64,000 bases of DNA from Malus domestica. Lineage: Eukaryota; Streptophyta; Magnoliopsida; Rosales; Rosaceae. The notes under the pieces are model-generated. The model ran no database searches, was not told where the DNA came from, and was given only the letters and a program-made list of their open reading frames with translations. The stretch lies in contig NC_091668.1 of the NCBI RefSeq assembly GCF_042453785.1, forward strand, positions 20,309,001-20,373,000, written 5' to 3'. Below, piece after piece: positions 1-64,000 of the stretch; the first letter of the stretch is position 1, and each line of letters starts with the position of its first letter. A program made the position numbers and the translations under genes.

Positions 1-1060
1 TTGTAAAGTAATAAAACAAGGACATTTATGGAGGAACGAGATAATCTGTGTTTTTTTATTACAGGGTTATGAATCTTGAGTCATCAAAGCCTTTTTGACT
101 CTGCCTGGCCCAATCGCCCTATGCGACTAGCACTTCAAAGGCGAAACTCTCGTCGTAGTTTGGTGACCTAAGGGGATTTTAGTCTTTTGATTAGTGTAGG
201 GGTCACAAGAGAGCAGAGCATACTACCTTGCCATAGTCACGAGTCTTTTTATAGTCGCGACTGTTGTCATAGTCAACAAGGTTGAAGCTTCCAGTTAAAA
301 ACTTGGAATTGGAAGGGCGATCCTCCCGCCGAACTAACCATACCGCAAACCGACTATTGTCATAGGATTTTGTTATGCTTATCATCTCTTCTCAAATCCT
401 ACAAAATCTCTTATTGAAAGAAATCCTTCAAAATCTATGAATTTTTTAATACCTATAGATTTGCATGGACTCTATAAAAATCTTGAAATCCGAGTTGACT
501 ACACCAAGATTCTAAAGTATTTTAAAATTCTTTAATTGACTACCCCTATATTTGAAATGATTCTTTTAAAATCTATTAAAATCCTAATTGACTATACCAT
601 GATTAGTTTAAACAGAAAGAAGTGATCAAGGTGTCTAATTTTGCCTTCACTGAATGACGCTCTAGAGGAGTGTTTATCTGATCATAATTTATGTTTACTC
701 AAGCTGTTGGAATAAATATAATTGCCGAAGAAAATGATCACTGTGCCTCATTTACTATGTTTTTTCTTCTTTTTTTTTTCTTTTCAGAAAGGCGATCATT
801 TCAAAGCTCCCCTTTTTTCTATATTTGAATCTTCCAAGTTCTCTGATTTTTGACATTTTCTTCACGTTTCTACTTTAAGATCGCATGAATTTTACTTTAA
901 TGTCTCTCATGCACTTTAAACTTGTGTTATTAGAATCTAGGATTGTTTTATAATTCTGGGTTCTAAAAAGTTTCACTTTTTGAGTAATTTGTGTATAATT
1001 TAATAGTTCATAGCCAATAGAAATTAAGTCTTTTGCTTTTTTTGGTATTTTCTATTTTGG
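1..1060. other. AT-rich intergenic DNA, no gene seen
   Basis: No convincing coding region was found on either strand. The stretch at about 420-600 has several short, similar phrases around 'attgactac' and looks like a decayed interspersed repeat, but no clean ends or target duplication could be placed. The only open frames are short and have no recognisable motif. Confidence 0.4.
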
Positions 1061-1064
1061 ATTC

Positions 1065-1450
1065 TTAGACCAACTCCAACGGTGGATTAAAAGCTTAATT
1101 ACTCTCCAAAATTTCCCCCCAAACTCACTCCAACCCAAGGGGAAAATTTAGACTAAATGCTAAATGCTAAACCAAGGCCAGATTCCATTCGAAATTTAGA
1201 TCAGAAATCGGAATTTACATTTTTCAATATTTATCGGAATTTAAATTTTTTTAGATTAAAATGTTCATAAAATTAATTTACGATAGTCTACATATTTATT
1301 TAACAAAAAAAATAGCCTAAGTTCATTCTTTAATAATCCCGGACTAAAATTTTAGGCTAGAACGATTGGAGCAGAAAAACTGTTTTTGAGCTAAAAGCTA
1401 AATTTTTCGGGTTAAAATATTTAGCTTTTAGTCTAAGAGATGGTCTTGGG
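1065..1450. mobile_element. Possible degenerate TIR/MITE-like element
   Basis: The left end reads agaccaactccaacggtgg and the right end contains agtctaagagatggtct, which is loosely its reverse complement. The interior repeats 'ctaaaagctaaat' in both orientations. The ends are too diverged to fix a target duplication, so this is only a suggestion of a non-autonomous element. Confidence 0.3.
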
Positions 1451-1554
1451 GGAGGACACATATCTTTTTGTCTTTAGAGAAATGAGAACCAACTTTTTAT
1501 GGGTCCCAACTTGTTCAAATTGTTACCCAGTAGTCATAAAGCAAAAAGATTTAG

Positions 1555-1614
1555 CCTTTTGGACCTTAGCTATAGCCAGGAGACCCTTTTGGACCTTAGC
1601 TATAGCCAGGAGAC
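1555..1614. repeat. Two exact tandem copies of a 30-bp unit
   Basis: The unit beginning ccttttggaccttagctata occurs twice back to back with a 30-bp period. The copies look identical, so the duplication is recent. No coding function is apparent. Confidence 0.85.
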
Positions 1615-2466
1615 CGTGTCAGTATTCTAAACCCATCGAGCAATGTTATGTGGGATAGTTGAAACCCCCGACAGTGTTTGATTGGGTTGAAATATTGTGA
1701 GATTGGTGTCCTAGTTGTAGGTATGTGGTGTGAGGATTTGTCTTCTGTATATGAACTGCAATTCAGATGTTTGATGCTACAAGTTTGAACAGATATTATG
1801 TTAAAATGATAGAAATGAATGGAATTTGGTTTCAACACTAATTATTGGATCGAAACAATTATTGGGTGTGCTGGATTTAGGTCGGTTTGAATGGGCATTT
1901 TTGTGATTTGCTTGGTACTGAGATCTACTCTACGACTTCATTAGCCGGTACTTGGTACTCCCTTGCATTGGTTTTTTGTTGGTGTTGTTAAACTGTGTGG
2001 TGCTACCGATAAAGTTGAGCAAATGATCGTTCTGCAGTGTAACTATACTCTTCTGTTGAAGAAAAACTTGGCCCTTTTTGTGTCATCTTACTTGATGACA
2101 AGTAGAAAAACAAAGTGTACATTCTCCCAATTGTTTAGAATAATCAATGACATCATTCATTGATTCTATAATCTTAATATGTAAAATAATAAATATGTTT
2201 AGGTAACGTACTGTCATCAAATTTCATGTGTATTTTTTTTTTTAAGATTTGACTTTTTCTTATTAGAGCTCAAAGAATTGTCATAATTTGTTCGTATACA
2301 AATGTTTTGATATTTTTTGACACCCGGATTGGTTAGGATTCACTTTCAGAGTACAAATAGCATTTCAGCGTTTGTAGCATCAGTAATTGCATTATATTCT
2401 CCACTGCATTTGTTCCTCTCGTTTTTAGCGTTCTGAATCAACATTTGGATTTTGTTATTGTTATTT

Positions 2467-2661
2467 ATGAAGTCGCTTCAAGAGGAATCAAGGCTGTGGT
2501 TATGGAGTAAGGGTGCCGGGGGACGAATGACACTGAACCCAGACGAAGTATATCAAATAATAGAACAAGCAGTGCCACTACTTCGTTTAAGGAAGTCTTT
2601 AAGTTTTTCACGTGTTCAACCTTCTCAAATAGATGATGGCAATGAAAGTGAATGTGTGTCA
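2467..2661 (+). pseudogene. 5' part of a plant reading frame split by a copia insertion
   Basis: From ATG 2467 the frame encodes a peptide with non-repetitive composition (for example LNPDEVYQIIEQAVPLLRLR and an acidic DDGNESECVS stretch). The frame is also open upstream back to a stop at 2434. It runs directly into the TGTCA target site of the copia element. If the element and one TGTCA copy are ignored, the frame continues without shift or stop at 7390 (SEAGDIGDRALHSNGH...). This strongly suggests one ancestral exon. I do not recognise the protein family and saw no catalytic motif or membrane segment. Neighbouring exons could not be placed, and whether the locus was already a pseudogene before insertion is unknown. 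Confidence 0.55.
2657..2661. repeat. Target-site duplication TGTCA of the 2.7-7.4 kb copia element (left)
   Basis: TGTCA immediately precedes the left LTR and recurs at 7385-7389 immediately after the right LTR. A 5-bp duplication is the normal size for a Ty1/copia integrase. Confidence 0.9.
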
Positions 2662-3152
2662 TGTATGCAATATATAATCGCCATGAACCAAAGATCATAG
2701 ACATGCCATTAAGTCACGAGAACAAGAACATCAATTATAGTTAATGAAGACAGAATCACAAGAAACATACCTGCAGCTGCTGATGAAGATGATGAAGCCA
2801 TATTGGCCTCTTAACAATTAACCTTCTCCTCTTTAACAATAACCAGTACGCTCTCTGAGAATAGGTCTAAGATCAATATGAGCCGTGTATTGTAAGAGCA
2901 GTGGCTAGTGTTTATATACTCACTATAATCCTTACTGTTCTCCTAATAGAATCAGTATAGGACTCGATTATCTATTCCATATGTATAAACACAATCTCAA
3001 TCCACGTTCAAGTCACCAATACTCAAACCGTCATAAGTACTCTCAATCCTACAAGAATTAGGATTACTTATAGCCTGTTAACTTAGACTTTTCCATCTCA
3101 ATTCATACACTACAACTGGACACAATGTCAATTTCATACTCATATTCTAACA
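2662..3152 (-). repeat. Copia LTR (3' LTR of the minus-strand element)
   Basis: 491 bp, plus-strand ends TGTATGCAAT and ATTCTAACA, giving the canonical TG...CA. It matches 6894-7384 along its full length with the same length and only scattered substitutions. Confidence 0.95.
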
Positions 3153-3724
3153 TTCTCCCACTTGAGCATGAAATGTAACAACTAGTTTTTTGAATTATGG
3201 AAGTGATCACCAAGTCTAATTTAACAAAGACGCCTATCTTCACATTCAAATTTACCTATACATTTCAAAGCACAGGAAACTAGAACTTCATCTGTACATT
3301 CACAGAATTAATTCAAGAATCACAAAAATACTTCAATTTGCATATTGTAAACATGTGCATAATATAAAGTCATATCATATGACTCCCACTGATCTCAACA
3401 AAACTGAATAACCTCAGCTAATCAATGCAAAACCAATAGTTCCAGAAAAGCCTCAACAAAACTACAGTCGATTTTCTAGCAAATCAAACTATTGTTCATA
3501 AATTTTGTCTTCTGGCATAATCAATCACCCATAATGGAAAGATTGAACCCTTATTGAAAACCAAAATAACAAGAAGAAAAAGAAATAAGCTGGAACACTA
3601 CCTAAACAAATTATACCAGCATGTCATACTAGCTAACTAACTTGTACCTCAAGGTCCACAGCTTCAGCATCCAAGAACAATCAAGGAAGCACTAAATGCA
3701 GTCCTCAAAGCTTTGATTACTTGT

Positions 3725-4440
3725 TCACTCCCACTTGTCAAAAGACTCTAAAACTCCCATCTTCATAACATGTCCCTTGAACACATTATTTGGCAGTGCT
3801 TTTGTAAGTGGATCTGCATTCATCAAACTGGTTGCCAAATACAAAATTTCAATTTCTCCTTTCTTGACAACTTCTCTAACCTTAAGAAATTTAACATCCA
3901 TCAATCTCGAGGATGAAGTCCTTTTATTATTCTTAGAAAAGAACACAGTAGTGTTATTGTAATAGAACATCTTCACAGGTCCCTTCACAGAATCTACAAT
4001 CCTCATCTCACTGACAAAATTCCTATGCCAAACTGCTTGCTTCATCCCTTCAAAACAAGCAACAAACTCGGCTTCCATTGTAGAAGTTGATACAATGGTT
4101 TGCTTGACACTTTTCCATGAAACAGCAACTCCATTCAACATAAATACATAGCCACTGGTGGACTTTCTTTCATCACTATCACCCCCGAGTCTGTGAATCC
4201 CACTAACTCCAATGAATTTTCTCTGCCATACACTGGCATATGTCCCTTTGTTCTCAACAAATATCTTAGAACTTTCTTTGCAGCAACCCAGTGAGCCTCT
4301 CCCGGATTTGATTGAAACCTTTCTAACACACCAACAATAAACGCCAAATCTGGTCTGGTGCAAATGTTAGCATACATGAGACTACCAACTAATGAAGCGT
4401 AAGGTTTTGACTTCATTAAATTTGCCTCATGCTCACTCTT
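3725..4440 (-). pseudogene. Copia RNase H domain, C-terminal end of Pol (broken)
   Basis: Minus-strand frames encode the classic Ty1/copia Pol C-terminus: RPDLAF, the STSGYVF block, [19 protein letters not shown], and [11 protein letters not shown] near the end. The domain normally degrades the RNA strand of the RNA:DNA hybrid during reverse transcription. Two overlapping frames are needed to cover it, so at least one frameshift is present. It ends close to the left LTR, as expected for the 3' end of pol. Confidence 0.85.
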
Positions 4441-4875
4441 GGGACACTGGTCTTTTGAAACGTACCCCAATCTTTTACGCCAAAGCATGAAAGAGTGACC
4501 AAAACCGTGCATCCTCTTAGTTGTGACATGTAAAACTTGTGGGTGACTCAGTTCTAATGTGCATTGTAATCTCCATAGGTGATCAAACATGAATGCTTTA
4601 CCAATTAAAGACCCTTTGAAGAAAAACTTAATACATTTGTCATCACCAATGAACACATACTTCTGTTTAACCAATTTTGATGCAGATATTAGGCTTCTTC
4701 TCATGGTGGGGACATATAAGACACTATCCAATTGCATTATGAAGCCTGTGTTTAACTTTAGTCTAACCATCCCAACAGCTTCTACATCTACCCTTGTCCC
4801 TTCTCCAACATAAACGTTGAAACAATTAGTTTCCTTTTGTTTCTCAAAACCATGTAATGAATTTGTGATGTGCAT
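4441..4875 (-). pseudogene. Copia protease-to-GAG-pre-integrase remnant fused to RNase H by deletion
   Basis: The frame carries a protease-like stretch (HITNSLHGF), a YVPTMRRSLISASKL segment and the GAG-pre-integrase signature LWRKRLGYVSKDQCPKSE. It then passes, still open, into [20 protein letters not shown], which belongs just upstream of RNase H. In complete copia elements integrase and the reverse-transcriptase palm lie between these points, so a deletion has joined the two regions near 4440. Confidence 0.8.
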
Positions 4876-4967
4876 TGATGTACCTGTGTCTAATCACCAT
4901 GAATTAATAGGAATCTCAATGAGATTTGACTTTTCACAGACATACACATCAGCCTTCCCTTTAGCCC

Positions 4968-5240
4968 TTAACCATTCTTTAAAATTTTCACAACCTTTCT
5001 ACAATGACCCTTGGTTTTGCAGTGATGACATCTGACTTTCTCTATGTTTTTAGTCTTCACTTTAAAATTGTTAGGTTTAGGGGAATTGAAATTCTTAGCA
5101 GACACAACAGATTTATCATCATACTTGAATTTAGAGATTTTACCAGAATTGAAGTTCTTCCCCTTGGTAGATTGCACAAGGTTAATCAATTCTGCTTCTT
5201 TGTTTTTTCTCCTGCTTTTGTCAATCTTCTTCTTGCACAC
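4968..5240 (-). pseudogene. Copia Gag zinc-knuckle segment
   Basis: The minus-strand peptide is lysine-rich and contains CHHCKTKGHCRK, the first part of a CX2CX4HX4C nucleocapsid knuckle that binds element RNA. The final cysteine is not in the expected position, so the knuckle may be damaged. It lies between the Gag core and protease remnants, the standard copia order. Confidence 0.75.
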
Positions 5241-5333
5241 ATTGAGCTATAAGCTCATCCACTGTCCAAGTCTTGTCTTGTGTGTTGTAAGAGACTTTCA
5301 GTGGAATGAACTTCAATGGCAAGGCTTGCAGGA

Positions 5334-5785
5334 TCATAAAACAAGCTGCTTCTCACAAATTTTCATGTCTAGTGAATTGAGTTTCTTGGCTGCATCAGTC
5401 ATCTTCATGATGTGATCCCTAATTGATCCTCCCCCTTCAAATTTATAAGTGGTGAGAAGAGTCATGTATTGAGCAATCTCTCCCTTCTGTGATACTTTGA
5501 ACTTGCCTTCAATTGCCTCGAGATAATCAGATGCAAGGTTACATATCTTTATACCTCCTCGCACAGTCTCTATCATTGCACTTTCCAATATTAAAAGTGC
5601 AACCTTATTTGCCCTTGTCCACCTTTCAAAATCAACTTTTTTGCTTTAGTGCTCTTATCAGTAAGAGGTGCAGGTTGCAGTGTATCAAGTGCAATGTCGT
5701 ACTCATTGAGTGTCAGAAGCAACTCAATCTCTCTTCTCCATTTTTTGTAGTTGCTTCCATCAGTGAGTATTGGCGCTGAAGCCAA
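5334..5785 (-). pseudogene. Copia Gag core (DUF/UBN2-type), frame-broken
   Basis: Two minus-strand frames (5591-5785 and 5334-5588) together cover the plant copia Gag: LTDGSNYKKWRREIELLLTL at the start, then IEGKFKVSQKGEIAQYMTLL and GSIRDHIMKMTDAAKKLNS. A frame change with a stop at about 5590 separates them. Gag forms the virus-like particle. This copy would give only truncated products. Confidence 0.8.
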
Positions 5786-6369
5786 GTTAATTGATTTGAG
5801 TGAAGCTGCATCATCATCAATGAAATCAGCACTATGAATCTTAAATGATTCCTAATTTCTATTTACTTCACTCTGAATCATACACAATGAACCAATTTAA
5901 TCATATATATAGCCTTACTAAAAGGAAGACATATATAGAATAAACAACCCATTGTGCTTTTTGCAGATAAGTCCATATTCAAAAGGAATGCCAATGAATT
6001 TTGCAGCACATGTATGCGACTTTCTGCAGCAGCTCAATTTATACAATCGCATAGATTTTCCTGATACCATATATCAATAGCAGCGGAAGTAATCATAAAG
6101 TACGAAAACATTAAGCAAGTTTCAACAATTTATAATCGTGTTCCTAAATTCCACAATCCTTTAATCTTGCTATCTAACCCTAGAATTATTTTAAACTGTA
6201 AGGAAAATCTCAACAAACAACAGATCAATTCAAATCAACATACATACCTTTGCAGCATCGACAACAAGTTTTGGCGTGTTAGCCGAAGGTGATTGATTGT
6301 TGTGTTCAATCGCAAGAATCGCAATGATGCGTGAGGAACCATGGAAAAGACCCAAAAAGGGGCTAACGG

Positions 6370-6689
6370 CTAGTTTGGTATTGCCGTTCTTTGAAAAAAA
6401 ACTGTTGGGAAAATAAGCGGCTGTGCTGTGAGAAGAAGCGTAAACATTTTTGTAAAAGTGCTTTTGAAAAAAAAAAAACAGTCTGATAGTTGGTCTTTTC
6501 ATTAAAGGAGCACAGTTTTCCAAAGCTGTAAATAGCAGCTTCAGCTTTTTTCTTTGATTTCAGCTTATTCTCACAGCAACTTTCAAAATAAGCTTTTTTT
6601 TTTTCAGTTTACCAAACACCTAAAACTCTCACAGCTTTTTTTCATGGGTGTTTTTTTTATAAGCACCTAACTCCCAAACCATCCCTAAT
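6370..6689. mobile_element. MITE-like insertion inside the copia 5' untranslated region
   Basis: The sequence is flanked by gctaacgg (6362-6369) and actaacgg (6690-6697), a 7-of-8 match consistent with an 8-bp hAT duplication. Both ends share a GTTTGG block in inverted orientation, and the interior is rich in 'cagctt/aagctg' motifs. Terminal repeats are imperfect, so the class is tentative. Confidence 0.5.
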
Positions 6690-6893
6690 ACTAACGGTCA
6701 TATAGCACTTTTAGTGTTAGCACAATAAACGACGTCGTTTTGTATTTTATTTTATTTTATAGTCAGCAAGGTGTAAAAGTGATGTTTTCTGGTTTTGGGT
6801 TTCGATAGTTCTTAATGCACACCCAATCTCTTAAGTTCTTGATCAAAACAATCGGTCTTAACAGCTATAATCACCCCTGGCTCTGATACCACA

Positions 6894-7384
6894 TGTAAGC
6901 AATATATAATCGCCATGAACCAAAGATCATAGACATGCCATTAAGTCACGAGAACAAGAACATCAATTACAGTTAATGAAGACAGAATCACAAGAAACAT
7001 ACCTGCAACTGCCGATGAAGATGATGAAGCCATATTGGCCTCTTAACAATTAACCTTCTCCTCTTTAACAATAACCAGTACGCTCTCTGATAATAGGTCT
7101 AAGATCAATATGGGCCGTGTATTGTAAGAGCAGTGGCCAGTGTTTATATACTCACTATAATCCTTACTGTTCTCCTACTAGAATCAGTGTAGGACTCAAT
7201 TATCTATTCCATATGTATAAACACAATCTCAATCCACATTCAAGCCACCAATACTCAAACCGTCATAAGTACTCTCAATCTTACAAGAATTAGGATTACT
7301 TATAGCCTGTAAACTTAGACTTTTCCATATCAATTCATACTCTACAACTGGACACAATGTCAATTTCATACTCATATTCTAACA
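6894..7384 (-). repeat. Copia LTR (5' LTR of the minus-strand element)
   Basis: Begins TGTAAGCAATA on the plus strand and ends ATTCTAACA, followed by the target duplicate TGTCA. The initiator tRNA-Met primer site lies immediately to its left, identifying this as the 5' LTR of a minus-strand element. Confidence 0.95.
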
Positions 7385-7654
7385 TGTCAGAGGCAGGTGA
7401 TATTGGGGATCGGGCTCTTCACAGCAACGGGCACAGTGAGAGTGGCAGCATCCACTTTTTTCCTTCAGAGGGCATTCAACTCCAATCCGATGGGTTTTGG
7501 GGTCGCTACCTTGTTACATCCAGAGCAATTTCCCTTGTCTCTCCCTTGCCAGAGGAAATCATATCTCCTCTTTCCCCTGATGCGATCATACACGAGGACA
7601 AAAAGCAAATGAGCTTTTCGGTTGATATTTTTCTTATTGTATGTAATCTTTGTT
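7385..7654 (+). pseudogene. 3' part of the reading frame split by the copia insertion
   Basis: Continues the frame interrupted at 2661. Codons from 7390 read SEAGDIGDRALHSNGHSESG and then a mixed hydrophobic stretch including ISLVSPLPEEIISPLSPDAI. The open frame runs to a stop at about 7654, though the true exon probably ends earlier at an intron I cannot place (gt sites exist near 7621 and 7640). The product is not recognised. Confidence 0.5.
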
Positions 7655-7659
7655 AGAGA

Positions 7660-8690
7660 TCCTTGACCATGTACAGGAGATTTGGTTGCTTTTTCATTGA
7701 TCAGGAAAGGAACAAAGTCAAACATGTTTGAGTTTTTCGCCCCTTTTGGTTGGATCATGCTAGTAACATAAAGTTATTGTGCTTGTATATGCAGGAAAAT
7801 AAAATAAGATTACCAAACTTCTTGGATAATGGTTCATGCATGGTTCATTTAGCTGTTTTTGGCATTCTTGGGGTAACGCACCTGACTTTGTTTCTCACTG
7901 TATACCAAAGTGCATTTTTATTTGAATCCCAATACATATTGAGTTCATAGATGTTGTCGCATTCGTTTGACAAAATTTGGATTTTCAAATGCTTGGGGAA
8001 GAATACAATAGCCATATTCTTGTCTTTACAATTGAGATAACTAGATCTTATCATGAATTACAAAAAATTTCCTTGCTAAAAATATTATTATTATTATTAA
8101 AGAAAACTAATGAAAAATGCTTTAAATATTTGCATTTTGATCAAAAACCATTTACTAACTTTATTTAATGATAAAGATAAAAAAACATTAAAAAATAAAC
8201 ATAAAAACAAAACCACATGTGCTAGCACGCATACTCCCTCCCCACCCCAAACTCTTTTTTTCTGTTGTCTTACGAGTTTTTTTTTTCTTTCTTTCTTTCT
8301 TTCTTATACTCTCCAGCCTCCATCCAACCTTCCCCAGAATTTTCCCAATTCCCCTTCGTTCAGGGTTTTATCTGCAATTTCCAATTTTTAATCATGCATG
8401 ATGCACATCGGGCATCTCTTAGAGTATTTTCACTGAAGAAGAAAGCCCCGATGCTCGTGCAAAAACGTCGGCGTCAAGTGTTGCAGTTTAGCCTCGCTTT
8501 ACTCCACGGCTTTTCTGTGTCAAATGGACCGCTACATCTCCCACAAAAACCCTAAATCTTTTATTTCTTCTTCTTCTTAGAATAAAAGAAAGACTTCAAA
8601 TTTAATACATTTTCCAGTTTTATTTTTGTAATGTTGTTTCCCACGCCCCCTCCTTTTCCACTATTTTTTCTCTCCGTTGTCTTAAGAGTT
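7660..8690. other. Non-coding stretch with a pyrimidine-rich tract
   Basis: No supported gene. It contains a T/CTTT-rich run at about 8256-8305 and a short open frame at 8390-8555 with no recognisable domain. A small 5'-leader-like arrangement (pyrimidine tract then ATG) is visible but too weak to call a gene. Confidence 0.35.
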
Positions 8691-8699
8691 CGTTTGTTT

Positions 8700-9000
8700 T
8701 ACTTAATAACTAAACACTATTTATGAAACCGGACAAAGAAAGAGACTATTTATGAGACTGGACTCAATATAACTAAGCACTATTTATGAAATATGACCAA
8801 GAACTATGCACTACTTATGAAACTGGACCAATAAATAGTGTAGTACTATTTAATTTCATAAATAGCGTTTAGTTTCATAAATGGTGTTTCAGTTTCATAA
8901 ATCATGTTTCAGTTTCATAAACAGTGTTTCAGTTTCATAAATAGTATTCAATTTCATAAATAGTGTTCAGTTTCATAAACAGTGTTTGTGATGAAAGTCA
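8700..9000. repeat. Inverted array of actatttatgaaact-type units
   Basis: On the left, units of the form cactatttatgaaactgga repeat several times. From about 8860 the same unit appears in the opposite orientation (gtttcataaatagtgtt) at least seven times. This arrangement is the same in kind as the larger array at 24615-26475, and the two probably belong to one foldback-like repeat family. Confidence 0.7.
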
Positions 9001-9330
9001 TTTTTTAAAATTTATTATTATTATTATTAAAATTGTGTCATTTTCATTAAAATTTAAGCACATTTGTCCATTTTATTAAAATTTAAGGGTTTTTCATTAA
9101 TATTTAAATCATTTTCATTAAATAAAGTTATAACATGATTTTTGGTTAAAATAAACTTCATTCAAGCCATTTTCATTAATGCTTCCTTATAATATAGTAT
9201 AGCAAGCGATTTTGGTATTACTTTTTTAACCGCCTAGATTTTGAAATGAATATTTTACCAATTTATGAAAAGCATCACTTAATACTAGGATTTAGTAAAA
9301 TTCTTTTTACTTGTAAGTGATAAGTTATTT

Positions 9331-10044
9331 AGAGCATCTATAATGGAGCCCCTGATGGAGTCTCTACAACTGTATAGTCTCTAAATATTGGGACAAAAGG
9401 CTTCCAATGGACCGGAATTGAAATCCTCAAGGTATCTCAGTATATAGGGACTTGTCAGATACCTCAAAAAAATTCTCAAATATAAAGACTACATATAGGG
9501 ACTCAAAAAGTGGACCCCATATTAATTTGAGTTGGAATGCTATTGCTCCTTGTGTTTTGGTCTTTATTTTTTGAACCCACCCACGTGGGACATCTTCCCA
9601 TTTAATTTATCCCGTATTTTTTTTTTTGAACAAACTCGGTATTTATCTACACTAAGGGGAATGGAGGTATGCTAAGCTTCATAATGGCCTAGTAATAATA
9701 TGGTTCAAATTTATTTTTAGAGAGAATAGAACTTAAGACTTTTCATTTGCAAGTGAAGAGGAATACCACTAAACTGTAGTACTAAGTGGCCTCATGTACT
9801 TTTTTTTTAATAACTCTTGAAAAATCAATGGCAAAGATAATTTTTTTTTTAAATTTTAATCAATGGTCATAGTACTCCAACAAAAAGAACAATAATTTTT
9901 TTAATTATTAGTCCTTGTATTTAGGTATTATACTATAAGGATTTCCCATTGCGAACAATATTCTTTTAGGGATTCGAATATTCCTTAAAAAACCCCTAAA
10001 TAAGTCCTCAAAGTTAGTGGTGAGACTCTTATTGGAGATGCTCT
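9331..10044. mobile_element. TIR element with AGAGCATC ends, host of a nested SINE
   Basis: The left end AGAGCATCTATAATGGAGCC and the right end ...TTGGAGATGCTCT are inverted copies, and the 'ggagtctc/gagactc' motif inside them also pairs. A related element with agagcatctccag at its left end lies at 30451. No transposase remains. A SINE (9627-9790) is inserted within it. Confidence 0.65.
9627..9790 (-). mobile_element. tRNA-derived SINE
   Basis: On the minus strand it begins gccacttagtactacagttt with an A-box-like segment, followed by a B-box-like gttctattctc. It ends in an aaca/tattta tail. The same body recurs at 11685, 27905, 30342 and 52500, which defines a family. Such elements are transcribed by RNA polymerase III and moved by LINE enzymes. 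Confidence 0.7.
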
Positions 10045-10144
10045 TAGGCCTTTCACAGCAATACCAATGTATTGAATTCATATAGAAATCACTCCTAGAG
10101 TGAGCTAGAAAATTTGAGTGTGTGTTATAGGTATCAATCATAGG

Positions 10145-10841
10145 CAGTGTTCCAAAAATTAGCCTAGGCGGCCTCCTAGGCGCTAGGCGGTGAAGGCCCG
10201 TCACGATTTAGGGTAAATCGTTTCGAAAAATCAATCTAGAGCTAGGCGGTCCTAGGAGGGCTAGGCAGCACTTAGGCGGTCCTAGGTGGGCTAGGCAGCA
10301 CCTAGGCAGTCCTAGGCGGTTTGTTTGTTTGTTTTTTTTAATTAATTGTGTGCTTTTTTAATTTTTATTTATTTTTATTAATTGTGTGCGTTTTTCTGTT
10401 TTTAGTTTCATAGTGGTATACTTATAAAAATAATGTACCTATTTTGTAAATGATGGATTGATTACAAGTTCATCCAATTGTGAAATGAATTGGAGCACTT
10501 TTGAGGGGATACATACAAAAAAAAGAAATAAACTAAATACTATAAGGTTAAATAATTTAGTCTATGTCAAATCCAATACAAGATCATGAACAAAAAGAAT
10601 TTAGTCTATCATCCAAGAATACTCCTCATTATGATTATATGCTTACTATCTTTTAAATATTGAACTTGTTGGATGGATGTTCTTTGTGTATTTTTCTGCT
10701 TCTATTTTTGTATTTTATCATTCTTTAAAAGTATTTTTTTTTCAAATGTAAAAATGCACTTATTTACAAAATATACAATAAAATTACATAAATTTTCCTT
10801 GGCCGCCTACACCTACACGTTTAGTATATTTTAGAACCTTG
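10145..10841. mobile_element. hAT-type miniature element with CTAGG-rich subterminal repeats
   Basis: Ends CAGTGTTCCAAAA and (reverse-complemented) CAAGGTTCTAAAA are near-matching terminal inverted repeats. The flanks atcatagg (10137-10144) and attatagg (10842-10849) form an 8-bp target duplication matching at 7 positions, the size made by hAT transposases. Just inside the left end, a unit containing ctaggcggtcctagg is repeated in tandem and is itself nearly palindromic. No transposase gene is present. Confidence 0.8.
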
Positions 10842-11101
10842 ATTATAGGTCTCAGGCTTAGAATGCCTCACTTTTATATATGGGTATCAGATTCCCCAAT
10901 TCTAATTTGGAAGGCCTTGTGTAATTTGAAGAGAGCCTGATTTTTGTTTTTCTTTTCTTTTCGAGTAGGTTCAAGTACTGTCAACTATTATTTGGTTGAG
11001 CGCGGAAATAAGCCCAGAAGAAAACAAAGACCAGTAATTGTAAGCATGCACGAAGAAATGAAAGAAGTTTCGATCAAATTAGGTGAATTACGAGAAAATT
11101 T

Positions 11102-11356
11102 CTAATCAAATCCAAAATAAAAAGTTGAAAACCATTGAAATAATTTTATGCGTTTTTCTTGATTGTATTTAACAAACCATTTGGAAAGGTCGGAATATGG
11201 GGAAGATGATTGTTGAAGGTTCAACAGGTTGATGAACAACAACTGCCCACCTTCCCCTATTTGATTCGATATTGCAGGGAACTCTTTCGGATCAGAGTGC
11301 ATTGATTCTAGCACTACGCCGATACACACAATCCCTGCTTTCATTTTTCCTTTCAC
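11102..11356 (-). CDS. Possible small gene or first exon, unknown product
   Basis: A minus-strand frame of 84 codons starts with MKGKMKAGIVCIGVVLESMH and contains no known motif. About 140 bp upstream on the same strand is a good TATA-box sequence (cctataaatag, plus-strand 11494-11504). The composition between TATA and ATG is leader-like, with stop codons in all frames. It could be a genuine short gene, the first exon of a decayed gene, or chance. No homolog is claimed. Confidence 0.3.
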   Translation of the reverse strand: MKGKMKAGIVCIGVVLESMHSDPKEFPAISNQIGEGGQLLFINLLNLQQSSSPYSDLSKWFVKYNQEKRIKLFQWFSTFYFGFD

Positions 11357-11493
11357 TAATCTACATAAATCATCACTTCAAAACTAACACATAAACCAAC
11401 CTTCATAAATATACAAAAACAAATAGACAAGAAAAGTTGCAGAAATTGGTTACACGGCGCGGAGGATGATGAGAGCAAGGCAGCGTGCGCTGT

Positions 11494-11504
11494 CTATTTA
11501 TAGG
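11494..11504 (-). promoter_or_regulatory. Candidate TATA box for the 11102-11356 frame
   Basis: Reads cctataaatag on the minus strand, close to the plant TATA consensus. It lies about 140 bp upstream of the first ATG of that frame. Confidence 0.35.
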
Positions 11505-11684
11505 AGGAGGAATACGAAGCATATCACACTAGGGTTTTGTTGCTTTCATTTCCCAAAATTGCCCTTCAAATCCATCACGCGGGCCTTTCATTTTCAGCGA
11601 GCCTAAGTCCGGCCCAGATGATTTGCTGAAAATAATATTCCAGCCCACTTGACCCAAATTAGTTCTCACAATTTTTTTTTCTTC

Positions 11685-11841
11685 AAACAAACGATATTAT
11701 TATTTATATTAAGAAATGTGGGTAGGCTTAATCTCACGATGGGTTAGTAATAATGTGGTTTGAATTCGCCTTTAGCAAGAATCGAATCTAATCTCACTTA
11801 CAAGTAAAGAGGAATAATACTAGACCGTAGTATTAAGTGAC
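11685..11841 (-). mobile_element. tRNA-derived SINE
   Basis: Same family as 9627-9790. On the minus strand it starts gtcacttaatactacggtct and has a B-box-like ttagattcgattct, then a body found in the other copies. It ends near aaacgatattatta on the 3' side. Confidence 0.75.
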
Positions 11842-11849
11842 AAATTAGT

Positions 11850-12650
11850 TCTTACAATCTATGTATCCCAAGTCATTTCTAGTGACATGAAATTATGACA
11901 TCATATAACATAAACCTATTGTTCTCTTTATTATAATCTGAAGGTTATACTTAGTAAAATTCATTTGATTTACAGGCGGTTTAGCTGTCTATATATTGCA
12001 ACAAATAATATTTTCTTTATAAAATGTCAATTTGTTTGATTCATGTAAGCAATTAAGCAACGCCCGAAAGATCAATACATCTTAGTTGAACTCATTGGTG
12101 CAATGTGGATTCAAGATTGCCCTAAATACGATAAATATTTTTGCTTATTAAGCCTTACACATTCAATGGTAAAATAAACATTTCAAGTGAAAGGCAACGT
12201 TATTACATCAACCCACTTTGATATTGAGAGTATGGTATTGAGCTGAGCCACACAATAATTTGTACTCGTCGTTCACTCGTCTAGAACAAATGTGCAAACA
12301 TACCCCTAGACTATAGTGCTAGAGTAGCCTAGCCCACTCTTTACAAATCAAAGTTTGCTAAAGTTCATAGCAAACTTTAGTAAACTAGAAAAAAAACTAC
12401 TAGAATAGAAACTCAAAGAAAATTACAATCTAAATGTCATTTTGTAATATCTAATCTAATTTACCCCCAATTCCAACATCAAATCCTATTTTCTATCTGT
12501 AATCATCTGCCACGTTAGACGGCGTCAATGCAAGAACAATCTGGTAAATACCAGAAGAAGAGCTTTGTACGAAAAAATTTGTAATTGATTGCACAGCCGT
12601 ACCCTCATTTGATCCAAGAGAAATGAGATGAACACGTCGTATGCAACACC
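11850..12650. other. Intergenic DNA, nothing recognised
   Basis: AT-rich sequence without a supported open reading frame or clear repeat ends on either strand. Confidence 0.4.
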
Positions 12651-12656
12651 TTCTCA

Positions 12657-13220
12657 CTATAAAAGAGGTTCGTCTGCATCATTAAAACCAAAACGGTAAG
12701 CTTATTAGTAAATTCACAAGCTCAATTATTCCATGCTATAGTACGATAAAAATTGCAGTTGATAAGATGAATGGTTCCTACCGTCAGCGTCATCTTCCAT
12801 ATTGTATTCATCCTCATCATCATCAAAATCAGAGTGCTGCAAGACCATAGTTTCATCAGAAACATTTTGTTTTCCCACACATGGCGAGATCCATCACCTA
12901 ATCCTACTAGAATCAAGTAAATAATAAGAACGGAAACAAAATTATGAGGGAAACTAAATTAAAATAGCCCTCGTTCATTCTGCACCAACATACCTTCTAG
13001 TTCCGAACTTGAATATTCGTGAATAGAACTTCTAACAAAACAAGTGATTACTTGTAAATAAATAAATAAATCTAATAAATATATAAAACCCACTATTTCC
13101 TTTACGAACCTTGTAATAATCATCATCACTAAAGTCGTCGTCCTCTGGTTCCTCCTTCTCTTCATTTTCATCTTCATCCTCACCTTCACCTTCTTTCTTT
13201 TATTTTGCATCATTTTGGCC
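12657..13220 (-). pseudogene. 3' end of an RNA polymerase III Rpc31/RPC7-like subunit gene
   Basis: Three minus-strand exons splice in frame: 13110-13220, 12782-12836 and 12657-12673, each bordered by GT/AG. Together they give a very acidic C-terminus: GEGEDEDENEEKEEPEDDD, FSDDDYYK, then HSDFDDDEDEYNMEDDADDE and a final PLL before TAG. The dense D/E tail with SDDDYY and FDDDEDEYN blocks resembles plant Rpc31 (RPC7) subunits, which attach to the Pol III core and take part in initiation. Two defects are visible. Codon 7 of the first exon is TAA (13200-13202), and no upstream exons are present because a copia LTR starts at 13312. The assignment rests on composition and motif order only. Confidence 0.55.
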
Positions 13221-13311
13221 CTACAAAGGAGAAACGTTATCAACAAAAAAAGTTAATGCATACAAAAATTAAACTACCAATGACAAGACAAAATCTTCAA
13301 ACCACAAATAA

Positions 13312-13679
13312 TGTTAAGGTTTTGTATTCTGAGTGTTTTGTAAGGAATTTCAGTGAGTATTTCTATGAGGTATTCAGAGCAAGAGGGAATGAGAATAAGA
13401 GTGACGGCTGCTTATCATTGCAGCAACATTCATTTCATATATATATCATCAGAATAGTAGGGTTTTACAGTCAACATTCTTATCTCAATTTACGAATAAG
13501 ACAAGGAACACAACCTAACATTGTACTACTCTAATCTAGGCCTTACAGCATAGTTTCAATCTCAGCCCTTCATTTGTCTCTTGGAATTTAGCTTGAGAAA
13601 ACTAGCCGTTAGCCTATTTACACAAATATAGCTGTTAGCTTCTTGTTTGTGTCGATGGAGACTGTTTGACTTCCAACAC
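13312..13679 (-). repeat. 3' LTR of the second copia element
   Basis: Plus-strand ends TGTTAAGG and CCAACA. On the minus strand it begins TGTTGGAAGTC right after the purine tract ttgaaggggag, the normal layout of pol, PPT and 3' LTR. The partner LTR is missing, so its outer border is inferred from the TG/CA rule alone. Confidence 0.75.
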
Positions 13680-13985
13680 TCCCCTTCAAACTGTTTCCTG
13701 CTTGCACTCCAAGTAACTCCCTAAGATACACTAATCTTTCCTTAGGCAATGCCTTGGTAAAGATATTTGCAATTTGCTCTTCTGATTTGCAGTAGAGCAG
13801 TTCAATCACATTCTCTTGCAAAGCTTCCCTTATGAAATGGTATTTCCTTTTGATGTGCTCTTCTGATGGAAGACAGGATTCCTTGTCATGGCTATGGCAA
13901 ATGTATTGTCACACATTAGAGGTGTGGCATCTACTTGCATCTCTCCAAAGTCTTTTAGAACAAACCTAAGCCAAATAGCTTGTGA
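13680..13985 (-). pseudogene. Copia RNase H C-terminal piece (downstream of solo LTR)
   Basis: Encodes TSQAIWLRFVLKDFGEMQ, CDNTFAIAMTRNPVFHQ and, after a frameshift, YCKSEEQIANIFTKALPKE, all standard copia RNase H to C-terminus motifs. The N-terminal half of the same domain lies beyond the solo LTR at 16573-16880. Rejoining across the target duplication leaves the two parts in different frames, so the domain was already broken or decayed afterwards. Confidence 0.85.
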
Positions 13986-14559
13986 AGTGGTGATAGGAGC
14001 ATATTTATGCGACTTAGTTAGCTTGTTCTTGTGCATTTATGTTGTTATTTCTTAGTCAATTATGTATTTTAAGCTATTTTCGTGTGTTTGTAGGTCCTAA
14101 TAACAAAGTTGGCAAGAAAGTGCATTTTGGAGCAATTTTGGGCTGAAATGGATTGCATGCATATGGAGCAAGTTGGATGGACGTTTTTGGTGTTTTAAAA
14201 AGGGTTTCAACATATGCAAAAATCTGAATAATGAAGTTGAAGTGTGGAAGTGTGCAGATACATACACTTAAGGAACAATTTGAAAGGAAAAGAAGTGAAA
14301 GATGTCATTTGTTGGATTGTTTTACAAGTTGTATTCACATTTCCATCAACTACAAACATAATTGCAAGTTGAAATGATGCATAGCATGTGTGTGAAAGTG
14401 TCTAGCAGCACGTGCATGTGTGAAGAGGTGTAAAGTGGCCAAAAGTTGGTGTTTGCAAGATGAAATGATGAAAAACATGTGTGTGAAAGTTGTCTAACAG
14501 CTAGTACATGTGGAAGTGAGCTGGAACACAAGGCAAAGAGTGCAGAAAATCAAGTTTGA

Positions 14560-15260
14560 AGGCACATGGACAGCTCCTTTGCCGTGCACTCCATCCATTG
14601 TTGCAGCAACCTTTTACCTTTCCTTTGTCTACCATGTGCACAATATTCTTGTCCACTCCTTGCACTCAATTGCTACACCATTCATTGTTCCCTCCATCAT
14701 TTCAGATTTCATGCATCATTTCATCACTTTAACCTCCACTCCTTGCACTAATTGATTCACCACTTACTCACGTTTCCACCCATGCCATGCATAATCACCC
14801 TTGTCCCCTTCATGCACCAGATTTCTTGCACTCATTTCATGCACTATTACACTCATTACCCCTCATTGTCGTGCACCACCCTTGTCTCCTTCATTATTTC
14901 TGATTTCATGCACCAATACATTGAATCATTGCACTCAATTGCTGCACACTTCTTGTCTCCTTCACCCATCAGATTTCATACTACTTTTACCTCCACTACA
15001 TGCACTCATTGATGCACCATCCACCACCTTTGGACTCCCATGCCGTGCATCATGACTCTTGCTGCACCTTTGACTCATTTCTGCACCATTCCACCTCCAT
15101 TTCCTTTCTCTACCATGTGCACAATCATTCATGTTCTCTACTTGCATTCATACCTGCAACACCACTCCATTTTACCCCCATGCTTTGCATCATCACTTCA
15201 TTTTCACCCTTGAATCATTGCACACACCACCAATCTCCCCTCCTTACCGTGCACTTCCTC
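14560..15260. repeat. Repetitive tgcac/catgca-rich zone inside the solo LTR
   Basis: Upstream of the LTR TATA box, short phrases such as tgcaccatt, atgcatcatt and ttcatgcac recur dozens of times, giving a C/T/A-rich strand with few G outside the TGCAC words. Open frames here are by-products of this composition. It sits in the U3 position, where promoter-proximal repeats are common. Confidence 0.6.
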
Positions 15261-15262
15261 TA
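15248..15262 (+). promoter_or_regulatory. TATA box of the gypsy-like solo LTR
   Basis: The sequence cctctataaaaggaag is a strong plant TATA context inside the LTR, marking the likely U3/R region. A solo LTR that keeps it could still start transcripts rightward. Confidence 0.55.
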
Positions 15263-16572
15263 TAAAAGGAAGTGTGTGTGGCAGCCATAGATTTTAGTTT
15301 TTGCTTGATCATTCATCCCCATTTCAATACAACCTTCATCCAAACACATCCATTCATCTTCACATCCATTCCTCCATACAAACAAACCTTCAAACACTCA
15401 TCAACACCTTGTGCCGTAGCAAAGGAAAGGAAGGAAAGTGCTTGGCCGTGCTTGGCCGTGCTTGCTGTCCAACTTGGATCGTTGGAGCGTTTAGGTGTTT
15501 TTTTTCTTTTGTTTCCAATGTTTAAATTCATTTTCTTTCGTTTTGTTATGAACATGAGTGGCTAAACCCCTCTTAGCTAGGGGTGATTTCAAAGCCATGA
15601 TTATGTGTGTAATATGATTTGATAAATTCCAGTTATGAACTCTTGAATCGTGAATGCAATTGGCTTAACTATTTGATTGATAACTTATTTTTATTTGTTG
15701 ATTAAGGGTCGACACTTAATTGGCATGCATAAATCCGATTCTAGAATATAAGAAAGTTTCATATAATCGTTACAAACTTATATTCATAAGTAGTGAAGGT
15801 CGCTTATAAACGATCGCGTTAAATTTAATTCTAGCATGAGTGACATGATGTTATAGTTGCAAGTGCTTTGTCAATGCTTATGATTTTCATTAAACGTAAT
15901 GATCTTTAATTGTATCTCTATTATGATGTCATGTAGGGAACTTTTGAAGAATGTTTTGGTTTGTCGAATGATGTCATCCAATCCAATAAAACAAGGAAAA
16001 TCTGAGGGTTAACTAGTGATGTCACAGTTAATTTGGGGCATTGTCATTCATAATTCAATGAAGTAGTAATTAGAAATCGAGTTGTTTGCATACATGTCAT
16101 GTGTGGAGAAAAAGCCTCTAGCTATCCCATCCATCATCTTATTTCTCAAATTCGTTTTACAATCTGTCTATTTTTTCATACTTGTTTGTTTGTTTCAACT
16201 TCATCCAAATCAAAATCCCCCTTTTAGTTTCTTGTTTCAAAGTGTTTCAACTCTGTTTTGTTTGTGTTTTTTATTGTTTTAGGTGAAGCCAAAACCCAAT
16301 TTTCGTTCAAAGTTGTGTTTAGAGTCAGAAACTGCCCAACAAGTGTTTTTAGGTAGTTTTGAGTGTTTTAAAGTTGTTTTAAGTCTTTTGAACCTATTTT
16401 GAGTCCCTTGAGTCTATTCAAACGTTTTTAACTTTGTTTTTATGTTTTTGAGTCAGTTTAGAGGTTATTAGCAAGCCCTCCTAATCCTCGGTCCAGAATG
16501 ATCCCTACTTATACATATACTACAATTGTCAAAAGAGGGTTTAATTTGTGTGTTAAGTTAATTTTCACATCA

Positions 16573-16880
16573 AGTGGCTTCTGCAACTGATATTCAACTT
16601 CTGCAATGGACAAAGCAACACTTTGCTGCTTCACTGAAGCCCAGGAGAAAATCCCTGAACCAAGAGTGAAAGCATACCCTAAGGTGCTTCTTATATCATC
16701 ATCACTACCACCCCAATCATTGTCATAGAATCCAACTAGAATGGCAGCCTCACCTTTGTCATACTTGATACCATAATCAATGGTTTCTGCAATGTATCTG
16801 AGTACCCTTTTGGCTATTCCTATATGAATTTTAGTTGGATTATGCATGAACCTAGAGAGTAAACTTGCTGCAAATATCAC
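16573..16880 (-). pseudogene. Copia RNase H N-terminal piece (upstream of solo LTR)
   Basis: Encodes FMHNPTKIHIGIAKRVLRYI, GFYDNDWGGSDDDIRSTLGY and FSWASVKQQSVALSIAEVEY, the copia RNase H core with its Asp and Glu catalytic region. The peptide then diverges because a small indel and the LTR insertion interrupt it. The other half is at 13680-13985. Confidence 0.85.
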
Positions 16881-17854
16881 ATTAGGTTTAGTGGCAGTTA
16901 GGTAGAAGAAACTTCCAACGATTTTCCTGTAAAGATTGGAGTCTGCAAGTTCTGTTCCATCATCTTTGATGAGTTTCTCATTTGAGATCAGTAGTGTAGC
17001 TACTGATTTGCAACCTTTAAGACCAAACTTGTCTAATAAGGTCTGAGCATATTTCTTTTGGTGGATAAATATCCCTTCAATTCCCTAGACAACTCCAATT
17101 CGAAGAAAATGATATAATAACCCAAGTCTGACATTTCATACTTCTGCATCATGTCTTCTTTGAACTATTTCATCATATTTTCATTGTTGCCAGTGAATAC
17201 TACATCATCAACATAGATTGCAAGTATGAGGATATCAGTTCCATTCTCTCATTTCACATATACAGTAGCTTCACTAAGACTTTTCTTGAATCCTCTCTAT
17301 GAGAAGTAAGTGTCAATCTCACTGTACCAAGCTCTTGGAGCTTACTTGAGCCCATATAGTGCTTTTCTTAACCTGTAAACCTTGTTTTCTTCATTTTTAA
17401 CTTCAAAGCCTTGAGGTTGATCAACATAAACTTCCTCATCAAGTACACCATTCAAAAATGCATATTTGACATTAACTTGTTATAGGTTCCACCCCTTTTG
17501 TGCAGCAAGAGCAATCAAAGTTCTAATGGTGTCTAGTCTAGCTACTAGAGCAAAGGTCTCATTGAAATCAACTCCTGGTTGTTGAGAGTAGCCCTTTGCC
17601 ACCAATCTTGCTTTGTTTTTCTGCACCGTGCCATCCAAGTTAAGTTTAGCCTTATACACCCATTTGACACCTATCACAGGCTTGTCACTACGTCTATTGA
17701 CTATTTCCCAAGTGGAGTTTTTCTCAATCATTGCCATTTCATCTTCCATAGCTTTCTTCCAAGCTATATGACCCTCAGCTTCTTCAAAGTTCTCAGGCTC
17801 AACTATGCATAAATTGCACATTGCATATATCTCACTCAAGCTCTTCAGTTTCAT
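16881..17854 (-). pseudogene. Copia reverse transcriptase, fragmented
   Basis: The N-terminal part (17480-17854) is open and carries WKKAMEDEMAMIEKNSTWEI, GVKWVYKAKLN and ARLVAKGYSQQPGVDFNETF. The active-site motif YVDD is encoded by plus-strand 17204-17215. Between 17480 and 16880 the frame changes more than once. A downstream part reads LTATKPNVIFAASLLSRFMH. These motifs belong to the Ty1/copia RNA-dependent DNA polymerase. The gene is inactive because of stops and frameshifts. Confidence 0.85.
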
Positions 17855-18190
17855 AGGAGTAGAGCTAGGAGTGGAGCTTTGGGAGATAGAATTTTGTGTA
17901 TTTTAGGAACTTTCACTCTGAGATTAAGGTGAAGCATGCTGAGGTGATTGCTGCAACTAAAATTGTTGAGATTGATTTGGTGAGTGAGTAGAGATTTGAG
18001 TTTGTGATTCCACTCCATTTCTTGTTCCACCAATTGTCATTGGTACAGATATCTCAACTTCTACACCATCTTCCTCATTCCACTTTGTGTCTTCATTGAA
18101 GACCACATATCTTGAGATGTTGATTTTTTATGTTTTCAGGTTGAATAGTCTATACCCTTTTTCACAGTTACCATACCATACAAAAATACA
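17855..18190 (-). pseudogene. Copia integrase C-terminal remnant and linker
   Basis: The minus strand encodes GNCEKGYRLFNLKT, a stop, then INISRYVVFNEDTKWNEEDG and a Ser/Gln-rich linker leading to reverse transcriptase. This corresponds to the end of the copia integrase. Homology stops abruptly at about 18190, the truncation point of the element. Confidence 0.75.
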
Positions 18191-18191
18191 C

Positions 18192-18720
18192 CTACCAATT
18201 CAAGATCAAGCCCCAAAGGCCCTTGAAGAAAGCACCATCGTTTATCATCCGTTCATCCAAGATCAAGCCCCGACGGCCCTTGGATCAACAACATCAACAA
18301 ATCCACACATCCAACCGTTCTTCAAGATCAAGCCCAAAAGCCCTTGAAGATCTGTTCATCACCGTTATTCAAGATCAAACCTTAACGGCCCTTGAAGAAA
18401 GCACCATCGTTCATCATTCGTTCATCCAAGATCAAGCCCCGACGGCCCTTGGATCAACAACATCAACAAATCCACACATCCAACCGTTCTTCAAGATCAA
18501 GCCCAAAAGCCCTTGAAGATCCGTTCATCACCGTTATTCAAGATCAAACCTTAACGGCCCTTGAAGAAACACCCATCCTCAAGATCAAGCCCCAACGGCT
18601 CCTTGAAGATCCGCTCAAATCCACCTTCAAAGATCAAGCCCACGGCCCCTTGAAGAAACATCCAACAGTTCATCCAAGATTAAGCCTCGACGGCTCTTGG
18701 ATCAACGAAACATCCACAAA
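18192..18720. repeat. 169-bp tandem repeat built on caagatcaagccc motifs
   Basis: Two near-identical 169-bp units (about 18200-18368 and 18369-18537) are followed by partial units. Each contains several variants of 'tccaagatcaagcc...ggcccttgaag', so the array is nested. 169 is not a multiple of three, so the similar peptides encoded at 18223 and 18392 lie in different frames and do not indicate a protein-coding repeat. The following 18730-18910 resembles the end of an LTR (gtgttcacaggtacattc), so the array may come from a gypsy-like LTR. Confidence 0.75.
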
Positions 18721-18931
18721 TCAACACCTTACGGAGATCGAATCAGAGGATCAAAGTTAAAAGAGATTGTAACCCAAAATCATCAAACACAAATATTATT
18801 TTGTGCACGTTGTTCTTGTCTCTTTCGTTTCAGGAATTTTCCGTGTTCACAGGTACATTCACATTAGAACATAAGTTCGAGTCGTAAATTGACGAGATTT
18901 TTTATTTAATTGGTATTTTTGCATAACCTTA

Positions 18932-20436
18932 GGCCATCTACAACCGAAATGACACAAAAACCGTCTCCAACCGAGGGCTAGGGCGAAGGGCACGTGGGCC
19001 CCACCGAGCCAAAAAGAGGAATCAAGCCAATCGACTAGCCCAAATTTTTGAAACCAACAGCTAGCTGACGTTAGTTAGCCGTTGGATTTGATAATTTTTT
19101 TCTACCAAATTTTTAAAACAAAAAAATTTAAAAATTCCTATTTTTTCCCTATAAGTACCTAAGCCATTCCTAAACCATTTCTCTCATAATTTTCACAATT
19201 TCATACTATCTCACTTCATTCTATTTCAATTCTTCACATTCTATTTTCTTACCTCTTCCAATAATCTTCCTTCAATTTTTTCAATAATTTTCAAATGGCC
19301 ACATCTACAATGAAAGGTAGAGCTTGGATCCGAAAAGAAGATGAAGTTCTTTGCAGGACTTATAGATGGGTCTTGGAAGATAGTGTGAGGGAGAGTTCTC
19401 AAACAAGTGAAGGTGTTTGGACTCGTACGTCAAAAAAATACTATGTGTTCTACGAAGGCAACACTCCACCAAATACCCAAAAGCACGAGAGTTGTTCTTC
19501 AAGATGGAAGAAACATCTTCATTCAAGTTTGAATAAATGTCATCAAACACTGTTAACGGCTGCAAGTAGACATTAAAGCAGCGCCAATTACTACGACAAA
19601 GTAAGTATTTTCACAATTTATTTTAAATATTTAATTATATTACATTTAATTTCATAAATTAATTTTCTTTAATTTTTGTTATTATATTTTCTACGTACGC
19701 CAAGCGGAGGAATTGTATATGGAGGACAACTTGAAACCCTTTCAGCATCACAGTTGTTGGGAAATTTGTAAAGGGTGGGTGTTATTTGAAGATCCACCTC
19801 AACATATAGTAGGTCCTATGCGGGTGTTCGGAACTGCATCCTCAGCTGTAGATGGGGATGAAGATGGATCTCCTACCATTCAAGAAACAATGGTAGAAAA
19901 TCCGTCTACGGGTGAAGGTTCCATACCTAGGGTTATGGGACAAAATAAGGTTCGAAAATTGAAGGAAAATGGCAAGGCAAAGGATGATATCGCCTTTCAA
20001 CAAGAAATGATGGCCTCTTTGCGATTAATGGCGGAGCAAAATGTCATTGTCGTGGAAGAAAGGAACCGTAGGCATGAAGAACGTGGCAAACAAATACAAG
20101 AAAAGATAGATGATAGGAATATGCAAAGAAACACTTTTGATTACACTCCAATGAGTAAGGCCTCTTTTAATAGGAAAAAGAGGAAAATTATGGCCCGATA
20201 GTTGTTATTTACCTCCGACTATAATCCTACAACGGCGGATGATGATGATTATAAACTTTAAATTTAAGTTGTTGTAGTTTTTAAATTTAAGTTGTTGTAG
20301 TATTTAAATTTAAGTTGTTGTAGTATTTAAATTAAAATAATAAATTATGTTTGGTCCTATGATCCTTTGGCTTCCTCAGTTAGAGATGATTTTTTGTTAC
20401 AAGGCTAAGTTTTGCCTATGACTCTGTTGGAGATGG
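18932..20436 (+). mobile_element. PIF/Harbinger-like element with decayed ORF1
   Basis: The ends GGCCATCTACAACCGA and (right end, reversed) ACCATCTCCAACAGAGTC are inverted repeats of the type seen in plant PIF/Harbinger elements. They enclose an ORF1 (Myb/SANT-like) gene in two exons but no DDE transposase. The 3-bp flank is TTA on the left and TAA on the right, so the target duplication is not clean. Confidence 0.6.
19295..20201 (+). pseudogene. PIF/Harbinger ORF1-like protein (Myb/SANT plus NAM-associated region)
   Basis: Exon 1 (19295-19600) encodes GRAWIRKEDEVLCRTYRWV and SSRWKKHLHSSLNKCHQTLL, a trihelix/Myb-like DNA-binding domain. Exon 2 (19695-20201) encodes VRQAEELYMEDN, a region around HSCWEICKGWVLFEDPPQH, then a Gln/Glu/Arg-rich coiled-coil-like tail around FQQEMMASLRLMAEQN. 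In this element class ORF1 helps the transposase bind DNA or enter the nucleus. Two lesions are visible. A TAA stop interrupts exon 1 (19574-19576), and the two bases before exon 2 are AC where AG is needed, so the acceptor is lost. An ATG at 19713 could give only the second half. Confidence 0.7.
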
Positions 20437-20461
20437 TAATAAATATGGCTTGACATGGTTT

Positions 20462-20645
20462 AATAAAGGGAACTTTAACGAAAAGCACCCGGTACTGTTC
20501 ACTTTAACGAAAAACCACATTTTTACACTAAAAAGTCAATCCTGGTACTATTCACTTTACCCTTTATTTTGTCCTTATCATTAAAACTCAAAATTTTCAA
20601 GCCCTTTTCATTAGTTCTTCTTTTAATAAAATATTAATTTCTTGA
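20462..20645. mobile_element. Short interspersed TIR repeat (gggaactttaacg family)
   Basis: Begins gggaactttaacgaaaagca and ends ...ttttcattagttcttctttt. A second, more diverged copy lies at about 21008-21175, and related termini occur near 23065 and 27615. Typical phrases are 'tactgttcactttaacgaaaa' and 'gtccttatcattaaaactcaaa'. It has no coding capacity. Confidence 0.6.
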
Positions 20646-21000
20646 ATAGTTATAGGATTAATACGAATCATCTGATCATTCTTCAGTTCAATATGGTCTT
20701 AGGAGTTTGCGCAACATTTGTACGTAATTTATGTTATAAACTTTCGTACGCAAAAAGGCCAACTATAAAAAAAATCACAAATTCTGAAATCAGATGGGGT
20801 ATGATTGGAAAGTGATAGAAATCACTTCTAGTGTTCCTGTAATGAAAATCTGCAGTCTTGAACCCAGACATATCCAGAGATATTGATAAGGGATGATTGA
20901 TTTGATTTCTCTTTTATTTCTTAATATTTAATTAGATTTGATTGAAAACTTGAAAGAGATGCTTTAAGCAAAAAATTCGAAAGAGATGGAGCACCTCTAA
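20646..21000. other. Intergenic DNA, no gene seen
   Basis: AT-rich, no supported coding frame and no clear element ends. Confidence 0.4.
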
Positions 21001-21007
21001 CCGTTAC

Positions 21008-21175
21008 AAAGAGAACTTTAACAAAAAAAAATTTAATACTGTTTATTTTAACGAAAAATTATATTTTTATACTGAAAAATCAATCTTAATACTAATCATT
21101 TTACCTTTTACTTTATCCTTATCGTTAAAACTCAAAGTTTTCAAACTATTTTTATTAGTTTTCCTTCTTTATAAA
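21008..21175. mobile_element. Second copy of the gggaactttaacg-type repeat
   Basis: Aligns by eye along its full length with 20462-20645, including the 'cctttatccttatcgttaaaactcaaagttttcaa' order of words, with many substitutions. It is therefore an older copy. Confidence 0.6.
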
Positions 21176-21188
21176 TCCCCTAGGAGAT

Positions 21189-21388
21189 AAGAAAGAGATA
21201 TCTCTGAATCTCTTCCACCAAAGCTCACGAACAAGTGATTCGAGCCCTTAAAATTTCATCTAACGGCTAAAAACAAAAACCTCTTTTAAAAGTTATAATA
21301 ATTTTAATCGTTGGATCAAATTTCAAGAGCTTGGATCACTTGATATGTGAGATTTGGTGGAAAAGATTTGAAGAGGATCTCTTTCCGG
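21189..21388. mobile_element. Palindromic miniature element
   Basis: The left arm has gagatatctctgaatctct and ttccaccaaagctcac. The right arm has the inverted forms gtgagatttggtggaa and gaagaggatctcttt. The arms are about 60 bp and enclose about 80 bp. It is probably a non-autonomous TIR element, but no target duplication could be fixed. Confidence 0.55.
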
Positions 21389-21399
21389 AATAGGCCACC

Positions 21400-22500
21400 C
21401 AATACCCTTCCATCCCACATTAAACCCTCCTGATCTCATTTAGCAGTTCGGACTATACTGGCTATTTCATTCGGATATGATAAATATTCATCAGATAGTA
21501 CTGATTAAATTAATCGCACGTTTAATGATGTATTGGATTAAAAAACTGACTATTTAAAAAATTAAAAGAAAACATAAAATAAAAAAAAATTGAAAGAGGA
21601 GGGCCAGTGGCTGCATCAGTGCCATAAGATTATCGTCATGGATTTCTTTGAGATTTACCTTTGTTTTCCCAATTTACTGCTCATTTTCGTTGAAATTGTT
21701 CAGAATCCTCACCTTCATATGAAATTTGTTTAGTATAATGTTATTTTTTGTCGGTGGTGATCTAAAGCGTGGGTGCGAGCTGGGGTTTAGGCTCCCCAAT
21801 TTACAAAGATGCAAAACCCATGAAATTGTTTATATTAATGAAGCTTTTGATGAATTTGAGTAGTGAACTTGGACTTTAATTTGTTGCAGCAACATCGTAG
21901 AAGAATAAATCTGAGTTTTTCTATTTTATTTTTTCCTACAGTCATCGGTACACCGGGATTGAAACTGTAAAAGTGTTGACGAGAGATATTGCTGAATATA
22001 TATTGACGACTAGGGAAGGAAACGTGGAGAGGAGGGAGGAAGCAAGAGAGAGAGAAGATAAAAGATCTTTGGGACGGAGAAAGAAGAAAGAACCTCAGTG
22101 CGTTTCTAACCCCGACTAATTAGTACCGAGTTTTTGGAGTGTATTAACTAGCGGGTGTCAACTGTATTAAAAAAGGCTGACCGCATTATTAAGTAGGTGA
22201 CTATTTATCCGGTAAGGACACCAAATAACCAGTTTTGTATTATTAGTTATATCCGATGCTCTAGACGGTGTGCCAAATAAGAGGCATTAGGCTCCATGCC
22301 GAGCCCAATTTCTCAATCGGGCAATAATCTATCTATGGGTCTAACTTCTAATTTATGTGACGAAAGGTTGACATTAGTGTGACAATACCATTAGGAATAA
22401 CATGCAATCTCAACATTATTGTCAGTCTATAATGAGTCTTAGCACATTCCCCCATCATCTTAGCAGAAATAATATTGTTTGTTCAAATTTTTTCAGTGTA
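21400..22500. other. Non-coding interval
   Basis: No supported reading frame. A purine-rich run (gagaggagggaggaagcaagagagagagaag at about 22027-22057, described by composition only) is the single visible feature. Nothing else was recognised. Confidence 0.35.
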
Positions 22501-22535
22501 TTTTTGTATTTTTGTATTTTGTAGGAAACATCAAA

Positions 22536-22800
22536 TTAAATAAAAAAATTCATAATAATTAATTTTTAATTGTGAAAAATGTGAAACAAATATGCAAACG
22601 CTCGTGATGGTGTCATCTACATTTTGATGATGGGTACATTGTCGCTTAGATTTTTAAGACTCAAAACTCTCATCAACAATGTTTTTAGGTGGAGTTGAAA
22701 ATTCATAATAATTAATTTACAAGTGCAAAAAATGTGAAAAAACTATGCCAACACTCATGATCGCATCTTGTACGCTTTGATAATGATTACATTGTTCTTT
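22536..22800. repeat. Two diverged direct copies of a roughly 110-bp unit
   Basis: The phrases attcataataattaattt, aaaaatgtgaaa, atgcaaacgctcgtgat and ttgatgatgggtacattgt at 22538-22645 recur in the same order at about 22700-22795 with substitutions. It is a local tandem duplication without coding content. Confidence 0.65.
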
Positions 22801-23572
22801 GGATAATAGGGTTTAGGGTATGTAGATACTAATTTAATGACAATATATAGATATTACTTGAGTGGCAATGTGATATGTAGATATTTAGTAATTTAGTATA
22901 ACGTTTTTTATTTAGAGGCTAGCATACGGTTTAGGCATAGTACCACGTTGAATTCCTCTAGGTTTCCACCTCTCTTATCTTCTCATAATCTCGATTGTCT
23001 TTTAACTCATGCATGGGAGAATTGAAGATGCAGTTTGACAATAATATAATAGTTATAATAAGGGAGCGTTAACGAAAATGGCTTGGGCTAACTTTTATTT
23101 AATGAAAAACCACCCTAAACTATTATTTAATAAAAAAGGCTTAAATTTTAACGATAAGGACACAAAACTTATCTTTTAGGCCCTACAAAAACTAAAACAC
23201 ACGGGCTCAAAAAAAAAAAACCAAACCGGATAACAATTGATATATTCCAAAATTGCCCCTAACGGAGCCTATCCCAGGCTCGTTAGCCAAACTAACGGTT
23301 ACAATCCCAAAATCACTCCTCCATCCAACGCCATTATGATCGGCATACCTACCCCTTCAAACCGCACTAAAAAACCGAAACCTCCATTGCTCGAAACCTC
23401 AAGTTCTCAAACCAATTTCAACTTCGATTCAAGTTTTCAAACAATAATCTACACATCAAATCCGGAATTCCTCAACCCAAAAACTGCATTTGAAGACGAA
23501 AAACTGAAAAAATTCAAGATATATATTTGCAGAGTCCAAATTGGAGAAACAAAGCTATGAACCTAGAAATAA

Positions 23573-24202
23573 GTTGTGTCGAACCAATGGGAATTCTTGA
23601 ACGATAGCTTTTGGAGAGGCGAGAAGCGACTTCTCTACGAAATACCACGTCGAAAAATTAACCCTCCGCCGCCGCAGGTGGCGTCGGTTTGGGCGGTTCC
23701 GACGGCAAAACCAATGATCTCCCCGTCGAACTCCGGTGACGAGTAGGTGATGTCTTCGAGTTCGTCGCCGATCAGAGCATCGTCGGAGATTATGGACGAG
23801 AACGAGAGGCTGAGGAAAGAGAACATGTAGCTCATTAAGGAGCTGGCGGAGGTAAAGTCCCTCTGCAACAACATCTTCACCATGGTATCGAATTACGCTT
23901 GCGCCCAATCGGAGAGCGGTTTCCCAGAGCTAAAACTGCTCGATTTGATGCCCAAGAAACGTTTCTCCAGAAAGAAGGAGAACGAAGAGGAGGAAGAGGC
24001 GTGTCCGAAGCTTTTCGGGGTGGTGATTGGGGCCAAGCGCGCGAGAGAGGCCGGTGGCGACAACGTAGAGAACGATGAGACCGACTTGCGGCTTTAGCAA
24101 CCGAGCGCTAGCGAGGTTAAATCAGAGTCGTTGGATATTGGTCATAAGGAAACGCCGTGGCTGAAATAGTGCCACATGGCTAATCAGAGGGTGTGTAATT
24201 GA
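23573..24202 (+). pseudogene. Class-B heat-shock transcription factor pseudogene (HSFB2-like, exon 2)
   Basis: One frame runs unshifted for 209 codons. It starts with the end of the HSF DNA-binding domain ([35 protein letters not shown]), continues through a heptad region (SEIMDENERLRKEN, LIKELAEVKSLCNNIFTMVS) and ends with the class-B repressor motif KLFGV followed by an IGAKRAR basic stretch. Functional class-B HSFs bind heat-shock elements in the nucleus and mostly repress. Four in-frame TAG codons (23744, 23828, 24095, 24167) break it, each where a CAG glutamine codon would fit. The first exon of the DNA-binding domain was not found upstream, although the fragment starts near the conserved HSF intron position. 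Confidence 0.85.
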
Positions 24203-24610
24203 TCATCAGTTAGAAGCAATGGTAGATATTAGATGGAGTTGTACTTGGAAGAACCAGGATTGAGGCACGTGTTAAAAATGGGTTCACGTGCGTCGTCAAC
24301 CTCTAGGGGGGCCCATTCCCTTCAAGAAGTTTCTTAGACTTTCTTCTCTTTTTGCTTTATGAATTTTAGAAATAACACTTTTGTTTTGTCTTTTGCCTTT
24401 TGATTTTGCATGATATTCCACATAGAATATGATCAAATGTTCCCCACTTCCCACAAAGACAGAAAAAGAAAAAGGTGAAATAATAAATCTACTAGAAATC
24501 AAAGTTGGGAAAGACCATATCCAAAGCAACGAATCAATATGAAAGATTTAACGGCTCAAAATTCTTGTGTTTATCGGTAATATAAAATCCTTTTATTTTT
24601 GTGTCACCTG
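24203..24610. other. Flank between HSF pseudogene and repeat array
   Basis: Possibly degraded 3' untranslated sequence of the HSF copy, followed by AT-rich DNA. No gene seen. Confidence 0.3.
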
Positions 24611-24614
24611 ATTT

Positions 24615-26475
24615 TTCAACCTTTCATTGACTATTTCTATAACTGAACACGATTATTATCATTATTTCTTAAACTGAACACTTGTACTATCACTATTTCT
24701 TAAACTGAATACTAACTATTTCGTAAACTGAATATTAATTATTTCGTAAACTAAACATTGACTATTTCTTAAACTGAACCGACTATTTCTTAAAGTGAAC
24801 ACTAGTACTAACACTATTTCTTAAATTAAACACTGATTATTTCTTAAACTGAACGCTGACTATTTCTATAACCGAACACGAGTATTATCATTGTTTCTTA
24901 AACTGAACACTGGTACTATCACTATTTCTTAAACTGAATACTGACTATTTCGTAAATTGAACATTGACTATTTCGTAAATTGAATCGACTATTTTGTAAA
25001 CTGAATTGACTATTTCTTAAATTGAACACCAGTACTATCACTATTTCTTAAATTAAACACTGATTATTTCTTAAATTGAACACTGACTATTTATATAACT
25101 GAACACGAGTATTATCATTATTTCTTAAACTGAACACTTGTACTATCACTATTTCTTAAACTGAATACTAACTATTTCGTAAACTGAATATTAACTATTT
25201 CGTAAACTGAACATTGACTATTTCGTAAACTGAACCGACTATTTCTTAAACTGAACTTACTATTTCTTAAAGTGAACACTAGTACTATCACTATTTCTTA
25301 AATTAAACACTGATTATTTCTTAAACTGAAAGCTGACTATTTCTATAACTGAACACGAGTATTATCATTATTTCTTAAACTGAATACTGATACTATCACT
25401 ATTTCTTAAACTGAATATTGACTATTTCGTAAACTGAACATTGACTATTTCGTAAACTGAATCGACTATTTTGTAAACTGAATCGACTATTTCATAAACT
25501 GATTCGACTATTTCTTAAATTGAACACTAATACTATCACTATTTCTTAAATTAAACACTGATTATTTCTTAAACTGAACACTGACTATTTCTATAACTGA
25601 ACACGAGTATTATCATTATTTCTTAAACTGAACACTTGTACTATCACTATTTCGTAAACAGAATACTGACTATTTCGTAAACTAAACATTGACTATTTCG
25701 TAAACTAAACATTGACTATTTCGTAAACTGAACCGACTATTTCTTAAACTGAACTCTGACTATTTTTTAAACAGAACGCCCACTATTTCTAGAATTGAAC
25801 ACATGTATTATCATTATTTCTTAAATTGAACACTGGTACTATCACTATTTCATAAATTGAATATTGACTATTTCGTAAACTAAATTTTGACTATTTCTTA
25901 AATTAAAAATTGACTATTTCTTAAATTGAACTGTGATACTACCAGGAAGGATATACATGATGGGAAAGAGAAGAGGAAGCTTATCAAGCATTTGAGTGTA
26001 TCTCATTACCATGATTCCAGCTCCGGTTACAATACCCATTAGGAAATTAGGAACCACAAGCTTATGAGCGTGCAAGGCGCACACCAATCTGTGTTCAGTT
26101 TCAGAAATAGTCAATTTACAAAATAGTGTAATACTGTGTTCAGTTTCAGAAATAGTAATCGAGTTCAGTTTTAGAAATAGTACCCTATTTAGTTTCAGAA
26201 ATAGTCGGTTTAAGAAATAGTGTAGTACTCATGTCAATTTCAGAAATAGGAACTGCGTTCAGTTTCAGAAATAATATCCGTATTCAATTTCAGAATTAGT
26301 CGATTTAAGAAATAGTGTAGTACTAGTGTTCATTTTTTTCAGAAATAGTCAATGTTTAATTTTAGAAATAGTATAATACATGTGTTCAGTTTTAACAATA
26401 GTGATAATACTAGTGTACAATTTAAGAAAGTGACAATCTCGTGTTCAATGATCAGTTTAAGAAATAGTGTAGTAT
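24615..26475. mobile_element. Foldback-like element: inverted minisatellite arms around a gene fragment
   Basis: The left arm (24615-25930) is an array of about 18-20-bp units of the form actatttcttaaactgaaca, organised into higher-order units of roughly 227-250 bp marked by 'acgagtattatcatt' at 24878, 25105, 25355 and 25603. The right arm (about 26095-26475) carries the same unit inverted (gttcagtttcagaaatagt), so the arms can pair. A 160-bp non-repetitive loop separates them. Inverted arms made of short tandem repeats are the hallmark of foldback elements. No transposase is present, and ends and target duplication could not be determined. Confidence 0.65.
25935..26095 (-). pseudogene. Captured fragment resembling an ABCG-transporter membrane segment
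   Basis: The loop of the foldback array encodes, on the minus strand, HAHKLVVPNFLMGIVTGAGI followed by MVMRYTQMLDKLPLLFPIMY. The VPNFLMGI-TGAGI block matches my knowledge of the transmembrane region of plant half-size ABCG (WBC) lipid exporters. After that block the resemblance weakens. Only about 50 residues are present and both sides run into the repeat, so it is a fragment. Identity should be confirmed by protein search. Confidence 0.5.
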
Positions 26476-26479
26476 TAGT

Positions 26480-26940
26480 TTCAGAACTAACGCCGAAGCT
26501 AGAGCCTAACTTTTTGTTCCAATCTAAGTTCCAAGCTCTACGAAATTGATCACAACTAACGCCGTGTACACTTGCACTCTTTTCTTTTCTTTTTTAATAT
26601 CTCTATATAGATATAATACTAATATTATGTATGCAACTACTACAACATATGCCTGCATTGTGACTGACGGGTAGGAAGAGAGATGAAAATTTGAGAAGTG
26701 GTGATCGCTATTTATAGATGTGGAGGTCGACTACAAACCTACTAAGGCTTAGTAGCCAAGTACTTAGCAGCCAAGTAAATATGTCGATAAATGTAGGGTA
26801 AATGACTAGGCTTGTGAAGGTATTTGTGTTAATAACATGCCAGCATAATCATCTAAGGAAATCGACACATGCATGAAAACGTGTCAATTAACTAGCAACA
26901 TCATTGAACAAATGTTGCCATGTTTTGTGTAGGTCTCGCC
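26480..26940. other. Non-repetitive non-coding interval
   Basis: No gene recognised. A TATA-like ctatttatagatg occurs at about 26709, but no convincing start codon context follows it. Confidence 0.3.
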
Positions 26941-27150
26941 TCCAAGCTTGCTAGACTTATTCATCCTGCGAATTTACAAAAGATATTTAATACGTTATGT
27001 ATTTTTTGAAAACGGAAAACGAAAACTGGCGAGGAAAGAAGAGCCACAACAGAGTTCGATAAAAACCAGCAAAGAGAATCAAACCCAGTTGAAGTCGAAA
27101 TCAGAGGCACCATCGGCAATGCTATTATATTCAACTCCAGATTCAAATCC

Positions 27151-27378
27151 ATGGCCGCGGTGGCCAATTGGGACGAAGAGAGCCTTCTAATTGCAAGTCG
27201 GGTGGTCGACGATACAGCGGAGAGAGATTTTAAACACAGGAGATGCTCTGTCTTGGACTCCAAGACCCCACCCACAAATTCATCAAGAAGGTATCAAATA
27301 ATATGGATTATTCAATCTTTCTTGAAAATTATCTTATTCGTCCCGTTGGGATTGAACGATTTTGGATTTGGATTTTGA
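27151..27378 (+). CDS. Possible first exon or gene fragment, unknown product
   Basis: ATG 27151 sits in a favourable context (ccatggcc). The frame encodes MAAVANWDEESLLIASRVVD, then a basic stretch (ERDFKHRRCS) and KTPPTNSSRR before a plausible GT donor at 27291 (aag/gtatca). The non-repetitive composition suggests true coding ancestry. I do not recognise the family. No following exon is visible before the repeat at 27530 and the duplicated block at 27616, so this is probably a fragment. Confidence 0.35.
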   Translation: MAAVANWDEESLLIASRVVDDTAERDFKHRRCSVLDSKTPPTNSSRRYQIIWIIQSFLKIILFVPLGLNDFGFGF

Positions 27379-27529
27379 ATCTTTTGCTTTTTCTGGTTCA
27401 GAGTTGGAATCGGAATTGCCAAGATTGAAGGAGATTTGAGGTTATGGATGGTAAACGGACATTAACTTGCAGTCAGGGGCAAAATAGAAAATCCATTGCT
27501 TAGGTCATTTTAATTGGGCTGGTTTAGTA

Positions 27530-27615
27530 TTGGATTTTGTCCTAACCATTAAATAAAGTTAGTACATGATTTTTGGTTAATATTCAAAGTTTTCAAGCCC
27601 TTATCATTAGTTTTC
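27530..27615. repeat. Inverted partial copy of the ttaacg-family terminus
   Basis: Reverse-complemented it reads aggaaaactaatgataaggg, then cttgaaaac and ttaacc, resembling one end of the 20462 family. The region near 23065 has a related end in the opposite orientation. Together they could be the two ends of one composite element spanning 23065-27615. Confidence 0.4.
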
Positions 27616-27904
27616 CTTTTGATTAGTTGCCTGTAACAGGAAAAAAAACATTAAGATCTAAAAGAGGAAAATGGAACAATTAATTAAACAAGACTTTTAA
27701 AAGAGGTGGGCGAAATAAATCCAGAGTCGCAATTTTCCTACCAAATTTTCCCAAATATGTTCATTTACAATTTAACCCGACGAAGGCCATAGGAATTACT
27801 TTACCAACTTTGTTTCCCAATCATTGAGAAAGTGGTTGATGCAGTTTTAAATAACGATCGATCGTATGCCCTAAAGTAATAGACTTGGTCATAACAAACA
27901 ACAC

Positions 27905-28060
27905 AGTCACTTAGTACTACGTAGTATTTCTATTTGCTTATAAGTAAGAGATTTTAGGTTTGATTATTGTCAAATGCAAATTTAAACTATATAATTACTA
28001 GCAAATTATGAGGCTAAGATCCCCTCCTCCTTAGTATAAATAATATCGTTTGTTAAAAAA
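27905..28060 (+). mobile_element. tRNA-derived SINE, present only in block A
   Basis: Starts agtcacttagtactacgtag with an A-box-like segment, then a B-box-like ttaggtttgattat, a body shared with the other four copies, and ends aatatcgtttgttaaaaaa. At the matching point of block B (about 55462) the sequence reads straight through from caacac to tatacaccc, showing the empty site. Confidence 0.8.
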
Positions 28061-28674
28061 CACAATATATACGTACACCCTTTAATTTGCCTGATCAGTT
28101 TTTCCGTCAACCCCTCCCTTACCCCAGTAGGATACTACAAGTAGTATACACGATGGGGCGATGTGAGATGAATTCATGCATATTAAAGAAAACGATTGAG
28201 AACTGTTCAAGATATAACTATAGGGACTCATACATGACAAGTTTTTTGGTCGGTTAACCATATTCTGAAGATTTGGGATAACCGATATATAATTATTTAT
28301 GCAAGTGACTCTCTATCACAGTGATGAAAATAAGTGTTTCCTTTGCATCACGGTGTGAGTTTAAATCTCTGTTGGCTCACTAATCTAACACCTAATCTAA
28401 CAAATAAATCGTTTAACCAAAAAAGAAAGGTATATAATCATTTGTAATATTCTTTTACTACATAAATAAATTGAGATTTTATTTAAAAGAATATTTTACA
28501 TTTTTTTATCTTGGCTGAAAAGCTACGACGAATTGTAAATTATCGATTTTCAATGGAATTTGTAAATAAAAATGTATATTTCTATCTCTTTTTTTATTAT
28601 ATATTTTTAGAAGGTGGGTTCTGCTAGTCAAATAGAGATAAAAATAAATGAGTTGCAAATTTCATCTTTTTATT

Positions 28675-28826
28675 GGAAGAAAATTTTCAATGTGCCAGGA
28701 ATACGATCTGGCACACTAAGTGTCCTAATATAAATTGTTGAATACCTAATAAAAAAAATTCAACTATTTGTATTATAACACTTGGTGTATTAGAGTATGT
28801 TCTCAACATACTGAAAAAATTTCTCT
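28675..28826. mobile_element. Small MITE present only in block A
   Basis: The ends ttttcaatgtgccagg and (reversed) ttttcagtatgttgag, with internal 'acactaagtgtccta/acaccaagtgttata', form imperfect inverted repeats. Block B lacks it at the equivalent point near 56020. Confidence 0.55.
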
Positions 28827-29658
28827 TTCATTAAAGTGAAACTCAAATTACATTTCCAAAAATGTAAATATAATTTTTACATCTCAAATTTACATCTCTT
28901 TGTTGGAAATGCCCTAATCATCCCGACTACTACACTATATTTAAGAAATTATTGTTACCCCATCAAATAGTTTATAATTACATGCCTTTATTTTACTTAT
29001 AATGGCTCACTTTTATAATGAACACATGGGTGTGCTTTTCCATCAAACCGAAATTGACTTTAACTATATCATCTAAGCCCCATTTTTATAGGATACTAAT
29101 TTCAACGTACTATGTTCTATTTCGTGCACATTCTTTATTAATTGTGACCGCTAATTTTACTTGAATTGTTTATAACGGTTACAACTAGAAAGGTGTCAAT
29201 GAGATGAGAAAGGGTTTGTAAAAAGAATTAGCCCGTTTTTATATTTATTACAGAATTATTATGCAAACTTCAAAATAGTTATTATGCACTCTTTTTTAGT
29301 GAAAAATAAAGATATACCGTTTAGATTTAATTCTAACCACTTTGCACACCACTTAATTAATACATTTGAGTCTCACTTGTATAAATAAAACGCAAGTCTC
29401 TAAACCTCTATTGGAGAGGTGACCAACAAATGTAATTCCAATATTATTTGTCAAAGAAAATAATCAAGGGATATGTAGTTATATTCTAATAACAATTCTG
29501 CTTTCTTTTCCATATATTTGACATGATGAGACCTATAAACTACAAGAAACATGTAGGAGCTGAGTTTTTAATGGACTGACTTTGTAGGAACTGATGTTCT
29601 AAGGAACTGAGATCTAATTTATAAGTAATGCTGAGTTTTAGTGAACCCATTCTTGTTA

Positions 29659-30257
29659 CTTGAGAGCATATCCAATGACTCAAAATTCATATTTGAGTTC
29701 AAATATAAGGTAAAGTATCTCAGATGCACATGAGATTTGGTTTCGAGGCAAAGTGATATCCAAATTTGAGTTTCAATATGAGATGGGTTGTTAGTGGAGC
29801 CATGCTAACAAGAAAAAAATTTATTAAAAAAATTAGGATTTGAGTATTGAGTCCATTGTTTTCTCTTCCAATGCAAAACCTTAAATCTTAAAACTCAAAA
29901 TGAGTCTAAGGCCTTCCACAGCGGTGCAAGTGAGTGTGATTATTACATATAGGAATCAAATATCCTGAGTTGATTTCTATAACACTATTGTTACACTATT
30001 GTTAGTTCAATTTATTAGTACCACACTCATGAGTTTGATATATTGGTATATCACTCAAATTTTCTGAACTATAGAAGTGTAATTCCTATATGAGTTTAAT
30101 ATATTGGTATTACACTCATTTTTTTGGGTCTACTGTAGACGACTTTATAATTTAAGTCTTTACATTGGAAAAGAAAACCAAAATACATAAATCCACTACC
30201 CTTTTTAGACTGAATATAAGAGTTTAGGCTTCAAATCTGAGTCCTTATATTGAAGAT
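29659..30257. mobile_element. TIR element shared by both blocks, with a nested insertion here
   Basis: The left end gagagcatatccaatgactc and right end gagtccttatattgaagatgctc are inverted copies. Block B has the diverged equivalent at about 59929-60415, so this insertion predates the duplication. Here the stretch 29912-30160 (gccttccacagcggtgc onward) is absent from block B and is a later insertion. Confidence 0.55.
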
Positions 30258-30341
30258 GCTCTTAATTTTACACACAAAATTGAACTCAGTTCCAATGGTT
30301 CTATATATTTAGTTTCCATACATAATTTAGTTTTTTTTTCC

Positions 30342-30452
30342 TTAACAAATAATATTATCTATACTAAAATGATGAGGGAGTGTGTTAAGCCTCACAATAG
30401 GCTAACAATAATATGAATTAAATTCTCCTTTGACACTAAACCGTAGTACTAA
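30342..30452 (-). mobile_element. Truncated tRNA-derived SINE
   Basis: Keeps the 3' body (aacaaataatattatctatac to ataatatgaatt) and the 5' tip (agtactacggtttagtg on the minus strand), but the segment with the B-box is missing. Confidence 0.55.
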
Positions 30453-30905
30453 GAGCATCTCCAGTGTAGTCCCTAAATATAGACAACCACCGTATAAAAT
30501 GGGTATAAAACAAATATAGGGACAAAATGAATCTCCAATGGATCGGAAAGTAAGTTCCTAAAGTATAGAGACTCAACGAATACATAATGTTTGTCCTCAC
30601 ATATAGGAATTGTATAAGAACAACCTTAAGTGGAAAACATGCCCACAATCTTGATTATAACTTTTAGTTAATTAAAAAATGGTTAACATAAACAACAAAA
30701 TGTGCACTTTTAGTAAAAAACGGGACCCACAATCCTGATTGAAGATTTTGCTTTTAATTTCTTTAATTTTCATGCATTGAATTAATTAAAAAAAAGGTTA
30801 ACATAAGTAAAAAAATGTGTACCTAATCAAATTATCACATAAAACTATAAAAACTTCAAATTTAGGGATTCTACTATAAGGATTCTACCATTAAAGTTAA
30901 TATTC
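30451..30905. mobile_element. TIR element with agagcatctccag left end
   Basis: The left end agagcatctccagtgtagtc matches the terminus type of the 9331-10044 element, and both contain 'actataaggatt' near the right end. No transposase gene is present. Confidence 0.5.
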
Positions 30906-31110
30906 CTTTAAGGAGAATCTGGTTAAATTGGGTTTGGTTAGTCGGGTTAGGTTGGATTGGGGATGGACAGACAAATGTTAAACCCAACTCAACCCAATCA
31001 ATGAACAAGTTGAAATTGGGTTGGGTTCGAGCTAGTTATAACTAAAAAAAATCCGCTTGTTCGGGTTTAAAGTCGGATTGGATATGGATGGGTTCGGATT
31101 GGCCCAACCC
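30905..31110. repeat. gggttgggtt/aacccaaccc inverted repeat cluster
   Basis: G/T-rich phrases (gggtttggttagtcgggtta) are followed by A/C-rich complements (aacccaactcaacccaatca) and again gggttgggttcg, making a foldable block. It lies about 800 bp upstream of MEI2-like copy A and has no equivalent in block B. Confidence 0.5.
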
Positions 31111-31549
31111 AAGTTGCACCCCTAATATTCATTATATTATAATGACGAAATTAGTATCTATTATATTGTAATACATCAATTAAACGAATATATTTTTAAT
31201 ATTAACGAAGATGAATATAACCGTTAACCGATGACAAATTCATTATCCGATGAATATGATTATGAATAACATCTAATAGTTAATTTACAGTTATAGATAT
31301 GATTAATTTTTATGATTATGAAGATAGATATAATATTTTCGTCTTTAAATTGAACCGTTGCCATTCTAAAACGCAAATTTCACTATAATATTTAAAATAA
31401 TAAAATGATAATTACTCTTATTATTTTCAAACATTTTACCTTCTCGGTGCTTTAGTCTAATGCACATAAAAAGCAACCCTCTGCAAGCACAAAATCAAGA
31501 AAGTCCCTCTCTGTCTCTCTGTCTCCCTCTCTGGCTCTCTTCCCTCTGG

Positions 31550-31622
31550 GCCTCTGGCTCTCTGATATCTCTGTCTCAGAGGGCTCTCTCGTCCCTCTGG
31601 CTGTCTGATATCTCTGTCTCAA
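31550..31622. repeat. 43-bp direct duplication in the copy A upstream region
   Basis: The phrase tgatatctctgtctca occurs at 31563 and 31606 with a 43-bp offset inside a CT-rich tract. Block B has only one tgatatttctctcc at the matching site near 60863. The difference affects the likely promoter or leader of copy A. Confidence 0.6.
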
Positions 31623-31897
31623 TGTTACGCCGCCAATGCCAAATGAGATTTGTCTTGTATTATTGCATTGGCCGAGAACATTTAATGCATGAGCCATGAC
31701 TAGTATACCTGAGGTTCAATTTTCATCATTTCGGAGATCCCATATCCAGATATGTGAAAACAAAACCCTAATCTCTTCTTCAATCCCCACCGTTGAATTC
31801 ATCAGTTCACTTCTACTTTATATACAACCCCCCTCTTCCTCCATTTTCAGCTCACTCAAATCCGAAAAAATCTCGTTCCTCTCTTCTCAGTTTTTCA

Positions 31898-33398
31898 ATG
31901 GGTTCGAAAGCTCTAAATCCTAAGGCTCAGCCTTTTTTCTTGAACCGTTTTCAGACGCCTTATCTTCCTGCTTGGCCTGTATGCGCATATCGAATCGTTC
32001 ATCAGCCTAGATCCTTTTTTTGCCAACTGAACTTGGTCCAACCCAACCCAACTACAAAAAGGGTGCCGAGAAAGAGTGTTGAGAGTAAGAGGAATTTTGC
32101 TCCACCAAGGTCCAGAAACCCTTTGAAGAAGCTTGAAGATGAGAACCATGTAGTGGGTGCTCCTAGGGTTCTCGCCTGGGTGCCCAAGAAAGATCTGCCG
32201 GCTGGGAAGAGGTATACAGCGTCGTATCGGAAGATAAAGAAAGATACTGTGCGCGGCTGTGATGATGGCGGTGGCAGTGGCGGTGGTTGTGTAATTCCGT
32301 TTCCTGCAAGTCCTGATCTGGAAATTAGCTCCGGTCCTACCACGATCATGATAAAAAACATCCCAAACCAATTTCAGTAAAAACTCTTTATGTTCCTGGT
32401 TTTTTGGTTGGTCAAATTACTGTTCTTGGTTTTGTTTTTATTTTTCTTTGGTTATTTTCCGTACAAGCAGTAACTTTAGTGTTCGGATTTAACGTTAAGG
32501 TTCGGTTCTTTTTACTTTATCATAGCTTGTAAGCAGGAAGTAACTGTTTTGTCTTCCTATCCTTGAATCCTTTTGTGTTAGAAACAAGACGCAAGACGCA
32601 AGTTTTTTTCTGAGGGAACATGAAACACAGATATAAGTTTATATGCTGTTTTTTTATTTTTTTATTTTGTAAATCTGGTCATACAGAAAAGTTAATAATA
32701 TATATACTGTGCAGGAGGTGTGATTTGCTGACCGTCCTGAGAAATCACTGCCGTGATGAGAACCTACAGGCTTGCACCGAAGGTGTTACCACGAAATCTG
32801 AGTTCGATTTTGTTTATCTTCCAATGGATTTTAAGTAAGTTTAAAATGTTCAGTAACTGTCATTTTATGTAAGTTTAAAATGTTCAGAAACTGTGTTTTA
32901 ATTAATTAAATTGTAAAAAAATTGCTAATCTGTGTCCTTTTATCCCTGTAGGCAATTTTGGAACCACAAGAGGACTGCCAATCTGGGCTATGCCTTTGTT
33001 AATTTCACCAGTTTTACTGCTGCAAAGAGATTTTACAAGAAGTTTCACAATGAACAATGGAAGGTCCGCAGCAACAAGAAAACATGTGAAATCACTTGCG
33101 CTAAGGTTCAGGTTGACGTTCTACTCTTTTACTGGGCCGGTTTTTTATTTATATATAGTTTCGAATGTTTTATTTGATGGTTTGAAATCGACTGATGTTA
33201 TTGAGCTTTGATCATTTTGGTTTTGACGTGTTGTAGGGGCTCGAAGCACTGAAGAAGAACTTTGAGAGTAAAGTGTTTAGGTGCCACTCGGAGGAGTATT
33301 TGCCTGCGGTGGTGGAACCTCCATGTGACGGTGTTCTGCAGCAGCCCAAAGTCACTTCGGTGGGGACACGTGTAGGGTTGCCCTTTGTAGATTATTGA
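31898..33398 (+). CDS. MEI2-like RNA-binding protein (MEI2 C-terminal RRM-only type), copy A
   Basis: Four exons with GT/AG borders: 31898-32376, 32715-32834, 32952-33111 and 33237-33398, giving 306 residues. Residues about 148-260 form a MEI2-type RRM: TTIMIKNIPNQF (RNP2-like), CDLLTVLRNHC, a KSEFDFVYLPMDFK block and the RNP1-like NLGYAFVNFTSF, followed by NEQWKVRSNKKTCEI. The N-terminus is basic and proline-rich with no second RRM, as in plant MCT1-type proteins. These are nuclear RNA-binding proteins related to fission-yeast Mei2 and to TEL genes. Exon 1 carries a glycine-rich stretch (DDGGGSGGGC) absent from copy B. The stop follows VGLPFVDY, seven codons earlier than in copy B. Starting at 31898 gives the MGSKALNP terminus that copy B shares. 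Confidence 0.88.
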
Positions 33399-33699
33399 TA
33401 GGGTGAGAAGTGAGAGATGTGATGGTAGTGTGTGAGGAGAGAGTAGATGGGATGACCTGTGTTTTCACTCTCCCTAGCTTGAGTACTCTAATTAGCACTT
33501 CTGATTTTGTTGCAATATCTAGGGTGAAGTGAAAACATAGAGTTTATGATCATGACTAGTCTTGTTTAGTAGTTTATTTTCTTCTCTTAAGCTAAGTTTT
33601 AATTAGCATGCATGTGTAATGTTAATCTCGGATTTGCTTAATAATTTTTTCTAAGTTTTTATGTTTCATGTAGTTAAATAGTTTCTTAAATTTTCTTAA

Positions 33700-34205
33700 T
33701 CTCGTTTTTTCCATAGTCTAAAATATCCATAATATTCCTATATTTCCATCGAAATTTCCGTGTTTTTGGATTACCGATATTTTCGATATCATCGATATTT
33801 TAGATCTTGCTAAGTCATTCATGTATATTACCATGCAATGTATAAAGTGTAAAATATTGTACTAATTCATTATATATAAATGATTATGGTGTGTTTAAAT
33901 TTCTTTCATTAATTACTACATATTTTCTATACTTACAATATTTGCCAGCTCGCTATATAATCAACTTAAATCAGTTATATTTATCATGCAATGCATTTCC
34001 TTTCAATTTTTTTTGTGATAAACTAATAAATAATTGATTAAATAAATATCTTGCAAAGTTTCAATAAAAAATTTCAAGTTTTTTTTACAATTTTTGTGAT
34101 TTTTATTCAATTTTTATCGATATCAATAATATCCTGATATTTTCATTGAAATTTTCGTGTTTTTAGATTACCGATATTTCCGATATCATCGATATTTAAT
34201 ACCTT
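33700..34205. mobile_element. Fragment of the accgatatt-family TIR element, block A only
   Basis: It shares long stretches with the right part of the 40760-43220 element, including tgtaaaatattgtactaatt, ataaatgattatggtgtgtt and ttaccgatatttccgatatc. Block B reads across this point (near 62890) without it, so it inserted after the duplication. Confidence 0.65.
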
Positions 34206-34469
34206 TGTCTTTTCAAACATATTTTAAGGAATAAGTTATAAAATTAATTGAATTATAAAGGAGAGAAGGGTAGGTTGAAATTTGAGCCTTCTCCCTCGAT
34301 GGCATGCATATTTCCCATAGAAAAATTAAGGTCAGAAGACGAGAGAGCTATCATTCCTTAGTATAATGTGAAGCCAAGGGAGAGCGTCATACACGGCGCC
34401 CCAAACTGGAGTGAAGCAAATTTGGGTAAGCTTGACCTTGAGCTTGTTGCAAGAAATACCAATATGACA

Positions 34470-34478
34470 AAAAATAAA
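34470..34478. repeat. 9-bp target duplication aaaaataaa (left)
   Basis: Exact match to 35723-35731. Nine base pairs is the typical duplication size for Mutator-like transposons. Confidence 0.8.
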
Positions 34479-35722
34479 GGATAAAAAACTGTTTACTACC
34501 CTCATGTTTTGTGGTTTTCAACATTTAGTACATTAAGTTTTTTTCGTCTCAGATTCATACCTAAAGTGTAAATTTTAGAACAGTCTCATACATCCGTTAG
34601 TCAAACTGTTAAATTTGCCGTTAATTGTGACGTGGCGCCCATGTAGACAATGATTGGACGCTACGTGTTATTCACATTTTTTTTTCTTTCTTCTTCTTCC
34701 TTCTTCTTCTGCAACTTTTTTTTTCTTCCTTCTCCTTCTTCCTTCCTCCTTTTTTTTTTCCTCCTTCTCCTTCTTCCTTCCTCCTTCTTCCTTCCCCTTC
34801 TTCTCCTTCTTCCTTTTTCTTCCTTTTCCTTCTCCTTCTTCTTCCTCCGAATCTGGGGAAGATGAAGGTTTTTTTTTTTCTCTTCCTCCTTCTTCTCCTT
34901 CTTCTTCCTTCTTCTTCCTTCTTCTTCTTCTTCTTCTTTCTCCTTCTTCTCCTTCTTCCTTCTTCTTGCTCCAAATCTGGAGAAGATGAAGGTTTTTTTT
35001 TTCTTCTTCTTCTTCCTCCTTCTTCTTCCTTCTTCTTCTTCTTCCTCCAACTGCAACTTTTTTTTTCTTCCTTCTTATTCTTCCTCTTTCTTCCTCCTTC
35101 TTCTTCTCCTTCTTCCTTCCTCCTTCTTCCTTCCCCTTCTTCCCCTTCTTCCTTCCCCTTCTCCAAAAAAAAAAAAACCTTCATCTTCCCTAGATTCGGA
35201 GGAAGAAGAAGAAGGAAGAAGAAGGAATAAGGAGAAGAAGAGGAAGGAAGGAGGAAGGAATAAGGAGAAGAAGGAGGAAGAAAGTCGGAGGAAGAAGAAG
35301 AAAGAAGAAGGAGGAAGAAGAAGAAAGAAGAAGGAGGAAGGAGGAAGAAGGAAGAAGAAGAAGAAAAAAAAAAAAAAACTTCTCCAGATTCGGAGGAAGA
35401 AGAAGAAGAAGAAGGAAAAAAAAGGAAGAAGGAGAAGAAGGGGAAGGAAGGAGGAGGAAGGAAGAAGGAGAAAGATGAAGAAAAAAAAAGTTGCAGAAGA
35501 AGGAAGAAAAGAAAAAAAAAACAAACGTGGATGACACATGGCACCCAATCATAGTCCACATGGGCGCCACGTTACAATTAACGGCAGATTTAACAGTTTG
35601 ACTAACGGATGTATGAGACTGTCCCAAATTTACACTTTAGGTATGAATCTAAGACGAAAAAAAATTGATGTACTAAATGTTGAAAACCACAAAACATGAG
35701 AGTAGTAAACAGTATTTTACCC
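34479..35722. mobile_element. Mutator-like miniature element filled with TTC/GAA repeats
   Basis: 1244 bp, flanked by a perfect 9-bp duplication (aaaaataaa). The left end GGATAAAAAACTGTTTACTA pairs with the reversed right end GGGTAAAATACTGTTTACTA, and arms of about 190 bp match (including ttgtggttttcaacatttag and catccgttagtcaaactgtt). Between them lie about 490 bp of C/T-only strand (tcttcttcc-type repeats, about 34680-35165) and about 350 bp of the complementary G/A repeats (35175-35520). The whole element is therefore one large imperfect palindrome. Block B lacks it. It carries no transposase, and the long open frames inside it are artefacts of the repeat. Confidence 0.88.
34680..35520. 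repeat. Giant polypyrimidine/polypurine inverted repeat
   Basis: The top strand is almost pure C/T to about 35165 and almost pure G/A from about 35205. A few unique words (cagattcggaggaagaaga and its inverse) appear in both arms. Such mirror and inverted TTC/GAA tracts can form hairpins or triplex DNA and are prone to length change. Confidence 0.9.
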
Positions 35723-35796
35723 AAAAATAAAAACCCTGCAAAAGAAAACTGACATGAAATTGACCGCGTACTTTACTCCGGCGACTAGGAGCTATA

Positions 35797-35797
35797 G

Positions 35798-35828
<31 letters not shown>

Positions 35829-35838
35829 CATATATATG
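35797..35838. repeat. TA-rich microsatellite at the block A border
   Basis: A run of ta dinucleotides with interspersed catata. It begins exactly where similarity to block B ends (after ctaggagctata). Confidence 0.8.
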
Positions 35839-36110
35839 CGTAGATGCTGTCTTTTGGGCATTGGGAACAATGGGGAGGAAGGAAGCAAGTATTTCCTTTT
35901 CTTTCCGAGTAAGTGTTACAGTGGCATGCATGTATAATTTACACGTGTCTTGTGAATGTTTATCCAATGTCATAACCGTGATGAGCACCATTGTCCTTGT
36001 AAATTTGGCCTGCCATGCACTGTACCATATATAGCAGTTATCATATTTGAGGCATTTCAACCCATATGGCCTCTAATTCCATTCGCAAGACATTTCTACT
36101 GCAAATGATG

Positions 36111-36845
36111 TGTTTAAACCCGATTTTGCACTCGGCCTATAGGTTTGGAGTTGTTAGATTACAAGAAAGTTAAGATGATTTCAATAACTTTTTTAGATAT
36201 TATTATGGTTTTGATAATCATAGTATTGTCTGAAGGGTTATTGATAATTATCTTGAAAGTACTTGAAGACCAGGATTGGCTTCTGGATAGAGGTTGAATT
36301 AAATTGTATAATAGGACTAGGTTCATAATTCTAACTTGAGTCGAGAAATGCAAGGCTTGATGATGGAGCTTCGTGTGAGAATAATTTTGAATATATTTAG
36401 AGAATATGTTGAGAAATTGGAATATTATTAGTATTTTACCATTCGGCAGACTTGGGTATCAAAGAATTCATCTCTATAAATACAAGGATATTTGCAACGT
36501 AGAGAGACTTTTAACTTAACACCAAAAGTTCTGCATAAAACCTTGCTTTTCGGGAACCCTTCTCACACTCTGAGAAATCACTAACTGACCTAACTCCGCC
36601 CATCACCTCTTTAGTTTGGAGTAACAGCACTCTGTTAACAATCGGCAACATCTTCATTTTGGATTAACAGCACTGGAGCTGTAGAATCAGGTGATCGAAA
36701 AGTATCTTTAGTTTGGATTAACAACACTACTTCAAGTTTGGTTGGTTATCTATCCAAGTCTTTGCCATCAAGGAGTCTTTGATTCTCTCGCTAAAAGAAG
36801 TCATCTCGTTAGCCTTCTAGATGAAGTGATGTGTTACCAGGTTAT
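36111..36845 (+). repeat. Left LTR of the outer nested retrotransposon
   Basis: Starts TGTTTAAACCCGATTTTGCA and is similar over about 730 bp to 51070-51800 (shared words include gcactcggcc, ttagatattatta, ggattggcttct, tctctataaatac and agtttggagtaaca). The TATA box ctctataaatac at about 36472 lies in both copies. The exact 3' end is uncertain. Confidence 0.75.
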
Positions 36846-37170
36846 TTAATATTAGGCAAATAGAGAAACACATTGAAAAGTGCGAGGAAAATAAGGAGCA
36901 TAGGAAGCGAAAAAAATTCTTGATGCCCATGAAGAGAGGCGAAAATCCTTCGCTCACATTTTCAAAATGAAAGTTCCTAGTGCCTTACAAGAATAGTGGG
37001 TGAACGAAGACATGGCTCGATTTAATACCTGGCTAGATGAAAAACTTTTTCCTTACATCTGGAATACAAATAAATGGATTATCAATTTGGCTGAGGAAAA
37101 AGTTAGGCCTCTTGTTCGTTTGCCTAAAGGGAAAATATGGTTGGCCTGGAAAAAAATATTCAAGTTTCTG

Positions 37171-39942
37171 TGACACACCCCAACCCAGAACATCCATTAA
37201 GATTCTGAATCGAGATGTGCTAGCCGACACTTGGAAAGTGACGAAGCCATAAAGTGTGATGGTGTGGAAAAATGTGAATAAATTTATACCTAAGAGTGCC
37301 TAAATACCAGAGTGCGCTGGTGAGTAGGAATGAACCCACTTCACACGTGACATTAGAGCATAAGTAAGTACAGTAGAGTGAATAAGGATTATACCCTCAG
37401 AAGTAGCCACCTATCCTGAGATTTGCCAAGAATCCTCGTCGATACGAACTTTCAGCAATTAAAACCTGGAGGGGCGCAAAACGGAAAGTGTGAGTGGGTA
37501 AAAACAAAGCTTTTCAAAAACCATTTTAATTATCAAAGGTAATAACCCCTCGCCGTAAAACCTGTATACTTCCCAGAAAATAGCATGCATGTTTACATCT
37601 CAAAACCATATTCGAAATAACAATTCCACAAATATACCATGTCAAATCTCAGTAAGAAATAAGTAAGTCAGGTGGAATAAACCAATATGAAATAGTATGT
37701 TAGCCGGAGTCACCTAAAGTGACCTGTACAATTGAGACCATAGCTCATCAATCAAATCCTGCACACGAGTCGAAACCACCTAATATGGTATGTACAACAG
37801 GTTAGGTGTAAATAAATACGCTCAAATGCTACGATCACGTGAAGGTTGTGCAAAGTATCGCAAGTCACCTACGAGTCAGAACCACCTAATATGGTCTGTA
37901 CTATAGGCAAGCACCTGCCTTGGATCCAAGATGAGAGTGTGATGCGGGAGGTGAACGATCACGTGAAGGCTAGGCCATGTCCTCAGGCGGAGCACTAACA
38001 TCGGGGTGCAGGATAATAAGCTCTAAATACATCTCAACACAATTATACTCACTACCATCACTACCATCAATATACTCACCTGAAGCTTACCTGAGCGTCC
38101 ACAGCGTCAAGCAACAATATATATAACCATACTAATGCATAATCGAACATAGAGAGCATTTGACATGGCATTTCAAAATATAAAACCATTTAACTAAGTT
38201 TTCTAGGAAAAACACCAAGTGTGTGTGTGTGTATATATATTAAAAACCAAAAGCCCATTCACTGGTATATATCTAGGTCGTAGTCCCCAAGTCTTGCATG
38301 GCTACACTCGTCCTCTAGAAACATCTCACCTATATGTGAAACAACTAATTTAACGTTAATTCGATAGCACATATACAAAACCTAGGATTAATTTCTCATA
38401 CGTCGCTCAATTAGGGTGTTTGAATATACCATCGTGGCCTACTCAACCCCCACGAGCATCCTCAGATTTTTAAAATAATTTTTGGACTTAATCTAATTTA
38501 AGTGTAAAACCCAACTTAAAACTAAATGGACTTAATCCATTTTGAACATAAGGCCTAAACCAATTCAATGGCTTAGGTCCAATTTGAAATGGTTTAAAGG
38601 TTGGGCTGGCCCAACATATATATATATATATACATATAGGAATTGCTTAAGGGGAGGGATCCCCATTTTTTCAAAAAAATGGGGATACGCTCCCCACCGT
38701 TGGATTTGAATTAAATGAAATCCTGTGGTTGCGATTCTATGGCCTGTGTTTTAATCTCAACCACACAATTTCATTAAAGTCAATCTAACGGTGGGGAGCG
38801 TGTCCCCATTTTTTTTGAAAAAATGGGGATCCCTCCCCTTAAGCTCCCTGTATACATATATATATATATATTTATCCTCCTTCCTCCTTGCGAAAATCTG
38901 GACTTTTTCAGTTTGGAACGCAAGACTTCTAGAGCTCATTTCGAGCTCAATTCTCAACAAAAATCCATGATTCAAAAACCTAAGTAAAGTTAGGAATTCA
39001 GAGAATAGATCTATACCCATTTAGGGTTATGATATAAACAGGGTTTGCCAGAAAAGTGGTCTAAAAGTGGCCAAATGGTCACGGGTCCAAGAATTCCAGA
39101 AAACTGGAATTTTTTTCCTAACTTTCCTAGCTAGTTTCTAGTTCAATACTAAACCAAACTTGATGATTCAAAAGCCATTTTGAAGTTAGAAATGTAGAGA
39201 AGAGAATCATACCTTTAAAAAACCCAATGGAGAACCGGAGTTGGTTGGAAATCTGGTCTGAAAACGGTCAAACGACCACTGTTCACTTTCCACAAATCTG
39301 GGGAAATTCTTCCCCAAGATGAAATATGTATTAAATCACCTATAAACCTTCTATTTAAGATTAAAAACATCACTAGGAGTTCAACATGAGAAGGATTTGA
39401 GCTTGGAAATTCCAAACTTACCTTGGTCGAAAGGTTCGAGATTCTGACGAAGTTACCATACGAAAACTACACAATTTCAAAGGGTGAGAAAGGGTGAGTA
39501 TGGGGTGTGAGGAAGAAAGGGAGAAATTTTGATAGTTGCCGTAGGTGCAAATATGTATGTGCGTGTGTGTGATGTCGGGGATGAGATCACCAAGAGGAGG
39601 AGAGGTGCGAAAGAGTGTGAGGGAGAAAAGGAATTTTCCGGAATGAGGGGGAAAAAGGCACGGGTGGAGGGAGTAATAAGGCCCTTAATTGGGCCATTGA
39701 GTTAAGGCCCTACAAATGGGTTCAAAGAAGAAATAACCAACCCGAAATAATAGAATTACACTCATACTCGTTATTAATTCATGTCGACGTGCTTGTAACG
39801 TCGAGCACCATTTAATTTCGCGAGCGAGGGGATAATTTAAAACTATATATGTCCATTCACGTCACTAAATCACGAGGGCATTATTGTCATTTTACATGCT
39901 CGGTGATAAAATATATACCTTGATTTAGGACGGGCTATAACA
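37171..39942 (-). repeat. Left LTR (3' LTR) of the 13-kb element
   Basis: Plus-strand ends TGACACACCCC and GGGCTATAACA. It aligns with 46414-50344 in order throughout, apart from nested insertions, and holds a small palindromic insertion at about 38640. Confidence 0.88.
38640..38848. mobile_element. Palindromic MITE inside the left LTR
   Basis: GCTTAAGGGGAGGGATCCCC at the left is matched by the inverted ggggatccctccccttaagc at the right, and 'gctccccaccgttgga' pairs with 'ctaacggtggggagc' further in. The right LTR lacks it at the same site (near 49260), so it arrived after the retrotransposon. Confidence 0.8.
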
Positions 39943-41209
39943 ACCTACGTCCCCGGAATTTAAAATCATTTACTAGACAAAAGTAGTGAAAAGGCAGTAG
40001 AAAAATAAATACGTGAAGGAGATATCAAGTTAGAGCGGATGTATACAAGAGAATGTCATTCCGTCGCAATCGGATTGCAATTATTCCTCTTTCATACCTC
40101 CAAGCTCAACTTTCTTTCTCCTTCAATATCATGCCAAAATATAATATTTTATTAAAACATAGGGTCCAAAAATAGACGTATAAAACATAACATCAGAATA
40201 TTTATGTAATGAAGTAAAGTTAAAATAGTTGTACTGAAATAAAAAATGAACATAAAATATTTTTCACAAACGCACTCGTAGCGTAACGTACTTCGAAAAT
40301 AAGCATGTATTATCTTTGGGTCGAGCCCAAACAATAAATAACTAATTATATAAGTAAATACAAATACTAACGTAGAATGACCTACTTGTTTACTTGCTTA
40401 ACAAACCTAACAAATAAGTTATTGATATTATAGTCTGCAGCCTGCAATACTGACAACTCATTGTTGTCTCGATAAGCAAGTAACAATTCCCGAGGGTGCA
40501 ATATTACCATCATGCCCCCTATTGGGAATTACACATACATTGCCAATAACATAAAATTTCTACATCACAATCTCAATCATTCAAATACTCCTAAGTAGGA
40601 ATATAACCGTAGTTACCCATAACTCTAACAAAAGTAAGCGTCTATCAAATATGCACTGTGCATAAAGTCTCTGTATGTCAACTCCAATGGTACCATAGCT
40701 AAACCAAAATAGTAACCGTGGTTACAAGCAACTAAAATAAAGATAATGGTATGTTGCAACCATGGAAGAAAATGCCGATAATATCGGCGAAATATCGCCG
40801 ATATTATCGGTTTTTCGGGATGGCGATATTAAAAGTGGTATCCGAATGCTTTTCGGCCAAATATCGCGATATTATCGATAATATCGATAATATCGCGATA
40901 TTTTGGAAATATCGGCGAAATATCCATGGACGGTGGAATCGGAATCCGAGGCGACGTCGGAGAAGAACGCCGGAGACGGTGGGGCGATTCCCGGGCCGGT
41001 TTCGTCCCAAAAACCTTGCAAAAACACGAATCTTAACATCAATTTCACATATATACATCAGATTTCACGCATGCATAAACGATTCAAGGCAGGGTGAAGT
41101 CGGTTTAGGGTTTAGGGTTTCATGAAATCTCACCTGACGAAGACGAAGACGAACGATCCTTGCTCAGCGGCACACCTCTGACTTCACCTGAGCCACGATC
41201 AACGGCGAA

Positions 41210-41660
41210 GGGAGAAGAGAGATCGAGAGATCTGTGTGTGTGTGTGTGTGTTTGGGAGAAGAGAGATCGGAGATCTCTCTTTGTATGTGGGTGTTTGGGA
41301 GAAGAGAGATCGGAGAAGGGAGAAGAGAGATTGGAGAATGGAGAAGAGAGATCGAGAGATCTCTGTGTGCGTGTGTGTGTTTGGCAGAAGAGAGATCGGA
41401 GATCTCTGTGAGTCCGATCTCTGTGTGTGCGTGTGTTGGACTTGGATCCGATGTCAACCTGTGGAGCTCTCTGTGTGAGTGTGTGTGTGGGAGAAGAGAA
41501 GGGAGAAGAGAGATCGAGAAGGATGATCGAGAGAGAGAGAGACTGAGGAGCTCTCTGTGTGAGTGTGTGTGTGGAAGAAGATAAGGGAGAAAAGAGAACG
41601 AGAAGGATCGAGAGAGAGAGAGACTGAGGTTGTCTGCGTGCGTGCGTTGTGTGTGCGTGC
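41210..41660. repeat. gagaagagagatcgg / gtgtgtgtg compound microsatellite
   Basis: Units such as gagaagagagatcggagatc and ctctgtgtgagtgtgtgtg repeat irregularly. Long open frames on both strands here result from this simple sequence. Confidence 0.8.
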
Positions 41661-42239
41661 GATGTGTCTTTTGAGTGTGTGGGTTCCTCCTGTCAGGAGG
41701 ATACAACTCACTCAATAATCCCTGACAAGTTTTACAATTATTTGGACATGAGACAATTATAATTTGTATTCTTTTCAGACCATGAATGGTGGTCATTTGT
41801 GTGTGTGTGTGTGGGTTCCTCCTGTCAGGAGGACACATGACTCACTCCATATTCTCGACAACACGAACAATTATTTGGACAATTTCATGCAGCTTTTACC
41901 ATTATAATTTGTAGTCTTTTCAAACCATGGACGGTGGTTTCATTCAAAACCGTGTGCCAATATTGTTTTAAAAGGTGGAGTTTCAGAGTTATTGTGTTAT
42001 TCTTTCAAAGTTGTCATTGTGAAAAAATTTCAAGAGGTGGAGTATCAGTATCAGAGGAGCCTTTTCGATTATTTTATTTCCCTTACCCCTTTCAAAGTTA
42101 TTCCAGATCCAGAGCTTAAACACAAAGGGTTCCATATTTAAAGTAAGTTTACAAACTTATATTTATATTCTTATAATTTATACAACAACAACAAAATTTG
42201 TGTGAACTCGTATGTTAATTTTTTAAGTAATTAATACTT

Positions 42240-42600
42240 GCATGTTAGTTTTTGTAAGTAATTAAGTAATGTTAACAATTGCATGTTAATTTTTTTAAGT
42301 AATTAAGTAATGTTAATACTTGCATGTTAGTTTTTGTAAGTAATTAAGTAATGTTAACAATTACATGTTAATTTTTTTTAAGTAATTAATACTTGCATGT
42401 TAGTTTTTGTAAGTAATTAAGTAATGTTAATACTTGCATGTTAGTTTTTGTAAGTAATTAAGTAATGTTAACAATTGCATGTTAATTTTTTTAAGTAATT
42501 AAGTAATGTTAATACTTGCATGTTAGTTTTTGTAAGTAATTAAGTATTGTTAACAATTACATGTTAATTTTTTTTAAGTAATTAAGTAATGTTGTATAAT
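42240..42600. repeat. Tandem array with 82-bp period
   Basis: The word gttaacaatt occurs at 42271, 42353, 42467 and 42549 (offsets 82, 114, 82). Between them lies the alternating pattern gcatgttaatttttttaag / gcatgttagtttttgtaag. One unit carries an extra 32-bp subunit. Confidence 0.85.
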
Positions 42601-43220
42601 TATTCCCTAGGATAATTTTAATATGTTTAATGTTATTTATTATTTTATTTCCCTTACCATTTTCAAAGCCATTCCAGATCCATTCCAAAGCTTGAACACA
42701 AAGGGTTCCATATTTAAGGGACATGCAAATTTGTGACATGCAAAACTATTTTGGGGATTTATCATTTGATAACTACTCTTCACAATACACTCATTCTACA
42801 CATAGAGATGATGACGATAGTGACAAATTTGAACCTCATAGGAACTCTATGTGGTACTAAAGTGTAAAATATTGTACTAATTCATTATATATAAATGATT
42901 ATGGTGTGTTTAGACTTCTTTCATTAATTACTACATATTTTCTACACTCATAATGTTTGTCAGATCGCTATATAATCAACTTGATAATGTTAAATCCATC
43001 ATGCAATGCATTTCCTTCCATTTTTTTGTGATAAACTAATAGATAATTGACTAAATAAACATCCTACAAAGTTTCAATAAAAATTTCCAAGTTTTTTTTA
43101 CAATTTCCGTGGTTTCCATGTAATTTTTATCGATATCGATATTTTACCAATATTTCCATCGATATTTCCGTGTTTTCGGACTACCGATATTTCCGATATC
43201 ACCGATATTTTCTTCCTTGG

Positions 43221-46200
43221 TTGCAACCAAGCTAATGGTGGAACGAACAAGATGCAATTCGTCCACTAAGGTCTGAGTAACTTGTTTCAGGCTAATCGTT
43301 CGTCTAGGGGTAGAAATGTGATACTAACAACATCTAATCCTCATAGTCTTCATAAAGACTTCCAAAGGCTTGGGAAGTGAAACATGTAGCAAGATGAAAT
43401 ATAAATACCCCAAGATGATAATCTTGTCGGATTTCTGTTTGCCTGAACTTGTATAGAAGTCTAGAAGTAGCCTCCTCATAATGCCATCATCCTCTGGACA
43501 CAATTAAAAAAAAATTGTGGTTGTCCAGGAAGTTTGAACTCCATATCCTCAATATCCTCTCAACGTTAATCAAAAGCGGGGTGTATCTAGAAAAATGATT
43601 CTCTTCAAACATATCAAAGGGAGCCTCGATTTTATTCATTTCCTACCTCCACATTTGATCATGTCACAACAAGAACTTCTTGATCACGTCACATGGAAAA
43701 GTTAACAACGTCCCACTTCTATCTTAGTTGTCTTCCTAAGTGTTTTGTTGTTGAAATTTCAACGCCCATTTTCAGGAATGAAATCATTGTCAACACTTTA
43801 AACTTTGAGGCTGGAAGAATACGACTTTCCACTTAAGTAAAGCTACCACCAATTGAACACCACATAAGCATAGCATTGGTTCAACATCATGATTATTGAA
43901 TTTCACATTTTCTACACATACAAAATACCTCATACTGAGAGCGTATACTGATACTTCCCAACTCCATTCATATAACAAAAGGGATTATAATTATTCGAAC
44001 TATTTCTTGATAGGTTAAAGGTAACACCATAACGATACTCAAATTTTCCAACTAAAATAGGATAGAATAAGCTGAAAGTGTTCAAGGATAGATATGTCCT
44101 TTTTGTTCAACCAAACTGATACACCATAATACACTCGTAAATGTTGAGTTAGTCCTTCTATTATCGCTGCTAGGAACTTAGCTCATTCCAAGAGTAAAAG
44201 TACTTAAGAAATTCTAAGGTTGATAAGAATTTTGGACACGTTCTCCACAGAGAAATGTCATTTGATTTTCAGGCAAAGATGATAAATGTTAACTCTAAGT
44301 CATAGATAAGATAAGATGGCTCATTCCAAACAATTCTACACATTGGAAATATAAGTGATAATCCGTCATGCTACCTCTGCACAGCTGAACATTCAAAGAT
44401 ACATTGTCATGAATCTCCAAAAGATCAACGTCATCCAAGAGTGTAAAGCTATGATGAAATGAGACAACAATTCGGTTGTCAGAAACTTTATTCATTCCCG
44501 ACTTTCGAAACTAAACTAACTTTCCTTGACCAAAAAGTGAGGAAGGATACTATAGGCGAAAATCACTAATAAATTGTCGATAAAATCAACAAGATCAAGG
44601 ATATCTCGAATTCACAACCCTTTGTGATAATGTCAACTTTCTTTCGTTACAAACTTTTTAGGAAAAGAAAATAATCTCGTCCATTGATATCACATCTCCC
44701 AAGAAGAGTATCAATTTACCCAAAGTTTTTAATAAAAAAAATCTAGTAATAAGCTGACTAACAGAGCTTAGAGAATTTGGTCTCACCGTCGAGGTAATTA
44801 AGAAAGTCACCGATAAGACCATTCATTCGTAGTAGGACTTAAATGGTTTCTAATCGTCACCCGATAAAGTTATTAAAGTCTAGGTACAAACCTAAGGTTC
44901 AGTCTTTCACTGTCGCAATTAGGTTTGAAGTATCCTAGATAAAATGTTTGATTGGGTAATTCCTTAATTGGTAAGCTTTAATAACTAAATTTTTCCAAAT
45001 GGTAGGAGTTGTTCTAATGGACGCAAGGAAAACTAGTGTAATATGAAAAATTAGATCGATGATAATATCTCAAGTAAAGCTTTGGAATATGATGCCTGAA
45101 TGTACGTGCTCAAAATGTACCATAATATTTCCTTTCACCACGCCATGTGCTAATAGATCCTCACAGCTTTTTAATTACTCAACTCACTCTAATAGTGAGA
45201 AATTAACTCGTACTTCAATTCTCCTATCTATCCATGGAAGTGATCCAGAAGGTGGCTAATTGAAGAGATTCTATTTACCTAGATAGGTGATAAGGTAGAG
45301 ACAACTATGAGTTTACTGTCCTAATACAAAGCTTGTTCCTAACTTTCTGAAGTTTAGTTTCTTCAGCTTCAACCGTCGCTGTTATTCTATCTATTAGTAG
45401 TGCTGCTAATTGACACATATACGATAATTTTAATATTGTTCGCTACCCTAGTACTGTAAATCAGCGGTAAGGCACAAGAGTATCACTTCCAGATACTAGC
45501 ATGTGTCTAGTATTAGAAATCATACCGCCTGAATACCGGTTGACAGTTCATGGATATCGGACAATATCGTCAATTAGTAGCGTCGCTAGAGGCTAAACAC
45601 AGACTAGAGCCCGCTCAGATAGTGGTTTTTGGATGACTGATAAGAAATTGATCTTATGAGATGGTTCCATCATTTTAGGGAAAAAAAATACTCACTATCT
45701 CAAAGATTTTACACCACTCATAGGCCCAACAACTCACACCCTGGTGCCTATACTCATCGAAATGATGAGTACATCACCAAAAGAAAGGAAAATTTACTAA
45801 TACTCTACTTTAAAACTAGTTTAAACGGAAATCGATCTTTCTCCTAAAGATCCGAAATAATAACTAATGGTTAAGGAGATTAGTACTATCGGGGACCAAA
45901 AATGATTGTTCCCCATGTTCTTATGTCAAGTTCTATCCTTTTAGCACCCTACCGTCACACAAGACAATTTTGGAATCTTGAAGAAGTAAACTTCGTAGAA
46001 ATCCCAATAAATGGTATAGTAATGGGTACTGCCAAGGAATCAAAATTAGTTCTGGTTCTCTATCTCGAAAAGGTTGATAATGATGGCTCAAGAATAATGA
46101 TGAAATTGATTTATAGATCTCTAGTGTTACCCCGATATCAATACCTTAACCCTGCTTTAAGGCCTTCAACTAATCTCAAATCTCCACCTTTCCTTGGCAT

Positions 46201-46413
46201 AAAAGTTCTTTGCTTTAAGTCTAAAAGCGTTCACCAAAGTAATCTTCTAAAATGTCAACAAGTCGACAAAACTGCTAAAAACTTAGGAAAAACGAACACA
46301 TTTTTCGTAGTCGACGAGGTGGCAATTTCGAAAATTAGACTCAAGAACATAGAATGCTTTCATCACGCGTGTGATGGATGCAATACTGCCCAACTTATGC
46401 TCTGATACCAAAC
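43221..46413. other. Internal region of the 13-kb element, no coding domain recognised
   Basis: About 3.2 kb next to the primer site. A plus-strand frame at 45902-46405 (167 codons) is the longest open stretch, but it is antisense to the element and shows no known motif. Minus-strand frames are short. It may be a long non-coding leader, as in large retrotransposon derivatives, or a decayed gag. Confidence 0.45.
46399..46410 (-). other. Primer-binding site for initiator tRNA-Met
   Basis: Plus-strand gctctgatacca is the complement of TGGTATCAGAGC, the standard plant PBS. It lies next to the right LTR and fixes the orientation of the 13-kb element. Confidence 0.85.
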
Positions 46414-46473
46414 TGATACACCCCCGACCCAGAACGTCCATTAGGACTCCGAATTGAGCTGTGCTGGCCAACA

Positions 46474-46759
46474 TGTAACATCCCACATCGCCCAGGGGAG
46501 TGATCATTAAATGTATATTCCCATCCCTACCTAGCATGAGGCTTTTTGGGAGCTCACTGGCTTCGGGTTCCGTAAGAACTCCGAAGTTAAGCGAGAAAGG
46601 GGGTAGAGCACTCCCATGATGGGTGACCCACTGGGAAGTTGCTCGTGAGTTCCCAGAAACAAAACCGTGAGGGCATGGTCGGGGCCCAAAGCAGACAATA
46701 TCGTGCTACGGTGGTGGAGCGGGCCCGGGAAGTGGTCCACCCCGGGCCGGGATGTGACA
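46474..46759 (+). mobile_element. Cassandra TRIM solo LTR with 5S rRNA-like sequence
   Basis: Starts TGTAACATCCCACATCGCCC and ends GGGATGTGACA. The middle contains aactccgaagttaagcgag and gatgggtgacccactgggaag, which follow the order of plant 5S rRNA from the A-box/C-box promoter region. Cassandra elements are the known TRIM family with a 5S-derived segment in each LTR. One LTR without a partner indicates LTR-LTR recombination. The flanks suggest a duplication of caaca that overlaps the last CA of the LTR. Confidence 0.9.
46560..46655 (+). ncRNA. 5S rRNA-derived segment within the Cassandra LTR
   Basis: Resembles plant 5S rRNA around ggttccgtaagaactccgaa, agttaagcgag and atgggtgacccactgggaag, including the internal Pol III promoter region. 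It is diverged and embedded in an LTR, so it is not an array-type 5S gene, but it could still recruit Pol III. Confidence 0.75.
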
Positions 46760-47738
46760 AACACCTGGAAGGTGATGAAGCCATAAAGTGTGATGGTGTG
46801 GAAAAATATGAATAAATTTATACCTAAGAGTGCCTAAATACCAAAGTACGATGGTGAGCGGGAATGAACCCACTTCACATGTGACATTAGAGCATAAGTA
46901 AGTACAATAGAGTGGATAATGATTATACCCTCAGAAGAGCCATCTATCCTGAGATTTGCCAAGAATCCTCATTGATACGAACTTTCAGCAATTAAAACCT
47001 GCAGGGGCGCAAAACAGAAAGTGTGAGTGGGAAAAAACAAAGATTTTCAAAAACAATTTCAATTATCAAAGATAATAACCCCTTGCCGTAAAACCTATAT
47101 ACTTCCCAGAAAATAGCATGCATATTTATATCTTAAAACTATATTCGAAATAACAATTCCACAAATATACCATGTCAAATCTCAGTAAGAAATAAGTAGG
47201 CCAGATGTAACCAATATGAAATAGTATGCCAGTCGGAGTCACCTAAAGTGACCTGTACGGCTGGGACCATAGCTTATCAATCAAATCTTGCACACGAGTC
47301 AGCACCACCTAATGTGGTCTGTACGACAGGCTAGGTGTAAATAAATACGCTCAAGTGCTACGATCACGTGAAGGCTGTGCAAAGTATCGCAAGTCACCTA
47401 CGAGTCGGAACCACCTAATGTGGTCTGTACGACAGGCTGACATCTGCCTTAGATCCAAGATGAGCATGTGATGCGGGAGGTGAACGATCACGTGAAGGCT
47501 AGGCCTTATCCTCGGGCGGAGCACTAACACCAAGGTGCAAGATAATAAGCTCTAAATACATCTCAACACAATTAAGCTCACTACCATCAATATACTCATC
47601 TGAAGCTTACCTAAGTGTCTGCAGCGTCAAGCAACAATATATATAACCATACTAATGCATAATCAAACATAGAGAGCATTTGACATGGCAATTCAAAATA
47701 TAAAACCATTTAATTAAGTTTTCTGGGAAAAATACCAA

Positions 47739-47778
<40 letters not shown>

Positions 47779-47780
<2 letters not shown>

Positions 47781-48879
47781 GATAGGATCAAGGGACAAAT
47801 ATTTTTACAAATACTTTTACATTCTTTTTAAACCTTTTGATTATATGACATCCAATGGTTCTTATTTATTCATTAAATGACATGGATGCTTATGTGGATT
47901 TTAACTAATATTAAAGATAAACTAAAACTGGAAAAAAAAATCTTAAAAATTAAAAATATAATTAAAAGGGGGAAGAAACCCTAGATTGATACGAAGTTGA
48001 ATATATTACCCTTGATGAAAAAAGGCACAATTATTATCAGATATTCGTCATACAAGGGTAATATGAACAGTTTAAGTGAAGCTTTCGACTTCATATATTC
48101 GTCATACAAGGCACAATTATTCGTCAAGGGTAATACATGATCCTATGGCAATTACATGAAGTTGAATATATTACCCTTGTTCATGTTATTTCAGTTTGAA
48201 TTGTGTTTCGGTTGTTGAACGATGGGGATTCAGTTTTGTTTTCTTGGAAGGTACTTGAATATTTGAATGATTATTTTTCAAAATTACTTGTCTAAAAAAC
48301 CGTCTATAAATATAAACTCGAGCATGTTTTTATCACACCAATTCAAAAACAAGATGATAAATACGATAAAAGCTCCAAGGAAGGAAAAGAGTATGTTGTT
48401 TTGTTATTATTAGGTTTTATTTTTGATAAAAATAAAAACTCAATCCTTGTTTGCATTGGGTATTACCTATGCTTGGTATCACGTTTTTTTTTATTTTTTT
48501 TATTTTTATAATTTAAAAAGTATCTTGTTTTGTTATTATTAGGGTTTATTTTTGATAAAATGAAAGAAGAGATTCTATCAAGCTTCCTCATCAGAAAAGA
48601 AGAAGTTCCATGATTTTTTTATTAGGGTTCAAAGTCTGAATCCAAGTCTTGATCGAAATGGGAATGGGAAAACCAATTTTAGTTAAATTATCTTTCTTTT
48701 TTAATTATATTTTTAATTTTCTAGATTTTATTTTATTTTGTTCAGTTTTATTTATCTTTAATATTAGTTAAAATCCACATAAGCATCCATGTCATTTAAT
48801 GAATAAATAAGAACCATTTGATGTCATGTAATCAAAAGGCTTAAAAAGTGTAAAAATATTTGTTCCTTGATCCTATCCC
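47779..48879. mobile_element. 1.1-kb element with long terminal inverted repeats (about 160 bp or more)
   Basis: The left end GGGATAGGATCAAGG and right end CCTTGATCCTATCCC are exact complements. Inversion continues through ttgattatatgacatccaat, attcattaaatgacatggat and gcttatgtggattttaacta up to about 47935 and from about 48715. It is inserted in a TA microsatellite, so the target duplication is not readable. There is no transposase. Long TIRs suggest a Mutator-type non-autonomous element. Confidence 0.85.
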
Positions 48880-50344
48880 TATATATATATAAACCAAAAG
48901 CCCACTCACTGGTATACAGTTAGGTCGTAGTCCCCAAGTCTTGCCTGGCTACACTCGTCCTCCGAAAACGTCTCACCTATATGTGAAACAATTAATTTAA
49001 CGTTAATTCAATAGCACATATACAAAACCTAGGATCAATTTCTTATACGTCGCTCAATTGGGGTGTTTGAATATATCATCGTGGCCTACTCAACCCCATG
49101 AGCATCCTCATATTTTTAGAATAATTTTTGGACTTAATCTAGTTTAAGTGTAAAACCCAACTTAAAACTAAATGGACTTAATCCATTTTGAACATAAGGC
49201 CTAAACCAATTCAATGGCTTAGGTCCAATTTGAAATGGTTTAAAGGTTGGGCTGGCCCAATAGATTCTAGTGTTTTTTTTTTTTCCTTCTTCCTCCTTGC
49301 GAAAATCTGCACTTTTGCAGTTTGGAACACAAGACTTCTAGAGCTCATTTCGAGCTCGATTCTCAACCAAAATCCTTGATTCAAAAGCCTAAGTAAAGTT
49401 AGGAATGTAGAAAATAGATCTATACCCATTTGGGCTCGTGAAATAGACAGGGTTCGCCGGAAGAGTGGTCTAAAGGTGTTGGTCACGGGTCCAAGAATTT
49501 CAGAAAATTGGAAAAAAATTTCTAACTTTCCTAGCTAGTTTCTAGTTCGATACTAAATCAAACTTGATGATTCAAAAGCCATTTTGAAGTTAGAAATGTA
49601 GAGAAGAGAATCATACCCTTAAGAAACCCAACGGAGAACCGAAGTTGGTTGTAAATCTAGTTTGAAAATGGTCAAACAACCACTGTTCACTTTCCACAAA
49701 TCTGGGAAAATTCTTCCCCGAGATGAAATCTGTATTAAATCACCCACAAACCTTCTATTTAAGATTAAAAACATCACTAGGAGTTCAACATGAGAAGGAC
49801 TTGAGGTTGGAAATTCCAAACTTACCTTGGTCAAAAGGTTCGAGATTCCGACGAAGTTACCATACGAAAACTACACAATTCCAAAGGGTGAGAAAGGGTG
49901 AGTATGGGGTTTGAGGAAGAAGGGGAGAGATTTTGATAGTTGTAGTAGGTGCAAATATGTAAGTGCATGTGTGTGATGTCTGGGACGAGATCACCGAGAG
50001 GAGGAGAGGTGCAGAAGAGTGTGATGGAGAAAAGGAATTTTCTGGAATGAGGGGGAAAAAGGCACTGGTGGAGGGAGTAATACGGCCCTTAATTGGGCCA
50101 TTGAGTTAAGGCCCTAAAAATGGGTCCAAAGAAGAAATAACCAACCCGAAAGTAGAATTACACCCATACTCATTATTAATTCATGTCGACGTGCTCATGA
50201 TGTCGAGCACCATTTAATTTTGCGAGTGAGGGAATAATTTAAAACTGTATATGTCCATCCACGTCACTAAATCACGAGGGCATTATTGTTATTTTACATG
50301 CTTGGTGATAAAATATATACCTTAATTTAGGACGGGCTGTAACA

Positions 50345-51069
50345 TTCTGAGCCTAATACAAAAATTGACTTAGAAGATGATTCGTTAGAAGAGTAACAAG
50401 GCCAAAACACGGTCTCAGATTAAAAAACCATGTCAATTAATATTATTATTGGAAATAAAATCGATATGAAGCAATTTAGATGAATTGGAGTCAAAGCCAA
50501 TGTTGGCAAAGTGATTATGCTCAAGGGGCATAATAACTCAAAGCATTTGCCGGTGGGGAATCGACAATATTTAGACGAATTAAAAAGATTCAGAGATAGA
50601 CTTTTTTAAGCCTGAATCAAAATCAATCGGAAGACAATGATATAAAAATATCTCAACTCAAAATAAAGCATTGTTGGCCTCCTCCTCGTTATGGTCAATT
50701 TTTTTTTTGTTTTTTAAATAATTTTTATTTTCTTAGTCATTCAATTGTTAAACCGATGCTTGAGAAAATAAAGGAGCAAAAAGCCGCTGTTTGCAAAAGA
50801 AAAAAAAAACACAAAAGAAATGCAATTTTAATGGCCACCCATTTTAGTTTGTAGGCCTTCATGTGGACTGGTTAATTAGTTCAGCCGAAGGTTCATACCT
50901 AGGTTCAGCCGAAAAGGTTTATATCGTTGTCTAGTTGAGTTCGACGATATCTTATATTTGGTCTTGTACTTCTTGACTGAGAAACTTGAGGAAGCCAACA
51001 GTCAAAGGATTACTTTCCTTAACCATTGGATGTGTGGACCGAAACTCAAGGAAATCAGGGGGGGGGGAA
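50345..51069 (+). other. Internal remnant of the outer LTR element with polypurine tract
   Basis: Continues the interior that stops at 37170. The only clear signal is the purine run ending in at least nine G residues just before 51070. No domain was recognised. Confidence 0.5.
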
Positions 51070-51800
51070 TGTTTTTACTCGATTTTGCACTCGGCCCATA
51101 AGTTTTGCACTCGGCCCATAAGTTTGGAGTCGTCAGATTAAAGGAAGGCCAAGATAATTTTCTCACCTTTTTAGATATTATTACTGTACATTTTGATAAT
51201 TATAGTATTATCTGAAGGCTTATTGACAATTATCTTGAAAGTGCTTGAAGATCAGGATTGGCTTCTAGATGGAGTTTGAATTAAATTGTATGATAGGCAA
51301 GGATTGATGATGGAGTTTCAGCCGAGAATAATCCAAGTATATTCAGAGAATATACTGAGGTATCGAAATATTATCAGAATTTTACCACTTGGCAGACTTG
51401 TGTATCAAGGCATTCGTCTCTATAAATACATGGGGATTTGCTACGTAGAGAAAACCTTTAACTCAACACACAAACACCCTGCACAAAAACTCACTCTACG
51501 CGAGCCCTTCTCATTTTCTGAGAAATCACTTACTCTCCTAACTTCGTAAACATATCTTCAGTTTGGAGTAACATTACTGTGTTGGTAACTGGCGACATTT
51601 TCAGCTTGGATTAACAGTACTAGAGCCATAGAATCAGGCGATTGAGAAGTATATTCAGTTTAGATTAACAACACTATTGCAAGCTTGACTGATTATTTAT
51701 CCAAGTCTCAATCGGTGAGAAATTTTTTATTCTTTTGCTGAAAGAAGTCACTTTATTTAGCTTCCCTGCCGAGTGAGGTGTCCTTGATTGATTACTCTTA
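51070..51800 (+). repeat. Right LTR of the outer nested retrotransposon
   Basis: Starts TGTTTTTACTCGATTTTGCA and parallels 36111-36845. A 22-bp phrase around gcactcggcccataagttt is tandemly duplicated here (51079-51123). The 3' limit is uncertain. Confidence 0.72.
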
Positions 51801-52495
51801 GGTTACTCTTAGGTGCACTTACGAGTTTGGCATTCTAATGACTAAACAACATTTACCATCAAAACGTTTATCTCTCTTGAGTATTTGTGTCCTTACATCT
51901 TGATATTGATTTGGCGCACCTATATTTTTCATGAATATATTGTGGCAGCCGAATCTGGTGTAGAAGATCTTGAACTTTGCAGTGACTAGCAACCTTGTCT
52001 TCAGGTTTTAAAACCCAAGGACCTTCCTTGGTCGTGATTGCTCATATTCAGAAGTTGACAGCGCATTCAACACCACCATCACATCAATTTTACTAGCCGA
52101 CTGAGCTTGGTTGCAAGTTGGCATGTCCACATTCACCAGAATGACGTAGTTGCTTTTTAATTTCTCGGCATGTGCATCACGTTGGTTTTATAGTTTTTAA
52201 TGTCAACATGATGTTTACGATTTAAGAAAAATAATAATATTGCAAATGACATTCATGAAATATTCTAATTGTAATATTATTTTTCAAAATATACTATAAT
52301 ATTATTTTTCAATGCGATACTTTTATTTCGGGTGAATGGGTAAAAGCCCAAACTGGAGATCGAGACCGAGCTCGATCAAATAGTTCAATCACCAGATCTC
52401 GAAGTTGAGGAAGTTGGCATGTTTGATTTGTTAGATCTATTGTTAAAAAAAATTTAGGATCAGGAGGAGATTTTTGTTTTTTTGTGTTTTTTTTT
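51801..52495. other. Non-coding DNA right of the nested cluster
   Basis: No supported gene or clean repeat ends were seen. Confidence 0.35.
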
Positions 52496-52499
52496 TCTT

Positions 52500-52640
52500 T
52501 CTAACAACCGATATTTAGGTTAAATTTTACAATGAGCTAATAATAATGTAGTTCAAATTATTCGACTTTAACGAGAATTGAACTTAAGACCTCTCACTTA
52601 CAAGTAAAGAGAAATATCACTAAACAGTAATACTAAATAG
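52500..52640 (-). mobile_element. tRNA-derived SINE
   Basis: On the minus strand it has tagtattactgtttagtg, then a B-box-like ggtcttaagttcaattctc and the shared body, ending at aacaaccgatatttagg near a T-rich tract. Same family as 9627-9790. Confidence 0.7.
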
Positions 52641-52649
52641 CTAGATCAG

Positions 52650-54155
52650 AAGGAGATTGATTTGAAAACATGTGTGACCTTCTTGGAATTATCCTTGGGG
52701 AAGTTGAGCAACGTTATATGCCCTTGGACTTGCACGTAGTTCCGACGTCCTGCGGTGGTTGACGAACGATCAACATTGATGAAATTCAAATGAAATTTCA
52801 AATACGCTTGATATATAGAAGAGGGATGCTATAGAAAGACAAAGAGAATATATAGATTAACTCTTATTTTCTGGTTTTGCATACATTGAAGTAAAGTTTA
52901 CAAAACAGCCATTGCAGCCTTAGAGATTTTGGAGCTTCTGTATCTTTACAGCAGCGCTCAGTGTTGGAGAACAATTTAGAAACAAAATTACAGAAATACA
53001 GAACTTAAATTCTTAAACTTTATTACTAAAAAATACTTACAAAACAGAATGAAATTACACAATAAATACAGAAATTATAATGATACTAACTTGAATGAAT
53101 CAAATGTAAAGGCTAGCGCAGAAGTTATGTCATTTGAATCAAATGTGGTTCTACAACGTCTGCTCTATCAGAATACAATTACCTAATTCTATAACCCATA
53201 CTAAATTAATATAAGGATCTCAAATTTCCTTGAGTTTCCCCGATGTGGGACTTAGAGGAGCTCAAAACTCCAACAATTTGTGCGCTAAAAAGTAGTAAAA
53301 ACTGATGCGTGCAGCAAATTCTTCTTGTTTTGCTTGCTGCGCACTGTGGAAACTCAGATGCCAATTGCTTTGTTTCAACTGTAAATTTAGGAGTTGGTCA
53401 AAACCCATGCAAAAAAACGAAAGGCCCATCTTTCCCTCGTACACATGCATTAAATGCTATATGTAGCTCCATCGCTTTCAATCACTCTCTCTGTCTCTCT
53501 AAGGTGCCCTTCTGCTTTTGGGTTCAAAGCTGTCAATTACGGACCCTTTCTTTTCTGCAACCAGACTCAAATCTTAGCTAGGTTATAGTTATGAAACTTC
53601 CCAGCTAATACATTAGCCTTCCCCTTACAATCTGAATTTCAATACATTGTGGTTTTTTTTAATTTTTTCTTAAACTAGTTCATCGATATTTATATTTAAT
53701 TATATATATTTTTGTAGTTGAGGATTTTTGCACTACATGTGACTATCACATGCAGTATTGTGATTGTTTGATGATTTTACATTCATTTATATTTTGTTTA
53801 GGTATTATAGGATAATATATATAATTCTCATCATACTACGCATGAAAAAACATTCAATTAGATAAACTCATAAGCATAATATATATATATATATATATCA
53901 ATAAATAAGCATCAAATATATATATTTCTACTAATTAATAAAACTCTTTTTGTCAATCAAAAGATGGTGAAAAGACAAATTAGTTTTCTATCGCACAAAA
54001 AATGATGAGCAATAATGTAATTTCACATGTCCAAATTTTATTATTTTTTATTGAGGTCTCACATATAGATGATGTTAAAATACCTTCAATATTAAAATAA
54101 ATAAATATAAAAAAAAAACCAAAATCAAAAACCTCCCACTCCCCCCCCCCCCACG

Positions 54156-54186
<31 letters not shown>

Positions 54187-55180
54187 CCTCCCTCCCTTCT
54201 TCTCATTTTCTAAAAAAATGTGTTCATACACACAAAGTGTATAGGCAAATACTAGTATCAATAAACAAAGCAGTAAATAGTAAAAAGAATAAGCAATAAT
54301 TTGGCTTATGATATCAAGAGAGGCGTGTTGTTATTGTCTTAAAGTTGTAGACGCCTTCCTACATGTAGGTTATAACGGTTATATACAACCCTTGAATTTC
54401 AAAAAGTATATGGTCCGTAAGCACAATTACGATAGATGAAATGCCAAGTCGTGGAATATAATTTAAATAATAAATTAAATAACCAAAAGGTTTCCCCGGA
54501 CCAATTTCCCACCCCCCCCTTTTATTTGATGATATTACATTTGTAAACCGTTTTATCCATGAACGATTTGCAGTGAAAAGCTGAAGTGTTGATGGAAATA
54601 TACACTTGGGAACACGCAATCTATATAAATCAGAAATAATGTATATTTTAGCATTTTCCTGATAACAACCACATGTTTGGTGATTTGTTTTAAAGGGGAC
54701 CGGCTGGGGATTATTAGATGCAATAGAGATGATTTTCACACATTATTTTGAACTTTTCATATATTCTCTTTTTATTTTAACCACCAGATTGAATAAATCA
54801 TACGAGAATAGTATACAAGCTTGTGTATGAGGCTAAAAAAGTGTGTATTTATCATTTTTTAGGTGGAAGATCTATAGAATGAAACTTTGAAAAGAAACAT
54901 ATTTTTCTTAACCAAAATTTTGAACTAATAAAGCCAAAAATAACATTTCCCCTATCCTTGAAGGTCGACCATAACTACTGAAGTAACCTTAGCCCCGGTT
55001 CACACCTGAGTCCTGATCAATCATTTGAGAGATTACTGCAGGTTTAAATGGACCAAATTTACCTTCACCAACTTGATCATCAATGCATGTTAATTTAGAA
55101 ACCAAACAGCAGATTGAAGAAATACAAATTAATTACGACATTGATATAGGGAATAATTCTGATAGTCATGGGAATATACT
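52650..55180. other. Gene-poor interval
   Basis: Several open frames of 60-126 codons occur, but none shows a motif, coding composition or plausible exon borders. Simple repeats are present (TA run at about 53878-53900, C run at about 54140 and a CT run at 54161-54187). Confidence 0.4.
54138..54190. repeat. C run followed by (TC)n microsatellite
   Basis: About 13 C in a row, a short spacer, then about 14 TC units. Length is probably variable between individuals. Confidence 0.9.
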
Positions 55181-56293
55181 CACTTTTGATAAGTTGCCTA
55201 TAACAGGAAAAATATTAAGATTAAAAAAAAAAAAAAGAAAAAAGCAAAATGGAACAGTGAAACAACTTGACTTTGATAGATCCAGAGTCGCAGTTCTCCT
55301 ACCAAATTTGCCAAATATGTTCCAGTTTATAAGTACCCGACGAAGGCCATAGTAATTACTTGGCCAACTTTGTTTCCCAATCATTGAGAAAGTTGTTGAT
55401 GCATTTTTAAATAAAGATCGATCTTATTTATGCCCTAAAGTAATAAATTTGGTCATAAAAAAACAACACTTATACACCCTTTGCCTGAGTATAGTTCTTC
55501 TGTCAACCCTTACCCCAGTACGTAGAGTACTAAAAGTAGTATACACGATGGGGCGATGGGAGATGAATTCATGCATATTAACAAACAAATGAGAACTGTT
55601 CTTCAAGAGATAATCATAGTCATACATAACAAGTTTTATTGTCGGCCAAGCATAATCTCAAGACTTGGGATAACTTATATAGAATCATCTTACAACATCC
55701 TTGTACCACATAAAATAAATTGAGATTTTTTGGGATAATAAATTGAGATTTAAGTTTATAATATCATAGAATTTGTTCTATTCTAAAATAATTCAACCAC
55801 ACAAAACTAAGAGCAATATCCAATTGGATGAAAAATGCCTCGAAATGAACATTTTACAATTTTTCTTTGCTGGAAGATAGATTGTAAATTATCCATCTTC
55901 GAGGGAAGCTGCAAATAAAAAAGATTATTTGTATCTTCTTTTTACAATTTTAGAAGGTGGGTTCCGGTTGTCAAATAGAGAAAAATAAATCTAGCCAATT
56001 CCAAGTTGTCATCTCTTCATTGGAGTGACACTCGTATTTACATTTCCAAAGATGTAAATGTAATGTTTACATCTCTCCATCGGTGATGCCCTAATCACAC
56101 TAACTCCTACACTATATTTTAGAAATTATTATTAACACATCAAAATAATTTTTCATTACGTGCTTTTTTACTATATATATGTTTACTTACACTGACTCAC
56201 TTTTACAAGGAAAAACACATGGGTGTGCTTTTCCGTCAAACCTAGACTGACTTTAACAATCATCTAAGCTTTATTTTTATATTTATTATAGAA

Positions 56294-56465
56294 TTAAGAG
56301 GTATTTGTGAATTTTCTCCCGTACTTATACAGAGATGTTAATTTATATTCTAAATTTTAGTTTCAGCCACTTACTCCTTAAACCTTTTTAATTGATAATT
56401 TCCCCCTTAAATTTTAGTTTTAGCCGATTACCTTGATAAACATTTATAATTAGCTAATTGTTCTT
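56294..56465. repeat. aatttcccccct-type interspersed repeat
   Basis: Phrases such as gaggtatttgtgaatttt and ttgataatttcccccttaaa parallel the stretch at 63533-63720 (gaggtattcatcaattcccc and ggccaatttcccccctcaac). It is absent from block A. Confidence 0.5.
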
Positions 56466-56471
56466 CTGAAA

Positions 56472-59041
56472 TGACACACCCGACCCGGAATGTCCACCTG
56501 GTTTCCGAATCGAGCTCTGCTACTGACACTAGGAAGGTAACGAAGCCATAAAGTGTAGTGATATGGAAATGTGAGTAAATTTAAAACTAAAAGTGCCTAA
56601 ATGTAAAAGTGCGCTGGTGAATGGGAATGAACCCATTTCACATGTGATGTCGGAGCATAAGTAAAGTACAATAGAGTATATTGAGAATTATACCATCGAA
56701 GGTAACCTTCTATACCAAGATTTGCCAAGAATCCTCGTTGACATGAAAGCTCTGCTACTAAAACCTAGAGGGGTGAAAAACAAGGATGAATGGGCCTAAA
56801 AATAAAGCTTTGTAAAACATTTTCAAAACGTAATAACTCATCGCCGTAAAACAAGTATAGTTTTCAAATTATACATACTATGTATAGTATGAAAATACTT
56901 ACCATAGCCTGCAACAAGAATTCAATACGTCACAATATTTCGTAAATAAACATCTAACGTCTGGTAATCACATAATCTCGCATAAACAAACATATCATAT
57001 CAAGTGCTCATCGACGTATGTTGACACACGAGTTCATGCATGGATATTGACATGAACAGAACTGGGTATAATAATGATATACGCTATAGTACTACAATCA
57101 CACGAAGAGTGACACTATGCGCATCACATACGAGTCCTAATTGCCTATAGCAATTTAGGATAGGACTGGCACCTACAATGGATCCAAAGTAAGCATACGA
57201 TGCGATGTGACCATACACCTGAAAGACTGGCCCTGGCCTCGGGCCAGTACTAACACCGATGTAGCAACGATGAACAAATAACATAAATATGATCATGCAA
57301 TGGTAAATCTATAATTCTAATCAACATAACACTATTCATGGCCGCAAATAATTAAGGCATCCCATAATAGTACGCATACTTGTCCATTCCGCTTGATTCA
57401 AAATAATTTCATAATTCTCAACATTACAACCCTTCTTATCAATGTTAATTTAATTATGGCAATCACATAGAAAATTCATTTAGATGTATATATAGAAACT
57501 AAACAAATATATGTAATATATAAAAAAGAAAAAAAGACCCACTCACAGATACTTATGAGCTTGCAGTCGTTCAAGCTAGGAAAGCCGGAGTTTCCGATAA
57601 TAATCGCACCTAAGCATAATATTAGAACCCATTAGTAAAAACTCAACTAAAACGATTGAAATTGGAGAAAACGAAGTTTGGATTTGTAATCAAGGCTTCA
57701 AAATACGATAAGAAGGGTCCCGTCAAGTTTTATAAAAAGTCAACGGTCAACCAAAAAGTCAAGGAATCGTCTCGGTGGTCAAATATGTTAAAACTTCGAA
57801 ATTAGTCTAGGAGAGTTTTTGAGAAAATTATGAAAAACTCAACGCAAGGAATATTCTAAAGAATATTCTAAGTATATTCAAAATCCAATTAGGAACTGGT
57901 CGAGTCAGATCCGGGTTTGGGTTTTTTATTTTTTTTCGGTCGGATTGACCCGGTCCTTGTCGAGGGTCCAGTCGCCGATTTCTAGAAACTTTGGCAGGAA
58001 AACTTTCACAGCTTCAATTAGCTTCAAAACTCAACCATAATATATCAAATTAAAGCCCAAGAAACAAAGAATCGAAATATACCAACAATAGGTCTTACCA
58101 TGGTCGGAGTTGACCAAAAAAACAGCTTGAAAGTCGTCGGGTTCTCACCGAAAAACTAGAGAGAGTTTCTCCCAAATTGATCTGCATCAAAACGTCACCA
58201 AAACACACGTATAACGACTTAATCATCATCAAAATGAGATGGGGAAGCCAGATTGAGTGGTCCAGACCCTTACCTTGGTCGAATTTGTCATGTCATCGCC
58301 GAAATCCTTTCAGATTCGAATGGAGCTCGGCTCCCAAACTGAGTGCCAAGAGAGATAAGGAGATGGAATTAACAAGAAGAAGAAAGAGAGAGGGAACCCA
58401 GGTGGTGTCTTGGTGGAGCTCGCCGGGGACGACGTCGAGAGATGGTGGTCAAGTGTCAGCGTTGTTGTTGTAGAGGTGAGACACGGAAGAGAGGTGATGG
58501 AGAGATGCATGAAGAGAGATAAAGATTTACATATATGGGTGGTCTGGTAAAGTAATGGTGGTTCCATTGATTGAGGGCTCGCCGGAGTGGCAAGGTGGTA
58601 AGGTGAAGTCACTGGTTTCTCTGCACTTGTAAATAGAGAAACGAGAGGGAGCTGAGAGATGAGAGTCTTAGAGAGAGTAGGTGAGGTGGTAGAAAATGAG
58701 TGGTGGCTTGGGAGAAATGGGTGTGGGCCCTGTTGGCATCACAAAAATCTCAACAAAAATTAATAAAATAATGAGGGACAATTTATCCATAAATAGTGAA
58801 TTTACTAGATTACCCATCACCTTCGTAATCACATAAAATCTTCGTCGTAACTCCGAATTCGATTCCGTTTGCGCCCACACGTTCGTAACGTCAACTACTA
58901 TCAGAAGACGCTAAAAGAATGTTTCGTACATCTCACTATATACTGGTCAACGAAAGTCAATAATCTTGCCTCTAGGGCTTTTTTGGCAATTCACACATTT
59001 AAAAATTTATAATATCATAAAATTAGGGACGGATTATAGTA
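56472..59041 (-). mobile_element. Solo LTR of the 13-kb retrotransposon family
   Basis: Starts TGACACACCCGACCCGGAAT and ends GGACGGATTATAGTA, parallel to the LTRs at 37171 and 46414 (shared words: gaagccataaagtgt, aagaatcctcgttga, cacgtgaag-type motifs). Length is 2570 bp, with no internal region. The 5-bp flanks (tgaaa and atgaa) do not match cleanly. It is more diverged than the two LTRs of the 13-kb element are from one another, so it comes from an older insertion or another subfamily. Block A lacks it. Confidence 0.75.
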
Positions 59042-59928
59042 ATGAATGTGTTGAGATGAGTACTTACTTTTCTTATTTGAATTTGGATCTTGAATTGAAA
59101 TAGGGAATCGAGACGGTCATGTGAATTGTGAATTAAGTCACAAGGAAGGATGATGAAATGGCATCACAACCCCCATCATTTGCTGAAAAAAGCAAGACCA
59201 TGTAGCAGATTCATAGTTGTCCACATTAAGGTAAAATTCAAATAAAAGTGTATGAAGTGAACTAGTGGAAAAGAAGAACAACAACAAGAAACAATATGTT
59301 ATCCACACTACAGATAAAACCGTGCATGTGATCAAGATAGATGAAAAATTGCAAAAACTAAAGCCCGTAATGAAATTGGCTAATCATAAAAATTCAAGTG
59401 GTAGCCAGCTAAAATTGAAGTTGGCCAATTATAAAAATTCTAGAAAAGAAATTCATGTTCAAAAAGATAATCTACAAATTCTTCTAAAGTTATTATGTGC
59501 ACCTCAAAATAACTATCACCCGCTCTTAGTAAAAAAAAATTTAAAAAATGCAGTTGGACTTAATTCTGACAACTTTGCTCACCACTCTACCAGTACAATT
59601 GAGTCTGACATATATAAGCAAAACCCTCTGTTAGATAGAAGTGATCAACAAATGAAATCTAAAAATATTATTTGTAACAGAAAATAGTCAAGGGATGTAG
59701 TTTTCACTCTCTTACATTTTTAATGTAAATAATATTATTTGTTAAAAAAAATTAACAATTCTATCTTTTCCATAAATTTGAAATGATGTGACCTATAAAT
59801 TATAAGAAGCATGTAGGAAAGAGTTTTAATTCATAGTTAAAACTGAATTTTAATGGACTGATTTTGTAGGAACTGGGTTTTTAGAACTGAGTTCTAATTT
59901 ATAAGTAACGCTGAGTTTTAGTGAACTT

Positions 59929-60415
59929 AGACCATCTCCTAACACAAGGACTTAAATTTTACAAGAGTTTAAATATAAGACACATCATCTCTAATTCACA
60001 CTTATATTTGGTTTTTGAGGCAAATTGAGACCCGAAATACAGCTTTCTTTATGAGATCATGGAGCTCATGCCAATAATGAAGAGTTTTATTCAACGAAGA
60101 AAAATATAATTTGAGTTTCGATTTAGTTCTAAGTAAATTATTTTCTCCTCTAATGCAATGTCTTAAATTTTAAAATTCAAAATGACTCTTAGACATTGGA
60201 GAAGAAAGTTGATACATAAATTCACTATTTTTTTTAGAGAGAAATGTTATTAGCACTCTAAAAATCTCATTATACACTCCTCACAAGTGTATTTTTCTTT
60301 CATAATATAGAAATTTTAAAGTGTAAAATAAAAATTTTGAAGTATTAATAACAATTCCCTTTTTAGAACTCAAATATAAAAGTTTAGTTCCAAAATATGA
60401 GTCCTTGCATTTACC
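59929..60415. mobile_element. TIR element shared with block A, holding a block-B-specific MITE
   Basis: Counterpart of 29659-30257 (aggacttaaattttacaag at the left, atgagtccttgcattt at the right). Inside it, 60238-60363 begins gaaatgttattagcactcta and ends tattaataacaattccc, an inverted pair absent from block A. Confidence 0.5.
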
Positions 60416-60461
60416 AAAAAATAAACGAGGGTGTGATTCGGTTTATATTCATATTCGACCC

Positions 60462-60472
60462 CCTTATAAAAA
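60462..60472. repeat. Target duplication ccttataaaaa (left) containing a TATA motif
   Basis: Exact 11-bp match to 60692-60702 on the other side of the hairpin element. The duplicated sequence contains TATAAAA. Confidence 0.75.
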
Positions 60473-60691
60473 GACTTGGATTGTCTGCCCTCCCATTTCG
60501 GTGCCTTCACTGTGCCCTCCTGTTTTGTGTGGTCACGGTTAAGCCACGTCAATATTTTATATTATTTTTTTTTATAAAAATAATAAAAAAAAAGAAATAG
60601 TAATATAAAATGTTGACGTGACTTAACCATGACCACAAAAACAGAAGGGCACGGGGAGAGCACCAAAATTAGAGGGCAGACAATCCAAGTC
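60473..60691. mobile_element. Hairpin MITE (Mutator-like) upstream of MEI2-like copy B
   Basis: The left half GACTTGGATTGTCTGCCCTC and right half GAGGGCAGACAATCCAAGTC are exact complements at the ends. Pairing extends through ggtgcc, gcctg and the taagccacgtcaat / ttgacgtgacttaa blocks to an AT-rich centre. Arms are about 95 bp. The 11-bp flanking duplication is within the Mutator-like range of 9-11. Block A has no equivalent. Confidence 0.85.
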
Positions 60692-60704
60692 CCTTATAAA
60701 AACC
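60692..60704 (+). promoter_or_regulatory. TATA-like motif upstream of copy B, duplicated by the MITE
   Basis: ccttataaaaacc is a good TATA context about 375 bp upstream of the copy B ATG. It is one of two copies produced by target duplication. Whether it is the core promoter is unproven. A nearer candidate is ttttataaactcc at about 61000. Confidence 0.35.
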
Positions 60705-61078
60705 CAAGCGCTTTTAGCCAAGATAGGCACCATAGTTAGCTGCACGCCACCCAAGGATTCCAAACGTTTTACCTTCTAGGTGCTTTGAGATTATTGCAGA
60801 GATAAAGCAACCCTCTGCGAGCACTAAATCATGAAACTCTCTCTCTTCCCTCTGGCTCTCTGATATTTCTCTCCATGTTACGCCGCCAATGCATAACCGG
60901 ATTTAAGCCATGATGAGTATAACGCGAATTTCAATTTTCATCATTTCAGGGATCCGTATCCATACCTCGACCGTTTGTTTGATTCATCTCCACATTTATT
61001 TTATAAACTCCCCTTCTTCCTCGGTTTTTCCTCGGTTTTTCGGCTCACTCAAGTCAACATTTCTCAGTCCTTTTGTCA

Positions 61079-62570
61079 ATGGGTTCCAAACCTCTAAACC
61101 CTATGGCTGAGCCATTTTTCTTGTACCGTTTTCACACACCCTATTTTCCTGCTCGGCCTGTGTGCGCTTATTCAATCGTTCACCAACCCAGGTACTTTTT
61201 TTGCCAAATGAACCCGGTACAACCTGGCCCAACTACAAACAAGAGGCGGAGAAAGAGTGTTAAGGGAAAGAGGAGCTTAGCTTCACAGAGGCCCAGAAAC
61301 CCTTTGAAGAAGCTTGGAGATGAGACCCATGTGGTGGGTGCTCCTAGGGTTGTCGCATGCGTGACCAAGAAAGATCTGCCGACTGGGACGACGTATGCGG
61401 CGTCTTATCGGCAGATGAAGAAAGGTTCTGTGCGCGGCTGTGGTGGTGTTATTCCGTTTCCTTCAAGTCCTGATCTGGAAAATAGATCCGGTCCTACAAC
61501 GATCATGATAAAAAATATCCCAAACCAATTTCAGTATACTCTCTCTCAGTTCATGGTTTTTTGTTGGCATATTACTGTTCTTTGGTTATTTTACGTACAT
61601 GCAATAACTGTAGGGTTTGGATTTAACATAAAGGTTCAGGTTTTTTTGTTTTTTATTTTTATTTTTTACTTTAACAGAGCTTGTAAAAAGGAATTAACTG
61701 TTTTGTCTTCCCTTCTTTGAACCCTTTTGTCTCTATTCCCCCTTTGTGTTAGAAACGAGAAATAAGTTTTTTTATTTTATTTTATTTTTTTAATTTTTCT
61801 GAGGGAACATGAAACATAGATACGAGTTTATCTACTTTTTTTTTTAATTTTTTTATTTTTATAAAATCTGTTCATACAGAAAAATTAATAGTCAAATGTG
61901 CAGGAGGTGTGATTTGCTGACCGTCCTGAGAAATCACTGCCGTGATGAGAACCTACGGGCTTGCAGAGAAGGTGTTTCCACGAAATCTGAGTTCGATTTT
62001 GTTTATCTTCCAATGGATTTTAAGTAAGTTTAAAATTTTCAGAAACTGTTTAGATTAGATTCTAAAAATTGCTAATGTAGGTTATTTTATCGAGTCCAAT
62101 TTAATGTTCTCTTTGGATCCGTGTAGGCAATTTTGGAACCACAAGAGGACTGCCAATCTGGGCTATGCCTTTGTTAATTTCACCAGTTTTACCGGCGCGT
62201 ACAGATTTTACAAGAAGTTCCACAATGAACAATGGAAGGTACGCAGCAACAAGAAAACATGTGAAATTACTTCCGCTAAGATTCAGGTTAAGGTTCTACT
62301 CTTATACTGGACGGGTATTTGGTTTCGAATTTTTTTCATTGATATTTTGAACTTGACCGGTTACTTTTTGGTTTTGACATGTTGTAGGGGCTGGAAGCTC
62401 TGAAGAAGAACTTTGAGAGTAAAGTGTTTTGGTGCCACACGGAGGAGTATTTGCCTGCGGTGGTGGAACCTCCGAGTGACGGTGTTCTGCGGCAGCCCAA
62501 AGTCACTCCGGTTGGGACACGTGTAGGGTTGCCCTTCGTGGATTATAGAGAGGTTAAGAGAGAGATCTGA
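61079..62570 (+). CDS. MEI2-like RNA-binding protein (MEI2 C-terminal RRM-only type), copy B
   Basis: Four exons, same structure as copy A: 61079-61533, 61904-62023, 62127-62286 and 62388-62570, giving 305 residues. Exons 2 and 3 have identical lengths in both copies (120 and 160 bp). The RRM contains TTIMIKNIPNQF at about residues 140-151 and NLGYAFVNFTSF with RNP1 at about 203-210. Expected role: single-stranded RNA binding in the nucleus, in the group of plant TEL/MCT proteins tied to meristem or meiotic control. The C-terminus reads VGLPFVDYREVKREI, seven residues longer than copy A, and exon 1 lacks the Gly-rich octapeptide. No stop or frameshift is seen, so it is likely functional. A TTG at 61073 is in frame but is not a likely start. 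Confidence 0.9.
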
Positions 62571-63246
62571 TGGCAGTGCGTGAGGCTGGGGTGACCTGTG
62601 TTTTCATTCTCTCCCTAGCTGGAGTAGTCTAATCAGCACTTCTGATTTTTACTTTGGTCGAAAATCAGCACTTGGTTTAGTTGCAATATCTTAGGGTGAA
62701 GTGGAAACATAGGGGTTTAAGATCATGACTAGTCTTGTTTAGTAGGTTTTTTCTTTTAATCTAGTTTTGATTAGCATGCATGTGAAATGTTAATCTCGGA
62801 TTTGCTTAATTATGGTTTTCTGAGTTTTCATGTTTTATGTGCCATAGGTGCCAACTGCTGCTGATGTAGTTAAATAGTTTCTTAAATTTTATTAATCTAA
62901 TATCCTTTCAATTTCAAGCATATTTTAAGGATTAACTTAAGAAATTCAATTAAAAAGGAGAGGTGGGTAGGTTGAAATTTGAGCCTTCTTCCCTTCGATG
63001 GCATGCATATTTTCCATCAGATAAAGTTGAGCTATCATTCCTTAGTAATGGGACGCAAAGGGAGTGTCAGACATGGCGCCCCAAACCGGAGTAATGCAAA
63101 TTTGGGTAAGCTTGACCTTAGCTTATTGCAAGAATTACTAATTTACTATAAAATATAAAATAAAAAACCTGCAAAAGAACTGACATGAAGACTTTTACTG
63201 ACCAACCTGACCACACTCTACTCCGGTGACTAGGAGCTATATGGAT
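62571..63246. other. Downstream flank shared with block A
   Basis: Matches 33399 to about 35796 apart from the two block-A insertions. It contains no further coding frame. Confidence 0.6.
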
Positions 63247-63532
63247 TTGGATCCCATTCGAATCCAAATTGAAAAGATATTAGGAATTCTCACATCTTAA
63301 CATTTTATTATGTATCTTATGATTATAAATTCTTTGATTATTTTTAATTTAAAATTAAACACAAATAATACTTGACGAAAGTTGGCCGTACGATTTAAAA
63401 TAGGACTCCCACAAAGTGATTTCGGAGCTATATTATACATATATGCATGCAGTTGCAAATTTTTTTTGGCGGAAGAGTAGGATTTTTTTATTTTCCTAAT
63501 ATCTCTCATCTTCCTTCATCTCTTATTTAAAC

Positions 63533-63720
63533 AAGAGGTATTCATCAATTCCCCCCTAAACTTGTGAACATTGGCCAATTTCCCCTTTCAACTTTAATTT
63601 TGGCCAATTTCCCCCCTCAACTCTTATAATTAGTCAATTTCCCCCCTCAACTTTAATTTGGCCAATTTCCCCCCTCAACTCTCATAATTAGTCAATTTGC
63701 CCCCTTCTGTTAAATTTTTT
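63533..63720. repeat. ccaatttcccccctcaact tandem-like repeat
   Basis: The phrase ggccaatttcccc / tagtcaatttcccccctcaac recurs about five times with alternating spacers. Related to 56294-56465. Confidence 0.7.
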
Positions 63721-64000
63721 TAATTTTCCATCTATTCTTCTTTTTTTTCTTTCAATCTTTCTAATAACTTCCAACAAAGTACTAAAATTAACATAAACTC
63801 ACATGCATAATATAGGGTAAAATGTACAAAAACATAATACAATTAGTATGTGATATGGGTTGATTATAAGAAAAAGTTATGAATCGGGTTTAAAGCATGT
63901 AGAAGAAGAAATAATAATCCTAAACTCATGGATCAGACCTATTTCAATAAAATGGGTTATTCTTAATAAGGAGTCGAAAATTATGAATTGACTAGCCATT
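63721..64000. other. Window end, nothing recognised
   Basis: AT-rich DNA without a supported gene. Confidence 0.4.

Follow-up and report, generated by a model that had tools for sequence, protein, structure and literature searches.

A probable foldback-type Mutator-like element with TTC-rich inverted arms behind a MEI2-like gene

Introduction

Behind a MEI2-like gene, in a window of 64 kb (the whole stretch of DNA analysed here, AT-rich with 35% GC), a long pyrimidine-rich tract is followed by a long purine-rich one. This locus raises the question of whether the two tracts form a separate interior, enclosed by a transposon as a sequence-only reading had proposed, or whether they belong to the inverted arms of the element itself.

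Results

Borders and terminal inverted repeats

The borders of the element are defined by the following features.

34470..34478, + strand: target-site duplication (TSD), left copy, AAAAATAAA
34479..34679, + strand: left terminal inverted repeat (TIR), outer non-repetitive part, 201 bp, beginning GGATAAAAAACTG
35522..35722, - strand: right TIR, outer part, 201 bp, reading GGGTAAAATACTG from its end
35723..35731, + strand: TSD, right copy, AAAAATAAA

The element measures 1,244 bp (34479-35722) and carries the perfect 9-bp duplication AAAAATAAA at both flanks. The two copies are identical at 9 of 9 bases, and their length is that expected for a Mutator-like element (MULE), about 9 bp. By itself this duplication is weak evidence, because the 9-mer is A-rich and recurs in the window (10 occurrences, both TSD copies counted). 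It gains weight from its position, directly adjoining the inverted repeat at either end, and from the existence of a related element-free site (described below). The same word is also tabulated among the flanks of CitMule_3 of citrus (PMC4334395); for an A-rich word this is probably a coincidence.

The outer arms align with 90.05% identity over 201 columns (E 6e-75), in agreement with the TIRs of about 100 bp or more that characterize MULEs. Among 200 aligned bases there are 19 mismatches, 16 of which are transitions, a pattern that fits cytosine methylation without being a demonstration of it. The whole arms, counted up to the centre, are unequal, with 686 bp on the left and 558 bp on the right. 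The earlier description of a transposon with a perfect 9-bp duplication and long terminal arms, Mutator-like by its structure, is thus borne out; assignment to the Mutator superfamily rests on the lengths of the TSD and of the arms.

Coding content and search for sibling elements

No transposase domain was detected by Pfam in any of the 15 stop-to-stop frames of at least 150 aa in the window (two of them analysed in part), and the five such frames overlapping the element, where the captured host gene fragment of a Pack-MULE would be sought, gave no Pfam match of any kind. The only match among the 15 frames was Pol_BBD at 4138-4893 on the - strand (E 1.2e-16), probably a retrotransposon remnant.

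A blastn search with the outer arms revealed no second copy in the 64-kb window (next best E 0.43), and a 35-base arm pattern, allowing up to 3 mismatches, recovered only the two arms there. No sibling was matched in a plasmid collection, and 22-base and 19-base arm patterns gave 0 matches each in viral contigs; neither collection is meant for plant genomes, and both blanks say little. In GTDB contigs, likewise not meant for plant genomes, the 19-base pattern gave 1 match (L001). This match was taken as chance: the stretch it shares is 22 bases long for one arm and 21 for the second, and its similarity is otherwise E 0.93 at best. Among the literature matches listed, the titles and opening lines of abstracts mention no MULE with TTC-rich palindromic arms.

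Other repeats and small RNA genes are present in the window. A second inverted-repeat element lies at 47779-48879 between TA tracts, with ends GGGATAGGATCAAGG and about 110-120 bp of arm aligned; it is absent at the related place near 38232-38240 and looks like a MULE-type MITE that targets TA microsatellites. A small palindromic element at 38618-38871 (arms of 67 nt, 85% complementary, TA-rich ends) is absent at the related place near 49261-49279. Two related segments, 37227-39942 and 46761-50344, are 90-94% alike in three pieces, at an offset of about 9.5 kb. Units of 21-31 bp, of the ACTATTTCTTAAACTGAACACTG type, form large arrays at 24628-26429; the units at 26094-26429 look like their reverse complement, and similar-looking units occur at 8708-8987. 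Rfam identified two H/ACA snoRNAs above the gathering score, snoR134 (8394-8539, + strand) and snoR135 (11193-11341, - strand), both of which we take to be plant families. Together with the MEI2-like genes and the types of transposon present, they suggest a plant host.

The pyrimidine and purine tracts are reverse complements

Between the outer repeats, the following features were distinguished.

34680..35164, + strand: left arm, inner pyrimidine-rich modular tract, 485 bp, 8.7% purine
35165..35521, - strand: right arm, inner purine-rich tract, reverse complement of the left kind, 357 bp, 90.5% purine
34710 and 35052, + strand: landmark a (TGCAAC followed by a T run), left arm
35483-35495, - strand: landmark a, right arm
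34849 and 34973, + strand: landmark b (GAATCTGG-GAAG type), left arm
35379-35391 (outer) and 35185-35197 (inner), - strand: landmark b, right arm

Together the two tracts span 842 bp, as anticipated by the sequence-only reading, which had put a polypyrimidine tract followed by a polypurine tract at about 840 bp. Their relation to each other is not the one it had described. When the purine tract (35165-35512) was reverse-complemented and compared with the pyrimidine tract (34690-35164), the local alignment score was 332, as against 19 for a mirror alignment in which the sequence was reversed and not complemented. The two halves are therefore an inverted repeat, and the purine half is not a mirror of the pyrimidine half.

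Such a score could in principle arise from unrelated low-complexity tracts, complementary in appearance only. Dinucleotide shuffles of one tract (500 shuffles) scored 123 on average (sd 13) and at most 170; block shuffles (500 each) reached maxima of 235 with 6-nt blocks and 289 with 10-nt blocks, all below the observed value. Shuffles of 20-nt blocks, however, reached 353, so that the alignment test proves no collinearity beyond about 20 nt. The two longer landmark patterns, moreover, are found in each arm, inverted relative to one another, and have no other occurrence in the 64-kb window; we hold an accidental resemblance to be very unlikely. The landmarks follow one another in the order a-b-b-a in the left arm and a-b-b in the right arm. 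Composite arms with a variable number of modules, as in foldback elements, are thus present.

These common landmarks in inverted orientation also support the register of the outer part of the tract. The inverted repeat can be followed in register from about 34479 to 34861 on the left and from 35379 to 35722 on the right (383 and 344 bp, with a 32-bp gap). Further inward, modules of the same kind continue up to the centre, and their number and order differ between the arms. The inverted repeat consequently runs from the termini into the tract, and the separate interior that had been proposed does not hold.

The relation between modules was analysed in the 75 bases that precede each landmark b. 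The first left module and the right outer module score 115 (69 of 72 aligned bases identical), and the other five pairs score 73-92. The two right modules are alike at 66 of 68 positions, comparable by identity to 69/72 and with more gaps. Past the first b the register is lost: in a comparison that left out the right inner module, the two left modules score 80, the first left and right outer modules 75, and the second left and right outer modules 60. The left tract contains, in addition, a tandem period of 124 bp (34750-35044, 2.4 copies).

These data bear on a second alternative, in which an ordinary MULE with shorter arms and a one-sided TTC-rich tract later underwent an inverted duplication, by template switch or gap repair, that copied the tract across. 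The inner halves differ in length (485 against 357 bp) and in module order, with a tandem duplication in the left one. Moreover, similarity between the arms is no lower in the first inner module (91% over 96 ungapped bases; 69/72) than in the outer arm (90%), which later copying would explain. This observation makes our preferred reading, with the tract as an original part of both arms, less sure and the copying scenario likelier. On the other hand, so slight a difference in identity, in a tract of low complexity, does not date the parts, and in either arm the outer repeat is followed first by landmark a and then by landmark b. On balance we consider later copying of the tract unlikely.

An element-free related site behind a second MEI2-like copy

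The element lies near one of two related MEI2-like copies, the second of which provides a site for comparison.

31898..33398, + strand: MEI2-like copy A, from the first ATG of the long first-exon frame to the stop of the last-exon frame; exon limits approximate
62912..63240, + strand: related site lacking the element, in the 3' flank of MEI2-like copy B; its alignment with copy A runs across the insertion point

Stitched exon translations match RRM_2 (PF04059) with E 4.5e-16 for copy A and 1.8e-16 for copy B; first-exon frames submitted to Pfam on their own gave no match. Copy B starts at about 61.06 kb and is 77.7% identical to copy A over 1887 columns along the gene. The stop codon of copy A, in the conserved last-exon frame, is at 33396-33398, which places the element 1.08 kb behind it, in accordance with the distance of about 1.1 kb given previously.

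The relationship between copies A and B extends into the 3' flank. After removal of the element and of one duplication, the joined flanks of copy A align with 62912-63240 behind copy B at 270 identical columns out of 303. Aligned by itself with copy B, the right flank scores 77, and 1000 mononucleotide shuffles reached 36 at most; the copy B site is its best place in the window outside itself. The target at copy B reads TAAAATAAA, corresponding to 8 of the 9 bases of the TSD word. Just before it, copy B has 8 bases that are absent from copy A, and TAAAATA occurs twice in a row. This site may never have been occupied and carry a small local repeat, or it may have been vacated with a footprint. 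Under either history, the element-free related site indicates that the element is a discrete, mobile unit; only if the site was never occupied did the element arrive after the A/B duplication. The 8 extra bases make the preferred reading less sure. Between copy A and the element lies a dispersed repeat (33843-34208) that is 86% like 42858-43221 and seems to be missing from the flank of copy B.

No insertion date is derived from comparing the divergence of the arms (19/200) with that of the A/B flanks (33/303), because in elements of this kind the arms may already differ when they insert. As for a possible assembly artefact, the borders, the TSD and the element-free related site fit a real insertion; the length of the inner tract is not covered by this argument.

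Predicted fold, triplex and triplet-repeat potential

The + strand of the element is predicted to fold into one long hairpin of -754 kcal/mol (RNA parameters), with 497 of 512 pairs formed across the centre. Shuffled controls were much less stable, at -405 (sd 12) in 10 segment-wise shuffles, which preserve the composition of each tract, and -346 (sd 15) in 10 whole shuffles. A fold of the unshuffled element alone with DNA parameters placed 480 of 509 pairs across the centre. By prediction, then, nearly the whole element consists of arms able to fold back, as expected for a foldback element, and the suggested hairpin potential is supported at this level. When the DNA is double-stranded, the palindrome may be capable of cruciform extrusion.

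The triplex potential that had been suggested would be local. H-DNA needs a purine/pyrimidine tract with mirror symmetry. Between the two halves there is no such relation (mirror score 19, reverse-complement score 332), and the mirrors seen are short and confined to the inside of each half. Perfect mirror arms reach 15 and 17 nt, compared with up to 14 in shuffles. Local perfect mirrors cover 232 of 485 bp and 150 of 357 bp; in 100 mononucleotide shuffles of each tract, a lenient control, the coverage did not exceed 60 and 40 bp. Uninterrupted pyrimidine runs reach 134 nt and purine runs 92 nt. The longest pure TTC/GAA-type run, in contrast to an expanded triplet array, is 21 nt. Triplet expansion is thus not supported as an explanation of the tract, and the earlier claim that such DNA may expand is weak here.

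Long runs and local mirrors are what one would expect under a third explanation, in which the locus is a triplex- or hairpin-forming site, fragile or variable in length, that regulates the MEI2-like gene in the manner of Arabidopsis IIL1. According to PMC12177298, an intronic GAA/TTC expansion at IIL1 is accompanied by 24-nt small RNAs and silencing. Against this explanation, the mirror-repeat control is lenient, a longest pure run of 21 nt does not lead one to expect classical triplet expansion, and the element is outside the introns of the predicted gene, 1.08 kb past its stop codon. We regard this explanation as rather improbable; it could nevertheless add to the preferred one instead of replacing it.

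Discussion

The most satisfactory reading of the locus, which we hold to be probable, is that of a non-autonomous Mutator-like element of foldback type, both of whose arms include the TTC-rich tract and which was mobilised by a transposase encoded elsewhere. Each arm would consist of the 201-bp outer repeat, continued inward by TTC-rich modules, with the two arms meeting almost without a spacer. A Mutator-type transposase from elsewhere would have bound the outer repeats, as suggested by the TSD and the arms, and insertion into the A-rich site 1.08 kb behind copy A would have produced the 9-bp duplication. The pyrimidine/purine palindrome would result from the presence of the TTC-rich tract in each arm. 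Unequal change of the arms would have followed, through local tandem duplication, seen on the left as the 124-bp duplication, and through slippage; slippage-prone modules in the arms would account for the unequal growth.

Foldback Mutator elements are already known, and the present element is a vivid example of this kind. MuTAnT of Medicago was first found as a 292-bp element with two 144-bp arms and is described, together with FARE of Arabidopsis, as having arms with a foldback structure; FARE has long palindromic repeats and, as stated in the same source, is now counted among MULEs (PMC4486113). The present element resembles both in its long modular arms and predicted foldback, a likeness at the level of description. 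MuTAnT differs in that it prefers TA microsatellites, whereas the modules described here are TTC-rich. Tm1, a Mutator/foldback element of root-knot nematodes, also has composite inverted repeats with a variable number of tandem modules, unequal arms and mostly 9-bp TSDs; however, its modules are of 13-15 bp and of other sequence, its ends bear asymmetric 7-bp motifs and some of its copies encode a transposase (PMC3169594).

Repeated sequence within TIRs has also been described for MULEs with multiple long TIRs in tomato, maize, rice and Arabidopsis, where slippage is discussed, as is the incorporation of acquired sequence into extended TIRs (PMC3310237). In those elements the duplicated unit is a whole TIR; in the present one it is an inner pyrimidine-rich module. 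Inverted-repeat elements that hold tandem or microsatellite repeats in their arms or interiors, among them Tetris of Drosophila virilis and MITEs with (GTCY)n, are likewise non-autonomous and carry and spread such repeats, but they belong to other superfamilies, have other repeat sequences and are found mostly in animals (reviewed in PMC9659126). Small elements with comparable target sites are on record from other plants, with Mutator-like MITEs with 9/10-bp TSDs in pineapple (PMC8449440) and small inverted-repeat elements with 10-bp TSDs or within microsatellites in guayule (PMC5907723).

CitMule of citrus, also a MULE, has A/T-rich TSDs of 9 bp and carries a TC-rich tract at the 5' end, but it encodes a transposase and is described without long TIRs (PMC4334395). 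A triplex was proposed for a TTC-repeat motif in citrus; this motif is located in the middle of a deleted region, outside CitMule, whereas the present element carries the TTC-rich tract itself (PMC4334395). Similarly, the IIL1 expansion is intronic, while the array described here is interrupted and lies behind the gene (PMC12177298).

Today the element would most likely be silenced DNA with a strong ability to extrude hairpins. If it were transcribed, double-stranded RNA would give rise to 24-nt siRNAs and local DNA methylation. A link between the element and the expression of copy A is possible. A broader proposal, which we put forward as a long shot, is that the inverted repeats of a plant MULE family have come to include homopyrimidine TTC-rich modules, and each transposition would thus place a new purine/pyrimidine palindrome beside genes, as a source of hairpin RNA, triplex or fragile DNA; presence or absence of the element would then make the MEI2-like copies differ in silencing.

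The window offers a natural pair, two related MEI2-like genes, of which one is followed after 1.08 kb by a hairpin-forming insertion and the other by the matching site without it. Should the family prove numerous, it would reveal the way in which pyrimidine/purine palindromes are spread by foldback elements, and if such palindromes break or attract small RNAs.
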